This document shows, in pieces, positions 1 to 64,000 of a DNA stretch of 64,000 nt. Origin of the DNA: SAR202 cluster bacterium (GTDB lineage Bacteria; Chloroflexota; Dehalococcoidia; Lucifugimonadales; Lucifugimonadaceae); assembly GCA_009392215.1 (NCBI GenBank), contig VFGZ01000033.1, positions 1-64,000 of the forward strand, read 5' to 3'. Positions within the stretch are counted from its first letter, which is position 1. The number at the start of each line of letters is the position of its first letter. Below the pieces are notes generated by a model. The model was given only the letters and a program-made list of their open reading frames with translations, was not told the DNA's origin and did no database searches. A program made the translations under genes and the position numbers.

Positions 1-50
1 GCTGTGAAGTTTTGACGGAAACTCCACGCGAGTGGGACGCATTTCTTTAA
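1..50 (+). CDS. C-terminal tail of a gene entering from the left edge (tentative)
   Basis: Frame 3 of the plus strand is open from the window edge to a TAA at 48-50 and encodes CEVLTETPREWDAFL. The composition looks like a genuine protein C-terminus, but only 15 residues are visible and no family can be named. The ~100 bases after it (51-153) hold no gene and separate this frame from the convergent hydrolase. Confidence 0.3.
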   Translation, partial: CEVLTETPREWDAFL

Positions 51-153
51 CCGACCCCAATTGGGCGTCTCGTTTAATAAAAGCGATAATTTAAGTTTTC
101 CGAAACATTTGTATATTTGAGATTGTCGAGATTATTTACGGTAACACGATGAC

Positions 154-2106
154 TCAGTTTTCGGATCGGATGATCGGGATGATGACCCTCGATGCAAACT
201 TTGAACTTGTATGAACTGTGTTGATTGCCTTGACCATTTTCGTGTGCCGTCCTACCTCATCGCCTGTATTTGGATTTACGTCGAAGCGTGGGAAGTTTGA
301 ACTGGATACATCGATTCGAATGCGATGTCCCTTTTTGAATACATTTGCGGTTGGCCACAATGCGATTGAAATTTCAACAGGTTGGCCTGGGGTTAAAAAT
401 TCTGGATCAGTCCAGGAGTCGCGGTAGCGTGCTCGTCTAATCGTGTCTACCAAATTGAGATGATAGCCTTCTGGATAGTCTTCACTTGGTGGATACACAT
501 CGATCAGCTTTACCGTGAAATCTGTATCGACCGCCGTCGATGAAATCCACAGCTTGGTTATTACTTCTCCGGTAACTTCGACGTTGTCCTCCAGTGGATC
601 CGTTTCGAATGCTAATACATCGGGTCGTTCTCTCAATAATTTATAGGGTTTTTTCGCGTTGATCCATTGGGGCCCTTCTTTTTGATGCCAACCGCCAGCA
701 GCTACCACCTCTCTTAAATTGTTTCTTGCGTTAGTCCATTGATCCATAAAAGCAGGCACGTTATTCGGATCAAAGCCTCCTTCTTCTGGAGGGATAATTT
801 CAAACATTCCGACGAGCTGGCCTCCGATAGTAGGTACCGGATTATCCGGATCGAAAGTGTATGTCAGTGAACTGTCGGGTTCCATTGATTCGAAGGAATC
901 AAGGGAACCATCTTGGTGCATGAACAGTGTCTGAAACTGGGTTCGCTGTATCGGCCATTCGGCCTCGTCTCGCCAGAAACCACCATGATTCAGGTTTCCA
1001 AACTTGGTCTTAGTGCCGTCACCGGTCCCCATCACGTAAAGACGAACGGGTGACTCATTATCAGGTTGGGGTAATCCCTTTAAATGCTGGTCAAAAAAGG
1101 CCAGTCTTTCGGGGTTGTATATCTCGTTACCCCAAACGCTTTCTTCGCCGGTATCGACGTCACCATGAGCAGAGCCGGTCGCTCGCATACCACCGTGGCA
1201 CCAGGCGCCGAGAATCAAACTGGTGGGGGATTCATTGCGCTGATTCATTTCGATATAGTAATTGGCACTGGCACCGACGAAATTATCGTAAAAACCGCAT
1301 GCGATCACCATCGGCACATCAGCGTGTTGGTCGAAATAAGGTTCCTGATTACAACATTCTTGATTCCACCATTCATCGTAATCGCCGCGATAATAGTAAT
1401 CCAAAGCGGTTTTTTCCAGACTTGGTGCCACCTTTAGCGCAGTTTCACCAGGTTTAATTGGAAATTTCTTCAGCCAATTCCCCATATTTTGCATAGCTTC
1501 TAGGATAAGTCTAGCCTTGTTGGCATCATTGCCAATTTCGTGACAATCTAGAGCGTGTAGGTGTATGGCTCCAAACATCTGGAAAGACATTGCCCCACCT
1601 TCCCGTGCTTCATGTCGGTAAATATTGGTAGGACCCGCTTCCACCCACATTGCACTTAGATGTGGGGGCTTACGAAGTGCGAGTTGGGTTTGAGTTATTG
1701 CACGATGAGAAGAACCTAACGTTCCTATTTTGCCCGTACACCAATCTTGAGTGGCCAGCCACTCAACGGTGTCGAATCCATCATCACCTTCCCATGGGTT
1801 TGCTGTGTGGAAATAGGTGCCGTCACCTTCACTACGAAATCGTGATCGTAGGTCTTGTATTACAAACGCGTAGCCTCGTCTTACGTAGTAAGGGATAACG
1901 TCATCCCATTCGGGAGCTGTTTTATCGTAGGAAGTGCGGACGAGAAGAGCTGGCACTTTTTCTTTGCCGTCCACAACTGTCCCATCTCCGTGACAGGGCA
2001 GGTAAATATCAGTTGCTAGTCGAACGCCGTCACGCATTTGAATCATCACATCGCGTAACGGGTGTATTCCATATACAGGCTGGGAGGACTGTTGTGCGGT
2101 TGTCAT
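154..2106 (-). CDS. CocE/NonD family hydrolase (X-Pro dipeptidyl-peptidase-like), copy 1
   Basis: A 650-residue alpha/beta-hydrolase of the CocE/NonD (S15 peptidase-like) family, which hydrolyses esters or amides. The N-terminal half is the hydrolase domain: MRDGVRLATDIYLP near residue 24 is the usual family opening, GTLGSSHRAITQ at 129-140 carries the presumed nucleophile Ser133, and the acid and base probably lie in CGFYDNF and GAWCHGG. The C-terminal third is the jelly-roll domain typical of the family (FKKGHRIRIDVSSSNFPRFD). No signal peptide is seen, so it is probably cytoplasmic. It starts 3 bp after the stop of a paralogue with an AAGAGA ribosome site inside that gene's end, so the two are translated as a pair. 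The nucleophile elbow has His where family members usually have Tyr. The substrate cannot be deduced. Confidence 0.88.
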   Translation of the reverse strand: MTTAQQSSQPVYGIHPLRDVMIQMRDGVRLATDIYLPCHGDGTVVDGKEKVPALLVRTSYDKTAPEWDDVIPYYVRRGYAFVIQDLRSRFRSEGDGTYFHTANPWEGDDGFDTVEWLATQDWCTGKIGTLGSSHRAITQTQLALRKPPHLSAMWVEAGPTNIYRHEAREGGAMSFQMFGAIHLHALDCHEIGNDANKARLILEAMQNMGNWLKKFPIKPGETALKVAPSLEKTALDYYYRGDYDEWWNQECCNQEPYFDQHADVPMVIACGFYDNFVGASANYYIEMNQRNESPTSLILGAWCHGGMRATGSAHGDVDTGEESVWGNEIYNPERLAFFDQHLKGLPQPDNESPVRLYVMGTGDGTKTKFGNLNHGGFWRDEAEWPIQRTQFQTLFMHQDGSLDSFESMEPDSSLTYTFDPDNPVPTIGGQLVGMFEIIPPEEGGFDPNNVPAFMDQWTNARNNLREVVAAGGWHQKEGPQWINAKKPYKLLRERPDVLAFETDPLEDNVEVTGEVITKLWISSTAVDTDFTVKLIDVYPPSEDYPEGYHLNLVDTIRRARYRDSWTDPEFLTPGQPVEISIALWPTANVFKKGHRIRIDVSSSNFPRFDVNPNTGDEVGRHTKMVKAINTVHTSSKFASRVIIPIIRSEN

Positions 2107-2109
2107 GTT

Positions 2110-3834
2110 TTATCTCTTTGGAATCACGGGCAGGTTGACATAAGAAGGATATTTACTGCCGTGATACACGGTCTGGTTTGCAATATTTATATTGCTGTCA
2201 CTGGCTATGGGGTTCCCGCTGTTAAGGTTTCTGTTATATCGAGGGAAGTTTGAGCTTGAAATTTCGATTCGTATACGATGTCCTTTGTTGAAATTGTTGG
2301 ATGTGTTCCACATATCGATTTCGAATTGGTAGATTTCGCCTGGAACCATCATTTCGGGGTTTTCCGTGCCATTGCGGAATCTTGCTCTGACGATTCCCTC
2401 GCATAAAGCAATCGCTTTTCCATCAGGCTCGAGATCAGTTAATGTAGCTGTGAAATCCGTATCTTTCGCATCTGATGATGCCCATATCGTAGCTGAAATT
2501 GGTCCTGTAATTTCCATGTCTTCGGTTAGAACATCGGTTGTAAATGTCAGGACATCGGGACGGCGCTGGATGTGAGAACGATCATGTGGTCCGCAAAAAT
2601 CATACGTTTGGTACTGTGATCCAAGTGATGGTACTGGGTTGGCCGGATCGTAAATAAAACTATCGCTGATTTGATCGTTATTTTTGATTTCAGGATATAG
2701 GCCGCCACCATCATTAACCGCGTTACCCGAACTTGAGAGATAGAATTTGGTCCACTTTGTGCGCTCCAGAGGCCATTCGTATTCGTCGCGCCAGATGTTC
2801 TTTCCCATAACGAAAAGCTTAATTGGAGCTTCCTCGTCTACGCCGGTGTTAATGCCTTTCAACCGTTGGTCGTACCAATGCATATGCATCTCAATAACAT
2901 CTGATAGTGCTTGCTTACCAAAGGTGCGATCAGCGTATTCACCATTTTCGCCCATCGGTACTCTGCCCCAAGGGGCAATTTGATGACTCCAAGGTCCAAT
3001 TATCAATTTGGTTTTGGAACGAGCGTCCTGAGTTTTGGCTTTTTTAGTCCACCCATTGAATAGCTTGAAATTTTCGTTGGATAATGAATCAAACCATCCA
3101 GTTATGAATAATGACGGGATCGCCATTTCGGGGTATTTATCTCTGAGGCTATAACTTGACCACCATTCGTCATATTGTTCGTGCTCCATGACGCCCTTGT
3201 AGTAGGGGTGCGTGTTTGACACTTTTTCCATTGCCGTATCGATAGGTAATTCGAAAAAAAACGTATCTTGGTCGAAGTGTTTCAAAGATTCATATTGCAT
3301 TGATCGACCCAGCATATTCAGGAATGCAAAGGCTACATTGTGATGGATTACACCGTTGACTCTATGGTGTCCATAGTTATCTTGCTGAGATGCAATTGGC
3401 GCTACAGCTTTTAAGTACTTTGAGCGTAGTGTCGCAGGAAGTGTTTGAGTGAATCCCGGATAAGAAAGGCCGAATGTACCGAGATTACCATCGCACCAAT
3501 CCTGTTTTCCGATCCACTGATGGGTATCGTATCCATCGTATAACTCGCACACGTATGGAATCCATTCTCCATCGGAATCGCCGCGGCCCCGGCAATCTTG
3601 CATGATCACTGCATACCCGCGGTTTGTGAATTCTCTAGCCCATCCAATATAACGAGCTTCCTGGTTGTCATAAATCGTTCTCAATAGCAATGCAGGCCAT
3701 GGACCCTTGCCGTGAGATGACGGCGGTAACCAGATGTCTGCAGAGAGATTTATTCCGTCACGCATTGGGACCGGGATGTTCAGCATGAGGCGACCGGGTT
3801 CAACGAGCGGGAAAGAATCGATGTTTGTGTTCAT
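2110..3834 (-). CDS. CocE/NonD family hydrolase, copy 2
   Basis: A 574-residue paralogue of the downstream hydrolase and the first gene of the pair. The nucleophile elbow GLSYPG at residues 122-127 (Ser124) is canonical, GWFDS and GPWSHQ are the likely Asp and His sites, and the C-terminal jelly-roll block FNKGHRIRIEISSSNFPRYN is nearly identical to that of copy 1. It lacks about 75 residues present in copy 1, mainly in the middle linker. No signal peptide is visible. Tandem CocE paralogues fit broad ester/amide catabolism, in keeping with the nearby enolase-superfamily genes. Substrate unknown. Confidence 0.88.
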   Translation of the reverse strand: MNTNIDSFPLVEPGRLMLNIPVPMRDGINLSADIWLPPSSHGKGPWPALLLRTIYDNQEARYIGWAREFTNRGYAVIMQDCRGRGDSDGEWIPYVCELYDGYDTHQWIGKQDWCDGNLGTFGLSYPGFTQTLPATLRSKYLKAVAPIASQQDNYGHHRVNGVIHHNVAFAFLNMLGRSMQYESLKHFDQDTFFFELPIDTAMEKVSNTHPYYKGVMEHEQYDEWWSSYSLRDKYPEMAIPSLFITGWFDSLSNENFKLFNGWTKKAKTQDARSKTKLIIGPWSHQIAPWGRVPMGENGEYADRTFGKQALSDVIEMHMHWYDQRLKGINTGVDEEAPIKLFVMGKNIWRDEYEWPLERTKWTKFYLSSSGNAVNDGGGLYPEIKNNDQISDSFIYDPANPVPSLGSQYQTYDFCGPHDRSHIQRRPDVLTFTTDVLTEDMEITGPISATIWASSDAKDTDFTATLTDLEPDGKAIALCEGIVRARFRNGTENPEMMVPGEIYQFEIDMWNTSNNFNKGHRIRIEISSSNFPRYNRNLNSGNPIASDSNINIANQTVYHGSKYPSYVNLPVIPKR

Positions 3835-3998
3835 AGCCTATTACCAGTATTGCTTATTGCTTAGTCTGTTTCGACACGGGCAGAAGCATTGTGTGCTTTC
3901 TACGTGTGATGTTCAACACTTTTATTGCCTCCACCGTTTAGCTATCTGAGGTAACCTGCTTGGGTAAAAGTTACGTTAGCGATTTGTGGAGGTTTCGA

Positions 3999-5066
3999 GT
4001 GTCTTTTAAAGTTGTGATCACAATGTACAACCGCCCTCCTAGCGATCTGACATTAGAGGTGATTCAGAAAGCGGGAATTGAAGTTGAATATGTGCCGTCA
4101 GTGACCGAAAATGAGGTGATTAAAGCTGCAGAAGAAGCTGATGTTTTGTTGGTAGGGACGGTTCCCCATACGACTCGCAATGTGCTTGAATCATTACCGA
4201 AACTGAAGATGGTCGGCCGTTCGGGGGTAGGAGTCGATTCCATTGATCTCGAGGCTGCTACAGAACTGGGGATCTGTGCTACCAACACCCCTGGCATTAA
4301 CACAAGTGAAGTCGCAGATCACGCTATGGCGATGTTGCTGTCAATAACGCGAAAAATTTCTGAACAAAATTCCGCGCTCAAGGCAGGAGCTTGGTCGGAT
4401 CGTCCAAAAGAAATCAATGCCTTGCGCAATCAGTTACGGCGTATAGCGGGGAATACGATTGGGATATTCGGGCTTGGAAGTATCGGAAAAGGATTTGCCA
4501 CTAGGGTAAGAGGTTTCGGACCCGAAAAGATCATTGCTTATGATCCGTATGTACCGCAAACTACGGCTGATCTAGTTGGTGTTCAGCTGGTTGATTTTGA
4601 GACTTTGCTAACGGAGTCTGACTATCTGACCGTTCACTCTCCGGCTACGGTTGAGACCAACCACATATTTGATATTGATGCGTTTAGGAAAATGAAACCT
4701 TCGGCGATATTCATAAACTGCGCTAGGGGTCCTATCGTGGATGAGGCTGGTTTACAGGAAGCACTAGAAACAGGACAAATTGTGGCAGCCGGAATCGATG
4801 TTACTGAAATCGAACCATTAGATGCTGAAAGTCCTTTGCTTAAATTGGATAACTTAACGATCACTCCACATGTTGCGGGAACATCGGATATCAGTGGAAT
4901 TGCTGGCGCAACCAGATGGGGTGAGAATGCGGTGAACATTCTTACCGGTAAACCATTGCATGGTCTCGGTAATCCAGAAGTTGTTAAACGAATTGCTGTG
5001 ATGCGAGCACAAGGTCCAAGTCGATGGGATGGTGTTCCTGACCCCGTTACCGAAGCTTGGAGTTAA
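3999..5066 (+). CDS. D-isomer-specific 2-hydroxyacid dehydrogenase
   Basis: NAD-dependent 2-hydroxyacid dehydrogenase of the phosphoglycerate dehydrogenase-like family, about 355 residues. The nucleotide-binding glycine motif GLGSIGKG lies mid-protein. The catalytic Arg lies in INCARGPIVDE, the Glu in the segment TEIEPLDAESPL and the His in ITPHVAGTS. The C-terminal ACT domain of true SerA is absent, so this is a short dehydrogenase of unknown substrate. The GTG at 3999 is chosen because GGAGG at 3988-3992 lies 6 bases upstream; a TTG at 3960 would add 13 residues without a ribosome site. It is divergent from the CocE pair and lies upstream of an enolase-superfamily gene, which suggests use of sugar-acid or hydroxyacid substrates (inference). 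Confidence 0.88.
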   Translation: MSFKVVITMYNRPPSDLTLEVIQKAGIEVEYVPSVTENEVIKAAEEADVLLVGTVPHTTRNVLESLPKLKMVGRSGVGVDSIDLEAATELGICATNTPGINTSEVADHAMAMLLSITRKISEQNSALKAGAWSDRPKEINALRNQLRRIAGNTIGIFGLGSIGKGFATRVRGFGPEKIIAYDPYVPQTTADLVGVQLVDFETLLTESDYLTVHSPATVETNHIFDIDAFRKMKPSAIFINCARGPIVDEAGLQEALETGQIVAAGIDVTEIEPLDAESPLLKLDNLTITPHVAGTSDISGIAGATRWGENAVNILTGKPLHGLGNPEVVKRIAVMRAQGPSRWDGVPDPVTEAWS

Positions 5067-5259
5067 TAAACCCTATAACTGGAGGCTTTGCTGAATGCTT
5101 TTAGTTATTAGGTAGTGATTGATCATTAATTCGGTGTAATTCTTCATGTTCCATGATTTTGTAAGGATCATTCGCATAGAGTGCGATACGGAGATTGAAA
5201 CTGTTTATTGCCTAGTTCTGACTGTCCGGTTTATTTTGGTTTGAAGGGAGCTTGTACTA

Positions 5260-6414
5260 ATGAAAATTGAAAAAATTTCTGTCACGGTTTTCAAAATAAA
5301 GTCGAAAAAGGTTAATGACACCGATGGTCACACTCACCCTGGACCTGAGCATGACTCGAAAGAAGCAATGCTCACGATCACTACAGACGACGGACATTCA
5401 GGTTATGCATTTGGTTCTCCTGAATCATTGAGACCTTACGTGATTGATAATTTCGTCAAAAAAGTATTTATCGATCAAGATCCAATGGATCGTGAGAAAC
5501 TTTGGATCAACCTTGCCAAGTGGCAAAGAGGTAGTGGAGCTAGTCTTACGGATCGTACGATGGCAGTGGCCGAGATGGCTTTGTGGGACCTCGCCGGTCG
5601 CTCACTTAATGTTCCCGTTTGGAAATTGTTGGGTGGTTACCGGGATAAGGTTCCTGCTTATGGTTCGACTATGTGTGGTGATGAAATGCCAGGTGGACTC
5701 GCTACTCCAGCTGACTATGGTAATTTCGCCGAATGGATGGTTAACAGAGGTTATAAGGCTATTAAACTTCACACGTGGATGCCTCCAGTTTCATGGGCGC
5801 CAAGCGTGAAGATGGATATTCAGGCATGCGCGGCCGTGCGAGAGGCGGTTGGACCAGATTTTCCATTAATGCTTGACGCAAACCATTGGTATTCGCGTAT
5901 CGACGCGCTTGAATTGGGAAGAGGCATTCAGGATCTTGGTTATTACTGGTACGAGGAGCCGATGGATGAGCATTCCACCGAATCTTATCGGTGGTTAGCT
6001 GAGAATCTCGATATTCCGATTATCGGTCCTGAATATGCCTATGGAAAGTTTCATACGCGAGCAGAATGGATAGCCTCTAAGGCATGTGATATATCTCGAG
6101 TTGGAGTGGCCGATGTAGGTGGTATTGGCCCAAGCATGAAAATTGCGCATCTAGCTGAGTCATTCAACATGGATTGTGAAATTCATGGTGGTGGAGCGGG
6201 TAACCTTGCAGTGTTAGGAGCAATTTCAAATGCTCGTTGGTATGAACGGGGCTTATTGCACCCATTTATTGATTATGATGAAATTCCAAGTCATTTGAAC
6301 AGTATTATCGATCCTATGGATGAAGACGGAAACATTCCAATGACTTCTCGTCCTGGATTAGGAGAGGATATTAATTTTGACTACATTGCTGAAAACGTAA
6401 CATCTGCATATTGA
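5260..6414 (+). CDS. Mandelate racemase/muconate lactonizing enzyme family protein, copy 1
   Basis: A 384-residue enolase-superfamily enzyme with an N-terminal capping domain (about 1-125) and a C-terminal barrel. Likely Mg ligands are Asp206 (LMLDANHW), Glu232 (WYEEP) and Glu258 (IIGPE); His309 (CEIHGGG) occupies the general-base position. The second-strand motif is KLH (169-171) rather than the KxK of mandelate racemase, pointing to an acid-sugar dehydratase-type member rather than a racemase. It starts at ATG 5260 behind GAAGGG. The 193 bp upstream contain no gene. Substrate unknown; the dehydrogenase upstream may act in the same route. Confidence 0.88.
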   Translation: MKIEKISVTVFKIKSKKVNDTDGHTHPGPEHDSKEAMLTITTDDGHSGYAFGSPESLRPYVIDNFVKKVFIDQDPMDREKLWINLAKWQRGSGASLTDRTMAVAEMALWDLAGRSLNVPVWKLLGGYRDKVPAYGSTMCGDEMPGGLATPADYGNFAEWMVNRGYKAIKLHTWMPPVSWAPSVKMDIQACAAVREAVGPDFPLMLDANHWYSRIDALELGRGIQDLGYYWYEEPMDEHSTESYRWLAENLDIPIIGPEYAYGKFHTRAEWIASKACDISRVGVADVGGIGPSMKIAHLAESFNMDCEIHGGGAGNLAVLGAISNARWYERGLLHPFIDYDEIPSHLNSIIDPMDEDGNIPMTSRPGLGEDINFDYIAENVTSAY

Positions 6415-6497
6415 AAAGGGTTTATTTGTTTATTTGCAGTAATTTTTTCTCTAGCACGTGCTATTGGAGAAATTAGGCATCTTATTTTTTTGGGGCT

Positions 6498-6525
6498 TTG
6501 TTGGAACTCAAGTCCCTCGTATAAT
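6498..6525 (+). promoter_or_regulatory. Predicted sigma-70 promoter for ilvE
   Basis: TTGTTG at 6498-6503 and a consensus TATAAT at 6520-6525 are separated by 16 bases. Transcription would start near 6532 and give a leader of about 150 nt before ilvE that contains the long hairpin at 6605-6655. Confidence 0.55.
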
Positions 6526-6604
6526 TGGCGACTGGTTATGTAAGTCACGTAATTAAACTACGCTGTTTTCATTTTTATATAGAGTGCGGTTACATATATG
6601 AACT

Positions 6605-6655
6605 GACACGCCCGCATTGGCTTGAAATTCTTATTTCAATTTATGCGGGCGTCGT
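6605..6655 (+). promoter_or_regulatory. Long two-part hairpin in the ilvE leader
   Basis: ACGCCCGCAT (6608-6617) pairs perfectly with ATGCGGGCGT (6643-6652), and GAC/GTC extends the stem beyond a bulge. Inside it a second perfect stem, TTGAAAT/ATTTCAA, closes a 4-base loop. The G+C-rich stem is conspicuous in an AT-rich leader and lies just before the ilvE ribosome site (AGGAG near 6671). There is no U-tract, so it is not a simple terminator. No T-box signature is present. It may be a regulatory leader element or a protein-binding site. Confidence 0.5.
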
Positions 6656-6682
6656 CACGAATGTAGGTATAGGAGAAATATT

Positions 6683-7618
6683 ATGTCGCAAAAAGCCTGG
6701 GCATTCCTTGGTGGGAAGCAAGTTCCCCAAGAGGACGCGAAGGTGGGCGTTATGACTCATGCCTTGCATTATGGTACCTCCGTGTTTGAAGGAATCAGAG
6801 GCAATTGGAATGATCGACTTGGCAAAATAGCGATCTTCCGATTAGCGGAACATTATGAACGTCTTCTTCGCGGCTGCAAGATTCTTCGAATTGACCTGCC
6901 GTACTCAGTTGATGATCTATGTCAGATCACTGTTGATCTTGTTGATAAGAATGGTTTCCGTGAAGACGTATATATCCGGCCGTTGGCGTTTAAAGGTCAG
7001 GAAGCAGTTGCCAATCTAAACCTCAATTCGCTTGATGACGAATTTATGCTCGTTATGTTGCCATTCGGTTCATATATCGACAATACTCGACCCCTTAAAT
7101 GCCAAACATCATCATGGCGACGCCCGATGGATTCTTCGATGCCAACAGGTGTAAAGATCGCGGGGTTATATACCACCAGTATCTTGGCCAAATCCGAAGC
7201 TTTGGCTGGAGGTTATGATGAGGCGATTCTTTTGAATCAGGATGGATCTGTTTCTGAAGGAAGCGGGGAGAATCTTTTCATGGTGCGAGACGGCGTAATA
7301 AGTACACCTTCAGAGACAGATAATTGTTTGTTAGGCATTACCAGAGACTCTGTTATTCAGTTGGCAAAAAACGACTTGAATATGGATGTGGTTCAGCGTC
7401 ATATTCATCGATCTGAGCTTTATTTGGCTGATGAAGTGTTTTTGACTGGAACCGCTGCGCATCTCACGTCAGTAGGAGAGTTGGATAACCGTGTTATCGG
7501 TACGGGTATTACCGGTGCAGTGACCAAGCAACTTCAGGATTTGTATTTCTCAACTGTTGTCGGTGATAACGAAAGATACTCTAATTGGTGTACATTCGTA
7601 ACCCCTTCGGGTGGTTAG
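6683..7618 (+). CDS. ilvE: Branched-chain amino acid aminotransferase
   Basis: PLP fold-type IV transaminase of 311 residues catalysing the last step of valine, leucine and isoleucine synthesis. HALHYGTSVFEGIRGN near residue 24 is the family opening, and the segment SVSEGSGENLFMV mid-protein is the signature around the cofactor phosphate site. The length fits the family (about 300-310). It starts at ATG 6683 behind AGGAG. It is separated by 14 kb from the ilv-leu operon and has its own promoter and leader hairpin instead of a T-box. D-amino-acid transaminases share the fold, but the motif set favours IlvE. Confidence 0.93.
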   Translation: MSQKAWAFLGGKQVPQEDAKVGVMTHALHYGTSVFEGIRGNWNDRLGKIAIFRLAEHYERLLRGCKILRIDLPYSVDDLCQITVDLVDKNGFREDVYIRPLAFKGQEAVANLNLNSLDDEFMLVMLPFGSYIDNTRPLKCQTSSWRRPMDSSMPTGVKIAGLYTTSILAKSEALAGGYDEAILLNQDGSVSEGSGENLFMVRDGVISTPSETDNCLLGITRDSVIQLAKNDLNMDVVQRHIHRSELYLADEVFLTGTAAHLTSVGELDNRVIGTGITGAVTKQLQDLYFSTVVGDNERYSNWCTFVTPSGG

Positions 7619-7680
7619 GAGATCTCTCGAAATTTCCTTTGAGTAAGCTGAATCGCTGAGTAATGGGGAGGATCTTATAA

Positions 7681-8301
7681 ATGAGTGTAAATCCCAACGA
7701 TGTGCGAAATTTATTCGAAAGCCATTACTTTCTTTTTGCCTTTTTATCTAGTTTGGGGACACTGCAGATAGCCGTGACAAGTTCGGGAATTCGCGGGTTG
7801 TGGTTGACCCCTTATTGTCGAGTTACGCGTTGGTTAGGGATTTTCTGCATTATCATGGGGATTCTCATTTTTTTTGGTCAGCCACTCTTTGTTGATGGTC
7901 CTTGGGCTGAAGGAAGTGTTCAAGCTGAATCCACAACTCGCGAGTGGGGTATCGCTAGTTGGGATGAATTAGCTGGAGCGCGAAATGTCAACGATATCCA
8001 TGGTGGACTCGATGGAGTCGATCAGGCCTTCTGGTTTTCGTTGGCCGTTATTTCTGCGTTCGCAGTTTCTGTGTTTGTTGGGGCACTAAGCGTGAAGGCT
8101 GATACAAAAGAGATAAGGGTTGATGCAAAAGGGGACGTGACAGACGGTCTTACTGGTTTGGGGCATCGTTCTTATTTTTCTAATCTGCCGATTTCTATGC
8201 GAAATTTTCGCTTGGAAGTACGTAAGTTCTGGAGGGACGGTGTTAGATCGGCCGATCGTTGGAGTTTGATACAACTTATTTTCGGTGGTTCAACTGAATG
8301 A
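7681..8301 (+). CDS. Hypothetical membrane protein with three predicted helices
   Basis: A 206-residue protein I do not recognise. Hydrophobic segments lie near residues 15-35, 47-67 and 115-138, with a polar loop of about 45 residues between the second and third and a basic, hydrophilic C-terminus of about 65 residues. It starts at ATG 7681 after GGGAGGATC. Its TGA overlaps the ATG of the next gene (ATGA at 8298-8301), so it is probably translationally coupled to the PAP2-fold protein and may act with it in the membrane. Confidence 0.75.
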   Translation: MSVNPNDVRNLFESHYFLFAFLSSLGTLQIAVTSSGIRGLWLTPYCRVTRWLGIFCIIMGILIFFGQPLFVDGPWAEGSVQAESTTREWGIASWDELAGARNVNDIHGGLDGVDQAFWFSLAVISAFAVSVFVGALSVKADTKEIRVDAKGDVTDGLTGLGHRSYFSNLPISMRNFRLEVRKFWRDGVRSADRWSLIQLIFGGSTE

Positions 8302-8885
8302 ATTCTATGGATGCGAGTTTGTTGATCTGGTTGAATGGCCTTTCAGGGAATATCAAGTTTTTAGATGACGCCATGCGATTGATCGCAAGTGATTATTTGA
8401 TGCCGCTTGCATTCTCGCTTTCAATGTTGGGGTTATGGTTTTCTGGGAAAACTTCTTCTCAACGGTTGACTTATCAAATAACAGCATTGATCGGCATCAG
8501 CGCGCTGTCCATATCAAATATTGTTGTATGGACAATCAATTCTCTCTGGAATAGACCACGTCCTTTTTTAGATCATCCAGATGAATTGAATCTTTTGTTC
8601 TATTCACCAACTGATCCGTCATTTCCAGCTAATCCGGTAGCGATCGGCTTTGCTGTTGCAGCGGCTGGATGGACGGTAAATCGCAAATTTGGATTGTGGT
8701 TATTTACGGCTGCTAGTTTGTATGGATTTTCTAGGGTTTATGTGGGGGTATTTTATCCAACTGATATTGTGGCTGGAGCGTTGGTAGGAATCGCTGTCTA
8801 TAGGTTTACAAGTTATTTACGACGCGCACTAGAGCCACTGGTACCCATGCTCGTGAGATTAGCTCGCGGTTTCTCTGTCGGATAG
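8298..8885 (+). CDS. PAP2-fold integral membrane protein lacking catalytic histidines
   Basis: A 195-residue membrane protein with the layout of a PAP2 lipid phosphatase: several transmembrane helices, NSLWNRPRPF at 81-90 (motif 1), DPSFPANP at 106-113 (motif 2) and SRVYVGVFYPTDIVAG at 145-160 (motif 3). Active members have PSGH or PSNH in motif 2 and SRxxxGxHxxxD in motif 3. Here motif 2 reads PANP and the nucleophilic His of motif 3 is Phe152 (codon TTT). Both catalytic histidines are therefore gone while the arginines, the motif 3 Ser and Asp, and the fold are kept. Phosphatase activity is unlikely; a lipid-binding or scaffolding role is possible (inference). It overlaps the upstream membrane gene by 4 bp. 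Confidence 0.82.
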   Translation: MNSMDASLLIWLNGLSGNIKFLDDAMRLIASDYLMPLAFSLSMLGLWFSGKTSSQRLTYQITALIGISALSISNIVVWTINSLWNRPRPFLDHPDELNLLFYSPTDPSFPANPVAIGFAVAAAGWTVNRKFGLWLFTAASLYGFSRVYVGVFYPTDIVAGALVGIAVYRFTSYLRRALEPLVPMLVRLARGFSVG

Positions 8886-8995
8886 ATTTTTATTTTCCGG
8901 AGGATATAAGGTTTCAAATATTCTAGGATCTTAATGATTGTCGCGTAAGCCTGTTGAATTTATCTTTGCGTTTTGCCCTTTTCCAACTGACGTCG

Positions 8996-9739
8996 TCAGG
9001 GTAAGCGTCCTTCGAGAAGCATTCTTGGGTTGGTTTCAAATAAATCAGTTGATGACTGTTCACCGATTAATTTCGTAACAATACTGAACGAGTCACTGAG
9101 AATCGGTGATCTTGGTGGTCTGTTTGCGTGCATTTCTGAAGCGACCACGTGTGCCATACCTTGCCGTATGAGTTGCTCTGCTGTTTTTTTTGCTTTATCA
9201 CCGAATTGTCCTGTCAAACTACCAGCTGCGATTTGGAGCACCGTACCTTCTTCTACGAGCTGATGTAGTCGCCTTGTGTCGCGCTGGAATTCGATATTTC
9301 TTTCAGGATGTGCAAACACTGGTACTAGTCGTTGTGTTAGGAGTCTCCCAATTACATCGTCTAGGAAAATGGGTAACCGCCCAAAGGGTGGCTCGATCAA
9401 CACAAAGCGTGTCCTATTCAGAGTATTAGACTTATCTGAGTCGATTAGGTCAGGTAATGAAGGAGTTAGATGGTTACAAGTTCCTGTTAATATTTTGATG
9501 CTTGGAATATTCTCTTTTTCAGAATCACTCCGTAGTGATGTGTTTAGTAAATTTGCTACCTCATCCACTTTGTCTCGAGGATAATTTGTAGTTTCCATGT
9601 CCCTTGAATGGGGTGTTGCTACGATTGTGGTGGTTCCGTCTAGGGCGGCTGTAACCGCCATTGGGAGACTTTGGTCTAATGTAAGTGGACCATCATCCAA
9701 TCCTGGCAGTATATGTGTATGGATATCAACTCTTGCCAA
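8996..9739 (-). CDS. CpsB/YwqE-type PHP-domain phosphoesterase
   Basis: A 247-residue PHP-domain protein of the CpsB/YwqE family, manganese-dependent tyrosine phosphatases that act on exopolysaccharide kinases. Metal motifs seen are VDIHTHILPGLDDG at 4-17, ATPHSRD and FAHPERN. Two ligand positions differ from the family: the usual GxE segment reads GTCNHL, and the usual SDAH reads SEMH. Activity or metal choice may be altered. It is followed in the transcript by no gene but is preceded by a PIG-L deacetylase 17 bp upstream. No tyrosine kinase or polysaccharide polymerase gene is in the window, so its partner is unknown. Confidence 0.82.
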   Translation of the reverse strand: MARVDIHTHILPGLDDGPLTLDQSLPMAVTAALDGTTTIVATPHSRDMETTNYPRDKVDEVANLLNTSLRSDSEKENIPSIKILTGTCNHLTPSLPDLIDSDKSNTLNRTRFVLIEPPFGRLPIFLDDVIGRLLTQRLVPVFAHPERNIEFQRDTRRLHQLVEEGTVLQIAAGSLTGQFGDKAKKTAEQLIRQGMAHVVASEMHANRPPRSPILSDSFSIVTKLIGEQSSTDLFETNPRMLLEGRLP

Positions 9740-9756
9740 GTAGTGTTCCCTCTTTT

Positions 9757-10530
9757 CTATTTGCGTGCGGTTAGCATTCGGAACGTTTCGCCGTATTCGA
9801 AGTTGTAGCTTGTTGCTTCTTCCATGTGTTGTTTTCTTATATGTAGGTCTAAATCAGACCCAAAAGATAGGCCGGAGATTTGACTTTCATGCTTCTCAAG
9901 GGCTTCGATTTTTTTGTCGATAGAATCGGTGACATCAATGATTATATTGGGTTGATCGCTGCCCCAAAAAAATAGGTGTTTAACTTTATAGGTCTTGATT
10001 TCATCAGTAAGTTGATCTGGAAAATGTAAATGATCTCGAGCATAAGGATAAATGGCATCTTGAACAGTTGTTCCGACTTGTCGATGGTCACGGTGTTGGA
10101 ACCTATTTATTCGGTGTTGGTCATGGGTTAGTACTATTTCTGGGCGATATTTCCTTAACGTGTAGACCACCTCTTCAAGAAAAATACGGTTAGCTTCGAG
10201 TTCTCCATCAGGATGATTTAGCACAACAATTTCGCCCACGCCGATAATATCTGCGGCTGCACGTTGTTCCGCTGAACGAATACTTACAATGCGGTCAGAA
10301 GTCATTTTAGTATCGTTACTACCACTGCTACCAGTTGTGCACTGGAGATAGGTAATTTCACATCCCTCTGAGGACCATCGAGCTGCGGTAGCGCCTGCTC
10401 CGATTTCAGCATCATCTGGATGAGCAAAGATGACCATTGCTCGTTTTGGTATATCTCGCATCACATCGAATTTGGGGATTTGATTACTCATCGAAAATGT
10501 GTGGTTCATGTGATCTCCGGATTGGGGCAT
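9757..10530 (-). CDS. PIG-L/LmbE family N-deacetylase
   Basis: Zinc-dependent de-N-acetylase of the PIG-L family (257 residues), which also contains MshB of mycothiol and BshB of bacillithiol synthesis. The metal motif AHPDDAE is near residue 36, and the second site is in RDHRQV in the middle of the protein. The first roughly 25 residues are poorly conserved in character, so the true start could be an internal ATG such as that of MSNQIP or MNHTF. It is transcribed ahead of the CpsB-like gene with a 17 bp gap. The substrate is probably an N-acetylglucosaminyl conjugate, but the family is large and this is not proof. Confidence 0.88.
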   Translation of the reverse strand: MPQSGDHMNHTFSMSNQIPKFDVMRDIPKRAMVIFAHPDDAEIGAGATAARWSSEGCEITYLQCTTGSSGSNDTKMTSDRIVSIRSAEQRAAADIIGVGEIVVLNHPDGELEANRIFLEEVVYTLRKYRPEIVLTHDQHRINRFQHRDHRQVGTTVQDAIYPYARDHLHFPDQLTDEIKTYKVKHLFFWGSDQPNIIIDVTDSIDKKIEALEKHESQISGLSFGSDLDLHIRKQHMEEATSYNFEYGETFRMLTARK

Positions 10531-10717
10531 CCTAAGTTTTCATCCCTTGCATTGCGACTATGATAGCGGCCTTAAGTTACTGTTTAGGGAATAGGCCACT
10601 TATGCAGCGGATAATTCATCCTAGATATAAACTTTAAAATGGCTTCTATCTAATTGTCATTTAACTCAAATGGGCAAGTGGTTTTGTTTGTGATTTAATC
10701 CCTGTGTAGGAGATCTT

Positions 10718-11962
10718 ATGTCAACGGTTGCCATTTCTGATCCTGAGATCGCTCAGGTTATTGAAAATGAACAAAGGCGTCAGCGCCATCAGCTCGTCAT
10801 GATTGCATCTGAGAATTATGCGAGCAGAGCAGTACTGGAAACCACTGGTTCTGTTTTGACCAACAAATATTCTGAAGGTTACCCGGGACGTCGATACTAT
10901 GCGGGATGTGAAAATGTTGACGAATCAGAGCAGTTAGCAATTGAGCGTGCGAAGCAACTTTTCGGAGCTGAACATGCCAATGTCCAACCTCACTCGGGTT
11001 CACAAGCAAATATGGCTGCTTTTTTTTCTCTTGTTAAGCCTGGGGATCGCATTATGGCGATGTCGCTAAACCATGGGGGGCATTTAACTCATGGCTCCCC
11101 GGTTAATTTTTCAGGAAAACTTTACGAGTTTGGATTTTATGGTGTGAACGCTGAATCTGAAGCACTTGATTATGAAGAAGTGCAACGGCAGTGTGAAGAA
11201 TTTAAGCCACAAATTGTCATAGCTGGATATACGGCATACCCGATGAGAATTGATTTTAAGAGATTTCGGGAGATCGCGGATTCGATTAATGCAACTTTGC
11301 TGGTTGACATGGCCCATATTGCGGGGCTAATTGCTGGTGGCGTACATCCTTCACCTGTTGAACACGCGGATATTGTTACTAGTACAACTCATAAAACTCT
11401 TCGTGGGCCTCGCGGTGCGATGGCATTGACGAGTAAGTCACTTAGTCGTAAGTACAATTCAGCGGTATTTCCAAATATGCAAGGCGGTCCGATGCAACAT
11501 GCAATTGCAGGCAAAGCTGTTGCATATAGAGAGGCAATGCAGCCGGAATTCAAAGAGTATGCTAAGCAAGTTGTTCAGAATGCCAAGGTGCTTGCAACTG
11601 GGTTGTCGGCGGCAGGCTTAAGAATTGTGGCGGGAGGTACCGAGAATCATATGCTATTGGTTGACACTCGATCAATCGGCATGACGGGTCGTCAAGCAGA
11701 AGAGGCTTTAATAGCCGCTGGCCTTGTGGTAAACAAGAATACAATTCCGTTTGATCCTGAATCACCAATGGTTACTTCCGGAATTCGGATAGGTACACCT
11801 GCGTTGACCTCAAGGGATCTAAAAGCTGACGATATGGAAATTGTTGCGGGGTATATCATAGAGGCACTTGATGCTGTTGATGATGAAGTTAAGTTGGCTA
11901 ATATTGGGATTGAAGTCGCAAAATTTTCATCTCGTTTTCCCGTTCCAGGATTGGATTTGTAG
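10718..11962 (+). CDS. glyA: Serine hydroxymethyltransferase
   Basis: PLP enzyme interconverting serine and glycine with transfer of a one-carbon unit to tetrahydrofolate (414 residues, normal length). Signatures include MIASENYAS, NKYSEGYPGRRYYAGCE and STTHKTLRGPRG, which carries the cofactor lysine. ATG at 10718 follows TAGGAG. It lies divergently from the PIG-L gene with 187 bp between them; that interval contains an AT-rich stretch but no clear element. Complete and unremarkable. Confidence 0.97.
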   Translation: MSTVAISDPEIAQVIENEQRRQRHQLVMIASENYASRAVLETTGSVLTNKYSEGYPGRRYYAGCENVDESEQLAIERAKQLFGAEHANVQPHSGSQANMAAFFSLVKPGDRIMAMSLNHGGHLTHGSPVNFSGKLYEFGFYGVNAESEALDYEEVQRQCEEFKPQIVIAGYTAYPMRIDFKRFREIADSINATLLVDMAHIAGLIAGGVHPSPVEHADIVTSTTHKTLRGPRGAMALTSKSLSRKYNSAVFPNMQGGPMQHAIAGKAVAYREAMQPEFKEYAKQVVQNAKVLATGLSAAGLRIVAGGTENHMLLVDTRSIGMTGRQAEEALIAAGLVVNKNTIPFDPESPMVTSGIRIGTPALTSRDLKADDMEIVAGYIIEALDAVDDEVKLANIGIEVAKFSSRFPVPGLDL

Positions 11963-12093
11963 CACGCTTTTATAGGTAATTTCTATATTTGGCATATAAG
12001 CATAAGAATTGTTGTATTAAATTTATGCAGATGCTTTGCATGGACGTGGTAGAATGACTAGGTTTAGCAATATTTTTAGAAGAGTATGGTGGA

Positions 12094-12417
12094 GTGTTGA
12101 GAAAGTACGAATTGGTTTGGATTCTCGGTGGTGATGTTGATGAAGAGCAAGGCACCGAGTCTATTGAAAAAATTACCTCACTTGTTACTGATGCTGGTGG
12201 CGAAGTAACTGGCACTGATATTTGGGGTAAACGTGCGCTTGCTTATCCTATTAAGAAAAATAGCGAAGGTTACTATCTTCAGGCAAATTTCGAAATAGAT
12301 GGGCTGAAGACGCAAGGTTTTGAGCGCGCTATCTACGCCGATCAATCGATTATCAGGCACTTGTTGGTTCGGGATGAAAATTCTACTGATATTGCTGATG
12401 AAGAACCTGAGCAGTAG
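12094..12417 (+). CDS. rpsF: 30S ribosomal protein bS6
   Basis: Small-subunit protein of 107 residues that pairs with bS18 on the platform. YELVWILGGD near the N-terminus and the segment GKRALAYPIKKNSEGYY are typical. GTG at 12094 is used, with a TTG next to it at 12097; the ribosome site is weak or overlaps the start (GGTGGA at 12088-12093). First gene of the conserved rpsF-ssb-rpsR order. The acidic C-terminus (EEPEQ) is common. Confidence 0.95.
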   Translation: MLRKYELVWILGGDVDEEQGTESIEKITSLVTDAGGEVTGTDIWGKRALAYPIKKNSEGYYLQANFEIDGLKTQGFERAIYADQSIIRHLLVRDENSTDIADEEPEQ

Positions 12418-12452
12418 AGATTTTGTTATGTGCAAGCAACGGATCAATGTAA

Positions 12453-12908
12453 TTGAATCTTAATCAGATACTCCTTATCGGACGCGCAGGGACTGATCCT
12501 GAAATGCGTTACACTCCGAGTGGGACACCGGTTACGAATTTTCGTTTAGCGGTTAGTAATAACAGGCGTGACGCCAATGGAGAGTGGACCGAGGACACAG
12601 AGTGGTTCACTGTGACAGCATGGGAGCGTCAGGCAGAGTCAGTAAATCAGTATCTGTCTAAGGGCCGTCGTGTTTTTGTGGACGGTAGACTGTCTACGCG
12701 GCAGTACACTAGTAGCTCCGGCGAAGCCCGTACGTCCTTAGAAGTGCGAGCATTTAAGGTTGTTTTTCTTGATTCACCAACTGGGGAATCAACTAATGCT
12801 AATGAGGATATTCCATCAGAAGCACAATCTTATATATCACGAGGATCAGGTTCCGAAGAACCTAGAGAAAATAAACTAACAGAAGACGTGGAGGAACTGC
12901 CTTGGTAG
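12453..12908 (+). CDS. ssb: Single-stranded DNA-binding protein
   Basis: An OB-fold SSB of 151 residues. MNLNQILLIGRAGTDPEMRY, the block NFRLAVSNNRRD and the segment DTEWFTVTAWERQAE are characteristic. A flexible polar linker from about 110 leads to the acidic tip EDVEELPW, where Trp replaces the Phe of the usual DIPF partner-binding end. Start is TTG at 12453. It lies between rpsF and rpsR as in most bacteria. Confidence 0.95.
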   Translation: MNLNQILLIGRAGTDPEMRYTPSGTPVTNFRLAVSNNRRDANGEWTEDTEWFTVTAWERQAESVNQYLSKGRRVFVDGRLSTRQYTSSSGEARTSLEVRAFKVVFLDSPTGESTNANEDIPSEAQSYISRGSGSEEPRENKLTEDVEELPW

Positions 12909-12976
12909 CAGTTTCCATGCGGGGATGTACGGCAATTAATGCCGATCGTTCCGCTGTCCATTCCGCGAGGTGAAAA

Positions 12977-13528
12977 ATGACAAGTCAGCGAACAACGCAA
13001 GGTGCACGCCCAACATTTCGACGTGGAGGTAGGCGAAGGCGCCAGTGTTTTTGTAAAGAATCCAAAGTCGATTACAAAGACGTATCTAATATCCGTAGAT
13101 TTATTACCGATCGAGGGCGTATTGAGGCGGGTAAGAAATCCGGCAATTGCGCTAAATGTCAACGAACACTGACAATTGCGATCAAACGTGCGCGCCACTT
13201 GGCGTTACTTCCATATGCGCCACATCACCTGCGTGTAACTGGTGAGGTCGCGGTAAACGCCAAGATTACTGAAGACGATGAAGTTGTGAGCGGCGGTTCG
13301 GAGGAATCTAATGAGACCGCCGAATCGACTGATCAAACTCAAGGCGATCTGGGGTCACCTGTTATGGATACTGAACCGGAGTCAGAAATCGAAATACCCT
13401 TAGAAGTTCCAGCAGTGGTAACCGAAACGAAATTGGATGAAGAGGATCAAGAAGATTCAAATCACGTGGAATCTGAATCTCAAGAAACTCCAAATGTTGA
13501 ATCCCCAGATAGTGAAGAAAATAAGTAG
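12977..13528 (+). CDS. rpsR: 30S ribosomal protein bS18 with a long acidic C-terminal extension
   Basis: Residues 1 to about 90 are bS18: CFCKESKVDYKDV, IRRFITDRGRI, and NCAKCQRTLTIAIKRARHL. The two CxC/CxxC pairs make it a zinc-binding form. The open frame then runs on for about 90 residues of almost pure Glu/Asp/Ser/Thr with few basic residues, ending ESPDSEENK, where a normal bS18 (about 75-80 residues) would stop. There is no second domain, so the tail should be disordered and strongly negative on a protein that binds RNA. Start ATG 12977 follows GAGGTG. The reading frame is continuous, so this is not a fusion by frameshift. Confidence 0.93.
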   Translation: MTSQRTTQGARPTFRRGGRRRRQCFCKESKVDYKDVSNIRRFITDRGRIEAGKKSGNCAKCQRTLTIAIKRARHLALLPYAPHHLRVTGEVAVNAKITEDDEVVSGGSEESNETAESTDQTQGDLGSPVMDTEPESEIEIPLEVPAVVTETKLDEEDQEDSNHVESESQETPNVESPDSEENK

Positions 13529-13614
13529 TTTCTTATTACTGTAATTGCGAAGTTTACACGTCGAAAAAGCATACTTAGTAGGATTACGGCTCAAGCGTTT
13601 ACTGAGCGTCGAAT

Positions 13615-14817
13615 ATGTCCAAAGAAGATAAGAGTAAAGACCCTAATGACGTTCCAGGACAGGAAGATCTGGTCGTCGGAGTATCGCCTGGATATCAAGC
13701 TGGTCGTCGCAGTATTACGATGCGTGGTGGCGTAACACGTCGGCAAATGGTTGACGAAAAGCAACAACTGCAAGTTAGATCCCGTCCGTTCATCATCGCT
13801 GCAATTGTTGTTTTACTCGGTATTTTGGCAATTCCGGGGTACGCGTATTTTCAGAATTACGTGTTTCCGCCTCGTGAGTTAGCTCTCAGGGTAGCTGGCA
13901 TGGAATATTCTCGCGGTGACGTGGTGAACTTTATACGTTTCAACCAGAGGATGAGTGAGAATCTGGGAGTCCCGTTCGAGGTTGGGAATTCATTGTTCGA
14001 TGCATTGCAAACTCTCCAAGAAAATGAACTGGCGTTTCAGTTGGCTACCCGTTATGGTATTACTGTTTCTTCAGAAGATGTTGACGATCGTTTGAATACT
14101 ATTTTGGGGTTCGTAGCTAAGACCGTTGCTGAACGAGAATCCCAAGAATACAAGGACAATATTCAAGAAGCGAAACGTCAGTTTATTAACCGAATTGAAA
14201 TGGATGAATCTGTTTTTCGAGATTTTATTCGAAAAAGCATGTTTAAAGAACGTTTACGTGATGTGGTAGCCGAAGAAATACCACGTGTTCAAGCGCAAGT
14301 TCATCTTTATGAGATTATTTTGTTTGATCGTGATCCGGAAGTACGCCGGGCTATCGAGCGTGACTTGGTTACAGGTGATGCTATTGAAAATGTGATTCTT
14401 GAACATTCCCAGGATCCAAATGTACGACGTAATCTTGGGGATCGTGGATGGTTTCCATTTGGCGTGACCCCTGAAATCGATTATTTATTATTCGGCCTTG
14501 ACGGTGAAGGTAACCGACTGCTACCAATTGGTCAATTAAGTGAACCCCGATATGTTGAAGATTCTGATTGGTGGAGTTACCTGGTGGTAGCCGAAGTACA
14601 AGATGCCCGCGAAGTTGATGAAGATAACTTTGAGGCTCTGACTACTCGGGGAATGACGATTTTCTTTAATGAAGAGCGTAAGAATTTCGATCTTCATATG
14701 GTTCTTGATAGTGCCATTTTCGAATGGGTTAACGCGCAAATACGCTTGTCAGCGTTATTACCAACCCCTACTCCGGTTCCGTATGGGGCGGATGGAATGC
14801 CCCAGATAGGACCATAG
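13615..14817 (+). CDS. Membrane-anchored peptidyl-prolyl isomerase (PpiC/SurA-like)
   Basis: A 400-residue protein with a cytoplasmic N-terminus of about 55 residues, one transmembrane anchor at about 58-80, a SurA-N-like helical chaperone region (about 90-215) and a parvulin-type rotamase region (about 220-345) containing the block VHLYEIILFDRD and the segment LGDRGWFPFGVTPE. The C-terminus is proline-rich (LLPTPTPVPYG). Its likely role is folding of exported proteins on the outer face of the membrane. It is followed 2 bp later by hom, so the two are probably co-transcribed. The parvulin core is divergent; activity is not assured. Confidence 0.82.
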   Translation: MSKEDKSKDPNDVPGQEDLVVGVSPGYQAGRRSITMRGGVTRRQMVDEKQQLQVRSRPFIIAAIVVLLGILAIPGYAYFQNYVFPPRELALRVAGMEYSRGDVVNFIRFNQRMSENLGVPFEVGNSLFDALQTLQENELAFQLATRYGITVSSEDVDDRLNTILGFVAKTVAERESQEYKDNIQEAKRQFINRIEMDESVFRDFIRKSMFKERLRDVVAEEIPRVQAQVHLYEIILFDRDPEVRRAIERDLVTGDAIENVILEHSQDPNVRRNLGDRGWFPFGVTPEIDYLLFGLDGEGNRLLPIGQLSEPRYVEDSDWWSYLVVAEVQDAREVDEDNFEALTTRGMTIFFNEERKNFDLHMVLDSAIFEWVNAQIRLSALLPTPTPVPYGADGMPQIGP

Positions 14818-14819
14818 GT

Positions 14820-16154
14820 ATGCGCATGTCTGCTCGTCAGAATGTTCCTGCCGTCGGCGTTGGGTTACTTGGATTAGGTGTTGTTGGATCAGCCGTTGCT
14901 AAGGCTGTACTTTCACAGGATGAGTCAAAGCAACGTGAAATTCCCTTGGCTCTTGTATGTGCAGTAGTTCGAGATCTACACAAAAAACGTTCGATTGACC
15001 TTGATCAATCGATTTTGTCGGACGATCCGCAGGCCGTAATCGGGAATACTAGTGTTGGAATAGTTGTGGAACTGATGGGTGGAGAATATCCGGCTTTCGA
15101 TTACATTGCTAGCTCTCTAGAAGCTGGTAAACATGTTGTAACTGCTAACAAAGAGGTTATGTGCAAAAGAGGGGATGAACTTCTTCGTATAGCGGTCGAT
15201 AACAATGTTGAGTTGCAATATGAAGCTAGTGTTGGCGGTGGTATACCGATTATCGGACCTCTCACAAACGATTTGGCAGCGAATCGGATTCAGAGCATTC
15301 GCGCAATTATCAATGGAACCACTAACTTTATGCTCACTAAGATGGCGCATGAAGCGGCGGACTTTGATGCAGTTTTGGCCGAAGCTCAATCCCTCGGATA
15401 CGCTGAAGCCGATCCGACGGCGGATGTGGATGGATTCGATCCAATGTACAAACTGTCTGTTTTAACTCGACTGGCTTATCACACAGAAATGCCAATTGAT
15501 GGCATTCATCGTGAAGGCATACGAGATATTCATGTCAAAGACTTCAGGTATGCGAGTGAATTGGGCTATACGATCAAACTATTGGCAGCAGCGCAAACGC
15601 ATGGTGAATCAGGATTATTGGCTCGAGTACATCCGGCGCTTATTCCGCTTGAAGTTCCAATGGCTGCAGTCAATGGAGTGTTAAATGCTGTTGAGGTAGA
15701 AGGGGACTTAGTTGGTTCACTATGGTTCCAAGGACCTGGTGCTGGTGCTGAACCCACTGCAAGCGCTGTGGTAGGTGATATTTTGAAGATCACCGAAAGT
15801 TCGGGCAATAATTCGTATCGGTCAGCAGCTTTCGCTTCATTTAAAATCAGTTCGATGGATGACCATGTTTGTCAGTATTACATGAGGTTGACGGCATCTG
15901 ATCAACCGGGCGTTTTAGCTAACGTTGCAAGGGTTTTGGGTGATGCAGGTATTAGCATTAGCGCCGTCTTGCAAAAAGATACCGATATTGAGAAAACACA
16001 GGCCGATCTGGTGATAATGACTCATCCAGCGCGCGAGGCTAATATGCAGACAGCCGTGAGTTTGATTAGGAAACTTGAAACGGTCATTCGGATGGATAAC
16101 CTCATACGAGTTGAGAATTACACCGGTCGGTTGCAAAAGAGGACCTTGCTTTAA
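14820..16154 (+). CDS. hom: Homoserine dehydrogenase
   Basis: NAD(P)-dependent reduction of aspartate semialdehyde to homoserine (444 residues). GLLGLGVVGSAV near residue 15 is the cofactor site, ANKEVM and the segment NGTTNFMLTKM the catalytic region, and the residues after about 350 form an ACT domain for feedback control (MRLTASDQPGVLANVARVL). ATG 14820 lies 2 bp after the foldase stop. It is followed by thrC; thrB is not in the window. Confidence 0.96.
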   Translation: MRMSARQNVPAVGVGLLGLGVVGSAVAKAVLSQDESKQREIPLALVCAVVRDLHKKRSIDLDQSILSDDPQAVIGNTSVGIVVELMGGEYPAFDYIASSLEAGKHVVTANKEVMCKRGDELLRIAVDNNVELQYEASVGGGIPIIGPLTNDLAANRIQSIRAIINGTTNFMLTKMAHEAADFDAVLAEAQSLGYAEADPTADVDGFDPMYKLSVLTRLAYHTEMPIDGIHREGIRDIHVKDFRYASELGYTIKLLAAAQTHGESGLLARVHPALIPLEVPMAAVNGVLNAVEVEGDLVGSLWFQGPGAGAEPTASAVVGDILKITESSGNNSYRSAAFASFKISSMDDHVCQYYMRLTASDQPGVLANVARVLGDAGISISAVLQKDTDIEKTQADLVIMTHPAREANMQTAVSLIRKLETVIRMDNLIRVENYTGRLQKRTLL

Positions 16155-16179
16155 GTATTAACTGGGAGAGACCTTTCGT

Positions 16180-17244
16180 TTGTTGATGTTTCCAGGTGTG
16201 ATTGACAGGTACAGAGAGTTTTTGCCTGTAGATGATGCTACTCCGAGTGTTTCACTTGGTGAGGGCACTACGCCGCTCGTCAGGTCGAGCAGTATTGGGG
16301 ATTCCCTCGGCTGTAGGGAATTATATTTTAAACTTGAAGGGTGTAATCCGACAGGGTCATTTAAAGATCGGGGGATGGTCGTCGCAATTGCTAAGGCTTT
16401 GGAGGCGGGCAAGACCCGTATCATTTGCGCTTCCACCGGCAATACGAGTGCGTCTGCAGCCGCTTACGGGGCGAGATATCAACTGGAGACTCTTGTTCTG
16501 GTTCCTGCTGGTGAAATCGCGTTAGGTAAGCTAGCCCAGGCCATGGCTTATGGAGCCCGTATCTTAGCTGTCAACGGGAGTTTTGATGAAGCGTTGACTA
16601 CGGTTAAAGGAATAGTTGAATCTTGGGATATTGAATTGGTAAATTCCCTTAATCCCTATCGTATCGAGGGACAGAAGACAGGGGCTTTTGAGATTGTGGA
16701 TGATCTGGGAGGAGCTCCAGATATTCTCTGCATCCCAGTTGGAAATGCTGGCAACATTACTGCTTATTGGAAGGGTTTCAAAGAGTATCGTGGGATTGGG
16801 CGTATTGGAAAAACCCCAAAAATGATGGGGTTTCAAGCTGCTGGTGCGGCACCTATTGTTCGTGGTGTTCCCATATCGAATCCGAAAACTATAGCTACGG
16901 CGATTCGTATTGGTAATCCAGCCAGCTGGGAACAGGCCGAAGTAGCGAGAGATGAATCAGCGGGTTTGATAGAGATGGTTGATGATAATGCAATTGTCGA
17001 AGCCTATCTTCGCTTGGCGCGTGAAGAGGGTATTTTCTGTGAACCAGCATCTGCTGCATCGGTTGCTGGTTTACTTAAGCTGCCTGAGCTCGATGTAGAT
17101 TTGACCGGTAAGACAATTGTGTGCGTTCTTACTGGCAATGGCTTGAAAGATCCTGGGACCGCTGAGAAACGTGCACTTGTGGAGCTGGAATATGTTGAGC
17201 CGGATGTGGTTTCAGTGATGAATTTGCTAGCCAGTGGTAAGTAG
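16180..17244 (+). CDS. thrC: Threonine synthase
   Basis: PLP fold-type II enzyme converting O-phosphohomoserine to threonine (354 residues, the short bacterial/archaeal form). FKLEGCNPTGSFKDRGM carries the cofactor lysine, CASTGNTSASAAAY the phosphate loop, and CVLTGNGLKDP is near the C-terminus. TTG at 16180 is preferred because GGGAGAG (16163-16169) is well spaced; ATG 16186 is an alternative. It forms a threonine operon with hom 25 bp upstream. With a citramalate route present elsewhere, threonine need not feed isoleucine synthesis. Confidence 0.95.
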   Translation: MLMFPGVIDRYREFLPVDDATPSVSLGEGTTPLVRSSSIGDSLGCRELYFKLEGCNPTGSFKDRGMVVAIAKALEAGKTRIICASTGNTSASAAAYGARYQLETLVLVPAGEIALGKLAQAMAYGARILAVNGSFDEALTTVKGIVESWDIELVNSLNPYRIEGQKTGAFEIVDDLGGAPDILCIPVGNAGNITAYWKGFKEYRGIGRIGKTPKMMGFQAAGAAPIVRGVPISNPKTIATAIRIGNPASWEQAEVARDESAGLIEMVDDNAIVEAYLRLAREEGIFCEPASAASVAGLLKLPELDVDLTGKTIVCVLTGNGLKDPGTAEKRALVELEYVEPDVVSVMNLLASGK

Positions 17245-17300
17245 CTGATGGTTGGCGCAAATTCTAGTTAGACATTGTTTCAGAAAGAAAACTTTTCAAA

Positions 17301-18311
17301 TTGACTTGTTGTAGTGTTCAAATTGAAACGGCAACTTTTGAAAGCCTGGGATTTGAATGGCAAAGCATGATTCAAAATTGCTTGGAACCGACGTTCTTTG
17401 ACCATCTAGTCTGGCATAAAACTTGGTGGTCGGAGTTCGGAAATGATTTTGAACTTAAGCTCTTAGCTGCTTATTCAGAATCGGGGAACATGAAATTGAT
17501 TGCTCCGTTGATGGTTGATGGTGACGAGATAAGCTTTATTGGAAGCACTGATCTTGTTGATTATCACGATTTCCTGATCAAAGAGCCCTTAGACGTTGCC
17601 TGTATTCAGTCATTGACGCAAGTTATTCATGGGATGAAGGATATAAACAAGATTTGTTTGGAATCGCTTCCAGAACGCTCTCCTACAATAATCCAGTTTC
17701 GTTCATATGCCGAGCAACTTGGGTGGAAAGTGGAGATTGCTCAAGAGGACGTCGCTCCTCGTATCGAATTACCTTCAACGTGGGATGACTACATGACTAG
17801 CCTGCGTAAGAAAGATCGTCATGAATTGCGTCGTAAGTTTCGCAGACTCGAAGAAGCAGGTCATACCGTTCAGGTTGAATTGACTTCACCTGTTGACGTG
17901 GAGAATGCTATGGCTGATTTTATACGTTTGCACCGTATGAGCACGGTAGGGAAAGAACAGTTCATGACGCGTCAACGAGAACGATTTTTCCGCAACGTTA
18001 GTGTTGAACTTGCTAAAGAAGGTTTGACTAGGCTTTGTTTTCTTGAAGTTAACAATGAGAGAGTGGCTGCCTCGTTGTCATTTGTTTGCAAAGGGGTACG
18101 ATATTTATATAACAGTGGCTATAACCCCACTCATTCTAATTTGTCGGTTGGTTTGTTGAATCACGCGCTGGCAATAAAATCTTCTATTGAGTCAGGGCAT
18201 AGCGTTTTTGATTTCATGCGTGGGAATGAAGCGTATAAATATCACTTGGGGGGTATTGATCGGCAGATTTGTGCTGTGACTGCTTTACGTCAATCTGACA
18301 GCATGAATTAA
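17301..18311 (+). CDS. FemAB/CelD-like GNAT acyltransferase
   Basis: A 336-residue protein of the FemAB/BioF2-like (CelD) acetyltransferase group. DYMTSLRKKDRHELRRKFRR mid-protein and the C-terminal block SVFDFMRGNEAYKYHLGG are the family hallmarks. Members acylate cell-envelope sugars or peptides, often in polysaccharide loci. Start TTG 17301 is uncertain. It is followed 12 bp later by an MshA-like glycosyltransferase, which suggests a shared small-glycoside or envelope substrate. Confidence 0.82.
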   Translation: MTCCSVQIETATFESLGFEWQSMIQNCLEPTFFDHLVWHKTWWSEFGNDFELKLLAAYSESGNMKLIAPLMVDGDEISFIGSTDLVDYHDFLIKEPLDVACIQSLTQVIHGMKDINKICLESLPERSPTIIQFRSYAEQLGWKVEIAQEDVAPRIELPSTWDDYMTSLRKKDRHELRRKFRRLEEAGHTVQVELTSPVDVENAMADFIRLHRMSTVGKEQFMTRQRERFFRNVSVELAKEGLTRLCFLEVNNERVAASLSFVCKGVRYLYNSGYNPTHSNLSVGLLNHALAIKSSIESGHSVFDFMRGNEAYKYHLGGIDRQICAVTALRQSDSMN

Positions 18312-18323
18312 CACATCTACTTT

Positions 18324-19550
18324 ATGCGTATTGCTTTTATCACCGTTCATGGATGTCCCTTGCGCCAGGCTGGCAGTAAGGATTCCGGCGGGATGAACAT
18401 CTACATACTTGAAATGGTTAAGCGACTTGGTGCTCGAGGAGTTAAGGTCGATGTGTTTACGCGACACCATGATCTGCTTGATCCTGAGATAGTAACGCTG
18501 ACGCCAGGTGTAAGGTTGGTGCATTTACCCGCAGGACCACCATCTCTCGACAAAAACGGTGTTTATGAACTACTTCCAATATTTGCTTCGCAAATGCGAA
18601 GATTCTGCATCGTTAATAGACTTAACTATGATTTGATAAGTACACATTATTGGTTGTCTGGACTTGTTGGTATGCGCCTGGCATCTGAATGGGCTGTTCC
18701 GCATGTTACAAGTTTTCATACAATGGCGGAGATGAAGCGACGAGGTCGTCCCGAAGAACTCGAAATAAGTCAGAGGGATGCATCTGAGTCTGAGATAGCC
18801 CGATCTGCAGCGTCTGTAATCGTTTGGACTGAGGATGAAAAAGAAGCTGTAGTTGATTATTGTGACGTTGATTCTGATAATGTGAGCGTTATCGCACCTG
18901 GTGTAGATTTGAGCCGTTTTCGCCCAATGTCACAACGCTACTCTCGAGATTATCTTGGATATGGCCCGGAGAAGAATATATTGTTTGTTGGGCGGCTTGA
19001 ACCTCTTAAAGGGGTTGATAATTTGTTTAGGGCTGTTGCGAGCCTTGAAAATTTGAAATCTATAACTTTGAGTGTTGTCGGAGGGGATGGTAATTCACAG
19101 GAAAAAAGGAGGCTTCAAGCACTCGCTAAGAAAATGCGATTAAATCAAACAGTTCATTTTCTCGGTCCGATTCCTCAAGAAGAATTACCAATATATTACA
19201 ACGCCGCTGACGTCTGCGTACTACCTTCTTATTATGAGAGTTTTGGCTTTGCTGCGTTGGAGGCTTCCGCTTGCGGGAAACCGGTAATAGCTTCTGAAGT
19301 TGGAGGACTTCGGACGATTGTCAATCATGGAAGGACCGGATTTCTTGTGCCACCGAAGCGAATGGATCTCATCGCTGAGCGTTTGTGTGAATTACTGGAT
19401 GATGATTTACTTCGCGCCCAGATGGGAGCAGCCGGTAGAATTCGAGCTGAATCACTAGGCTGGGATAGCTCTGTTGATTCGTTGTTGAGACGCTTTAAAG
19501 AACTGATTCCGCAGACTGCTGAATCTGTTATATCTGTAGTCGGTGGTTAA
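18324..19550 (+). CDS. Family 4 glycosyltransferase resembling MshA
   Basis: GT-B retaining glycosyltransferase of 408 residues. The N-terminal block ITVHGCPLRQAGSKDSGGMN and the segments STHYWLSGLVG and IAPGVDLSRFRP resemble actinobacterial MshA, which joins N-acetylglucosamine to inositol phosphate. The donor-site motif ESFGFAALEASACGKPVIA is the EX7E element. Sucrose-phosphate synthase-like and other GT4 enzymes also share these motifs, so the acceptor is uncertain. ATG 18324 follows the acyltransferase by 12 bp. Its stop overlaps that of the convergent tandem GNAT gene within one TTAA. Confidence 0.85.
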   Translation: MRIAFITVHGCPLRQAGSKDSGGMNIYILEMVKRLGARGVKVDVFTRHHDLLDPEIVTLTPGVRLVHLPAGPPSLDKNGVYELLPIFASQMRRFCIVNRLNYDLISTHYWLSGLVGMRLASEWAVPHVTSFHTMAEMKRRGRPEELEISQRDASESEIARSAASVIVWTEDEKEAVVDYCDVDSDNVSVIAPGVDLSRFRPMSQRYSRDYLGYGPEKNILFVGRLEPLKGVDNLFRAVASLENLKSITLSVVGGDGNSQEKRRLQALAKKMRLNQTVHFLGPIPQEELPIYYNAADVCVLPSYYESFGFAALEASACGKPVIASEVGGLRTIVNHGRTGFLVPPKRMDLIAERLCELLDDDLLRAQMGAAGRIRAESLGWDSSVDSLLRRFKELIPQTAESVISVVGG

Positions 19551-20473
19551 ACAGATTTTCCCCACCAGTTGACTTGGTTCTTAGTTTCGAAGCCTAATGA
19601 TGAATAGACTTTCATGGCCTGTGTGTTTAGTGAATCAACCTCAAGTTTCACTTGATCGACCTTTAGTCCAATAAGATGATTGAATCCAGCTTCAGCGATC
19701 GCACGGCCTAGACCTTGGTTCCTTGCTTTTGGTGACACTCCGGTCATATTAATCAGTCCGATTTTCAAATGAGTCTTATGAAATAACGAAGTCCAACAAT
19801 ATGCGACTAGTTGACGATGGGCATTGTGAATCATCAAAACATTGTCGATTCCATGACCTCGGGATAGTAACCTAGCTTTGATTTCGCTTTCTGTGTTTGG
19901 CGAATACCCGAAGTGATCATTGAACGATTGATTTTGTAAATGGGTCAGCTCAGGTATCTCATGATGTCCTACCATCGTGCGCAACAGGAAACCGTGCGGA
20001 ATTGTTGATTTAAATTGCGAAAAAGGGGGAGTACTTTCCAGTCTCAAGTACTTTCGCACATGTTTCCAGTCCCGGTCCTTTAGGATCGTTTCGACATGGG
20101 ATTCGTGATTGAGAGTTGCTATATGAGCAATAGGCGTTTCTTGCCTCGCTCGATTGGTTCCCCATTCGAGTAGCTGAGCCAGAATGGCAGAATTAGTAGA
20201 GGTGCTGGTGAATCCGACTATGGATCGGCCGATATTTTTTTCTGGCTCTACGATGGCGTATCCGACAACCTCATTTTTTAGATGTGCAAGAGCTAGATTT
20301 TTATGGGGTTGTACACGCGGAAATTCCAACACAGATGTGAGATCTGAGGTTGTATCTGGCCACTCTCTGTGGCCATGCGATCCCGCATCCTGTAATAGCT
20401 TGTGAAGAGAATCGATGTCGGTATCTGTGAAATTACGTAGTTGTATATTAGATTGATTTAGTGATGGATTCAT
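19547..20473 (-). CDS. Tandem GNAT-domain acetyltransferase (MshD-like architecture)
   Basis: A 308-residue protein with two GNAT folds in tandem. The C-terminal domain (about 160-308) has a clear acetyl-CoA site, TGVSPKARNQGLGRAIAEAG, and the typical ending LNTQAMKVYSSLGFE; the N-terminal domain (about 10-140) is degenerate. Mycothiol synthase MshD has the same length and two-domain plan with one active half. Many unrelated tandem GNAT proteins exist, so this is a resemblance only. It is convergent with the MshA-like gene, sharing stop-codon bases. Confidence 0.78.
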   Translation of the reverse strand: MNPSLNQSNIQLRNFTDTDIDSLHKLLQDAGSHGHREWPDTTSDLTSVLEFPRVQPHKNLALAHLKNEVVGYAIVEPEKNIGRSIVGFTSTSTNSAILAQLLEWGTNRARQETPIAHIATLNHESHVETILKDRDWKHVRKYLRLESTPPFSQFKSTIPHGFLLRTMVGHHEIPELTHLQNQSFNDHFGYSPNTESEIKARLLSRGHGIDNVLMIHNAHRQLVAYCWTSLFHKTHLKIGLINMTGVSPKARNQGLGRAIAEAGFNHLIGLKVDQVKLEVDSLNTQAMKVYSSLGFETKNQVNWWGKSV

Positions 20474-20588
20474 ACTTATAACTCAAATGTGTTCTTGAAG
20501 TGTATTCCAGTGTTTATGTATGCGGGGATTTAATGGTCGGTTGGGTTGGGACTATTATTACTAAATGAATGGTTTACACGGTAAGCAA

Positions 20589-20618
20589 TTGCTTCTCCGG
20601 TCTATTGGCACTTATAAT
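20589..20618 (+). promoter_or_regulatory. Predicted sigma-70 promoter of the ilv-leu operon
   Basis: TTGCTT at 20589-20594 and a perfect TATAAT at 20613-20618 are 18 bases apart. Transcription would begin near 20626, immediately before the T-box leader. The 115 bases between this promoter and the divergent GNAT start at 20473 show no gene. Confidence 0.6.
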
Positions 20619-20626
20619 TGAGAAGC

Positions 20627-20879
20627 GTGAAACGCTATGAACGGGAGTAGTAACGGATCAAGTGTTCTAAGAGAGAGCCGGTGGTTGGTGTGAACCGGTG
20701 TGCATTGGTTTGAGAACTCGCCCTGGAGCGGTCGATCTGAATTTTGTTAACTAGGGTCGAACGGCTTGCCCCGTAAAGGTTTGAGTGGCTCGGTGCTTTC
20801 AGAGTGACGGCACCTGGCAATCGAAGGTGGTACCGCGGGATGTAAGTCTCGTCCTTTGTGAGGGACGGGATTTTTTTTT
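20627..20879 (+). promoter_or_regulatory. T-box riboswitch, leucine-type, upstream of ilvB
   Basis: A full T-box leader is visible: the AGTAGTA S-turn strand near 20645-20652, the AGAGAG...GGTG distal stem I elements near 20671-20700, a specifier region GAGAACTCGCCC at 20712-20723, and the conserved T-box AAGGTGGTACCGCGGG at 20824-20839. The specifier reads CTC (20717-20719, leucine) when the nucleotide after the codon is required to be a purine. Uncharged tRNA-Leu would stabilise the antiterminator and allow transcription of the ilv-leu genes. The downstream terminator is annotated separately. Confidence 0.9.
20847..20879 (+). terminator. T-box-controlled intrinsic terminator
   Basis: TCTCGTCC (20847-20854) pairs with GGACGGGA (20863-20870) around a short loop, followed by nine Ts (20871-20879). 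This is the regulated terminator of the T-box leader and overlaps the antiterminator's 3' side. Confidence 0.88.
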
Positions 20880-20983
20880 GCCTGATGAAACTTAACAGTA
20901 TTCATAATACAAGCGATAAACATTAGTACCTAATAAACAAGTAATTGCCGAAGTAATTTCTGGTAAGCGTGTAGGAAGCGGAT

Positions 20984-22666
20984 ATGTCAAAACGCCTCAC
21001 CGGTAGTCAAATTGTATGTGAAGCTCTTCTTAAAGAAGGTACGAGGGTGGTGTTTGGTATTCCGGGCGGTGCGATTCTTCCACTATATGGAGTTCTGTCG
21101 CAGTATCCAGACTTACGTCATATCCTGTCACGTCACGAACAGGGTGCAGCGCATGCCGCGGATGGTTACGCAAGATCAACGGGCACGGTTGGCGTGGCTT
21201 TTGCCACGTCTGGACCAGGTGCAACCAATTTGGTGACTGGCCTAGCTACTGCGATGATGGATTCAGTCCCCGTTGTCGCTATTACTGGTCAAGTGGGTCG
21301 TGCTGCGATCGGCACAGACGCGTTTCAAGAAACTGACATCACTGGTTCAACGCTCCCGGTTACTAAACATAACTATCTTGTAATGCGAGCCGACGATTTG
21401 GGTAAGACAATCCATGAGGCCTTTCATATCGCTAGAACGGGTCGTCCTGGACCAGTACTAATAGATATTCCAAAAGATGTATTCACTGAAACTGGCGAAT
21501 ACGACCCTGATGCTCCAATTGATTTGCCTGGCTATACAGTCCCCGGTAAGGCTGAAGAGACTCAGATAACAGCTGCTGCGGAATTGATTAACGCGGCTCA
21601 GCGACCGGTGATCCTCGCAGGTCATGGGGTTGTCTTATCACGGTCGTTTGAGGAGCTTAAGGAATTTGCCGAAAAAGCACAGATTCCAGTGGTAACAACT
21701 TTACTAGGAATTTCGTCTTTTCCAGAGGATCATGTGCTTAGTACAGGTTTTCCAGGTATGCATGGAATGGCATATGCTTCTCTTGCGATTGATCAGGCAG
21801 ATTTAATTATCAATTTTGGAAGTCGTTTTGATGATCGTATTGTTGGCGATTCTCGTCGATTTTCAACTGGATCGAAAAAAATCCATGTGGATATTGATCC
21901 TGCGGAGATAAATAAAAGCATAAGGGTTGATGCTCCGGTTGTAGGTAACATTAAGGATGTGTTTCGACAGCTCATTCCGCAGGTTAAATCGACGACACAT
22001 GTCGAGTGGTTACAACATATTGAGCATCTTAAATCCGAGCACCCTTCATTACGAATTCCTGAGAGCGATCGATTGATGGGGCAGCATGTTGTGAAAGCAC
22101 TCTCGGATGTCACGCAAGGTGAGGCAATCATTACTACTGGAGTTGGTCAGCACCAGATGTGGGCAGCACAGCATTATCAATTTAAGAACGCTAATTCTTG
22201 GTTGTCATCGGGTGGTGCCGGAACGATGGGTTACGAAGTCCCTTCAGCTATAGGAGCGCAGGTTGGTAACCCAGATAGCCTAGTTTGGTCGATCTGTGGC
22301 GATGGTGGATTTCAGATGACGATGATGGAGCTTGCGACAGCTGCTGAAAATGACCTTCCAGTAAAGTACGCGATTTTGAACAATAATCATTTGGGGATGA
22401 TTACTCAGTGGCAGGGCTTCTTTTATAACCAGGATTATCAGGCTGAAACCTATTCGGGTAATCCAGACTTTGTGAAACTTGCAGAAGCCTATGGGATAAA
22501 AGGGATACGGGTATCGAAACAGGATGAACTTGAGTCGGCTATAAGTGAAGCAAACAACCATAATGGTCCTGTGGTAGTGGATTTTGTAATTGAAAAAGTT
22601 GATGACGTTTATCCAATGATTCCAGCAGGACAGAGTGTCCAAGAATTAATTGAGGAGCCAAACTAA
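20984..22666 (+). CDS. ilvB: Acetolactate synthase, large catalytic subunit
   Basis: Thiamine diphosphate enzyme joining two pyruvates, or pyruvate and 2-ketobutyrate, in valine/leucine and isoleucine synthesis (560 residues). Visible features are the catalytic Glu region [17 protein letters not shown] near residue 45, the FAD/central domain (about 190-350) and the cofactor motif [15 protein letters not shown]...NNNHLGMI near 440-470. ATG 20984 follows AGGAAG. Its stop overlaps the ilvN start (TAATG), coupling the two subunits. Confidence 0.97.
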
Positions 22667-23259
22667 TGGCGTCTAGCGATAACGCATCGTTTCAGCGGAC
22701 AATTTCTGCACTGGTACAGGATCGGCCTGGTGTGCTGGCTAGGATTGCTGGTTTATTTCGTAGACGTGGTTTTAATATCGCCAGTCTCGCTGTTGGTCGA
22801 TCAGAGCAACGAGGGTTGTCTAGAATGACTTTCGTCGTTGAAGGACCATATGAGGTTGTTCGCCATGTATCAGCGCAACTTGATCGCTTAATTGACGTTG
22901 TAGAAGTTCATGATATTACTGAAAAAAATATTGTCTGGCGTGAACTTGCATTGATTAAAGTTACTGCAGATGCATTAGCGAGACGAGAGATACTTGAATT
23001 GGTGAATATTTTCCGCGTGAATGTTATTGATATTGGGGCTGAAAGTTTAACAGTGGAAATTTCGGGCGGTCGTCAAAAAATCGACTCGTTCATCGAATTG
23101 GTTCGTAAATTCGGTATCGAGGAAGTTATACGTACTGGTCGTGTTGCGACCCTTCGCGGGACACTAATTGCGGGTGAGGAAGATGGATTGTTTCAATCAG
23201 ATACTAATCAATCAGATTACACTTTACCGATTCCAAGTGATGATACAGGGAGCGTTTGA
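22666..23259 (+). CDS. ilvN: Acetolactate synthase, regulatory subunit
   Basis: A 197-residue ACT-domain regulatory subunit of the IlvH/IlvN type. VQDRPGVLARIAGLFRRRGF near residue 17 and NIASLAVGRSEQ form the valine-binding ACT domain; the second domain is at about 80-165. The last 30 residues are a polar tail, making it longer than the usual 160-170. It shares 1 bp with ilvB. Confidence 0.96.
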   Translation: MASSDNASFQRTISALVQDRPGVLARIAGLFRRRGFNIASLAVGRSEQRGLSRMTFVVEGPYEVVRHVSAQLDRLIDVVEVHDITEKNIVWRELALIKVTADALARREILELVNIFRVNVIDIGAESLTVEISGGRQKIDSFIELVRKFGIEEVIRTGRVATLRGTLIAGEEDGLFQSDTNQSDYTLPIPSDDTGSV

Positions 23260-23336
23260 TAACGCTAACAAATAGGCTGTCGGGATTGCTGACAGAAAAC
23301 AAAACTAAGTGCTTTAGGCAAGGCTGATAATTCATA

Positions 23337-24335
23337 ATGGCTACTCTTTCTTATGACAAAGATATCGATGATTCCATACTGCGGGATAAAACGATTGCAG
23401 TACTTGGGTATGGATCCCAAGGGCACGCACATGCACTTAACTTGAAAGAAAGTGGATTTAATGTTGTTATCGGACTTTACGAAGGTAGTCGAAGCAAGCA
23501 GACGGCTGAAGAAGCTGGCTTCACAGTACTTTCTAATGCCGATGCTGCGAAGGCCGCTGATCTAATTTCTTTTTGTTTGCCTGACACGATTCAGTCAAAG
23601 GTTTACAGAGAAGATGTTGAGCCGAATTTGGGGGCAGGTAAAACCTTGCTATTCGCACATGGGTTTACTATTTTCTATGAGCAGATTGCTCCACCGCCAG
23701 AGATTGATGTTGTGATGATTGCCCCTAAGGCACCAGGTCATAGGGTACGCGCTGTATACGAGAGGGGCCTTGGTGTTCCATGCCTTGTAGCGGTTCATCA
23801 GGATGTATCGGGTGCGGCTCATGAAGTAGCACTGGCTTACGGGAAAGGTATTGGAGGTGGTCGTGCAGGCATATTAGAGACTACTTTTAAGGAAGAGACG
23901 GAGACCGATTTATTCGGAGAACAGGCTGTTTTATGCGGTGGGGTCACCGAACTAGTCAAGACTGGCTTTGAAGTATTAGTAGAGGCCGGTTATGAGCCGG
24001 AATCAGCCTACTTCGAGGTTCTTCATGAATTGAAATTGATCGTCGATCTCATGTATCAGGGTGGTCTCGGCTACATGCGGTACTCGGTGAGTGAAACTGC
24101 TGAATATGGTGATTACTCACGTGGTCCCGTTGTGATCGATTCCAATGTGAAAAAAAACATGGAAAAAGTTTTGCAACAAATTCAATCAGGAGAATTCGCT
24201 CGGGAGTGGATTGCTGAAAACGACGAAGGTCAACATAAGTTCAAGCAAATGCGCACTGATAACGAAACACATGGTATTGAGAAGGTTGGCAAAGAGCTTC
24301 GAGATATGATGCCTTGGCTAGAGTCGACTACATAG
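23337..24335 (+). CDS. ilvC: Ketol-acid reductoisomerase
   Basis: Class I IlvC of 332 residues: isomerisation and NADPH reduction of acetolactate or acetohydroxybutyrate. The nucleotide site [17 protein letters not shown] is near residue 25, and the knotted C-terminal domain holds the Mg ligands ([14 protein letters not shown] and the segment [15 protein letters not shown]). A phosphate-binding Ser-Arg pair (GSRSK) suggests NADPH preference. ATG 23337 is separated from ilvN by 77 bp without a visible terminator. Confidence 0.97.
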
Positions 24336-24437
24336 TATTTTTTTGAAAGCAGAAAATACATAAGGCTGTAAAGTAGTGGTTTTGCGTATTAGTTTGGTAA
24401 AACTGTTCAACTAAAAGCGAGCGCTGGAAGGATTCAA

Positions 24438-26006
24438 ATGGCGCAGCAGAGTCATACTGAAGACAAAGTAATTATTTTTGACACCACCCTCCGTGACGGA
24501 GAACAATCCGCCGGGGCTGGTCTGACAGTTGAAGAAAAACTTCGTATTGCTCACCAACTCAATAAGTTGGGCGTTGATGTTATTGAGGCTGGATTTGCGG
24601 GTAGTTCGCCAGGTGACTTTGAAGCCGTACGCAGAATCGCTAATGAAGTAAAAGGGCCAGTCATTACTTCTCTTGCGCGTGCTGTTGAATCGGATATCGA
24701 TGCTGCGGGAAAGGCCCTTGAAGGTGTCGAGAACGCTCGTATTCATACATTTCTTTCATCTTCGGACGTTCACTTGATGCACCAGATGCGTAAGGATCGT
24801 GAATCCATAATGGATATGGCCGTCCGGGCCGTTGAGCGAGCGAAAAGTTATGTCGATGATGTTGAATTCTCACCAATGGATGCCTCCCGCACTGAACCTG
24901 AATACCTTTATACGATGCTTGAAGCAGTGATACGGGCTGGCGCAACAACGGTTAACATTCCAGATACAGTTGGTTATTCAACGCCTGAGGAGTTCGGGGG
25001 GTTAATTCGCGGGATCAAAGAAAACGTCCCTAATATTGAGGGGGTTGTAATCAGTGTCCATTGCCACAATGACCTTGGAATGGCTTCGGCTAACTCGCTC
25101 GCAGCAATAGAAAATGGGGCTCGTCAGGTTGAAGGTTGCGTAAATGGACTCGGTGAGCGAGCAGGAAATGCGGCGCTCGAAGAAGTGATAATGGCTTTAG
25201 AAACAAGACCAGACCATTATGGTGTTACCACTGGCATCAATTGCGAGGAGATAGGTAACTCAAGTCGTATGGTCAGTTCTATATTTGGGTTTCCTGTCCA
25301 GGCCAATAAGGCAGTAGTTGGCCAGAACGCGTTTCGGCATTCCTCTGGTATCCATCAAGATGGTTTTCTGAAAGAACGTACAACTTTCGAAATTATGGAA
25401 CCAGACACTGTCGGTTGGCGTGGCCAAGCGCTCGTACTTGGCAAGCTTTCCGGTAGGGCGGGTCTTCGTTCACGATTACATGAGCTTGGTTATGAATTAT
25501 CCGATGAAGAGTTGTCCACTGTATTCGTGTTATTTAAGGATCTTGCTGACACTAAGCGTGAGGTTACAGATATGGACCTCGAGGCACTAATGTCCGAGCA
25601 GCACCGTATGGTTGATACCGACAGAACTTACAAAGTTATTTCGGTGCATGTTGTGTGTGGGAATGGCACAGTTCCACAGGCTAAAGTCACTCTTGCTTGT
25701 CCGGATGGTCAATCAAGAACGGTCGAGTGTAAGGGGACTGGTCCTGTCGATGCGGTGTGTAAGGCAATCGATCAGGTTGTTGATTTAAATATCGATTTAA
25801 CGGAGTTCGCTGTGTCGGCGGTTACAGAAGGTATTGATTCTCTTGGCGAAGTTACTATTAGAGTGGCGAAGGATGGCTCGGTATACTCAGGTCGTGGATC
25901 AGATTCCGATATTGTTGTTGCATCAGCCAAGGCATATGTGAATGCTATTAACAGATTGATAACAATTGGAGTACAAGATCGAACCGCAACCACAGGTGCA
26001 GTTTAG
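24438..26006 (+). CDS. leuA: 2-Isopropylmalate synthase
   Basis: First committed enzyme of leucine synthesis (522 residues). FDTTLRDGEQSAGAGLTVEE near residue 14 is the DRE-TIM metallolyase opening, VHCHNDLGMASANS holds the metal-binding His pair, and residues after about 390 form the regulatory LeuA dimer domain for leucine feedback. ATG 24438 follows GGAAGG. A separate DRE-TIM homologue at 36.5 kb is assigned as citramalate synthase, so the two roles are divided. Confidence 0.96.
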   Translation: MAQQSHTEDKVIIFDTTLRDGEQSAGAGLTVEEKLRIAHQLNKLGVDVIEAGFAGSSPGDFEAVRRIANEVKGPVITSLARAVESDIDAAGKALEGVENARIHTFLSSSDVHLMHQMRKDRESIMDMAVRAVERAKSYVDDVEFSPMDASRTEPEYLYTMLEAVIRAGATTVNIPDTVGYSTPEEFGGLIRGIKENVPNIEGVVISVHCHNDLGMASANSLAAIENGARQVEGCVNGLGERAGNAALEEVIMALETRPDHYGVTTGINCEEIGNSSRMVSSIFGFPVQANKAVVGQNAFRHSSGIHQDGFLKERTTFEIMEPDTVGWRGQALVLGKLSGRAGLRSRLHELGYELSDEELSTVFVLFKDLADTKREVTDMDLEALMSEQHRMVDTDRTYKVISVHVVCGNGTVPQAKVTLACPDGQSRTVECKGTGPVDAVCKAIDQVVDLNIDLTEFAVSAVTEGIDSLGEVTIRVAKDGSVYSGRGSDSDIVVASAKAYVNAINRLITIGVQDRTATTGAV

Positions 26007-26129
26007 CTAGATAGTGACAACTAAAATAACTGTCAGTTGCGCTGACTGAAGAGCTTTATTTTTGGGTTATTATTTTTGATTGATTAAGGTTTTTGGGCCG
26101 AAAAGGTATTTATTGGGGGTTATGTGCAC

Positions 26130-27539
26130 ATGGGTAAGACCATGTTCGAAAAGATTTGGGATCAACATATTGTTGCAGAGCCAGAGGATCAGCCTGCTCT
26201 TATTTATATCGATCTCCATCTGGTGCACGAAGTTACTTCGCCGCAGGCATTTGAAGCTTTGCGCCTGACTAATCGTAAGGTGCGTCGCCCAGATCTTACT
26301 ATATCGACTGTTGATCATAATCTTCCAACTGATGACACCAGATCGGAAGTGATCAAGGATCCTATCGCTCGTATACAAGTTGATACTCTTCGCAAGAATT
26401 GCGAACAAACAGGAATAACGCTCTACGATGTTGATTCCACAGCCCAAGGGATTGTTCACGTTATCGGTCCCGAGCAGGGATACACTCAACCTGGAATGAC
26501 CATTGTCTGTGGTGATTCACACACTTCGACTCATGGTGCTTTTGGTTCGTTGGCTTTTGGAATTGGGACTTCTGAGGTAGAGCATGTTCTTGCCACCCAG
26601 ACACTTCGGCAACGTAAGCCTCACACTATGGAAGTCCGATTTAACGGCAAACTGAAGCAGGGTGTTACTGCTAAGGATATGATCCTTGCGGCAATCGGTA
26701 AGATGGGTACGGCTGGTGGTACAGGTTATGTGATCGAATACACCGGTGACGCAATCCGTCATCTTGATATGGCTGGTCGTATGACAGTTTGCAATATGAC
26801 GATCGAAGCTGGAGCTAGGGCAGGTCTTATCGCACCAGATGATACAACCTTCGAGTGGATGCGTGGACGCAAGTTTGTACCTAAGGGTGAAAAATTCGAC
26901 CATGCAGTTGACCAATGGCGGGCGCTAGTCAGTGATGAAGATGCGGTGTTTGACACACTAATTGAAATTGATTGCGATGATCTGGAGCCATTTGTCACCT
27001 GGGGTACTAACCCGGGGCAAGTGACCCGTATAACTGACAATGTGCCCTCTCCCGAGGACTTCGATGACATAGCGGACAGAACTTCTGCAGAGAACGCACT
27101 TGAATATATGGGTTTGAAGGGAGGTATGGCAATTGAGGACATTGAGATCGATCGAGTGTTTATAGGATCTTGTACAAATGCTCGTATTGAAGACCTTCGA
27201 TCGGCTGCTCAGATTGTCAGAGGTCGTACTGTTGCATCTAGCGTTCGTGCACAAATTATGCCTGGCTCCACACTTACCAAACTTTTGGCTGAAAAAGAAG
27301 GTCTCGATCAGATTTTTATGGAAGCCGGATTCGAGTGGCGAGAGTCGGGTTGCTCGATGTGTCTAGGGATGAATCCAGATATTTTGGTTCCGGGAGAACG
27401 TTGTGCCTCCACTTCGAATCGAAACTTCGAAGGTCGACAAGGCAAAGGTGGGCGTACACATCTTGTGAGCCCTGAAATGGCTGCCGCTGCGGCAATTTCA
27501 GGGCATTTCGTAGATGTCAGGGAATGGGATACTGAGTGA
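26130..27539 (+). CDS. leuC: 3-Isopropylmalate dehydratase, large subunit
   Basis: Aconitase-family large subunit of about 469 residues. The [4Fe-4S] cysteines lie in [12 protein letters not shown] and [12 protein letters not shown], and [20 protein letters not shown] is the substrate signature. Start ATG 26130 lies 10 bases after GGGGG (26115-26119); a GTG at 26124 is possible. It is separated from its small subunit leuD by an unrelated membrane-protein gene, which is unusual. Confidence 0.95.
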
Positions 27540-27582
27540 CGTGTATGTCACTCTTGCTCTGCAGTGAGCGCGAGGTATAACG

Positions 27583-28695
27583 GTGCAATCAGGGAATTAT
27601 GATCCGAGACCTCCAGAAGATCGTGATCTAGCTGGAACAATTGATCCGAAACGGACTTCTCGTGTTACTCGTCGGTCTAAGGCAACATCCGAGACCAATC
27701 CTGCTGCTGATGGCATGCTGCGCCGACTTAGTGGTCGTTCCGACCTGGATCGCGCTAAGGCTATGAGATATGAACCCTATTCCTATGAATCTAACTCAAC
27801 CCAGTTGAGGTGGGTCGTAATATCACTTGCTGCTTGGTCTGTAGTTGCACTATGGCTGGCATGGGTAGATTTCTCTACGCTGGGCGTCTTGTCAGATCTT
27901 CAAGATCAAGGATTTACTAGCGTGCCACCGGCGACTCTTACTCCGCAATCTATGATTGAGTTTGCTGATAGGGAAGGCATGAGTTGCATAGACGCTGCTG
28001 ACGTTTTTCTGGCGACTAATGAATGTAATAGACTTTTTGATGCCCAAAATATCTATGAGGGTGTGAAAGGTCAAAGTTCATTGGCTTTTGTGACTCTCAT
28101 GGGTCTTTTACTCGTAAATATGTTTGCATTTGGTTCGTTTACTCACCGCGCCAGCAGGAATCTTCTTACTTTGAAAAGCAGTGGGCAAGGATTTACTCCA
28201 GAAAAAGCTGTGATGTGGTTTTTTATTCCATTCATGAACCTGTATAAGCCTTGGCAGGTGTTTCGCGAGCTATTCAAAGGAAGTGATCCACTAGTAACAA
28301 CCTCGGATAAACTTAAATGGAAGACTGCAGGTAAAGTATCGAATTTAGTTCATTTTTGGGCTGGCATATTCGTTTTAGTATTCATTTATAATCCGATCAC
28401 TATTGGAAGAGTATGGCATTCTGTTCGGCTAACGTTTACCGATAGCGTGATAGCCCATCAGAGACTAGTTATTGCTGATTTACTACTGGCACTTCTCGGT
28501 ATTGCTGCTTTGCTTGTGGTGATTGAGTTACATAAGCGACAAGAGTTGCGTCATGTTAAGGTTGGTAACATTACGGTGACGCCGCCGCCGCCGGTAGATC
28601 CTCTCCACGAGGCTCTGAAGGAGGGCATAAGACGTAAGGAACTGGACAATCGTAACTTTCGCCTTGGCGGTCATGATCGGAAAGACGAAAGGTAG
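27583..28695 (+). CDS. DUF4328-type membrane protein inserted between leuC and leuD
   Basis: A 370-residue membrane protein resembling DUF4328 proteins. A basic, polar N-terminus of about 80 residues precedes hydrophobic segments near 82-100, 165-185, 245-265 and 295-315; the central WFFIPFMNLYKPWQVFREL is the family hallmark. Function unknown. It starts at GTG 27583, 43 bp after leuC, and ends 5 bp before leuD, so it is embedded in the leucine operon and shares its T-box control. A role in branched-chain amino acid transport or sensing is possible but unsupported by sequence. Confidence 0.82.
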   Translation: MQSGNYDPRPPEDRDLAGTIDPKRTSRVTRRSKATSETNPAADGMLRRLSGRSDLDRAKAMRYEPYSYESNSTQLRWVVISLAAWSVVALWLAWVDFSTLGVLSDLQDQGFTSVPPATLTPQSMIEFADREGMSCIDAADVFLATNECNRLFDAQNIYEGVKGQSSLAFVTLMGLLLVNMFAFGSFTHRASRNLLTLKSSGQGFTPEKAVMWFFIPFMNLYKPWQVFRELFKGSDPLVTTSDKLKWKTAGKVSNLVHFWAGIFVLVFIYNPITIGRVWHSVRLTFTDSVIAHQRLVIADLLLALLGIAALLVVIELHKRQELRHVKVGNITVTPPPPVDPLHEALKEGIRRKELDNRNFRLGGHDRKDER

Positions 28696-28700
28696 CTATT

Positions 28701-29297
28701 TTGGAAAAATTCAGGAAACTTACTAGTATCGTTGCTCCACTTGATAGAGCGAATGTTGATACTGATCAAATTATACCGAAGCAGTTTCTCAAGAGGATTG
28801 AAAGAACAGGATTCGGAGAGTTTGCCTTCTTTGATTGGAGATATCTTGAAGATGGTGTGCTTAATCCTGATTTTATTTTGAATGAAGATCGTTACCGGGG
28901 TGCCAATATCCTTGCAGGTGGCCGTAATTTCGGTTCGGGTTCCTCCCGTGAGCATGCTCCCTGGGCATTGATGGAAATGGGATACAAAGCGATCATCTCG
29001 ACAAGTTTTGCTGATATTTTCCGTAACAACTGTATGCAAAATGGGCTTTTGCCAGTGATTTTAGAAGAAGCCGAAGTTGACACAATTATGGCGCGGGCAC
29101 TCCGCGGCACTGGGTATAAGGTGACAGTTGACTTGGATTCACAGACGGTTAAAGATGATCTTGGACTTAATGCTAATTTTGATATAGATCCGTTTCGAAA
29201 GAATTCACTAATGGCGGGTCTTGATGACGTGGGTGTCACTATGGAATTCAGCAAAGAAATTGACATGTATGAGGGAAGGCAAAAGAAACGCTGGTAG
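28701..29297 (+). CDS. leuD: 3-Isopropylmalate dehydratase, small subunit
   Basis: A 198-residue swivelling-domain subunit. DTDQIIPKQFLKRIERTGFG near residue 20 and FGSGSSREHAPWAL mid-protein are diagnostic. Start TTG 28701 follows GAAAGG, 5 bp after the DUF4328 gene. LeuCD probably also processes citramalate for isoleucine synthesis (inference from cimA). Confidence 0.96.
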   Translation: MEKFRKLTSIVAPLDRANVDTDQIIPKQFLKRIERTGFGEFAFFDWRYLEDGVLNPDFILNEDRYRGANILAGGRNFGSGSSREHAPWALMEMGYKAIISTSFADIFRNNCMQNGLLPVILEEAEVDTIMARALRGTGYKVTVDLDSQTVKDDLGLNANFDIDPFRKNSLMAGLDDVGVTMEFSKEIDMYEGRQKKRW

Positions 29298-29416
29298 CTA
29301 ACTTTCACAGATCCAGACCTTTTATAATTTGTTGTGGTGAGAGTCGCTTGGCACTGTTAGACTTCACAGGATGTTTCAAAAAATCTCTTTCATGTAAGAG
29401 AAAGCAGGGCTTTTAA

Positions 29417-30526
29417 ATGGATTTACGGATTGCAGTTCTTGGTGGGGATGGTATCGGTCCCGAAGTAACGGCAGAAGCAGTAAAGGTTCTTGATGCTATA
29501 GGGCGTCGTTATGGTCACGAATTTACTTATATAACTGGACCGGTTGGTGGTACGGCTATAGACATGACGGGTTCAGCGCTCCCCGCTGACACCATGAATA
29601 TTGTTTTAGGATCTGATGCGGTTCTTTTTGGAGCTGTCGGTGGGCCAAAATGGGATGATCCTGTAGCTAAGGTACGACCCGAAGATGGCATATTGGCTCT
29701 GAGAAAAGGTCTTGGACTGTATGCAAATTTGAGGCCTTGCAAAGTTTATGAACAGTTGATCGATACTTCTCCGATTCGCCCAGAAAGACTTGTTGATGTT
29801 GATTTCATCATAGTTCGTGAATTAACTGGTGGTTTGTATTTTGGTAAACCGAAACGTCGGTGGGAAAATTCTAGGGGGCGACGGGCTGTAGACACGCTAG
29901 CGTATTCCGAAAAAGAGATCGAGAGAGTTGTCCGCATTGGATTTGAGCTGGCCCGTGATCGTCGAAAACGACTTCACTCACTGGATAAAATGAATGTGAT
30001 GGAATCATCCCGGCTTTGGCGTGAGGTAGCGACTGAAGTCGGGATTGAGTATCCCGATGTGGAATTAATACATATGTTGGCAGATAACGCCGCTATGCAG
30101 ATAATAACCCAGCCATCTATATTTGATGTGATAGTCGCTGAGAATATGTTTGGAGATATCCTTTCGGATGAAGCCGCGGTGATTGGTGGCTCTTTGGGAA
30201 TGTTACCCTCAGCTTCGATTTCATCTTTGCCACCGAAAAATGGCCGTCGTCGCAGGGGCGGTAAACCAGCTTTATACGAACCGATCCACGGTTCTGCACC
30301 TGATATTGCGGGCAAATCCCTTGCTAATCCAATGGCTTCCATTCTTAGCTCGGCTATGCTTCTAAGATTTTCAGCTGGTCTCAATACGGAGGCTGACGCA
30401 ATAGAAAAAGCAGTTGATTCGGTGCTATCTGAGGGGTACAGGACGCTCGATATTTCATCTGGGACCGATCGACCTCTTACGACTACTCAAGTAGGCGATA
30501 TGATTGCAGGCTTAGTATCAAGTTAA
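29417..30526 (+). CDS. leuB: 3-Isopropylmalate dehydrogenase
   Basis: NAD-dependent oxidative decarboxylase of 369 residues, last leucine-specific gene of the operon. LGGDGIGPEV at the N-terminus, RELTGGLYFGKP in the middle and the segment NMFGDILSDEAAVIGGSLGM are typical. A short Arg/Lys-rich insert (KNGRRRRGGKP, near 275) interrupts the usual run into LYEPIHGSAPDIAGK. A stem-loop follows the stop. Confidence 0.96.
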   Translation: MDLRIAVLGGDGIGPEVTAEAVKVLDAIGRRYGHEFTYITGPVGGTAIDMTGSALPADTMNIVLGSDAVLFGAVGGPKWDDPVAKVRPEDGILALRKGLGLYANLRPCKVYEQLIDTSPIRPERLVDVDFIIVRELTGGLYFGKPKRRWENSRGRRAVDTLAYSEKEIERVVRIGFELARDRRKRLHSLDKMNVMESSRLWREVATEVGIEYPDVELIHMLADNAAMQIITQPSIFDVIVAENMFGDILSDEAAVIGGSLGMLPSASISSLPPKNGRRRRGGKPALYEPIHGSAPDIAGKSLANPMASILSSAMLLRFSAGLNTEADAIEKAVDSVLSEGYRTLDISSGTDRPLTTTQVGDMIAGLVSS

Positions 30527-30535
30527 ATTTTTGGT

Positions 30536-30586
30536 CCGGATCTCTAACTTGTTTACAAGCAAGATAAGAGGTCCGGTGATTTTTAT
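30536..30586 (+). terminator. Intrinsic terminator after leuB
   Basis: CCGGATCTCT (30536-30545) pairs with AGAGGTCCGG (30567-30576) with one G-U pair; an inner CTTG/CAAG stem closes the loop. It is followed by TGATTTTTATT. The U-rich tail lies on the plus-strand side and overlaps the stop codon of the convergent gene. Confidence 0.7.
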
Positions 30587-31788
30587 TGTTGTGCGTCAGG
30601 GTCCTTACCCGAGAAATCTTCATCTGGATCAATTTCATGACCAGCCAGCCAGTCTGGATCGAGGTTGACTCCTAAGCCCGGTCGATCAGAAACGTAAAGG
30701 TCGCCATTTTTTATATCTAATGGATGATCGATCATTACGTTGTAACTTGTTAGGTCGTACCGGCTCGTTTCTAGTTTGTAAAAATTCGGTACGGTCAGCA
30801 TGACCTGTGCACCTGAAATAACGTTTATTGGGCCGGAGGCATCATGCGGAGAAATTGGGACATAATAGGCTTCTGCCATTGTAGCTATTTTTTTAAGTTC
30901 TGTGACTCCACCGGTCCAGGTTATGTCCGGCATGATGTAGTCGGCTAAATTGTTTTCAAAAATTGGAACGAATTCCCACCTTGTATGAAGTCTTTCACCG
31001 ACCGATATAAGTGGTGAAATTTGGTCTTTAACCTGCTTCAGTGCTTTCCAGCTCTCGGTTGGGACGGGTTCTTCGAACCAGAAAATATCCCATTCAGCCA
31101 TTTGATTTGCAAGCCTCGTAGCTGTAGGTACGTTGTACATACCGTGGGCATCGATAAGAATTTCTATATCGGCTCCTGCCGTTTCTCGAGCTGCTGCCAG
31201 AATATCCATCGCAGTGGCTTCGGCTTCAGGGCTGATTTCACCATCGAGGAAGCTTGCATTTCCAACGTGAAGATTGGGCATCATGGGATCCATCTTGAAG
31301 GCCCGGTGTCCAGAGTCGACGATATCTTTTACAGGCTGGATAATCTCGTCTGGAGTTTTAGCTTGAGGTGGATGAGTGTACAAAGCGATACGGTCACGTA
31401 CAGCTCCTCCGAGTAACTTGTAAATTGGTTGGTTAAGCGCTTTGCCACGAATATCCCAGAGGGCAATATCTATACCACTTATCGCAGCCGTTGTAGCTCC
31501 TCGAGTCCCTACGTAGGTCATTCCTCTAAAAATTTTCGCCCAAATTCGTTCTATATCTTCAGGATTTTCTCCGATTATCCATTTGCCAATCTGATCAACA
31601 AACGCCGATATTGCCCTATTGGCCACTGGACCAGGATAAGTGGTTATTTCTCCCCATCCGGTGATTCCTTCGTCAGTGTCGACCTGAATAAACACGAACG
31701 TTCTTGACCCTGAATTTTTGTTATCAGGACTTGGATTATCGTTCCATGGAGCTCGGACTATCCACGATCTGGCATTAGTTATCTTCAA
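30583..31788 (-). CDS. Mandelate racemase/muconate lactonizing enzyme family protein, copy 2
   Basis: A 401-residue enolase-superfamily enzyme. Likely Mg ligands are Asp213 (LIDAHGMYN), Glu239 (WFEEP) and Glu265 (SVGERLHT); His315 of PISPHDASGP is in the general-base position, and KMD (165-167) is the second-strand motif. Together these match acid-sugar dehydratases (galactonate dehydratase-like) better than racemases. The polar C-terminal tail after about 380 is acidic. It is divergent from the penicillin-acylase gene across a 180 bp region with a 14-bp palindrome. Substrate not deducible. Confidence 0.88.
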   Translation of the reverse strand: MKITNARSWIVRAPWNDNPSPDNKNSGSRTFVFIQVDTDEGITGWGEITTYPGPVANRAISAFVDQIGKWIIGENPEDIERIWAKIFRGMTYVGTRGATTAAISGIDIALWDIRGKALNQPIYKLLGGAVRDRIALYTHPPQAKTPDEIIQPVKDIVDSGHRAFKMDPMMPNLHVGNASFLDGEISPEAEATAMDILAAARETAGADIEILIDAHGMYNVPTATRLANQMAEWDIFWFEEPVPTESWKALKQVKDQISPLISVGERLHTRWEFVPIFENNLADYIMPDITWTGGVTELKKIATMAEAYYVPISPHDASGPINVISGAQVMLTVPNFYKLETSRYDLTSYNVMIDHPLDIKNGDLYVSDRPGLGVNLDPDWLAGHEIDPDEDFSGKDPDAQQ

Positions 31789-31885
31789 TGTTGAACTCCT
31801 ATATTGTCCAATATCAATTTTCGTAGATTGGGGTTAATTCAATACAGTTGTGACTATCTGCTGGTTTCGCTATCGGTCAACCTTA

Positions 31886-31899
31886 ACTTACATGTAAGT
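31886..31899. promoter_or_regulatory. Perfect 14-bp palindrome in a divergent promoter region (possible operator)
   Basis: ACTTACATGTAAGT is a perfect palindrome between the divergent enolase-superfamily (-) and penicillin-acylase (+) genes. Such sites are typical for dimeric regulators of the TetR/GntR kind. No regulator gene is adjacent. Confidence 0.45.
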
Positions 31900-31968
31900 A
31901 TGTTGGGTACCAAGGGAGTTTGTTAACCTGCAATACTATAAATCATAGCTTGAATATATAGAGGTTTT

Positions 31969-34314
31969 ATGACAAATCAGATAACGGAGGCCGACCTTAA
32001 AGGCGCTCTTCCAGATGTTCAATCTGAACAAAAACTTAGCGGAATTGTTTCCGAAGCTACTATATATCGCGATAGGTGGGGTATCCCTCACATAGTGGCT
32101 GACAATGAATCGGATCTTTTTTTTGCACAAGGTTTTGCTACAGCTCAGGATCGATTATTTCAGATGGATCACGACAGGATGAGATGTCTTGGAAGGTCTG
32201 CAGAACATCTGGGTGCTATTGGGCTTGCGCAAGATAAACTCATGCGCTGCCGTTCGCTCGAAGCTGTTTCAAAGCGTGATCTGGAAGTGTCATCTGATGA
32301 AGTGCGGGTGATGATTTCTGCCTACACCCGAGGGGTTAATGCATTTATAGATTCCGATGCGCCGTTGCCAGTAGAGTACAAATTAACTAAGACCAAACCA
32401 GAAAAATGGGAAGATTGGCACTGTGTTCTTGTTTATAAAGTTCGCAATACCGCCGAAGGCTCATTCCAAGCTAAGTTATGGCTTGCGAAATTAGCTCAGG
32501 AGATCGGACCTGAAGGCGTTGCCAGGATATCTGTCGGTAGTCAACCACAAGCATTAATGACAGTCCCGCCCGGTTCAGAATACTCCGGTCCAGCGCTAAG
32601 CGCTGTCGAAGAACTTACCGAAATCGTCAATACTACATCGTCACTTTTGGAAACAGATGGTGGTTCAAATGGATGGGCTATTTCGGGAGATCGCACGGTG
32701 TCTGGATTACCTTTGGTAGCGGGAGATTCTCATCGCGGATTGGAAGTTCCCAATGTTTACTATCAGATTCATCTTAAAGCTCCTACTTTCCAGATCCTTG
32801 GATATTCCATCCCAGGAGTACCAATGGCGATGCATTTCGCTCATAACGATTATGTCGGATGGGGAATGACGCATGGAGGGGCTGATACGCAGGATCTGTT
32901 TGTGGAACAACTTCGTCATTTGTCGGGACGGGTTGAATATCTTTACAAGGGTGAATGGCTCGAAGCGGCAACGAATATTCAGAAGTTATCCGTACGTGAT
33001 GGGGAATCTCAAGAAGTTACCGTAATTGAGACGCGTCATGGTCCTATCATCGCAGGATCACTGGACTCCGGATGGGGGTTGGCTATTTCAGATCCAGGGT
33101 CTGGTTCAGGAACTGAGTGGCTTGACGCTGCTTATAGTGCTATGAAGGCTCGGTCTGCTGACGAACTTGAAAAAGCGTTCGAGACTTGGACTGATCGCGT
33201 GAACAACTATCCCTATGCCGACGTTTTTGGCAATTTCGGTTATCTGTTTAAGGGTCGAGTACCGTCTCGTTCTGGAGTTAATGGTTGGGGTCCGGTTCCA
33301 GGTTGGACGGGGAAGCATGAGTGGGATGGATTTATTCCAGATTCGGAATTGCCAAAATCAATGAATCCTGATTCAGGTTGGGTGGTTACATGCAATCAAC
33401 GGGTGGTTGGTCATGAATATCAACACTATCTCACACACATGTATGGGACAGATTATCGGGCGCGGCGGGTTAGGGATCGTATCGGCCAACTATCATGTCG
33501 AAAGGCAACGGTTACAGATATGTCGGCGATTCATGCTGACACAATTTCTATACCTGCTGTTATTTTGTCTGGAGCGATCGCTAAATTACCACAATTAGAC
33601 GGGTTATATCGTCGTGCCGCGCAGCTTATAAAAAATTGGGATCACGATCTTAGAGAAGATTCGGTAGCGGCAGCGATTTATGAGGCGTCTTCCAGAGAAC
33701 TCAGTAAGCTTTTAGCGACTCGTGCCTACGGCGCATTATCTGGGGGTATAACGGGTGAAGCGGTTGACGCAGGGGCTGAAGATCACCTTCGGCGACAACT
33801 TAAACCAGATTTTATACGCAGGCTTAATGATGGTTCATTATCGGATCTGGACTATGGGTTTGTAACGGAGGATTTGGTTGAAGAATCGTTTAAGGCTGGG
33901 GTGAACTATTTATTAACGCGATATGGTGCTGAGATGAAAAAATGGCGATGGGGTGAAATGCATCAGACGGATCATGTTCACCCCCTCGCGAGATCTTTCC
34001 CAGAATCGTCTGATAAATTGAACCCGCCTAAGGTTTCCGCACCGGGGGATTCTGACGTGCCATTCGCTAGTGGGAGTCCCACAACTGCGGAGTTTTCGAT
34101 CAGAACTGGTCCTATAAATAGATACATACATGATCCTTCAGACTGGAGTAACGGTCGTTGGATTGTACCCCTTGGATCATCGGGTCATCCTGCCAGTCCC
34201 CATTTCTCAGATCAACAGGGGATGTGGGCTGCAGTTGAAACCATTCCGCAATTATGGGACTGGGGTGTAATAGCTGATGATGCAGAATCTATACAACGGC
34301 TTACTGCTGATTAA
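31969..34314 (+). CDS. Penicillin acylase (S45) family amidase
   Basis: Ntn-hydrolase of 781 residues made as a precursor. The alpha region (about 28-170) begins IYRDRWGIPHIVADNESDLF. The beta chain would begin at Ser233 in DGGSNGWAISGDRT, the autocatalytic cleavage site and nucleophile. HFAHNDYVGWGMTHGGADTQ and the C-terminal HPLARSFPES are further family blocks. There is no signal peptide, whereas many characterised homologues are periplasmic, so it is probably cytoplasmic. Members cleave penicillins, acyl-homoserine lactones or other amides. Placed among catabolic genes it may release an acid for the neighbouring enolase-family enzymes (inference). Confidence 0.9.
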   Translation: MTNQITEADLKGALPDVQSEQKLSGIVSEATIYRDRWGIPHIVADNESDLFFAQGFATAQDRLFQMDHDRMRCLGRSAEHLGAIGLAQDKLMRCRSLEAVSKRDLEVSSDEVRVMISAYTRGVNAFIDSDAPLPVEYKLTKTKPEKWEDWHCVLVYKVRNTAEGSFQAKLWLAKLAQEIGPEGVARISVGSQPQALMTVPPGSEYSGPALSAVEELTEIVNTTSSLLETDGGSNGWAISGDRTVSGLPLVAGDSHRGLEVPNVYYQIHLKAPTFQILGYSIPGVPMAMHFAHNDYVGWGMTHGGADTQDLFVEQLRHLSGRVEYLYKGEWLEAATNIQKLSVRDGESQEVTVIETRHGPIIAGSLDSGWGLAISDPGSGSGTEWLDAAYSAMKARSADELEKAFETWTDRVNNYPYADVFGNFGYLFKGRVPSRSGVNGWGPVPGWTGKHEWDGFIPDSELPKSMNPDSGWVVTCNQRVVGHEYQHYLTHMYGTDYRARRVRDRIGQLSCRKATVTDMSAIHADTISIPAVILSGAIAKLPQLDGLYRRAAQLIKNWDHDLREDSVAAAIYEASSRELSKLLATRAYGALSGGITGEAVDAGAEDHLRRQLKPDFIRRLNDGSLSDLDYGFVTEDLVEESFKAGVNYLLTRYGAEMKKWRWGEMHQTDHVHPLARSFPESSDKLNPPKVSAPGDSDVPFASGSPTTAEFSIRTGPINRYIHDPSDWSNGRWIVPLGSSGHPASPHFSDQQGMWAAVETIPQLWDWGVIADDAESIQRLTAD

Positions 34315-34385
34315 ATTTTTCGATTTTGTATCGATTGGTGGGATACGTTTCTGTCGTGTTGAAGGACTTTTTATTAGTTTTTGAT

Positions 34386-35540
34386 TCAATGCCATTGACG
34401 TTCGTCTTCTACGGTTCGGATACTTCTAGGCGGGAATGGTGCGTAGGGGTAATTTGCAAGTTTTGTTTCGTCGATTTCTATCCCAAGTCCTGGCTCGGTC
34501 GGTAGCTCTATGTAGCTGTTATTTGGCTCCAGATAACCCTTGGTTATGTTTCGACAAACGTCTTCGACATTTACGAAATATTCGTATATGAGAAAGTTAG
34601 GGATGGTTGCAGAGGCGTGCACCGCCGCTGCGCATCCGATTGAAGTGGAGTTATATCCATGTGGTGAAACGGCTATATAGTGGGGCTGAGCCATCGCAGC
34701 TATTTGTGTGAGTTCGAGGATCCCACCAGTGTTACAGATGTCTGGATTAATGATATCTGCAGCACGTTTATCGAAGATTTCCCGAAAGCCATTACGAGTG
34801 TAGTGTGCTTCACCTGTCACTACAGGGATGGTAGTGTTGTTTTTCACCTCCAAGATAGCGTCAATATTGTCGGGCGGGCAGGGCTCTTCAAACCAGTAAG
34901 GACTGTATTGTTCCATTTGTTTTGCAGCATTGATCGCGTGCACTGGGGCAAGGCGTCGGTGAACTTCTATTAGAAGTTCTACGTGGGGTCCCACTGCTTC
35001 ACGTACTTTGGCTACAGTATTGGCTGCTGCTGCAAGTTCATCCCTGTTAGGGTATTCACGCCATGGTCCCGGGAACGGATCGAATTTTAGAGCGTTAAAT
35101 CCGCGTTGCTCTACAAGTTCTGCAGCTTCTTGTGCTATATCGTCTGGTGAACCGTGCCCCCAGCCATTTGCATATACACGTATATGCGGCCTGACAGGTC
35201 CGCCTAACAGATTGTATATCGGTTGTTCGACAGTTTTGCCAATAATGTCCCACATTGCGATTTCTATTCCACTCAAAGCGCAATGCAGATCCATCGCTGA
35301 TCTTTTGGTGGCGAAATCTTCATGCGCAATGTGCATGAAATGACGTATATGGAACGGGTCACGATCTATCAGGTATCTAGATAGCTGATCGATGTGAGAT
35401 TCGATTTGAATATCCCGATCTGCCTGAGCATAAGCTTCACCCCATCCTGTAATACCAGCATCGGTAGACAGCTTGATGTAGATAAAATTTTTGCCTGTTC
35501 CTGGATTCCACTTTATGACTTCGATATCAGTGATTTTCAA
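34386..35540 (-). CDS. Mandelate racemase/muconate lactonizing enzyme family protein, copy 3 (galactonate dehydratase-like)
   Basis: A 384-residue enolase-superfamily enzyme. The KFD triad (152-154, LKFDPFPGPW), Glu192 (LIEVHRRL), Glu218 (WFEEP), Glu244 (TGEAHYT) and His294 (SPHGYNS) form the active-site set. The first metal ligand position is Glu-x-His rather than Asp-x-Asn, as seen in some acid-sugar dehydratases. It lies about 110 bp downstream of the 2-keto-4-pentenoate hydratase gene on the same strand and is convergent with the penicillin acylase. Confidence 0.88.
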   Translation of the reverse strand: MKITDIEVIKWNPGTGKNFIYIKLSTDAGITGWGEAYAQADRDIQIESHIDQLSRYLIDRDPFHIRHFMHIAHEDFATKRSAMDLHCALSGIEIAMWDIIGKTVEQPIYNLLGGPVRPHIRVYANGWGHGSPDDIAQEAAELVEQRGFNALKFDPFPGPWREYPNRDELAAAANTVAKVREAVGPHVELLIEVHRRLAPVHAINAAKQMEQYSPYWFEEPCPPDNIDAILEVKNNTTIPVVTGEAHYTRNGFREIFDKRAADIINPDICNTGGILELTQIAAMAQPHYIAVSPHGYNSTSIGCAAAVHASATIPNFLIYEYFVNVEDVCRNITKGYLEPNNSYIELPTEPGLGIEIDETKLANYPYAPFPPRSIRTVEDERQWH

Positions 35541-35654
35541 TGCTTTGCTCCGGGATCTTAAATTATCCGACAGGATAACCTGTTTTTAGGCATCGTAACT
35601 GAGAGGCGTGATTATTAAGAATAAGTTGAGATTAGATGACTGTGGTCGTTCAAA

Positions 35655-36452
35655 TTAAACGAACTTAACCAATGCATCACCGACACCATCTATATCGATT
35701 GAAACCTCATCTCCCGGCAGCACCCATTGGGTCTCTACCACGCTTCCTAACATAACGATCTCGCCAGTTTTAAGATTTTTTCCGCGGGTGGCTAGTGAGT
35801 TTGCGAGCCAGGCAAGCGCCTCAAATGGGTGTCCAAGAATGTCGCCAGTTAAGCCTTTGCCAACCTCTTTTCCATTTATAGTCATATGGCCGATCGCTGA
35901 AGAAAGGTCTGGTGCATCTTGGATGCGCTTTGGTTGGCTGAGCACAATTCCTGAAGCAAAAAAGTCGTCTGCGATTAATGTTGGGGTGTCGACTGATTTA
36001 TAGTCGGTCCACCTATCATCCACAATTTCTATAGCTGCAAAAAGTGCTTTCACATTTGGTGCTACGGACTCTTGCGTAAATGGATTACCATCGGGAATAA
36101 GATCCGATCCTATGAATGCTGCTATTTCACACTCTACCCCGGGGTTAGAAAAATTTCGATGTTGCGCACTGGTGGCTATGTAGTTGGTTGATGTGTTTAA
36201 TATGCCACCTGAACATGGACCATCAATCTGCAAGAACTTTTGCATTACCGGTGTTGTGCATCCGATCTTGTATCCCACACGTTTTCCGTAGCCAGCTTCA
36301 TCGAGTAACAGATGGACTTGCTCTTGTACTAAATACCCCTCTGCCTCATCCGTGGGTCGGTATTTGTCTGGAAGTTGGTCGATGGGCTGGTTTCTTACAC
36401 GTGTCAGTGCCAGTATTCCTGCAGCTTGTTTTAGTTCTTCTTTGTTCATCAA
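35655..36452 (-). CDS. 2-Keto-4-pentenoate hydratase (MhpD/FAH superfamily)
   Basis: A 265-residue member of the FAH superfamily, adding water to 2-hydroxypenta-2,4-dienoate-like compounds in meta-cleavage pathways. YKIGCTTPVMQKFLQIDGPC and the metal-ligand segment NPGVECEIAAFIG are visible, and the C-terminal block LPGDEVSIDIDGVG fits. It starts 33 bp after cimA on the same strand, so it may be transcribed from the cimA T-box leader. The related decarboxylases (4-oxalocrotonate type) cannot be excluded. Confidence 0.88.
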   Translation of the reverse strand: MMNKEELKQAAGILALTRVRNQPIDQLPDKYRPTDEAEGYLVQEQVHLLLDEAGYGKRVGYKIGCTTPVMQKFLQIDGPCSGGILNTSTNYIATSAQHRNFSNPGVECEIAAFIGSDLIPDGNPFTQESVAPNVKALFAAIEIVDDRWTDYKSVDTPTLIADDFFASGIVLSQPKRIQDAPDLSSAIGHMTINGKEVGKGLTGDILGHPFEALAWLANSLATRGKNLKTGEIVMLGSVVETQWVLPGDEVSIDIDGVGDALVKFV

Positions 36453-36485
36453 ATTTTGGCACTGCCAATGTTGCTTCTAATGTCG

Positions 36486-38114
36486 CTATTGGTTAGTCCT
36501 AGTGATCTTGTTATTGAATAACCACCATTCAAAACTATCAGTTAAGGCTAGCCAACTAGCTTCGAGTATGTTGCTTGACGCTCCAACGGTGTGCCAGACG
36601 TTTTTATCATCTGCTGATTCGATTACAACTCTAACGGCTGCGCCGGTACCAACGCCTTCGTTGACAACTCTGACTTTATAGTCGGTTAATCGGATAGCAC
36701 TGAGTTCCGGATAGGCGTCAGTCAATCCTTTTCTCAGTGCCCCATCTAGAGCTCCAACTGGTCCATCTCCTTCAGCAGCTGTGTGAATGATATTGGTCCC
36801 GACCCTTACCTTTACTGTTGCTTCAGAAAGCATAGGGTGTTCGGCGCCATCGTTTCGCCACCCAGCACCAAAAGATGAACGTCGTTTATTTTCAACTATA
36901 ACCATAAAGTCAACTAGTTCGAACGGAGCTTCGTAGTTGGACAATGCCCGCCGAAGGACAAGATCGAATGACGCATTTGCACCTTCATATGAGAAACCTT
37001 TTGATTCTTGATCTTTAACGTATTGGACTATCTTACGCGCATCGGCCTCGTCGAGATCCTCATCTAATCCCATCTCTCGTATTCTATGAATAACGTTGCC
37101 GCGTCCTGATAATTCAGAAATTATTACACCATTTGAATTACCCACAGTAGATGGTTCGATATGTTGGTAAGCCTGTACGGATTTTTCAGTTGCGGCAGCG
37201 TGCAGTCCTCCTTTGTGTGAGAATGCACTGGATCCAACAAAAGGCTGGAATGGAAATGGTTGTCTGTTAACTCGTTCAGATACGAAGTTCGAAATCTCTG
37301 TAAGTGTCTTCAACTGTTCATCTGATACGGCTTTTATGCCCATTTTCAAGTTTAGGTTCCCAATGATACTGACCATGTTGGCATTGCCAGTACGTTCGCC
37401 ATAGCCGTTGATGCAGCCTTGTATCTGGTAAGCGCCAGCCTCAACAGCTGCGATCGCCGATGCCACTGCAGTATCTGTGTCATTGTGAGAGTGGATGCCG
37501 ATCAGGGGATCCCCCCCCAAATCGTTTTTGATTTCGCTAACAATATGAGCGATTTCATTTGGTAGTGTGCCTCCATTGGTATCACAAAGCACGAGTCGCT
37601 CCGCTCCTGCATTCATTGCTACATTTAGTACCTGAGCGGTGTAATCTGGATTAAGTTTGTAGCCGTCGAAGAAATGCTCAGCATCGAAGAACACTCGGCG
37701 GCCCTTTTTTTTCAGGTATGCAATAGAGTCGGCGATCATCGCTAAATTTTCTTCAAGTGAGGTTTCTAGAACATCTCTTACCTGGTATTCCGATGATTTT
37801 CCCACGAGCGTTATTATCGGAGCTTTTGTGTCGAGTAATGCCTGTAGCGTTGGGTCTTTGTCAGCATCGCCTTTAGCGCGTCTTGTATTGCCGAATGCAG
37901 CGACTTGGGCATGTTGGAGATCCAGTGATTGTACCCGCCGGAAATATTCGTCATCTTTGGGATTGGCACCTGCGTATCCGCCTTCAATTACATCGATGCC
38001 GAGTCGGTCAAGACGCTTCGTAATAGCAAGCTTGTCTTCTACAGATAGAGAAATCCCTTCCTGTTGGGTTCCGTCACGAAGTGTCGTGTCGTAAAGCTCA
38101 ACTTTGTTGGTCAT
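36486..38114 (-). CDS. cimA: Citramalate synthase
   Basis: DRE-TIM metallolyase of 542 residues, condensing pyruvate and acetyl-CoA to citramalate, entry to isoleucine synthesis independent of threonine. LYDTTLRDGTQQEGISLSVE near residue 6 and the metal site IGIHSHNDTDTAVA are diagnostic, and the GTQ variant is typical of CimA-type enzymes rather than LeuA. The regulatory domain is at about 410-530. The frame is open upstream to 38204, but that extension would run through the T-box terminator (poly-U), so ATG 38114 is used, with AGGAG about 12 bases ahead. Confidence 0.92.
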   Translation of the reverse strand: MTNKVELYDTTLRDGTQQEGISLSVEDKLAITKRLDRLGIDVIEGGYAGANPKDDEYFRRVQSLDLQHAQVAAFGNTRRAKGDADKDPTLQALLDTKAPIITLVGKSSEYQVRDVLETSLEENLAMIADSIAYLKKKGRRVFFDAEHFFDGYKLNPDYTAQVLNVAMNAGAERLVLCDTNGGTLPNEIAHIVSEIKNDLGGDPLIGIHSHNDTDTAVASAIAAVEAGAYQIQGCINGYGERTGNANMVSIIGNLNLKMGIKAVSDEQLKTLTEISNFVSERVNRQPFPFQPFVGSSAFSHKGGLHAAATEKSVQAYQHIEPSTVGNSNGVIISELSGRGNVIHRIREMGLDEDLDEADARKIVQYVKDQESKGFSYEGANASFDLVLRRALSNYEAPFELVDFMVIVENKRRSSFGAGWRNDGAEHPMLSEATVKVRVGTNIIHTAAEGDGPVGALDGALRKGLTDAYPELSAIRLTDYKVRVVNEGVGTGAAVRVVIESADDKNVWHTVGASSNILEASWLALTDSFEWWLFNNKITRTNQ

Positions 38115-38187
38115 GTTGCGCTTCAACTCCTGTGCTATGCGCTGTTCTAGATACGCTTTTATTGTGGATTCTTTTTCTGGTGATGAT

Positions 38188-38216
38188 AAAAAAACCCATC
38201 CCAATAAGGGACGGGT
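38188..38216 (-). terminator. T-box-controlled intrinsic terminator of cimA
   Basis: On the minus strand ACCCGTCCC pairs with GGGATGGGT across a 5-base loop, followed by a run of Ts (38194-38188). It is the regulated terminator of the cimA T-box leader. Confidence 0.88.
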
Positions 38217-38460
38217 CTAAGTGACTCGCGGTACCACCCTCGTTGCCAATCGATAAAGTCTCTAGTCGACTAAAACTGGCCGCTTATTAGTGCATATTGA
38301 ATATGCCTTAGTGTCTGATAACGGAACACTAATCCGATCACGCCTACTGGTGAGTTATCACTTTCGGGTAATGGCTTAGGAGTGATATTCAGTCAGGACT
38401 TATGTGCCCTATTTCACCGATGCGGGCTCTCTGCGACTTTAGTGTCTGACTTACTTGTTT
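38188..38460 (-). promoter_or_regulatory. T-box riboswitch, isoleucine-type, upstream of cimA
   Basis: On the minus strand the leader shows an AGTA S-turn strand followed by AGTCAGAC, which pairs with GTCCTGACT, the AGAGAG and GGTGAAA distal stem I elements, and the specifier region GAATATCACTCC. The T-box sequence AACGAGGGTGGTACCGCG lies at 38244-38227. The codon followed by a purine is ATC (38386-38384), isoleucine, which fits the function of cimA. The register is one base different from that of the leucine-type leader, so the specifier call is less certain than the T-box call. Confidence 0.88.
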
Positions 38461-38669
38461 CCTTTTAGTTGAGGGTAAACCCAACAACACCTCTAGCATC
38501 AATCCTATCACTGGCGACACCTAAACATCGAATCTATGCCAGTGATTGAAGTCTGCTATTTGGATCCTTCCGAAGTTAGCAAGATGCTCAATTCATGCCT
38601 AGAATGTGCGTATTATCTGTTTACCTTGTCTCGTCGATTTTTCGATTGTAGATTGCCTGGGAGTGTTGA

Positions 38670-39224
38670 TTGGGCGAATTTGAACTTAACGATTTGGGTC
38701 TCGTTGATTATTTGCATTGCGAATCTATTGGAGAGCCTGGTCAGAGGACCTTCAATATCACAGCCCGCAGTGATCGGGGTGAAGCTGTTATTTGGATGGA
38801 AAAAGAGCAGCTTTTTCAGGTAGGGATTTCATTGAAGCAGTTTTTGGCGACTCGCCAAATTCCTTCGAATCCGTCTATGTTTGATTTTCCTGACATCGAT
38901 TCTCGTGTTCCAGTACACGTAGAATTTAAGGCTTCTGAAATGTCACTCCGACATGATGCTAAATCAGATGTTTTTACTATCGTTGCTACCGATGAAAATA
39001 GCGAACAGCTTGAGGACGAAACTAGTGTTGATATCATCTTCAGCTTTAAGCGATCTCAGGCTGAAGAAATATCTAAAAGATCAATTAACGTTGTGGCTGC
39101 AGGTAGAAAACCATGTCCACTTTGTACCGCACCATTAGATCCTCAAACTGGTCATTTCTGTGTCAAAGTTAATGGATACAATCCCACCGAAAATCCAATT
39201 AACGAAGAACCTCTTGAAAAGTAA
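38670..39224 (+). CDS. DUF3090 family protein
   Basis: A 184-residue protein resembling DUF3090 proteins, known mainly from Actinobacteria. GEPGQRTFNITARSDRGEAV and WMEKEQLFQVGISLKQFL are typical of the N-terminal half; the C-terminal PCPLCTAPLDPQTGHFC is a probable zinc site (CxxC...HxC). Start TTG 38670 lies 6 bases after GGGAG. It overlaps or abuts an SCO1664 family gene, as in actinobacteria, where the pair is found near mshC. Function unknown. The 150 bp between it and the cimA leader contain no gene. Confidence 0.85.
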   Translation: MGEFELNDLGLVDYLHCESIGEPGQRTFNITARSDRGEAVIWMEKEQLFQVGISLKQFLATRQIPSNPSMFDFPDIDSRVPVHVEFKASEMSLRHDAKSDVFTIVATDENSEQLEDETSVDIIFSFKRSQAEEISKRSINVVAAGRKPCPLCTAPLDPQTGHFCVKVNGYNPTENPINEEPLEK

Positions 39225-39267
39225 GTACGAAATTGAATACATACCATGCGAGGACAACGAGAGGATT

Positions 39268-40020
39268 ATGCTTGAAAGACTCTCAAAGTGGACTATTGCT
39301 GGGATTGGGTTGCATCCGGGTGGATCCAATTATGTTTTCGTGGTCCGCTTAATTGATCCTGAAACAACCCAAAAACTTCAAACATATCCAGTCGACGACG
39401 AGGGATCATCGATTTATGCAATATATAAACCGCAAGCTGGGGAACGTCCATTAAAGGATTTTGCCAAGGGAACTTTACATTTGAGAGAGAAGGCGGCGCA
39501 TATAGTTTCACGTGAGTTAGGATGGCCTAGAATTCCACCAACGGTTATTCGCGCGGGGCCACATGGTGTAGGAAGCGTTCAGTTGTTCATAAATACCAAG
39601 AACTCTCAGGAAAACTCTGAAAATTACTTTTCACTACGAGGAAAGCGGTTACAGGATTTTGAAGATATAGCAATGTTTGACACTCTCGTACACAATGCTG
39701 ATCGTAAAGGAGGTTCATGCATCGTTTCACCTGATGATCGTTTGTGGGCTATTGATCATGGATTAACGTTCAACTATTCAGCTCGTCGTCGCACCGTTAT
39801 GTTTGAATTCAATGGATCCGAATATTCGCAAAAGTTACTGCAAGATATTGAGTCACTAATTGCTGCTCTGGAGACGAGATCTCGTCTTTATTTGGAGTTA
39901 TCCGAATTATTGACTCCAATCGAAATAGGTAATTTATTGGATCGAGGGAAAGAAATGCTTAACGATACTCGTTATCCGGATTTAGATCCTGAGATCAATG
40001 TCCCCTGGCCGATGATTTAG
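39268..40020 (+). CDS. SCO1664 family protein (kinase-like fold)
   Basis: About 250 residues of the SCO1664 family, distantly related to phosphatidylinositol 3/4-kinases. YKPQAGERPLKDFAKGTL contains the probable ATP-site lysine, VHNADRKGGSC is the catalytic-loop-like motif and WAIDHGLTF the metal-binding Asp motif. ATG 39268 follows GAGAGG closely; a GTG at 39160 would overlap the DUF3090 gene by 65 bp and add 36 residues not typical of the family. Cellular substrate unknown. Confidence 0.85.
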   Translation: MLERLSKWTIAGIGLHPGGSNYVFVVRLIDPETTQKLQTYPVDDEGSSIYAIYKPQAGERPLKDFAKGTLHLREKAAHIVSRELGWPRIPPTVIRAGPHGVGSVQLFINTKNSQENSENYFSLRGKRLQDFEDIAMFDTLVHNADRKGGSCIVSPDDRLWAIDHGLTFNYSARRRTVMFEFNGSEYSQKLLQDIESLIAALETRSRLYLELSELLTPIEIGNLLDRGKEMLNDTRYPDLDPEINVPWPMI

Positions 40021-40036
40021 CGTTTTTAGAATATCT

Positions 40037-41266
40037 GTGGTCCTATATCTCTCCAAGCAAGATGCCAAACGATTAGCCATCCGCGCCCAAGGACTTGATC
40101 ATAATCGCACAGAGAGCTCTGATTCTAACCATACTGGTAAGTATAAGAAGGTTGTGACTGCAGAAGATATACGTCGTTCAATTCTTGCAATGGGCTTACT
40201 TCAGATTGATGCTGTCAATGTGTGTGTACGTTCTCACTACATGCCACTTTTTTCTAGGCTAGGGATCTACCAACGAGAACTTTTGGATCAGCTGGCTTAT
40301 AAGGAGAAAACAATTTTCGAAACATGGGCTCATGCAGCTTGTTTCGCACCGGTGGAGCGTCATATGCTTTTTCGTCAAAGAATGGCCCATCAGAATACGA
40401 ATCGGGCGGTGGAAAAATTAAAAAAAGAACGTCCCGGCTATTTGGAAGATGTTTTAGCGCAGGTTGCAAGTCGGGGACCGTTGAGGGCATCAGAGTTGGA
40501 AGGATCTGGTAAACGCAGGGGTTCATGGTGGGGCTATCAAGACGGTAAAATAGCGGCCGAATGGCATTTTTCACGTGGACATTTATCAATTGGTGATAGG
40601 CAGAATTTCACTCGTTACTATGATCTAACCGAACGTGTAATAGGGTCTGAACACCTGCAAACTCAAACACCTTCCGTCAAAGAATCAAATCGCGAGATGA
40701 TGCGGTTGGCGGTTAAGTCTCATGGCTTTGGTTCCGTAAGAGATTTTGGAAATTACTATCATCTGAAAGACGATATTGCCTTGACAGCACTTAACGAACT
40801 GGCGGAAGAAGGCAGTATTCAGCGAGCGAGAATTGAAGGATGGCCAAAAGGGGTCCAGGCATTTGCCGTGAAAGAAGATATCTCTTTAGATCCGACTAAC
40901 GCACGTGCACTCTTGACTCCATTCGACCCGCTGGTATGGAATCGTAACCGGGTAAAAAGGGTATTTGATTTTTTTTATCGAATTGAAATTTACTTACCTG
41001 AGCGAAAACGACAATATGGTTACTATGTGTATCCGTTTCTGCTCGGTGAAGATTTGGTCGCCAGAGTGGATCTTAAAGCCGATAGAAGTAGCAATGTCCT
41101 TCTAGTAAAGGCCGCTTTTGTAGAAGAAGGGCACGATCACCAACAAGTAGCATCTAATCTTGCTGATGAATTAATGATGATGGCTCGCTGGCTCGGTTTG
41201 GAGCAAGTCAGCACCGATCGTAAGGGCAACCTGATGAAATATCTCAGGGCGGCTCTCATAACTTAA
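40037..41266 (+). CDS. YcaQ-like winged-helix DNA glycosylase family protein
   Basis: A 409-residue protein of the YcaQ/AlkX family, DNA glycosylases acting on interstrand crosslinks and alkylated bases. LLQIDAVNVCVRSHYMPLF holds the QxD catalytic motif, followed by the winged-helix repeats and WHFSRGHLSIGDRQNFTRYY. The length matches the family. Start GTG 40037 lies 16 bp after the SCO1664-like gene, so the three genes may form one transcription unit. Catalytic activity is inferred. Confidence 0.88.
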   Translation: MVLYLSKQDAKRLAIRAQGLDHNRTESSDSNHTGKYKKVVTAEDIRRSILAMGLLQIDAVNVCVRSHYMPLFSRLGIYQRELLDQLAYKEKTIFETWAHAACFAPVERHMLFRQRMAHQNTNRAVEKLKKERPGYLEDVLAQVASRGPLRASELEGSGKRRGSWWGYQDGKIAAEWHFSRGHLSIGDRQNFTRYYDLTERVIGSEHLQTQTPSVKESNREMMRLAVKSHGFGSVRDFGNYYHLKDDIALTALNELAEEGSIQRARIEGWPKGVQAFAVKEDISLDPTNARALLTPFDPLVWNRNRVKRVFDFFYRIEIYLPERKRQYGYYVYPFLLGEDLVARVDLKADRSSNVLLVKAAFVEEGHDHQQVASNLADELMMMARWLGLEQVSTDRKGNLMKYLRAALIT

Positions 41267-41372
41267 GTTTATTTTGGTCCGACCGTTTGCTTCTTTTAGA
41301 TCTGGGTTGTTTTTGACAAGCACAATCAGAATCGCCTGCCGAACCTTAGCCGGCCCCCATAGTAATAGCTTT

Positions 41373-42344
41373 TCAATTGTTGAAGAGCATTTTAATTCTT
41401 GTAAATAATCGTGGTTGTTTTAAGCTTAGATTCGCAGCAACAAAATCTACCGTGCGAGGAGGCCCACTCAATATGAGACCCCTCCATTTTCTCAGTCGCT
41501 CATAAGTCTGGGGATCGGGTTTGTAATTCTCCGCCCAACCGTTGAAATTTTCGAACAGCCCATCAGAGTTAAGCCGCATGACTTTACCGCCAGCCTCGTT
41601 GATCAACAATATTCCAGCTGCAAAATCCCAAGTGCTAGCTACTCCCGTAATAGCGTACTGCATTGATCCTTTTGCCACCATGAACTGTTCGTAGCACGCA
41701 CTCCCTCCGTTTCTGATCTCACCCTGATTTTCCATGAGCTGCTTGTTGATATTAAACGCCTTAGGCATCCATCTAGGGAATGATGACAAAATGCCTGTGG
41801 CCGGAACTCCGGTTTCGTTCTCTGGGTGAACATGTAATTTCGAGTCACCTATCCAAGTTCCGTGACCTTTTCGCGCGTGCATCAATTCAAACCCGTCATC
41901 ATTGGGCCATGGTATCCATATGGCTGCTGCAACTGTTTCGCCTTTGTATAACGCAGCGATAGAAATGGCATAAATATTGGATGAATTTACATAATTTGTT
42001 GTGCCATCTATCGGGTCAACAATCCACATCCAGTCGCTAGCTTCCTGTTTCTTGTCTGGCGGATCTTCTTCTCCTAATAGCACGTGTCCAGGGCATGTCT
42101 CTGACATGATATTTGCAATGAGGTTCTGGCTGGCTCTATCCACATCGGTCACTAGGTCTTTTCCTGTTTTACTCCCCTTGCTAGAAATCTCAAGAATTCC
42201 ACCGAATCTACTGGCAACTAAGTTCCCAGATTCCCTGGCGGCTCTAACGATGCATTGTTCGACGCGTTTTAGTTCTGAATCTATGAAAGTCAGCGATTTG
42301 ATTGAGGTTGATGATTTAGCCAATCTCAGTAGACTCCGGTCCAA
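41373..42344 (-). CDS. Inositol monophosphatase family protein
   Basis: Mg-dependent sugar phosphatase fold, 323 residues. Metal motifs are GEED mid-protein, DPIDGTTNYV and WDFAAGILLINEAGG. Members dephosphorylate inositol phosphate, fructose-1,6-bisphosphate, PAP or histidinol phosphate, so the name is a family call. The start is TTG at 42344 and uncertain; the first 20 residues are poorly typical. Convergent with the YcaQ-like gene and divergent from htpX. Confidence 0.85.
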   Translation of the reverse strand: MDRSLLRLAKSSTSIKSLTFIDSELKRVEQCIVRAARESGNLVASRFGGILEISSKGSKTGKDLVTDVDRASQNLIANIMSETCPGHVLLGEEDPPDKKQEASDWMWIVDPIDGTTNYVNSSNIYAISIAALYKGETVAAAIWIPWPNDDGFELMHARKGHGTWIGDSKLHVHPENETGVPATGILSSFPRWMPKAFNINKQLMENQGEIRNGGSACYEQFMVAKGSMQYAITGVASTWDFAAGILLINEAGGKVMRLNSDGLFENFNGWAENYKPDPQTYERLRKWRGLILSGPPRTVDFVAANLSLKQPRLFTRIKMLFNN

Positions 42345-42398
42345 TTCACGTATGTAGCAGTGGATTTTTGCTGGATCGACATTTATTCGTCGGTTTGA

Positions 42399-43400
42399 AT
42401 GTATCGATGCTCGGGTAAAATTCTACGTGTAAAAGTTAATGGTGGTATGCGTATATCGCCAATGGATAGCGAGGGAAAAATTTTGAGAGCAACCACAACT
42501 CGGAAGTTTCATAAAGACCGCGGGCTAGTAACGCGTATGTACTTTACCCTGTTCATGCTCGGAGTTTTATACGCGATATTTGCTTTGTTTCTTCTTGCAT
42601 CTGGGACACCTTTGATGCTTGTTGCGCCAATAGTCGGTGTGATGGTTGTTGTGCAGTACTATATGTCAGATCGGTTGATCCTCATGTCAACAGGAGCTAA
42701 AGAGGTTTCATCTGAGGAGGCCCCTCAGTTACATTCGATGGTGAAAACTCTTGCCGATCGTTACGAGATGCCCATGCCGAAGGTTGCGATAATCGATACT
42801 GCGGTTCCTAACGCATTCGCTACGGGTCGAAACCCTAAAAACGCCCTAGTTGCGGTTACAGTCGGAATACAGCAAAGATTAAATGAGCGCGAACTTCAGG
42901 CAGTTATCGGTCATGAACTTGCCCATGTGGCCAATCGAGATATGAGAGTTTTGGCAATAGCGAATTTCCTTGTCACACTTACGAGTTTTCTTATGACGAT
43001 GTTGTTTTGGAATATGTTGTTTGGCGGTATGGGTGGTCGGCGGAACAATGGCGGCGGGATGATGGTGGTCTATCTGGTGACGATCCTAGTATATTTTGTT
43101 GGTCAGTTATTGGTTCTTGCACTGACTAGATATCGAGAGTATGGGGCAGATCATACCGGTGCAGAGATTTCTGGAGACCCTGGTGCTTTAGCTGATGCTC
43201 TGGAGAAAATTAGCGGCACGGTTGCAGGTATTCCGGATCAAGATCTTAGGAAATTGCAGACTGCTAATGCTTTCTTGATCATTCCAGCGGCATTAAAAGG
43301 TGAAGGTTCGATGAATTTATTTTCAACCCATCCGCCGTTAGAAGAACGAGTGCGACGACTTCGCGAGCTTGAACAGCGCATGCATTATGGAGTTCGATAG
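42399..43400 (+). CDS. htpX: Zinc metalloprotease HtpX
   Basis: M48 membrane protease of up to 333 residues that degrades damaged membrane proteins. IGHELAHVANRD is the HExxH-type zinc site, hydrophobic helices lie near 48-85 and 190-235, and STHPPLEERVRRLREL is the C-terminal signature. ATG 42447 or 42462 are alternative starts that would remove 16-21 atypical residues. It is followed 2 bp later by a PspAB-like gene, as in some actinobacterial psp systems. Confidence 0.93.
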   Translation: MYRCSGKILRVKVNGGMRISPMDSEGKILRATTTRKFHKDRGLVTRMYFTLFMLGVLYAIFALFLLASGTPLMLVAPIVGVMVVVQYYMSDRLILMSTGAKEVSSEEAPQLHSMVKTLADRYEMPMPKVAIIDTAVPNAFATGRNPKNALVAVTVGIQQRLNERELQAVIGHELAHVANRDMRVLAIANFLVTLTSFLMTMLFWNMLFGGMGGRRNNGGGMMVVYLVTILVYFVGQLLVLALTRYREYGADHTGAEISGDPGALADALEKISGTVAGIPDQDLRKLQTANAFLIIPAALKGEGSMNLFSTHPPLEERVRRLRELEQRMHYGVR

Positions 43401-43402
43401 AT

Positions 43403-43999
43403 ATGGGATGGTTCAGCCGGACTAGAACTCCAAAGGATGACTGGTCAGCAATGTCGAGTGTTACCAGAGTAGAGGCAAAACTGCAGGAACTTGGTGAGAT
43501 CACTCCAGCTCGACGCGCCGGAGTGATATATCGAGATAGTGCTGAGATCGCATTCCTGAGTAATATCGAAACCGAGTTGAAAGCGGTGTTGCATGTAGGT
43601 GAGGGTGCTACCAAGACCGCTTTTAGCATTAAAGATGATGATCGGGGGATGAGGTGGATCGTACTGGAAGACGGGAACTTCAACGACCTTGTTTCTAGCG
43701 TGTATACAGTTGGAAACGCCATCGGCTCCAATCAAGGTCAAGATAACCTCCTAGCTGCTGTTTTTGAGATGTATTTCACGGGGGAGGTAGATGATAGAAC
43801 GTATCGTTCAGGGTTGCGGACGTATTGGATATATAGGTATGACCGAAAGGCGTTTTACCCTTTTGTGCCGACGGGTGATAAAGAAGGCGATCGTGATCGA
43901 CCCACTGAGGCCAGGCTGGGTTACGATCTGCGTAAGCACGGTCTTATTGTTGAGAGATCATTAACAGAGTGGATGGGTTTATGGGGAATTCCATTTTAG
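43403..43999 (+). CDS. PspA-associated protein PspAB-like
   Basis: A 198-residue soluble protein resembling PspAB, a partner encoded with pspA and htpX in actinobacteria. MGWFSR at the N-terminus, the repeated TPARRAGVIY, DDDRGMRWIVLEDGNFNDLV and RYDRKAFYPFVP fit the family pattern. Enzymatic role unknown; it is associated with membrane stress. ATG 43403 is 2 bp after the htpX stop with no separate ribosome site, so it is coupled. No pspA is in the window. Confidence 0.72.
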   Translation: MGWFSRTRTPKDDWSAMSSVTRVEAKLQELGEITPARRAGVIYRDSAEIAFLSNIETELKAVLHVGEGATKTAFSIKDDDRGMRWIVLEDGNFNDLVSSVYTVGNAIGSNQGQDNLLAAVFEMYFTGEVDDRTYRSGLRTYWIYRYDRKAFYPFVPTGDKEGDRDRPTEARLGYDLRKHGLIVERSLTEWMGLWGIPF

Positions 44000-44039
44000 C
44001 GCGTATGATTAATTTTTCATCGATTACGGCAGATGGCTT

Positions 44040-44654
44040 TTGACGTTAGAATTTTCTTATGTTGCGTTGATCGTTCGACCGGGAGAATCGGCTGCTCAGT
44101 TTGTTGAGGCAATCAATCATGGCGGCGGTGTTGCCGTCCAGATTGGTGTAAATGATACGTTTCCCGAGACTGCCGGAGGATTGATGATCGCTGGTGATGC
44201 TGCCTATTTAGAATCTGACAATGTTCCACAAGGTCTTTTAGATGCGATAGAAGGCGGTTACCCTGTGCTCGGTATTGGGTGGGGAATGCATGCCTTGAAT
44301 GTGGCGATGGGCGGGCAGTCTCCCGTAAAAATCTCCGGACACAGCGCCCCTAGAGAGGGCATCTGTAAACATCCATTGTTCATGGCTCCAGGAGGGAAGG
44401 TTGGTTACACCATAGCGGGTTCAGGTTGGGTTACCGTTCCATCAGATCATACCCACGGCCTTTTACCGGCTCAGGTTGCCAATGGATTACTGTCTTCAGT
44501 TTATGCGGAAGACCAAGTGGTGGAGGCTATTGAAAAACCTGGCAGGGATTGGCTTATTGGCGTCCAATGGCCTGCGCAGTTGATTAGTAGGACACCTGCC
44601 GGGTTTGACAGTCTTTTGCTAGCACTGGTTGAACGAAGCGAACGGAGATCTTAG
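44040..44654 (+). CDS. Glutamine amidotransferase-fold protein lacking the catalytic triad
   Basis: A 204-residue protein with the class I glutamine-amidotransferase/gamma-glutamyl hydrolase fold. The nucleophile elbow reads LGIGWGMHAL (78-87) instead of GICxGMQ, so the Cys is Gly80, and the end of the triad reads GVQWPAQ (174-180) instead of GVQWHPE, so the His and Glu are lost too. Other conserved blocks (HPLF, DHTHGL, GVQW) remain. The protein is therefore a probable pseudoenzyme, perhaps a glutamyl-compound sensor or a subunit. Start TTG 44040; no strong ribosome site. It follows PspAB and precedes gyrA. Confidence 0.78.
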   Translation: MTLEFSYVALIVRPGESAAQFVEAINHGGGVAVQIGVNDTFPETAGGLMIAGDAAYLESDNVPQGLLDAIEGGYPVLGIGWGMHALNVAMGGQSPVKISGHSAPREGICKHPLFMAPGGKVGYTIAGSGWVTVPSDHTHGLLPAQVANGLLSSVYAEDQVVEAIEKPGRDWLIGVQWPAQLISRTPAGFDSLLLALVERSERRS

Positions 44655-44686
44655 CTTTTCAAGGATACGGGGTTCCTTTGGTTTAT

Positions 44687-44718
44687 GAGCATGCTCGCGC
44701 GTGCGCGCCGTGCGCGTG
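44687..44718. other. Alternating purine-pyrimidine GC tract upstream of gyrA
   Basis: The palindrome GAGCATGCTC (44687-44696) runs into two stretches of alternating purine-pyrimidine G/C-rich sequence, 44696-44708 and 44709-44718, with one phase break. It contains two copies of CGTGCGCG spaced 9 bp apart. This is by far the most GC-rich short stretch seen in an otherwise AT-rich intergenic region, about 90 bp before the gyrA start. Such tracts can adopt Z-DNA under negative supercoiling. Confidence 0.6.
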
Positions 44719-44805
44719 GGAAAGCATAACATTGTGTTAAGAACTTTGAACTTGTGCTTAGTTCAGCGTTTATCTAAAAAACTAACCAATTAGCCGGAGA
44801 AAATT

Positions 44806-47391
44806 ATGGTCACTAGCGACCAAAGTGGTAGCGATCTTGGAAGTATCAGGCCAATTGGAATTGAAGATGAGATGAAGGCGTCTTATCTGGATTATGCCAT
44901 GAGTGTTATTGTGGCAAGGGCGCTTCCAGATGTTCGTGATGGCCTTAAGCCCGTGCAACGTCGAATTCTTTATGCGATGCATGACCAAGGCATGCGTCCA
45001 ACGTCTTCTTATAAGAAAAGTGCACGTTTAGTAGGGGAAGTGCTTGGAAAATATCATCCTCATGGTGATCAGTCAGTTTATGACGCACAAGTGAGGATGG
45101 CACAACCATTTTCTTTACGCTATCCGCTTGTCGATGGCCAGGGTAACTATGGTTCGGTAGATGGAGATCCGCCCGCTGCCATGCGCTATACAGAGTGTCG
45201 CCTGTCTTCTATAACTGAAATGATGCTTGGAGATATCGATCGGGATACCGTTGACTGGGGTGAAAATTTTGACCAGTCATTGAAAGAACCGACGGTACTC
45301 CCGGCTAGGCTGCCTGCTCTTTTGGTCAATGGGGCAGCGGGAATCGCCGTTGGTATGGCAACCAACATACCTCCGCATAACGCTGCGGAAATTTGTGATG
45401 CCTTAGTACATTTGATCAGCCATCCGGACGCGTCGGTCGATGATCTTATGCAGTTTGTGCAGGGTCCAGATTTCCCGACGGGAGCTCATATCTGGGGGCA
45501 AGAAGGTATCCGTAATGCTTATGTCTCCGGTCGCGGGCGAGTCATGGTACAGGCAGACCACAAAGTGGAGGACATTCCCCGTCAAGAGCGAAAGCGTCTG
45601 GTGTTCAATGAAATCCCATTTCAGGTCAATAAAGCTAACCTCGTTGCGAAGATTGCTGATCTGATCAAAGCACGGAAAATTGAAGGAATAAGTGAAGTCC
45701 GTGATGAATCTGATCGCAAGGGCATGCGAATTGTACTCGAGTTGCGTCGAGGAGCAGCAATCCCTGTCGTTTTAAACAATTTGTACAAGCAAACCAGTCT
45801 GCGTAATTCGTTCTCGTGCAACATGATCGCGTTGGTGGATGGTACGCCTAGGGTGCTGAATTTGAAACAGGCACTTCGCCATTATTTAGAATTCCGTGTA
45901 GAAGTGGTTCGTCGTCGGGCTGAGTTCGATTTGAAAAAAGCCAAGGCACGTCTTCATGTGCTCGAAGGGCTTCGAGTAGCTATAGATAATTTAGACCGAG
46001 TTATCGAATTGATTAGAGCTTCGGCTGATGTTGAGGAAGCCCGGTCAAACCTTATGGCTGAGTTTGCGCTCTCAGAGATTCAGGCTCAGGCCATTCTCGA
46101 TATGCAATTAAGGCGATTGGCCGCTTTAGAGCGTGAAAAAATCGAGAATGAGTACAAGGATCTAACTGCTCTGGTTCAGGAACTCGAGGAACTTCTTGGA
46201 GACGGTGCAAAAGTTCTGCGAGTTGTTCGTAAAGAAACACAGGAACTCAAACGCAAATATGGTGATGAGCGACGTACGGAAGTTCATCCAGAAGAACTTG
46301 GGGAGTGGAGGCGCGAAGATACAGAACCTCACGATGAAGTCGTGATCACGTTGAGTCGCAACGGTTATGTTAAGCGGGTTAAGTTAGACACATATAAAAA
46401 ACAGCATCGCGGTGGACGGGGCGTGAGTGGTCAGAGAATGACCAAAGAGGAAGACGTGACCCCTCATCTTCAAATCGCGGATACTCACGATTATTTGTTG
46501 TTTTTTACGGATCGAGGTAGGGTCTTTGCTTCTCGTGTTTTCGAACTTCCTGCGGATCAATCGAGGAATTCACGAGGGACCCCGGTTCAAAATCTCGGTT
46601 TTAATATGGAGCCACGCGAACAGGTTCAGGCAGTCGTGGCTGTGCAGAGTTATTTAGAAGACACTTACTTGATCATGGCGACAAAACAGGGTCAAGTTAA
46701 ACGCATGCACCTTCCGCTGCTTAGAAACATGAACCGCAGTGGACTCCGGTGTTTCAATCTCAAGCCAGATGATGCCCTGATTGGTGCAGTTCTGGCAAGT
46801 GCAGACGAAGACTTGGTATTGGTTTCGAAATTGGGCATGTCAATTAGGTTTAAGTCGTCAGATATAAGACCTCGTCAACGTGCCGCTGGTGGGATGAAGG
46901 GTATGGCAGTTCAAGTGAAGGATGCAGTTGTCTCGATGAATGTGGTTGACGATGAGGGGTATTTGCTTGTAGTAGGTCAAAAAGGTGTCGGGAAACTTTC
47001 TCTTTTGCGACACTATACTCAGCAAAGGCGTGGCGGTAAGGGTTTGATAACACTCAAAACCCAGAGCAAAAAACTTAAGAATAATCACGTTGCTGATTCT
47101 GCGGTGGTTAGCGAGGATGTCCGAAAAGACTCGACAGGCAAGTTGGTGTTGGTCACTGAAAAGGCACAGGTGATACGTACTAATCTAGGCGAGATAGCCT
47201 CAACAGGCAGAAATACCTCAGGCGTCTGGATACAAAAGCCTCAATCCGGTGACAGAATTTCGGCCATTCGTGTGATTGGTGAGCGTCGACAAGCTGGCTC
47301 AGATATCGATCTTTCTAAACTAGAAAATGGTGCAGATAAGGAAGAACTAAGTGAGGTCGAATCTGGACCTGATGTTCCTTCTGAGGTTTAG
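44806..47391 (+). CDS. gyrA: DNA gyrase subunit A
   Basis: Type II topoisomerase cutting subunit, 861 residues. Catalytic Tyr128 is in AAMRYTE. The winged-helix region includes [20 protein letters not shown] (83-102), where position 83 in E. coli numbering is Gln rather than Ser, and 84 is Ser. A long coiled coil (about 370-490) is followed by the six-bladed C-terminal domain; [10 protein letters not shown] is a GyrA-box-like motif, so this is gyrA rather than parC. The C-terminus is acidic. ATG 44806 follows GCCGGAG. gyrB is not in the window. Confidence 0.95.
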
Positions 47392-47500
47392 AGGAGAGGT
47401 CTACCTAACAAGCTGATTGGACATTGTGCTGAACTGAAATTTTCATCTAAATTCAGGTGATGGCTACTTTTATCTGTCGAGATCCGTTGGTAGGTACTTG

Positions 47501-47529
47501 AGTTGACAATGGAAATTTAACTGTCAACT
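47501..47529. promoter_or_regulatory. 8-bp inverted repeat between gyrA and the flavin reductase
   Basis: AGTTGACA (47501-47508) and TGTCAACT (47522-47529) are perfect inverted repeats with a 13-base spacer. They have no U-tract after them, so they are more like an operator. A possible -10 box TATAAT lies at 47577-47582, but no good -35 element pairs with it. Confidence 0.35.
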
Positions 47530-47620
47530 TCGCAAGTTCGAAAGATTCAAAGCTGCGCATCCTGGGAAGATATGTCTATAATTTCGGCATAGAACCTCGC
47601 ATGTCAGAAGGATGACAATT

Positions 47621-48127
47621 TTGCAAACGGCTGAATCTATAAATCAGCTATACCGTGATGCTTGGTCCAAGTTTGCAACCGGAGTAACGGTTATCACCAC
47701 GGTTGAACCGAGTGGGTCTGTGCACGGAATGACTGCAAGCAGTGTTACTTCTGTCTCATTGGAACCTGCTCTGATGTTGGTTGTGATCGGGGAGGAGCGA
47801 CAATCGCATGGATTGATTGAAGCGACCGGACGTTTTGGGATGAGTATTCTTCATGTGGGTCAGGCCCATATAGCCAAGCATTTTGCGGCCCCACCTGAAT
47901 CTCGTGGCAGTATAGATCCCAAACATATCTCCACTCTGTCTAAATCTCCAGTTATACGGGACTCTATTGCTTCTATGGACTGTAGTGTGATAGCCGGACA
48001 TAAAACAGGAGATCATACGGTTTTTATCGGTGAGATAGAGGCGATAAGGGTTGATGATGGTGCTCCGCTGGTTTGGCTTGAGCGTCAATTTGGCGGGTTT
48101 TTAAGTGAGAATCTTCAGCAACATTAG
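47621..48127 (+). CDS. Flavin reductase family protein (HpaC-like)
   Basis: FMN-binding flavin reductase domain protein, about 168 residues. KFATGVTVITT, GMTASSVTSVSLEPALMLVV and RQFGGF are typical of the HpaC/SnaB-like family, which supplies reduced flavin to two-component monooxygenases or is an oxygen-dependent flavoprotein. TTG 47621 is chosen because AGAAGG (47606-47611) is well spaced; ATG 47612 would sit on the ribosome site. No monooxygenase is next to it. Confidence 0.85.
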   Translation: MQTAESINQLYRDAWSKFATGVTVITTVEPSGSVHGMTASSVTSVSLEPALMLVVIGEERQSHGLIEATGRFGMSILHVGQAHIAKHFAAPPESRGSIDPKHISTLSKSPVIRDSIASMDCSVIAGHKTGDHTVFIGEIEAIRVDDGAPLVWLERQFGGFLSENLQQH

Positions 48128-48141
48128 ATCTAGGATTTTTT

Positions 48142-49533
48142 TTGCGTATTGCTGCAATTTCAGTCGCCCCGTTGTTTCCTAACAGTATTTTTGGGGGTTC
48201 TCAGAAGATCCTTAAAGATGTTGCGGTTGGACTTAATCGAATCGGGCATGATGTTCAGCTTTGGTGTACTCGAACGAGAAAACATACTCGTCAATTTGAA
48301 ATGAATGGGATTACGGTTCACCCTGATTTGCGACTTCGGGGTACATTCCCTGCGACTCACCAAGTCTCGCCAATCGATCTGGCGACTACGGCAAAGGTAC
48401 TTTCTGGCGCCGGTTCTTGGGCTCAGCGGATATACCTTCATGCTGATGCTATTTATATGAGACATGCTCTGGAGAATTGTGAAATTGTTAGGTCGATTCA
48501 CGATTTCACTTATGAGGAAGCATTAATTTCCGCACTGACATTGCCTGCTGATTTGACCATAGTCCCAAGTGACTATCTGAAGCGGTGCATTGAAGCCACC
48601 GTAGCGATTTCCGGTCGAAAAATGGTAGAACCGATCGTGGCGGTACCAAATGGAATTCAAGTCCCCGAGACCATACCTCCACCTTGGTTGCCGCCGGAAC
48701 TTAGGTCACGTGAAGATAGTGATCTAATTCTTTTATTTCCTCATCGTCCGATACTAAGTAAAGGTGTTTCAGAGGCTATTCAAACTGCGGTTGCGGTGCA
48801 ACAATTAATCCCGACTCGCAAAGTCAGGTTGCTAATGCCGGCATACCCTTCAGACGCTGCTCTCGATAATATGGCTGATACGGTAAGTCAAATACAGGAG
48901 TTGTCTAGGGATTTTCACGCACAGGAGATTGTTGAACTTCACCGCTGGATTGGTCCTGAGGAGATTTCAAGTTACTATGCTGCCGGTGACGTAACGCTTT
49001 GCCTGGGATCATTCGTCGAATCGTTCGGATTGACACCGATTGAATCAGTCGCACACGGCACGCCCGCTATATGCGCTCGAGTTGGGGCATTTAGAAATTT
49101 CACTGATATCGATGGTATAGCTCATGTTGCTTACGGAGATATACCATCTGCAGCGGAATGCGTTGTTCAGGCATTGGACTTACCTGAAACGTCATTGACT
49201 GCAGGCAAGCGGAAAATCGCTGCACAATATTCATTAGAATCTATGATTGCAGGTTATGAATCTGCGATCACGAAACCATTAATTGGTCAGCGATCGGTTA
49301 TGTTGGAAAGAGATGACTACCTTTGTTTAGCTCCGTGGTGTGATTTACAAGAGCAATTCATCTTTAGCGATTACTCTGGAGAGGCTGGATTTTATCCAGA
49401 GCTAACGGGGTTGTTAAGTACGGATAATGAGCGAGTGCGGTCAAAGCTCCCAGGTAATAATCCTAGACTAGAATTAGAAATTCAGGCAGCTCAAGAATTT
49501 GGGTTACTTATTCCTTCATACCATATTGAGTAG
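48142..49533 (+). CDS. Glycosyltransferase (GT-B) with a C-terminal extension
   Basis: A 463-residue protein. Residues 1 to about 375 form a GT4-type glycosyltransferase: the N-terminal segment FGGSQKILKDVAVGLNRIGH, VPNGIQ, and the donor motif SFGLTPIESVAHGTPAICARVG. The last 75 residues (from DDYLCLAPWCDL) are not part of the fold and resemble a small winged-helix or carrier-type domain, ending AAQEFGLLIPSYHIE. Start TTG 48142 follows TAGGA. Acceptor unknown. It is 14 bp after the flavin reductase and probably co-transcribed. Confidence 0.82.
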   Translation: MRIAAISVAPLFPNSIFGGSQKILKDVAVGLNRIGHDVQLWCTRTRKHTRQFEMNGITVHPDLRLRGTFPATHQVSPIDLATTAKVLSGAGSWAQRIYLHADAIYMRHALENCEIVRSIHDFTYEEALISALTLPADLTIVPSDYLKRCIEATVAISGRKMVEPIVAVPNGIQVPETIPPPWLPPELRSREDSDLILLFPHRPILSKGVSEAIQTAVAVQQLIPTRKVRLLMPAYPSDAALDNMADTVSQIQELSRDFHAQEIVELHRWIGPEEISSYYAAGDVTLCLGSFVESFGLTPIESVAHGTPAICARVGAFRNFTDIDGIAHVAYGDIPSAAECVVQALDLPETSLTAGKRKIAAQYSLESMIAGYESAITKPLIGQRSVMLERDDYLCLAPWCDLQEQFIFSDYSGEAGFYPELTGLLSTDNERVRSKLPGNNPRLELEIQAAQEFGLLIPSYHIE

Positions 49534-49621
49534 ATCTTGATTGAGGGATCTATCACCTCGGGCTTATGCCGGGGAATGTCCATTAATGGTGAATGGTGAG
49601 CTAAATTCGCAACAAATCAAA

Positions 49622-49651
49622 TTGACCCTGCCCGTTACACATTATTAGAAT
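49622..49651 (+). promoter_or_regulatory. Predicted promoter of rplU-rpmA
   Basis: TTGACC at 49622-49627 and TAGAAT at 49646-49651 are 18 bases apart, about 30 bp before the rplU start. A normal strong-looking housekeeping promoter. Confidence 0.55.
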
Positions 49652-49684
49652 AGTAAGGTTGGGTAGCGAACGGATGAAAAACTA

Positions 49685-50008
49685 ATGACTACAGATTACG
49701 CAATTATCACCACAGGCGGGAAGCAGTACCGAGTTCGCGAGGGCGATACGGTATCGTTGGAAATGTTGAATGGTGAAATAGGATCAGATTTTACATTTGA
49801 CCGTGTGCTGATGACATCAGTAGACGGGAAATTGACGATTGGGGCTCCAGCTGTCAAGGGGGCCAAGGTCGTTGGTCAGATTGCAGAACACGGTAAAGCA
49901 GATAAGGTCATAGCGCTGCGATATAAAAACAAGACGCGGCAGCGCGTGAAACGTGGTCATCGTCAACCCTTTACTTCGGTTACGATCAAGTCAATTTCAG
50001 TAAAATAG
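49685..50008 (+). CDS. rplU: 50S ribosomal protein bL21
   Basis: Large-subunit protein of 107 residues. [19 protein letters not shown] at the N-terminus and the segment [16 protein letters not shown] at the C-terminus are diagnostic. First of the rplU-rpmA-rpmE run. Confidence 0.97.
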
Positions 50009-50046
50009 TTCTCCTTGGTATTCTCTTAGAGAATTGGAAATTTTGT

Positions 50047-50307
50047 ATGGCACATAAAAAAGGTGGCGGGACTTCTCGAAACGGTCGTGATAGTGCGGGG
50101 AAGCGATTGGGCGTTAAGACGTTTGCAGGTGAACATGTCAGTGCCGGCTCTATCATTGTTCGACAGCGCGGCACAAAATTTCATACTGGAGACAATGTAG
50201 GTATCGGTCGAGATCACACTATTTACTCACTAATCGATGGTGTGGTTAGGTTTGACTACGCACGCAAAGATACGAAGCGAGTTAACGTCGATCCATCGGC
50301 TTCTTAG
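50047..50307 (+). CDS. rpmA: 50S ribosomal protein bL27
   Basis: An 86-residue large-subunit protein near the peptidyl-transferase centre. [20 protein letters not shown] is the standard start, with no N-terminal leader peptide before it as found in some Firmicutes. Follows rplU by 38 bp. Confidence 0.97.
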
Positions 50308-50321
50308 TCAGGTAACAAAAT

Positions 50322-50543
50322 ATGAAAGCCAACATACATCCGGCATATCACAAAAACGCCACAGTGGACTGTGCTTGTGGGAATTCTTGGGAAGTGGGAT
50401 CTACACGAGAAAGCCTTCGGACCGAAATCTGCAGCAAATGCCATCCTTTTTGGACTGGTGAACAACGAATCGTCGATACTGAAGGTCGTGTCGAGCGCAT
50501 GATGCGTCGATATAACCTTGGCGGTTCTACGGATAAGAGCTAA
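50322..50543 (+). CDS. rpmE: 50S ribosomal protein bL31 (zinc form)
   Basis: A 73-residue protein. [20 protein letters not shown] and [12 protein letters not shown] carry the CxC and CxxC zinc ligands, so it is the C+ form. It lies 14 bp after rpmA and 7 bp before a DUF1385 gene, a common neighbour of rpmE. Confidence 0.96.
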
Positions 50544-50550
50544 ATAGTTT

Positions 50551-51549
50551 TTGGCAAAACCTCCAGTTCTATACGGCGGTCAGGCTGTAATCGAGGGCGT
50601 GATGATCCGAGGTCAAAGCCGTGCTGCTTTGGCGGTGCGACGGCCGGATGGAGTAATAGTTCGTCGCTCGATCCCGCTTGAAGGTTGGGCTAATTCATCG
50701 CTTCGCAAGATAGCGTTTCTCAGAGGTGTGCTGGTTCTTCTCGAAACTCTTATTGTTGGTATGAAATCTTTGAGTATTTCAGCTAATGAATCTGCTGTTG
50801 GAGAAGACGATTCGCCAGAGCAGGAGTTTTCTTCGCTCGCTATGGCAGGGTTGCTCGCTGTTTCGATCACACTCGGAATAGTGGTGTTTTTTCTTATTCC
50901 GGTATTCGTATCCCGACTGGTTGAAAACGTTGGAGCCAATAATTTCGTAGCTAATGTCGTCGAGGGTGGTATTCGATTCGGTCTGTTCATCGCGTATGTT
51001 TGGCTAATTGGCCGGATGGACGACATAAAACGAGTGTTTGGTTATCACGGTGCTGAGCACATGGTCGTTCACGCCCATGAAGCCGGGGAGCCATTAACAA
51101 TCGACTCAGTCCGGCGTTTCCCACCGGCTCATCCACGATGCGGGACTTCATTCTTGATGACGGTAGTTCTTGTATCCATCATCATGTTTATGTTTTTCCC
51201 GAGAGATCCTTTTTGGGTTTTGTTAGTTTCAAGAATCGTATTGATTCCAATTATTGCTGGGATGAGCTACGAGTTTATTCGTTATGCCGGGACCCATCAG
51301 GATAATGTGTTGGTCAGGGTGTCCGGTTATCCAAATATTTTGCTTCAGGATTTAACTACCCGCCAGCCCGATAACGACATGATGGAGGTTGCGATAGTTG
51401 CCATTGAGTATGCTATGGCCCTTGATGAGCATCGCGCCGTTCCTAGTGATAATGCGTCACAATTGTCAACAGATCCGTTTGAACCCGTTAACGGTATTCC
51501 AGTGACCGAGTCAGAGTTCGATTCGAAAGTTAAGACATCTGATACTTAA
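50551..51549 (+). CDS. DUF1385 family membrane protein
   Basis: A 332-residue membrane protein of the DUF1385 family. YGGQAVIEGVMIRGQ at the N-terminus, FGYHGAEHMVVHAHEAGE (a conserved His-rich motif) and HPRCGTSFLM are the signatures; hydrophobic segments lie near 98-122, 140-155 and 200-245. Function unknown; it is usually found next to rpmE and prfA/prmC. The start is TTG 50551. Its stop overlaps that of convergent hisIE in one TTAA. Confidence 0.92.
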   Translation: MAKPPVLYGGQAVIEGVMIRGQSRAALAVRRPDGVIVRRSIPLEGWANSSLRKIAFLRGVLVLLETLIVGMKSLSISANESAVGEDDSPEQEFSSLAMAGLLAVSITLGIVVFFLIPVFVSRLVENVGANNFVANVVEGGIRFGLFIAYVWLIGRMDDIKRVFGYHGAEHMVVHAHEAGEPLTIDSVRRFPPAHPRCGTSFLMTVVLVSIIMFMFFPRDPFWVLLVSRIVLIPIIAGMSYEFIRYAGTHQDNVLVRVSGYPNILLQDLTTRQPDNDMMEVAIVAIEYAMALDEHRAVPSDNASQLSTDPFEPVNGIPVTESEFDSKVKTSDT

Positions 51550-52172
51550 CCACGTCGTTTTGCAAGTACTGCCCAGACTTGCTCGGCTGGCATTCCTAGG
51601 GAGACCAACAGTACCATGCAGTGATATAGCAGGTCACCCATCTCGTTAGCTACATCATCCAATGTTTGATTGACAGATGCAATCGCAGTTTCTCCCGCTT
51701 CCTCTACGATCTTTTGTGCTATACGACCAGTACCTTCCTTTAGAAGTTCAGCGGTGTAAGAGCCTTCAGGTTTGACAGTGGAGCGTTGTTTGATTACGTC
51801 AATTAACTCATTCAGGATCCCAGGACCAAGATTATTGGATATGCCCTCGGCGTTAATGGAGTTATTATTCATCACACCGGCGTCGAAGCAGGATTGCGAT
51901 CCAGTGTGACACGCAGAACCTGATGGGGTTACTTTCACTAGAACGGTATCGCTATCGCAATCGTGTTCAACTTTCACAACTTTGAGGAAATTCCCCGAAG
52001 TTTCACCCTTGTGCCACAATTTTTGTCGGCTTCGTGAGTAAAACCATGCGTCTGGTCCAGCAAGCGTGCGCTTTAACGCTTCAGCATCCATGTACGCATG
52101 CATCAAAACGCGACCTGAGTCTGCATCTTGGACAATCGCTGCTAATAACCCTCGGTCGTCTAGCTGAATCAT
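51546..52172 (-). CDS. hisIE: Bifunctional phosphoribosyl-AMP cyclohydrolase/phosphoribosyl-ATP diphosphatase
   Basis: A 208-residue fusion catalysing steps 2 and 3 of histidine synthesis. HisI domain (1-100): WFYSRSRQKLWHKGETSGN and the metal motif HDCDSDTVLVKV. HisE domain (about 118-208): EGTGRIAQKIVEEAGETAIA with the MazG-like acidic residues. Last gene of the partial his cluster, separated by 70 bp from the HAD gene. Confidence 0.96.
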   Translation of the reverse strand: MIQLDDRGLLAAIVQDADSGRVLMHAYMDAEALKRTLAGPDAWFYSRSRQKLWHKGETSGNFLKVVKVEHDCDSDTVLVKVTPSGSACHTGSQSCFDAGVMNNNSINAEGISNNLGPGILNELIDVIKQRSTVKPEGSYTAELLKEGTGRIAQKIVEEAGETAIASVNQTLDDVANEMGDLLYHCMVLLVSLGMPAEQVWAVLAKRRG

Positions 52173-52242
52173 TTTCGGATTTCCTCATGTGTCAAATTGG
52201 TTTGGAACAGAGTGATGGTAGGTTAGACCAATCGGGTTGTAG

Positions 52243-52986
52243 TTACCCACCGATATGTTCGAGTATCGCGGACAATTCCCGGAGATCGGTGATCTCAATA
52301 TCTGGAGCAGGTTCACGATCTATCTTTTCACCGTTTCTATTTATCCAAACTGTGGTTGCTCCTGAACGATAACCTCCAAGCACATCATCGAATAACTGGT
52401 CGCCGACGTACCAGGTTTTATTAGCTTCGGTTTCAAGACCAGCATACAGGTGATCAAATGCAGCCAGAGCTGGTTTATATACTTGGGCTGATTGTGAACT
52501 GGCGACAAAGTCAAATTTGAGTCCTTCACTTGCAAGCAGTGGTAGCAGACCTTCATCGTCTGCGTTAGAAAAAACTCCTAGTTTTACTCTGCCTGATAAC
52601 AAATCTAGGGCTTCTAACGTTTCCGGATATATTGGTCGGTCTGTCATGTGTAAAGTCGCACGATCCCCTGCTGCCTTTGCATTTGCATTGACGCCGATAT
52701 CTTTGAATACTTTTTCAAAGCATTCGGTCCAGGCTTGTCGGTAGGACTTGAAGGGCGGACTGTTAAATGGCCTGCCTAGATCGGTTCGAATCTTACGGAA
52801 GTTTACTTCGTACTTTTTCCATCGAGTCCAGAATTCTTCTGCAGTGATTGGAAGATTCTGGGTTTTGATAATTTCATCAAATGTCGTCTTCCAATCATCA
52901 GGGGAATTGTCGAACAGTGTTCGGTAGCAGTCGAATGCTATTGCTTCGGGTAACTTGGGGGATCCTGACCTCAAAGTAACTGACAA
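52243..52986 (-). CDS. HAD family hydrolase (haloacid dehalogenase type II-like)
   Basis: A 247-residue HAD-superfamily protein. AFDCYRTLF (nucleophile Asp, motif I), FSNADDEG (motif II), YKPALAAF (Lys, motif III) and GDQLFDDVLGG (motif IV) are present. Motif I has Tyr two residues after the Asp, as in 2-haloacid dehalogenase-like members, rather than the phosphatase Asp. Position inside the his cluster could suggest histidinol-phosphate phosphatase, but the motif I variant argues against that. It abuts hisF with no gap. Confidence 0.85.
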   Translation of the reverse strand: MSVTLRSGSPKLPEAIAFDCYRTLFDNSPDDWKTTFDEIIKTQNLPITAEEFWTRWKKYEVNFRKIRTDLGRPFNSPPFKSYRQAWTECFEKVFKDIGVNANAKAAGDRATLHMTDRPIYPETLEALDLLSGRVKLGVFSNADDEGLLPLLASEGLKFDFVASSQSAQVYKPALAAFDHLYAGLETEANKTWYVGDQLFDDVLGGYRSGATTVWINRNGEKIDREPAPDIEITDLRELSAILEHIGG

Positions 52987-53793
52987 TTACTCGACCTTTC
53001 GTACTGGAATACCGCGATCTTCAAGGTAAGATTTCACCTCCGAAACTCTGAGTTCACCGAAATGAAACAAGGAAGCCGCTAAAACGGCGTCCGATTTACC
53101 GTATACCAGTGCGTCGTAGAAATGCTCTAAAGCACCAGCGCCTCCGCTAGCTATTACGGGAACGCTTACGGAGTCTGAAATTGATGATAGGAGACTATTA
53201 TCATAACCTGTCTTTTGACCATCGGCATCCATGCTAGTAACAAGTAGTTCTCCTGCTCCGCATTCAGTAGCTCTTTTTGCCCATTGCATAGCATCGAGTG
53301 TAGTTGGATGGCGTCCACCGTGGGTGTACACCTGCCACGAAATGCCTTCAACTGTTGTTGAGGAACTGTACTGCTTCGTTGTTTCATCAATGTTTCTTTT
53401 GACATCCATCGCCAAAACTACGCATTGCGATCCGAATTCTTTTGCACATTCTTCAATTAGTTCAGGATTTATGACAGCCGCGCTATTGATGGAAACTTTG
53501 TCAGCTCCAGCTTCAAGCATTTTTCTCATATTATCCACGGAACGAATACCGCCGCCTACTGTTAGAGGTATGAAAACCTCTGAGGAAACTTTTTCTACTA
53601 CTTCGACCATGGTATTTCGTGCGTCAGAAGACGCAGTGATATCGAGAAATACCAACTCATCTGCACCTTCATCGTTATAGAACGCTGCAAGTGTAGATGG
53701 ATCGCCTGCATCTCGAATATCGACGAAACTGACGCCTTTCACTACGCGTCCAGCATCGACGTCTAGGCATGGAATGACACGGCGCGTCAACAT
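52987..53793 (-). CDS. hisF: Imidazole glycerol phosphate synthase cyclase subunit
   Basis: TIM-barrel subunit of 268 residues that makes imidazole glycerol phosphate and AICAR with ammonia from His[16 protein letters not shown] near the N-terminus, LTVGGGIRS, and [12 protein letters not shown] are diagnostic. Located between the methyltransferase and HAD genes. Confidence 0.96.
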
Positions 53794-53808
53794 CGCTGAA
53801 TCTCCGGT

Positions 53809-54384
53809 CTACTTGCGGGCGACGATGATGTATCGATGAGGAGTTAGTTGGCGAGAGGTAAGAGTGGTGAAGCCAAGAGTTTCCACGGCTTTTCTCAAAT
53901 TCTCTTGTGCCAATCGTTTTGAAGCGGCAGGACCCACTTGAGGTTTCCCCTTAATGGGAAGCCACTCTACGATTGCCATCCAACCAGATTTTTTTAACAG
54001 CCTAGCGCCTTCTTTGATTAGCGTCTTTGGGCGATTTGCTTCATTCAATACGTTTGAAAATACGACGCCGTCGAGCGATTCATCATCCATTGGCACGCTA
54101 TTTTCTTGCGAAACGATTGTTTGTATGTTGCCTAGTTTGGCAGTTTTCCCTTGGGCTTCGACGTGCTGTAACATTTCTTTTTGTATGTCAACTGCGTAAC
54201 AGGTTCCCATGTATAGATATTTTGCTATGGGAATTGATAGCCAGCCGGGGCCAGAACCGATATCGGCAACCTTGTGATCGGCATGTATGGGTACCAGTGC
54301 GATCATTGATTGCGGATCGTAAGTTTCCTCAAGAGTCGGGTTTAGCAGAGCATTCACTTTACTTACCGAAGTTTTTGTTGGCAT
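53809..54384 (-). CDS. Class I SAM-dependent methyltransferase
   Basis: A 191-residue methyltransferase. VADIGSGPGWLSIPIAKYL is the SAM-binding motif I, VDIQKEML motif II and SLDGVVFSNVLNEA motif IV, followed by a typical UbiE/ArsM-like end. Substrate unknown. It interrupts the his cluster between hisA and hisF with only 15 bp to hisF, so it is probably co-transcribed. Confidence 0.87.
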   Translation of the reverse strand: MPTKTSVSKVNALLNPTLEETYDPQSMIALVPIHADHKVADIGSGPGWLSIPIAKYLYMGTCYAVDIQKEMLQHVEAQGKTAKLGNIQTIVSQENSVPMDDESLDGVVFSNVLNEANRPKTLIKEGARLLKKSGWMAIVEWLPIKGKPQVGPAASKRLAQENLRKAVETLGFTTLTSRQLTPHRYIIVARK

Positions 54385-54437
54385 TCGTCTCTATTCCGTT
54401 TGAAAATTTCATTTATACCGCTTCATTTGCCATTTAG

Positions 54438-55160
54438 TTACAGGGAGTCAATTGTTTTGATGGCATGCGTTAAATTTAGTGCACCAGAGTAAATTGCCAT
54501 GCCCGAAATGGCGCCTTCCACACCGACCTGTGCCAGCTGGACTAGATCTTCTATAGATGCTATTCCACCAGCGACAATAATAGGATATCGCAGGTTGTTA
54601 TTTAGTTCGGTAATTGCAGCAAAATTTGGATGTCTCATTGTGCCATCTCTGCTGGTGTCTGTGTAGATAAATCTTCTAACGCCACGATTGGCCATTTGGT
54701 TTGCGAGGTTTATAGCGGACTCCGTTGTTTGTTCCATCCAGCCATGAGTCCGGACTATGCCATCCTTCGCATCGATTCCTACAATAACGTGATCACTACC
54801 GAGGTCATCCACGGCGGCCTGAACTTCATCCGGTGCTTCAATGGCTGCGGTTCCAATAATTACTCGGTCAACACCCATATCTAGAATCCTGCCGGCTTCA
54901 GCTGCGTTTCTTATTCCACCGCCAAGTTGAATAGGGATATCAATAGCTTTTGCAATGGCTGAAACAGCATCTTTATTTGCTCGCACTCCATCTCTGGCTC
55001 CGTCGAGGTCGACGATGTGCATTCTGCGTGCACCTTGGTCGACCCATTTTTTGGCCACAGCGACGGGATCATCGTCAAAAACGGTTTCTTTTTCGTAGTC
55101 ACCCTGGATCAGCCGTACGCATAATCCGTTTCTTAAGTCGATTGCGGGGAGAATATCCAT
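54438..55160 (-). CDS. hisA: 1-(5-phosphoribosyl)-5-[(5-phosphoribosylamino)methylideneamino]imidazole-4-carboxamide isomerase
   Basis: TIM-barrel isomerase, 240 residues. LPAIDLRNGLCVRLIQGDY at the N-terminus (catalytic Asp), LGGGIRNAAEAGRILDMGV and YTDTSRDGTM (second catalytic Asp) are diagnostic. Homologous to hisF 650 bp downstream. Confidence 0.96.
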   Translation of the reverse strand: MDILPAIDLRNGLCVRLIQGDYEKETVFDDDPVAVAKKWVDQGARRMHIVDLDGARDGVRANKDAVSAIAKAIDIPIQLGGGIRNAAEAGRILDMGVDRVIIGTAAIEAPDEVQAAVDDLGSDHVIVGIDAKDGIVRTHGWMEQTTESAINLANQMANRGVRRFIYTDTSRDGTMRHPNFAAITELNNNLRYPIIVAGGIASIEDLVQLAQVGVEGAISGMAIYSGALNLTHAIKTIDSL

Positions 55161-55185
55161 TCAATTTGCCAGTGGTTATGTATGT

Positions 55186-55845
55186 TTATTGTTGTACAGA
55201 TAGAGTTAGGTTGAAAAAATTTTTGTAAATTTGGAGACCGATGGAACCACTTTTTTCAGGGTGGAACTGAGTTCCGATAACATTGTCTCTCACAACCGCA
55301 GCACACACTTCAACTCCATAGTTAGTGGTGGCTGCGATTTCTGATTGCTCATCAGGAACACAACGATAAGAGTGAACAAAATAGAAATGAGAACCTTGTG
55401 GGATTCCTTTGAAAATAGGATTTCTTTCGGTTTCGCCATCAGTGAAATGTACTTCATTCCATCCAATGTGGGGAACTTTCATTTGGTTCCCAAATTTGTC
55501 TTTCATTCCTGGTCGAATGAGTTGGACGCTTCCCTGGACGAGACCAAGTCCTGGTAATTCACCTTCTTCAGAACTGTTAAACAAAACCTGTAGCCCTATG
55601 CAAATGCATAGTAGTGGTCTTCCTGAAGCAGCGAACTGTTTAACTGGGTTAGTTAATCTGAGTGAGTTCAATGCTGTCATCACTGAATCACTTGCTCCTA
55701 CGCCAGGTAGAACAGCAGCATCGGCTGATATGAGTTGTTGCGGATCCGATGTGATCACTGGATCTGCCCCAACTTTTCGTAGAGCTTTATCAACACTGTG
55801 AACATTAGCAGCACGGGTGTTGATGATGACAATTTTGGGGACCAT
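55186..55845 (-). CDS. hisH: Imidazole glycerol phosphate synthase glutaminase subunit
   Basis: Class I amidotransferase of 219 residues providing ammonia to HisF. LLCICIGLQVLF carries the catalytic Cys, and GTQFHPEKSGSIGL the His and Glu, so the triad is intact, in contrast to the protein at 44040. First gene of this part of the his cluster; hisG, hisD, hisB and hisC are not in the window. Confidence 0.96.
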   Translation of the reverse strand: MVPKIVIINTRAANVHSVDKALRKVGADPVITSDPQQLISADAAVLPGVGASDSVMTALNSLRLTNPVKQFAASGRPLLCICIGLQVLFNSSEEGELPGLGLVQGSVQLIRPGMKDKFGNQMKVPHIGWNEVHFTDGETERNPIFKGIPQGSHFYFVHSYRCVPDEQSEIAATTNYGVEVCAAVVRDNVIGTQFHPEKSGSIGLQIYKNFFNLTLSVQQ

Positions 55846-56039
55846 AAAACTTTCAGTTATATGTGTGATCTAATATGAATGTACGCGAAGTCAGTTTTAG
55901 TTTGCAGTATTGATTGTAGTTAGTAATTCTTTAAATCACTGTTTTATATACAGAATTTATGGCAAAATTTTTGCGTAGGAGTCCGATAAACGCGAAAATA
56001 GAGTTGGAATAGTTAAGTAGCACAGCAGGTGAAGAATTC

Positions 56040-56402
56040 ATGACGACAATGTCGCCGCAATATTCTGTACCAATCAATACGATTGAAATTACCGAAAAAG
56101 CAGCCAGTAAAGTAAGGCAGTTCGCTGCCGAAAAAGGCATGGAGGAATTTGGCCTTAGGGTTGCAGTGAAGGGCGGTGGTTGTTCGGGGTTGACCTATGT
56201 GTTGGAAATCGTGGATGGTCCCGAAGATGATGATAAGTTGATAGAACATCACGGGGTTGAAGTTTATGTTCCCAAGAAGGCATTTGTATTCCTTGCTGGT
56301 ACTGTGTTGGATTTTTCAGATGGGTTGAATGGCAAGGGATTTGAGTTTGCCAACCCAAATGCTGCTAAAACTTGCGGGTGCGGCACCTCTTTTTCGGTTT
56401 AG
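56040..56402 (+). CDS. erpA: HesB/ErpA-type iron-sulfur cluster carrier
   Basis: A-type Fe-S carrier of 120 residues. GGGCSGLTYVLE, and the C-terminal CGCGTSFSV give the three conserved cysteines (C...CxC). The first ATG at 56040 is used; ATG 56049 is possible. ErpA, IscA and SufA cannot be told apart here. No isc or suf operon is next to it; a YgfZ-like gene, also linked to Fe-S biogenesis, follows. Confidence 0.9.
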   Translation: MTTMSPQYSVPINTIEITEKAASKVRQFAAEKGMEEFGLRVAVKGGGCSGLTYVLEIVDGPEDDDKLIEHHGVEVYVPKKAFVFLAGTVLDFSDGLNGKGFEFANPNAAKTCGCGTSFSV

Positions 56403-56452
56403 TTTCAGTCAATCTTTCCACCAAGGGATTTGAGTTGCGGGGGATTGACTTT

Positions 56453-57421
56453 TTGTATGCAGTGTTTAATCAATTTATGTTTGATGCAAATCACAATCAG
56501 TTAAACGCTTTTGAAAAAGGATGTGCGATAGTTCGTTGGGTTAAACCGACGATTATCAAGATGATAGGCACAGATGCCTTGGATCTTCTGCATCGACTAA
56601 CCACTAAAGAATTGTTGACTGTTGATGTAGGTTCAGCTCGTCGGACTGTACTAACTTCGAATCGTGGTCGAGTGATAGACGTATTTGTCGTTGCACACGT
56701 TATTGAAAATACATTGCTTATTATTTCCGACTCGGAAGATCCAGCGAGGACGATATCTGCTATAGATTTTTTTACAATCATTGAAGATTCTGAGCTAAAA
56801 GATCTTTCTGATTCTCACACTAGGATTTCATTAGTTGGTCCAAAAACCCGTGAAATTATGGCGTCAGCATTAGGCCTTAACATTGATTCCGATGAAGTCA
56901 TAAATCTGGATTATAGTGGTTCAAAAGTGACGTTTTCTTCAGACACTTCCCGTGGTGTTTCCTGGGTAGATGTTGTACTACGCTCGCCTGAGGTGGGCTT
57001 GGTGTCGGCATTGCTATCAGCTGGTGCAGTCGAAGCTGATGGGGATAATTTTGAGTTATTTCGGATATCGCGTGAAATCCCTGGTTGGGATCGTGAGTAC
57101 GGTGATCATGCCAATCCTATAGAATCTGGACTTTACTCTCTTATAGATTTCGACAAAGGTTGTTATGTTGGTCAAGAGGTGATCGCCAGGCTTGATACCT
57201 ATGACAAGGTAAAACGTAGTGTTAAAGTATTGGAGTCGAAGTTACCGCTTGCTAAAGGTTCTAAACTTACTTCAGGCTCTAAATTAGCGGGTATTGTTAC
57301 GAGTCCTTCTTCATTGGCTAGTCTTGATGGACGTTACTTGAGTCTGGCGTTAGTCCGAAAAGAGTTTTGTAAGACAGCCTCAGTGGTGGACTCTCAAGGG
57401 ATCTCAGCGGTAGTTAGATAA
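56453..57421 (+). CDS. YgfZ/GcvT-like folate-binding protein
   Basis: About 322 residues of the YgfZ/GcvT family, tetrahydrofolate-binding proteins helping Fe-S enzyme maturation. DALDLLHRLTTKELLTVDVG, FELFRISREIPGWDREYGD and the signature KGCYVGQEVIARLDTY are present. TTG 56453 lies 8 bases after GCGGGGGA; an upstream TTG at 56372 would overlap erpA, and ATG 56477 has no ribosome site. Convergent with fabL with a 5 bp gap. The KGCYxGQE motif supports YgfZ rather than an aminomethyltransferase. Confidence 0.9.
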   Translation: MYAVFNQFMFDANHNQLNAFEKGCAIVRWVKPTIIKMIGTDALDLLHRLTTKELLTVDVGSARRTVLTSNRGRVIDVFVVAHVIENTLLIISDSEDPARTISAIDFFTIIEDSELKDLSDSHTRISLVGPKTREIMASALGLNIDSDEVINLDYSGSKVTFSSDTSRGVSWVDVVLRSPEVGLVSALLSAGAVEADGDNFELFRISREIPGWDREYGDHANPIESGLYSLIDFDKGCYVGQEVIARLDTYDKVKRSVKVLESKLPLAKGSKLTSGSKLAGIVTSPSSLASLDGRYLSLALVRKEFCKTASVVDSQGISAVVR

Positions 57422-57426
57422 TCCGA

Positions 57427-58191
57427 TTATCCCTGTCTTAAAGTTTCTCCACCATCGACTACGATTACTTGTCCCCGGATCATTTCTGCATCAGCACTGC
57501 ATAGCATAGCGACAACGTTTGCGACGTCTTCCGGAGTGATTGTTTTCCCAGCTGGGGTTGGGCGAGATGCAATATTTCTTATTCCGATTTCGTCAGGGAA
57601 TGCATTTAGAGCTTCTGTCATTACGAATCCTGGAGAAACGGTGTTCACTGCAATGCCCTTTGGACCGAGTTCCACAGCTAGGTAACGAGTTATTGCTTCT
57701 ATAGCCGCTTTTGATACGCCTACTGCAAAATAGGCAGGCAATACCCATGTTGATCCGGGACTTGAAATATTTATTATCCTGCCGCCATCTTGCATTAGCC
57801 TAGAGGCTGCTACAGAAAGCATCCAAGGACCACGCGCATTTATATTCATAGTCCAGTCCCAGTGCTTCACCGAAAGCTCAGTAGCTGGGCGCATAACACC
57901 TGATGCAGCATTATTAACTAAGATATCTAGCTGACCAAATTGGTCTTCGATTTTACTAATCAGTGAATCGATTGCTTCTTCTTCTCCAACGTGGGCCTTT
58001 ATACGGGTTGCTCTAATACCCTTTAGCTTCAGTTCCTCGACTGTAGTTTTAGCGGCATCATGATTTTTAAGGTAATTAATGATCACCTTGGCTCCACGAC
58101 GACCTAATTCCAAAGCGATAGATTTGCCGATTCCTCTGGAACCGCCGGTGACCAATGCTATTTTCCCCGAAAGATTTTGGTTCATTGTCAA
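57427..58191 (-). CDS. fabL: Enoyl-ACP reductase FabL-like
   Basis: Short-chain dehydrogenase fold, 254 residues. The active site reads AYFAVGVSKAAIEAITRYLA, with Tyr154 and Lys161 six residues apart, the Y-x6-K arrangement of FabL rather than the Y-x3-K of FabG. The C-terminal RPTPAGKTITPEDV and AEMIRGQVIVVDGG also match FabL. It would perform the NADPH-linked last reduction of the elongation cycle. The nucleotide motif VTGGSRGIGKSIA is at 14-26. Next to fabG and plsX. Confidence 0.85.
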   Translation of the reverse strand: MTMNQNLSGKIALVTGGSRGIGKSIALELGRRGAKVIINYLKNHDAAKTTVEELKLKGIRATRIKAHVGEEEAIDSLISKIEDQFGQLDILVNNAASGVMRPATELSVKHWDWTMNINARGPWMLSVAASRLMQDGGRIINISSPGSTWVLPAYFAVGVSKAAIEAITRYLAVELGPKGIAVNTVSPGFVMTEALNAFPDEIGIRNIASRPTPAGKTITPEDVANVVAMLCSADAEMIRGQVIVVDGGETLRQG

Positions 58192-58220
58192 GGATTTGAT
58201 CCGTGTTTATCTATTTGAGG

Positions 58221-58967
58221 TTAGATCGCCATTCCACCATCGACGCGAATGATATCCCCTGTGATGTACTGAGCTTCATCAGTTGTCAAAAAAACTATTG
58301 TAGGCGCTACTTCGTCTGGTTCGCCAAACCGCCCTTGCGGAATCCATGTCATCACTGTATCTCGTTGTTTATCAGAAATATCTGCTGAGGTTGCAGTTGT
58401 GATGTATCCAGGAGCGACGACGTTAACAGTTATTCCTCTGGTAGCAACCTCTTTTGCGATTGATTGAGTGAAGCCGAGCACAGCGGCTTTCGAAGCTGAG
58501 TAGTTGGACTGGCCAATGTTGCCTCTCATACCTACCACGGAAGAAACATTCACGATTCGACCCCACCGGCCTTTGATCATGCCGGTGATCACTTGATGGG
58601 TGCAATAGTAGGTGCCATACATGTTGACGCCCATTGTGTGTTCGAATTGATCGTCCTTCATTCGCATAAGTAAGGAATCGCTGATAACACCTGCGTTGTT
58701 AATCAATATTTCTATAGGTCCATGCGCTTCGACAGCCGCATCGATCATAGCTACGGCAGTTTCTTTATTGGCGACACTCCCTCCTACGGCAATCGCGGTG
58801 CCTCCACTGGCGCGTATTTCGTCCACAACTGCTGTAGCTTCTTCGGGATGGCTGTTGTAATTAACAGCGACCCGATGACCGTTTGCTGCTAACCGAATGG
58901 CGGTTGCACGTCCTATTCCGCGTGACCCTCCGGTTACTAGTGCGCTCCTTGGTATATTGCCACCCAA
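58221..58967 (-). CDS. fabG: 3-Oxoacyl-ACP reductase
   Basis: SDR-fold reductase of 248 residues for the first reduction of the elongation cycle. VTGGSRGIGRATAIRL near the N-terminus, NNAGV, and NYSASKAAVLGFTQSIAKEV (normal Y-x3-K) are present. The start at 58967 is GTG/ATG-like and weakly supported. Between plsX and fabL. Confidence 0.92.
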   Translation of the reverse strand: MGGNIPRSALVTGGSRGIGRATAIRLAANGHRVAVNYNSHPEEATAVVDEIRASGGTAIAVGGSVANKETAVAMIDAAVEAHGPIEILINNAGVISDSLLMRMKDDQFEHTMGVNMYGTYYCTHQVITGMIKGRWGRIVNVSSVVGMRGNIGQSNYSASKAAVLGFTQSIAKEVATRGITVNVVAPGYITTATSADISDKQRDTVMTWIPQGRFGEPDEVAPTIVFLTTDEAQYITGDIIRVDGGMAI

Positions 58968-59007
58968 TTTTTGTTCCTTACGCTACAGAGTAAGAGGTAC
59001 CGTGCAG

Positions 59008-60024
59008 CTAATCATTAACTGCACTTCTGATTCTATCGAGTTCAGCCTGCTGGGCTTCGATAAGCCCTGTCTTTATTACATACTTGGCAGTCCCAATAGC
59101 GTTTGCTACGGCATTTACATTTGAGGATCCGTGTCCAACAATGGCGAGACCTTTCACCCCTAGTAAGGGGCCACCACCAAAGGCTTCTAAAATATTCAAT
59201 TTTTCGAAAATTTCTTGCGATAGTTTTTTACTTGTTTTTGTATCTCCAAGAGTTTTTTGAATATGGCCTACTATGGCGCTGCCAAGACCCTCGGTTAGCT
59301 TGAGAATCACATTTCCGACGAATCCATCACATATGACAACCTCAGCCTTCCCTTTTGGCAGATCGTTCGGCTCGATATTTCCTATGAAGTTTAAATCGAC
59401 AGCGTTAAATAATTCCGTTGTTTCTTTTACAAGTGAGTTTCCTTTGCCTTCTTCGGATCCAACACTTAGAAGGGCGATGCGAGGATTGTCGTTTTTGTAT
59501 ATCAACTTTGACATTACATTGCCTAAAGCTGCGAAATCTACTAATAGGCTCGCCTTGGTATCTACGTTGGTTCCTAGGTCAATAATAACCGTATTTGGTG
59601 CATAACCCACGACGGGGCCACCTAGCGCACCGCGGTCGATTCCATTTAGTGTTCCATAAACGACGGTAGCTGCAGCAATTGAAGCTCCAGTTGAACCCAT
59701 GCTAACGAATCCGTCTGCTTTACCCATTTTGACTATTCCAGCTGCAACAAACACCGAGGCTTTAGGCTTTGTTCGGTATGCTAGGGCGGGACTTTCATCC
59801 TCTTGAACGATGCCCACGGAAGGAACGATATTAATTAAGTAACCGGGTGGTTTAGGGTATTTATCAAGTTCGGCTTGAAGTGCTTTTTGGTCTCCTACAA
59901 GCGATATAGCAACTTCACCCTTCTTAATAGCTTTTAAAGCGGCTGGGATCATGACTTTAGGTCCGTGATCACCCCCCATTGCGTCTAGAGCGATGGAAGT
60001 TATTTTTTTAGTAGTACCTGTCAT
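59008..60024 (-). CDS. plsX: Phosphate acyltransferase PlsX
   Basis: Converts acyl-ACP to acyl-phosphate, first step of phospholipid synthesis with PlsY (338 residues). IALDAMGGDHGPKVMIPAAL at the N-terminus and LKLTEGLGSAIV near 245 are diagnostic. The position between the dehydratase and reductase genes is a common fab cluster layout. plsY and acpP are not seen. Confidence 0.96.
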   Translation of the reverse strand: MTGTTKKITSIALDAMGGDHGPKVMIPAALKAIKKGEVAISLVGDQKALQAELDKYPKPPGYLINIVPSVGIVQEDESPALAYRTKPKASVFVAAGIVKMGKADGFVSMGSTGASIAAATVVYGTLNGIDRGALGGPVVGYAPNTVIIDLGTNVDTKASLLVDFAALGNVMSKLIYKNDNPRIALLSVGSEEGKGNSLVKETTELFNAVDLNFIGNIEPNDLPKGKAEVVICDGFVGNVILKLTEGLGSAIVGHIQKTLGDTKTSKKLSQEIFEKLNILEAFGGGPLLGVKGLAIVGHGSSNVNAVANAIGTAKYVIKTGLIEAQQAELDRIRSAVND

Positions 60025-60077
60025 ATGATGTCTGATGTTACTGATTTACTGTTTTGTATTCTAATCACTGATTCATT

Positions 60078-60482
60078 CTATTCCAACGGTACTGTAGCTT
60101 GTCCGACAACCGCATTAGTACCGTCGGGCTTTTTGCATCCGATAGAGCAGATAGCGATCAATCCAAGATCGGTTTCAGTGATATCCGTAATTTCCCCATG
60201 TATTTTTACAGTTTCTCCCGGGATCACTGGAGCGCTGAATCTCACCTTTATATTTCCTCCTGAGTGCCATGTCTTAGGGAAATCTATAGCTAACATTTCT
60301 GTAACCAAAGCGAGGCTGAGCATGCCATGGGCGATCCGGGTCCCGAACTTAGTTGACGCAGCATACGCTGCATTTAAATGGATTGGATTGTGATCTCCAG
60401 AGGCCTCCGCATATGAATTCACACGTTCTTGGGTGATTTTTCTCGTGAACCCACTAAGTTTATCGCCGACTGAATGTATCAT
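60078..60482 (-). CDS. MaoC-like dehydratase, HadB type
   Basis: Hot-dog hydratase/dehydratase of 134 residues. YAEASGDHNPIHLN contains the catalytic Asp and His of the R-specific hydratase-2 motif, and KFGTRIAHGMLSLAL fits the family. It overlaps the upstream half by 1 bp (TAATG). Together they resemble mycobacterial HadAB, a two-subunit beta-hydroxyacyl-ACP dehydratase, in place of FabZ, which is not seen here. Confidence 0.85.
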   Translation of the reverse strand: MIHSVGDKLSGFTRKITQERVNSYAEASGDHNPIHLNAAYAASTKFGTRIAHGMLSLALVTEMLAIDFPKTWHSGGNIKVRFSAPVIPGETVKIHGEITDITETDLGLIAICSIGCKKPDGTNAVVGQATVPLE

Positions 60483-60895
60483 TAGGGTTGTTCCGCTGTG
60501 ACAATTATCGTAGTTGAGGAACTTCCCACATTGGTTCCGGTTTTGTCCTCATAGCAAACTTTAACGGTAGCGAAGCGATTATTGCCGCGGGCGGAGTTTC
60601 CGGCTAACTTTCCAACGGCATAGATTTTTTCGCCGATTTTGACGGGTCGCACCCAACCGACTTCTTGCCCTGCGTGGATGGTCTGCAAGCCGCTCGAGAA
60701 GATTCCTAACTCATCGATCAACTTGGTTAGAGCAATTGCCACCATGATTAATGGTGCCTGCGCATCGCCATAATCAGGGGATTCAAATCCACCTATGGCT
60801 TTCGTATATATATTGGCAGTTTCTGATGAAATCGTCACATCATAAGGACCAAATTCGTGTCCAACTGCGGCTGTTGATATTAAAGGAGTCGTCAA
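60482..60895 (-). CDS. FAS1-like N-terminal MaoC domain protein, HadA type
   Basis: A 137-residue hot-dog protein without the catalytic hydratase-2 motif, typical of the non-catalytic substrate-channel subunit. FGPYDVTISSETANIYTKAI and SGLQTIHAGQEVGWVRPVKI are recognisable. Its stop overlaps the HadB-type start. First gene of the fab cluster; upstream lies a 92 bp gap with an inverted repeat GTAATT-N4-AATTAC at 60936-60951. Confidence 0.82.
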   Translation of the reverse strand: MTTPLISTAAVGHEFGPYDVTISSETANIYTKAIGGFESPDYGDAQAPLIMVAIALTKLIDELGIFSSGLQTIHAGQEVGWVRPVKIGEKIYAVGKLAGNSARGNNRFATVKVCYEDKTGTNVGSSSTTIIVTAEQP

Positions 60896-60987
60896 TGAAA
60901 AAATTTGATTGATTTAGATAAGGGTCAAAAGGAACTGTAATTGTAAAATTACCCTGTCTGTGGAGCAAAAATTAAAGGGATTAGGAT

Positions 60988-61536
60988 CTAAACGCCACTC
61001 GTTTTTCCTCCACCTCGTTGCATGGATATGGCTTCGTCTACTAATTGACTTGCTAATTCATAAGCGGCAGGATTTCGGAAGTCGAGTTGTGATAAAGCGA
61101 GTACTCGATAAAGTAAGCCTGTTGAAACCAAACCACTATTACTACTGCCAAGTGCAGGGAGTGCTACGCCCATAGCTTCGGATATTGCTACAGCTGCATT
61201 CATTCCGCTTTGATTTAAGAACACGCGTGTTATTACCCGACCTTTGTGCGTAACGCTCACGCCACTTCTATCTTGGTTTAATTCCACTCTTAAATGAGAT
61301 CTAGGATGCCCTAAGAGTTTATATCCGTACTCGAGCGCTCGTTTTCTTGAAACGGTCAATTTCTTTTTCCCATATGTATTTTCGAACCTCAATTTTGAAC
61401 TATATTGGGTTTCGAAATCAACTATAGATACGTATGATCCCACCTGGAAAATACTCTCTGCTCCCCATGGCCTTATTTGAATCCCACTCTGGGACAGTAT
61501 CGCTAAACGAGGTAACTCAATTGAGGAGCAGAGCAC
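60988..61536 (-). CDS. Hypothetical protein
   Basis: An open frame of 182 residues I do not recognise. It is soluble, with a basic middle part (YGKKKLTVSRKRALEYGYKL), a short hydrophobic section near 110-130 (NAAVAISEAMGVALPAL) and a C-terminus rich in Gln/Gly/Lys (AISMQRGGGKTSGV). The GTG at 61536 lies inside the loop of a 12-bp inverted repeat and has no ribosome site, so the true start is probably further in. Function unknown; it may be the 5' part of the fab transcription unit. Confidence 0.55.
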   Translation of the reverse strand: MLCSSIELPRLAILSQSGIQIRPWGAESIFQVGSYVSIVDFETQYSSKLRFENTYGKKKLTVSRKRALEYGYKLLGHPRSHLRVELNQDRSGVSVTHKGRVITRVFLNQSGMNAAVAISEAMGVALPALGSSNSGLVSTGLLYRVLALSQLDFRNPAAYELASQLVDEAISMQRGGGKTSGV

Positions 61537-61550
61537 TGAATTGAGTTACC
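61511..61550. repeat. 12-bp perfect inverted repeat
   Basis: GGTAACTCAATT (61511-61522) and AATTGAGTTACC (61539-61550) are perfect inverted repeats with a 16-base loop. No U-tract follows on either side, so it is not an obvious terminator. It lies between an unknown ORF and a gene remnant. Confidence 0.7.
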
Positions 61551-61564
61551 GACAGATGTTTTAA

Positions 61565-61708
61565 CTGGCAGTTGTGGAATCCGTTCTTTTTATACGAGAG
61601 CAGGCATCTCAAGACGTTGGTAACGTAGTGGCGTTTATTGAATCAGACCGAGCAAACTTCATCACTGGTCAGGCAATTAACGTTGGTGGTGGGAGCAGGA
61701 GGAGTTAG
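61565..61708 (+). pseudogene. C-terminal remnant of a short-chain dehydrogenase
   Basis: Between two minus-strand genes, frame 2 of the plus strand reads LAVVESVLFIREQASQDVGN, then VVAFIESDRANFITGQAINV and GGGSRRS, ending at TAG 61706-61708. The pattern EDVGNVVAFLASD...ITGQ.INVDGG is the standard end of SDR enzymes. A TAA at 61562-61564 closes the frame just upstream and there is no start, no nucleotide-binding half and no Y-x3-K. So it is the last ~47 codons of an otherwise deleted gene. Neither SDR gene of the fab cluster has this exact ending. Confidence 0.65.
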
Positions 61709-61720
61709 TATTTTTCTGTT

Positions 61721-62302
61721 TCATTTTGAACTATTAATACCGAGAGCCTCATCCGTCATTTTGGTAAGGATGTGGTCGAGGGTGTCGGTGGTGTTTGGCC
61801 CAACGATTTTTTTGACGATTTCACCATTTGGGTTGACGAAGAATTTTTCTGGGATGCCGGTGATTCCGAAATCGACCGCTATTAATCCTGAGGTGTCAAT
61901 TCCATTTACGTACTCTATATTGTTTCGTTCGATGAATTTTTCGACTGCATCGATGTCGTCCCATATGGCGACTCCAATGAATTCAACCCCGCGTTCCCTC
62001 CATGTTTTATAGGATTCGCTAAGAATTGGCCCCTCGGCCCGGCATGGAGAGCACCATGAAGACCAAAAATCAATTACAACGATCTTTCCGCGATAATCAC
62101 TAATCGAGATCAAATCGCCATTCAAGGTTTTAAGTTTAAAATCGTTAAATGGGTGCGTGGACAGTTTCGTTTCTCCGAAACTATCGTTAACTCCCGGTTT
62201 GCCAGTGGTTCCGTCGTTATGAATAACACCCCATGTGAATAACCCGATCACGAGGGCTATTGGTATACCTATGCCGATTAGTACTGAAGATCTTTGTCCC
62301 AT
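61721..62302 (-). CDS. TlpA/CcmG-like thioredoxin-fold lipoprotein or membrane protein
   Basis: A 193-residue protein with one N-terminal transmembrane anchor (about 6-27) and a TlpA-type thioredoxin domain. VVIDFWSSWCSPCRAEGPIL holds the CxxC redox site, and GITGIPEKFFVNPNGEIV the cis-Pro loop (GxP). Likely role: reduction of apocytochrome c cysteines on the outer face of the membrane. 3 bp after the next gene upstream, so co-transcribed with it. Confidence 0.92.
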   Translation of the reverse strand: MGQRSSVLIGIGIPIALVIGLFTWGVIHNDGTTGKPGVNDSFGETKLSTHPFNDFKLKTLNGDLISISDYRGKIVVIDFWSSWCSPCRAEGPILSESYKTWRERGVEFIGVAIWDDIDAVEKFIERNNIEYVNGIDTSGLIAVDFGITGIPEKFFVNPNGEIVKKIVGPNTTDTLDHILTKMTDEALGINSSK

Positions 62303-62304
62303 GC

Positions 62305-63594
62305 CTACTTTTCCGGTTTTTTGGGCGACTCGTCAGTAATTATTGGACGCCTCTGGGATGATGCCTCCTCAATTGCGGCGACCTTTTGTTTTAGTTTGTT
62401 ACGACGTTTTTTATATTCGCTTTCGTCAGTGTGGTGATTTTCATAGTTCTCGTCGAGCGCAGCGATTTCCCTAATGATTTCCATTCGACGTGCCATTTTT
62501 AGTTTGTCTTGATCGGTTCTTGTCTGTCTTTGTGATTTGAAGATAGCGTACGCGAGGATTGTTATCAAAGTAAGTCCGACCATTCCTGCGAGTATGTATA
62601 TGTAACTTCGGCTGTTGAGAAATTCAGAAATCTCTTGTAGTGGTGTCGGTTGGGGCATCCTTCTGAAGGAGATGGTAATTTTCTCGTCAGCTACAAAGTT
62701 GCTACCTTGGATTGCGTTGAAAAGGCTGTCCGCTACAGTGACCTGTTCTGTGGAATGCAAGTTATCAGAGCTGATAGAACCTGCTTCATCCGCCAGCAGC
62801 ATTCGAATTTCAGTGGCTCCGTAAGGTAGCTTTAAAATGAAATCGAATCCGTCGCCTTCATATGGAACGATGTAGCTAATTAATATTGTGGCGTCGCCGG
62901 GCGGTACCGGGTTGGTCATAGCAAATCCGGTGGCGATATCCATTATATTGCCTGGTGGGAGATCTGACTCGACAGAAAGATTCGTGTATCCGAGCGGTAA
63001 ATTGAAGCGAAGCAATTCCAGTCCAGTGAGATTTGGATTTTTGAGATCAGGTATCCAAACACGATCGCCGATGTTGCTTAGATTGATGACGGAGAGCACG
63101 CCTGCCTGCCGTTCGCGAGCATTAATGGTTGGGATCATCAGCACGTATGATTTGATTTTTATTTGCTCAAGTGAGACAGTTTCTTCATATATTGTTAGTA
63201 CAACGTCCTGCCAGTTATCTACAAATTGCATATCAACACTTGGCGTATAGGTCCCCGCGTTTGCAACAACGCGCAAATTTGCTCCAGGTTTAGGTACAAC
63301 ATTTTTGAATTGGAAAATCCCATTTTCGTCGGCTAACGTGGACGCCTCTTCGATGATCTGATTATTTATAAGATCAATTGCCAGCAGTAGCACTTCCGTA
63401 TTGATCGGAATGTCTCCTTCTGTCGTGCCATTGATCACTTTTCCAGTAATCTCTGTTTGGGACGTTTGCGAGTCCGCAATTCTGGGTCTGTCTATGTCAA
63501 AAGAAAAAAATATCGCAATGACAATTGCCGTTATGCCTAGTCTGGACCACCAACCTAGTAGCGATTGGTCAGATATGGTATGGCGTATCATCAA
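62305..63594 (-). CDS. Membrane protein with a carboxypeptidase-regulatory-like domain
   Basis: A 429-residue protein I cannot name. Visible parts are an N-terminal signal or anchor (about 17-36), a beta-sandwich region resembling carboxypeptidase-regulatory domains (about 46-125; ITGKVINGTTEGDIPINTEV), a further extracytoplasmic region, a second membrane helix (about 329-352) and a charged helical C-terminus (about 360-425) likely to be a coiled coil in the cytoplasm. It overlaps the CcmI-like gene by 4 bp and precedes TlpA, so it is probably part of cytochrome c maturation. Confidence 0.75.
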   Translation of the reverse strand: MMIRHTISDQSLLGWWSRLGITAIVIAIFFSFDIDRPRIADSQTSQTEITGKVINGTTEGDIPINTEVLLLAIDLINNQIIEEASTLADENGIFQFKNVVPKPGANLRVVANAGTYTPSVDMQFVDNWQDVVLTIYEETVSLEQIKIKSYVLMIPTINARERQAGVLSVINLSNIGDRVWIPDLKNPNLTGLELLRFNLPLGYTNLSVESDLPPGNIMDIATGFAMTNPVPPGDATILISYIVPYEGDGFDFILKLPYGATEIRMLLADEAGSISSDNLHSTEQVTVADSLFNAIQGSNFVADEKITISFRRMPQPTPLQEISEFLNSRSYIYILAGMVGLTLITILAYAIFKSQRQTRTDQDKLKMARRMEIIREIAALDENYENHHTDESEYKKRRNKLKQKVAAIEEASSQRRPIITDESPKKPEK

Positions 63595-63947
63595 AGGTCA
63601 CGATCTTCTGAAGCCTGTCGAGATTGCTCTCTTTGGCGGGCAACCTCGGCTTCGAGCTCATTACCACTAACAGATATGGGTGGTTCTGATTCTTGTTTGA
63701 GCAACTTTGCTGCTGACATTCTTAGTTCGTCTCGCATCAGCAGGAATTCCGAGTTAGTTAGGTCACCAGATGAAAGTTCTGCTTCTAGATCATGTATTTT
63801 GCTATAAATCCTGAGTCTTTCTGCGAGGATTTTGTCACGTGTTCCTAGCTTTTCAAAAATTGACTTGTATTTTTCTGACCTTAGAAATGGATAGGCTATG
63901 ACCGCAATGGAAAGTAGCGCGATAGTGATCTCCAAAATGATGACCAT
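63591..63947 (-). CDS. CcmI-like protein
   Basis: A 118-residue protein with an N-terminal membrane helix (about 3-20) and a charged helical region containing RIYSKIHDLEAELSSGDLT. This resembles the N-terminal part of CcmI (cytochrome c biogenesis), which has the same layout of anchor plus leucine-zipper-like helix, or the related short Chloroflexota proteins. Stop overlaps the next start (ATGA). No CxxC zinc ribbon is visible. Confidence 0.6.
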   Translation of the reverse strand: MVIILEITIALLSIAVIAYPFLRSEKYKSIFEKLGTRDKILAERLRIYSKIHDLEAELSSGDLTNSEFLLMRDELRMSAAKLLKQESEPPISVSGNELEAEVARQREQSRQASEDRDL

Positions 63948-63953
63948 CAGATA

Positions 63954-64000
63954 TCACTCTCTCTTATCATTCTCCTTCTCACCTGGGTATTTGGCCGGTC
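63954..64000 (-). CDS. C-terminal tail of a gene entering from the right edge
   Basis: On the minus strand one frame is open from the window edge and ends PAKYPGEKENDKRE followed by TGA at 63956-63954, seven bases before the CcmI-like start. This polar end would fit a cytosolic tail of a membrane protein such as CcmC or CcmF, but only 14 residues are visible. Confidence 0.4.
   Translation of the reverse strand, partial: PAKYPGEKENDKRE

Follow-up and report, generated by a model that had tools for sequence, protein, structure and literature searches.

For the ilv-leu operon of Bacillus subtilis, Marta et al. reportedly described in 1996 a T-box leader with a CUC triplet and leucine-dependent control. 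The B. subtilis operon is also under the control of proteins such as CodY. The leader analyzed here likewise has a predicted CUC specifier in front of ilv and leu genes, whereas the order leuA-leuC-DUF4328-leuD-leuB and the phylum are different. In the Chloroflexi, T-boxes were described for ileS, trpE and a trpB-like gene of Dehalococcoides, and the passage concerned names no leucine T-box (Wels et al. 2008, PMC2494555). These T-boxes belong to the same phylum and the same RNA family, and the relatives included here likewise have ileS and Trp T-boxes, but ilvB, leuS, valS and cimA leaders were found in addition. T-boxes of five Chloroflexi genomes are treated in PMC3766115. A literature search for SAR202 together with T-box yielded no paper; its coverage was incomplete, and absence from print is not claimed. 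Both T-boxes in Chloroflexi and leucine T-boxes with CUC in front of ilv-leu operons are already known, and the present leader is well formed and ordinary in kind. Comparative evidence indicates that SAR202-like Chloroflexota follow the same T-box logic that is known from the ilv-leu operons of Firmicutes.

The window, i.e., the whole analyzed stretch of 64,000 nucleotides of contig VFGZ01000033.1 from a SAR202 cluster bacterium, was searched with 4227 Rfam families. The T-box family RF00230 was the sole family that reached the gathering level, and it matched positions 20628-20859 of the plus strand with 121.5 bits (E 2.1e-26), compared to a gathering score of 93. The first-pass annotation had placed a T-box at 20627-20879, which agrees with this covariance-model match above the cut-off and with the nine Ts that end at 20879. 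The promoter, stem I elements, specifier, T-box and terminator that it had named were each found at the predicted place. The preferred reading, with a probability of roughly 0.94, is a transcriptional T-box with a long stem I that would be specific for tRNA-Leu(GAG) and would act by antitermination; control of the whole stretch from ilvB to leuB is proposed with less certainty. The role of the leader is most likely to turn on the genes for branched-chain amino acid biosynthesis in this uncultured bacterium. The predicted elements, all on the plus strand, are as follows:

20589-20618, plus strand, promoter with TTGCTT, 18 nt and TATAAT (sequence; genus conservation)
20628-20859, plus strand, T-box leader, RF00230 (covariance model and pair conservation in 19 leaders)
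20634-20729, plus strand, stem I with the specifier loop AGUA (20649-20652) / GAA (20714-20716) and the apical AGAGA (20672-20676)
20717-20719, plus strand, specifier codon CUC (Leu), followed by the purine G20720 (genus alignment, ilvB leaders)
20732-20773, plus strand, stem II and stem IIA/B helix (covariance model; compensatory changes in 5 of 7 pairs of stem II)
20783-20820, plus strand, stem III with the flanking purines GAGUG (20783-20787) and AA (20819-20820)
20824-20856, plus strand, antiterminator with the 7-nt bulge UGGUACC (20828-20834) and the wobble pair G20835-U20852 (folding, genus alignment, tRNA end)
20844-20879, plus strand, intrinsic terminator, a 13-pair hairpin and nine T (folding; pairing in 19 leaders)

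The -10 box TATAAT (20613-20618) is a perfect consensus, while the -35 box TTGCTT (20589-20594), separated from it by the 18-nt spacer, is weak. The weak -35 box is the cause why the leader promoter was not reported in a consensus promoter scan. All 19 loci of the genus share TTGCTT, the 18-nt spacer and a distance of 9 nt from the -10 box to the T-box, and the -10 box is TATAAT in 15 loci and TATACT in four. Further upstream, two genes (18324-19550, plus strand, and 19547-20473, minus strand) resemble a MshA-like glycosyltransferase and a MshD-like acetyltransferase of the mycothiol type, both with scores under the NCBIfam cut-offs.

The T-box sequence AAGGTGGTACCGCGGG is located at 20824-20839. 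The UGGU of its bulge is complementary to the tRNA end ACCA, and tRNA-Leu(GAG) ends with ACCA. The antiterminator folds at -11.6 kcal/mol and the competing terminator at -16.5 kcal/mol, and the two cannot form together, because 20848-20856 belongs to both. According to the review PMC7583486, helix A2 has at its base a G-U wobble that is a steric sensor, and RRRxG and AA purines flank stem III. The pair G20835-U20852 at the base of helix A2 is G-U in all 19 genus leaders; the window leader has both purine motifs (GAGUG, AA), and GAG-G and AA beside stem III are invariant or nearly so among the 19. The terminator hairpin (20844-20873, with nine Ts at 20871-20879) was paired in 99.2% of the cells of these leaders. 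Its pairs show no double changes in the 19 leaders, a result that is matched by 477 of 500 shuffles; the terminator is therefore conserved, but not tested by covariation.

Following the steps of the T-box mechanism as laid out in the same review (PMC7583486), at leucine scarcity the GAG anticodon of uncharged tRNA-Leu would pair with the CUC specifier. Its 3' ACCA would pair with the UGGU of the bulge and thus hold the antiterminator, and RNA polymerase would continue into ilvB-ilvN-ilvC-leuA-leuC-DUF4328-leuD-leuB. If the tRNA is charged, its 3'-aminoacyl group would block the pairing with the bulge, the downstream strand would then fold into the terminator (13 pairs, nine U), so that transcription would end ahead of ilvB. 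For this leader, we infer tRNA binding, antitermination and the leucine response by analogy.

The genes behind the leader are:

20984-22666, plus strand, ilvB, acetolactate synthase large subunit (TIGR00118, 741.6 bits)
22666-23259, plus strand, ilvN, acetolactate synthase small subunit (TIGR00119, 186 bits)
23337-24335, plus strand, ilvC, ketol-acid reductoisomerase (TIGR00465, 436.5 bits)
24438-26006, plus strand, leuA, 2-isopropylmalate synthase (TIGR00973, 710.8 bits)
26124-27539, plus strand, leuC, isopropylmalate dehydratase large subunit (TIGR00170, 783.9 bits)
27583-28695, plus strand, DUF4328 protein, predicted membrane protein (PF14219, 51.3 bits, cut-off 27.2; hydrophobic stretches seen by eye)
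28701-29297, plus strand, leuD, isopropylmalate dehydratase small subunit (TIGR00171, 241.7 bits)
29417-30526, plus strand, leuB, 3-isopropylmalate dehydrogenase (TIGR00169, 477.2 bits)

The first-pass annotation had spoken of eight ilv-leu genes. Eight genes on the same strand were indeed found, and seven of them encode ilv/leu enzymes, but the remaining one encodes a DUF4328 protein (PF14219). The order ilvBNC-leuAC-(DUF4328)-leuDB was kept in the loci of the family that are long enough to display it. Genes similar to ilvD are located on other contigs; with 445.6 bits (C57) and 314.7 bits (C55) they do not reach the curated cut-off, which is 618.

Control of all eight genes, about 9.5 kb, by the one leader is plausible, because they are on the same strand, the gaps are short, the order is conserved, and sites resembling promoters or terminators are not in excess. 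Between 19500 and 33000 a consensus scan gave 20 promoter-like matches versus 22.6 in shuffles, and nine terminator-like matches were found versus 10.5. The silence of the scan inside the operon is weak evidence, because the scan also misses the real leader promoter.

Alternatively, the T-box might control the first genes only, and leuC-DUF4328-leuD-leuB might be uncoupled from it by an internal promoter, a terminator or mRNA processing. In B. subtilis, RNase J1 processes the ilv-leu transcript (PMC3997798), and covarying hairpins were found in two gaps of genus relatives (e.g., L108, L128 and L138). The first follows ilvC (24336-24437 in the window); of its 11 pairs, 10 have double changes, in 33 cells altogether (shuffles 12.0, slid versions no more than 14). 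The second follows leuA (26007-26123 in the window); of its 9 pairs, 7 have double changes, in 14 cells altogether (shuffles 5.2, slid versions no more than 5). It precedes a short T run and the block CGYTACTATTTCTG, which is exact in 7 of 15 cases and near in others. Neither cell count was reached by any of 500 shuffles, and both structures were derived with RNAalifold from the same alignments that were used for counting, so that the gain is partly by construction. In the genus, these hairpins could be sites of processing or of partial termination. At least 9 of the 11 pairs of the ilvC-gap hairpin are present in 15 of 17 relatives, but only six in the window, five in L092 and three in L098, and as judged from the sequence it is decayed in these three. 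The leuA-gap hairpin, with 8 or 9 of 9 pairs in 9 of 14 relatives, retains 7 of 9 alignable pairs in the window, where by the same measure it is weak, having two G-C pairs, yet still present. In the window, the folding of either gap is no better than that of shuffled sequences (z +0.42 for the ilvC gap, -0.42 for the leuA gap). While the retained pairs after leuA speak for an uncoupling, the loss of pairs after ilvC, the few G-C pairs of the hairpin after leuA, the lack of excess sites and the conserved gene order and spacing speak against it. An uncoupling of the later genes is unlikely, and control of all eight genes by the leader is the preferred reading.

The leucine type of the leader had been proposed with CUC as specifier based on the rule that a purine follows the codon, and the agreement between codon and gene in 83 T-boxes now points to the same triplet. 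Three of these T-boxes are from this genome and 80 were fetched from relatives, chosen among the matches listed mostly by score and partly by a place suggesting an ilvB leader, so that the sample is incomplete and not random. Skipped matches include G029:C82, which is cut by the contig end, G007:C35 and many lower-scoring ones. The reading admits only CTC, GTC, ATC and TGG as specifiers, and all 83 matched. The genes behind the leaders were named via likeness to the proteins of the window, by NCBIfam (nine, plus cimA and ileS of this genome), and by tblastn for the remainder. For 32 leaders without a good homologue in the window, likeness to NCBIfam-named proteins was used, and for valS behind L077 just 75 residues are visible before the contig end.

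The 44 ilvB leaders have CUC in 41 cases, AUC in two and GUC in one. CUC is also present in both leuS leaders and GUC in 20 valS leaders, while AUC precedes cimA (four) and ileS (three), and UGG precedes trpS (nine) and trpE (one). The odd ilvB leaders, L112 and L151 with AUC and L144 with GUC, are all from other families of the order and are specificity switches at the same gene. At the T-box base opposite tRNA position 73, 9 of 10 UGG leaders have C, while 72 of the 73 others have U. This split is expected if tRNA-Trp has G73 and the other cognate tRNAs have A73. The leu, val, ile and trp leaders of the lineage thus differ at the specifier, and the trp leaders also at the discriminator-facing base. 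The genome encodes a tRNA-Leu(GAG) with A73 and CCA, and four further tRNA-Leu were found (CAG, CAA, UAG, UAA), none of which pairs with CUC at all three positions. From the agreement with the genes, the discriminator-facing base and the presence of tRNA-Leu(GAG), the specifier of the window leader is therefore predicted with high confidence to be CUC.

A real T-box in which another triplet near CUC is read (e.g., AAC, ACU or GAA), and which would sense another tRNA, is very improbable. The Rfam alignment has a gap at the place of the specifier, and the Ile leaders of the lineage have one extra base before the AUC codon, or two in the ileS leader of this genome, which shows that the distance from AA alone does not set the register. 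In contrast, CUC, GUC and UGG stand directly after GAA in the Leu, Val and Trp leaders, the in-register triplets agree with the enzyme encoded behind them, including the two leuS leaders, CUC is invariant in the 19 genus leaders while its flanks vary, and the cognate tRNA is present. CUC is thus retained as the predicted specifier.

The structure of the leader was analyzed in an alignment of 19 genus leaders, i.e., 18 relatives and the window. With the pairing of Rfam itself 86.1% of the cells pair. Its upper stem I helix was rejected for the genus, as it pairs in just 16.7% of the cells. The substitute helix A1 (columns 34-40 with 75-81, 7 pairs), which was read by eye from the same alignment on which it was counted, is 94.0% paired, with compensatory changes in 6 of 7 pairs. 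The refined structure also drops the ill-kept Rfam pairs of columns 15-99, 26-88, 31-83, 56-68 and 150-159, and stem III was excluded from the Rfam and the refined counts alike. In the refined structure 98.2% of the cells are paired, and the rise from 86.1% is partly by construction, because the choices of helices were made on the same alignment. Double-sided changes were found in 12 pairs and 30 cells, compared to 5.2 pairs and 9.6 cells in shuffles, none of 500 reaching either value, and at most 5 pairs and 9 cells in slid versions. Folding, which the first-pass annotation had named as a check, supported the terminator hairpin (z -4.73, 0 of 200 shuffles as low), but not the whole leader, the energy of which is ordinary (z -0.59, 56 of 200 shuffles as low). 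The minimum-energy fold of the whole leader was set aside, as it does not return the T-box fold. Because of this ordinary energy, the evidence comes from the covariance model and from comparison rather than from free energy.

The S-turn of stem II (20732-20760) is ACUA in the window versus AGUA in the model, and this stretch is variable across the genus; the leucine T-boxes of the lineage may do without this latch. That the departure marks a decayed T-box without function is hardly credible, as the covariance score is well above the cut-off and the specifier, the T-box bulge, the A2 G-U pair and the promoter are invariant or nearly so in the 19 leaders.

The search for matches to the T-box family covered this genome and 59 relatives, and 59 of these 60 have at least one. 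This genome has three, in front of ilvB, cimA and ileS, while 15 of 18 genus relatives have at least five. The assembly comprises 1.81 Mb in 69 contigs and is 84.8% complete. A trpS gene was not found in it, and for valS, with the ileS gene of C27 set aside, the best match is a fragment beginning at the edge of a contig (C48:1-852). The two T-boxes fewer than in relatives may be a matter of the assembly. The other two T-boxes of the genome are:

38204-38475 of the window, minus strand, second T-box, 89.8 bits (below 93), AUC, in front of the citramalate synthase gene cimA (TIGR00977, 648.4 bits)
G000:C27:5054-5314, plus strand, ileS T-box, 74 bits (below the gathering score), AUC

Both resemble the ilvB leader in family, layout and UGGU bulge, but differ in the AUC (Ile) codon, the extra base or bases before it and scores below the gathering score. 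The cimA T-box fits isoleucine control.

The DUF4328 gene and the gap hairpins are less expected features than the T-box. With tblastn (at least 85 bits), 24 of the 26 loci of the family (f1) that show both leuC and leuD have a DUF4328 relative between these two genes; the two loci without it belong to one genus. Outside the family, no relative was found at this place in eight loci. The same arrangement is also present in the named genomes L152, L153 and L202; L202 and L083 are probably one record. The protein is fast-evolving, and its most distant counterpart is about 23% identical to that of the window. At E 0.001 the G024 counterpart is missed by the Pfam model, and the family name of the distant counterparts therefore rests on their likeness to the window protein. 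In the phylum, 21 of 251 genomes have a DUF4328 match, and leu genes lie within about 1.5 kb in only 2 of 24 loci examined, both of the family of the window. In the literature covered, a search with the name DUF4328 found no paper.

As a speculative and doubtful proposal, the DUF4328 protein might be under leucine T-box control and work in the handling of branched-chain amino acids, e.g., in export or sensing of leucine or of keto-acid precursors, and in most of the genus the hairpins after ilvC and leuA might further divide the operon message and set separate doses for ilvBNC, leuA and leuCDB. In one family of bacteria, DUF4328 is tied to the leucine operon, which offers a handle on the role of this protein family. 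The source is probably a SAR202-like Chloroflexota bacterium, as among the matches listed for named genomes, which may lack the very closest records, the nearest to IlvB were those of Chloroflexi bacterium SAT182 (79%), NP1277 (74%) and SAR202 cluster bacterium bin127 (73%).
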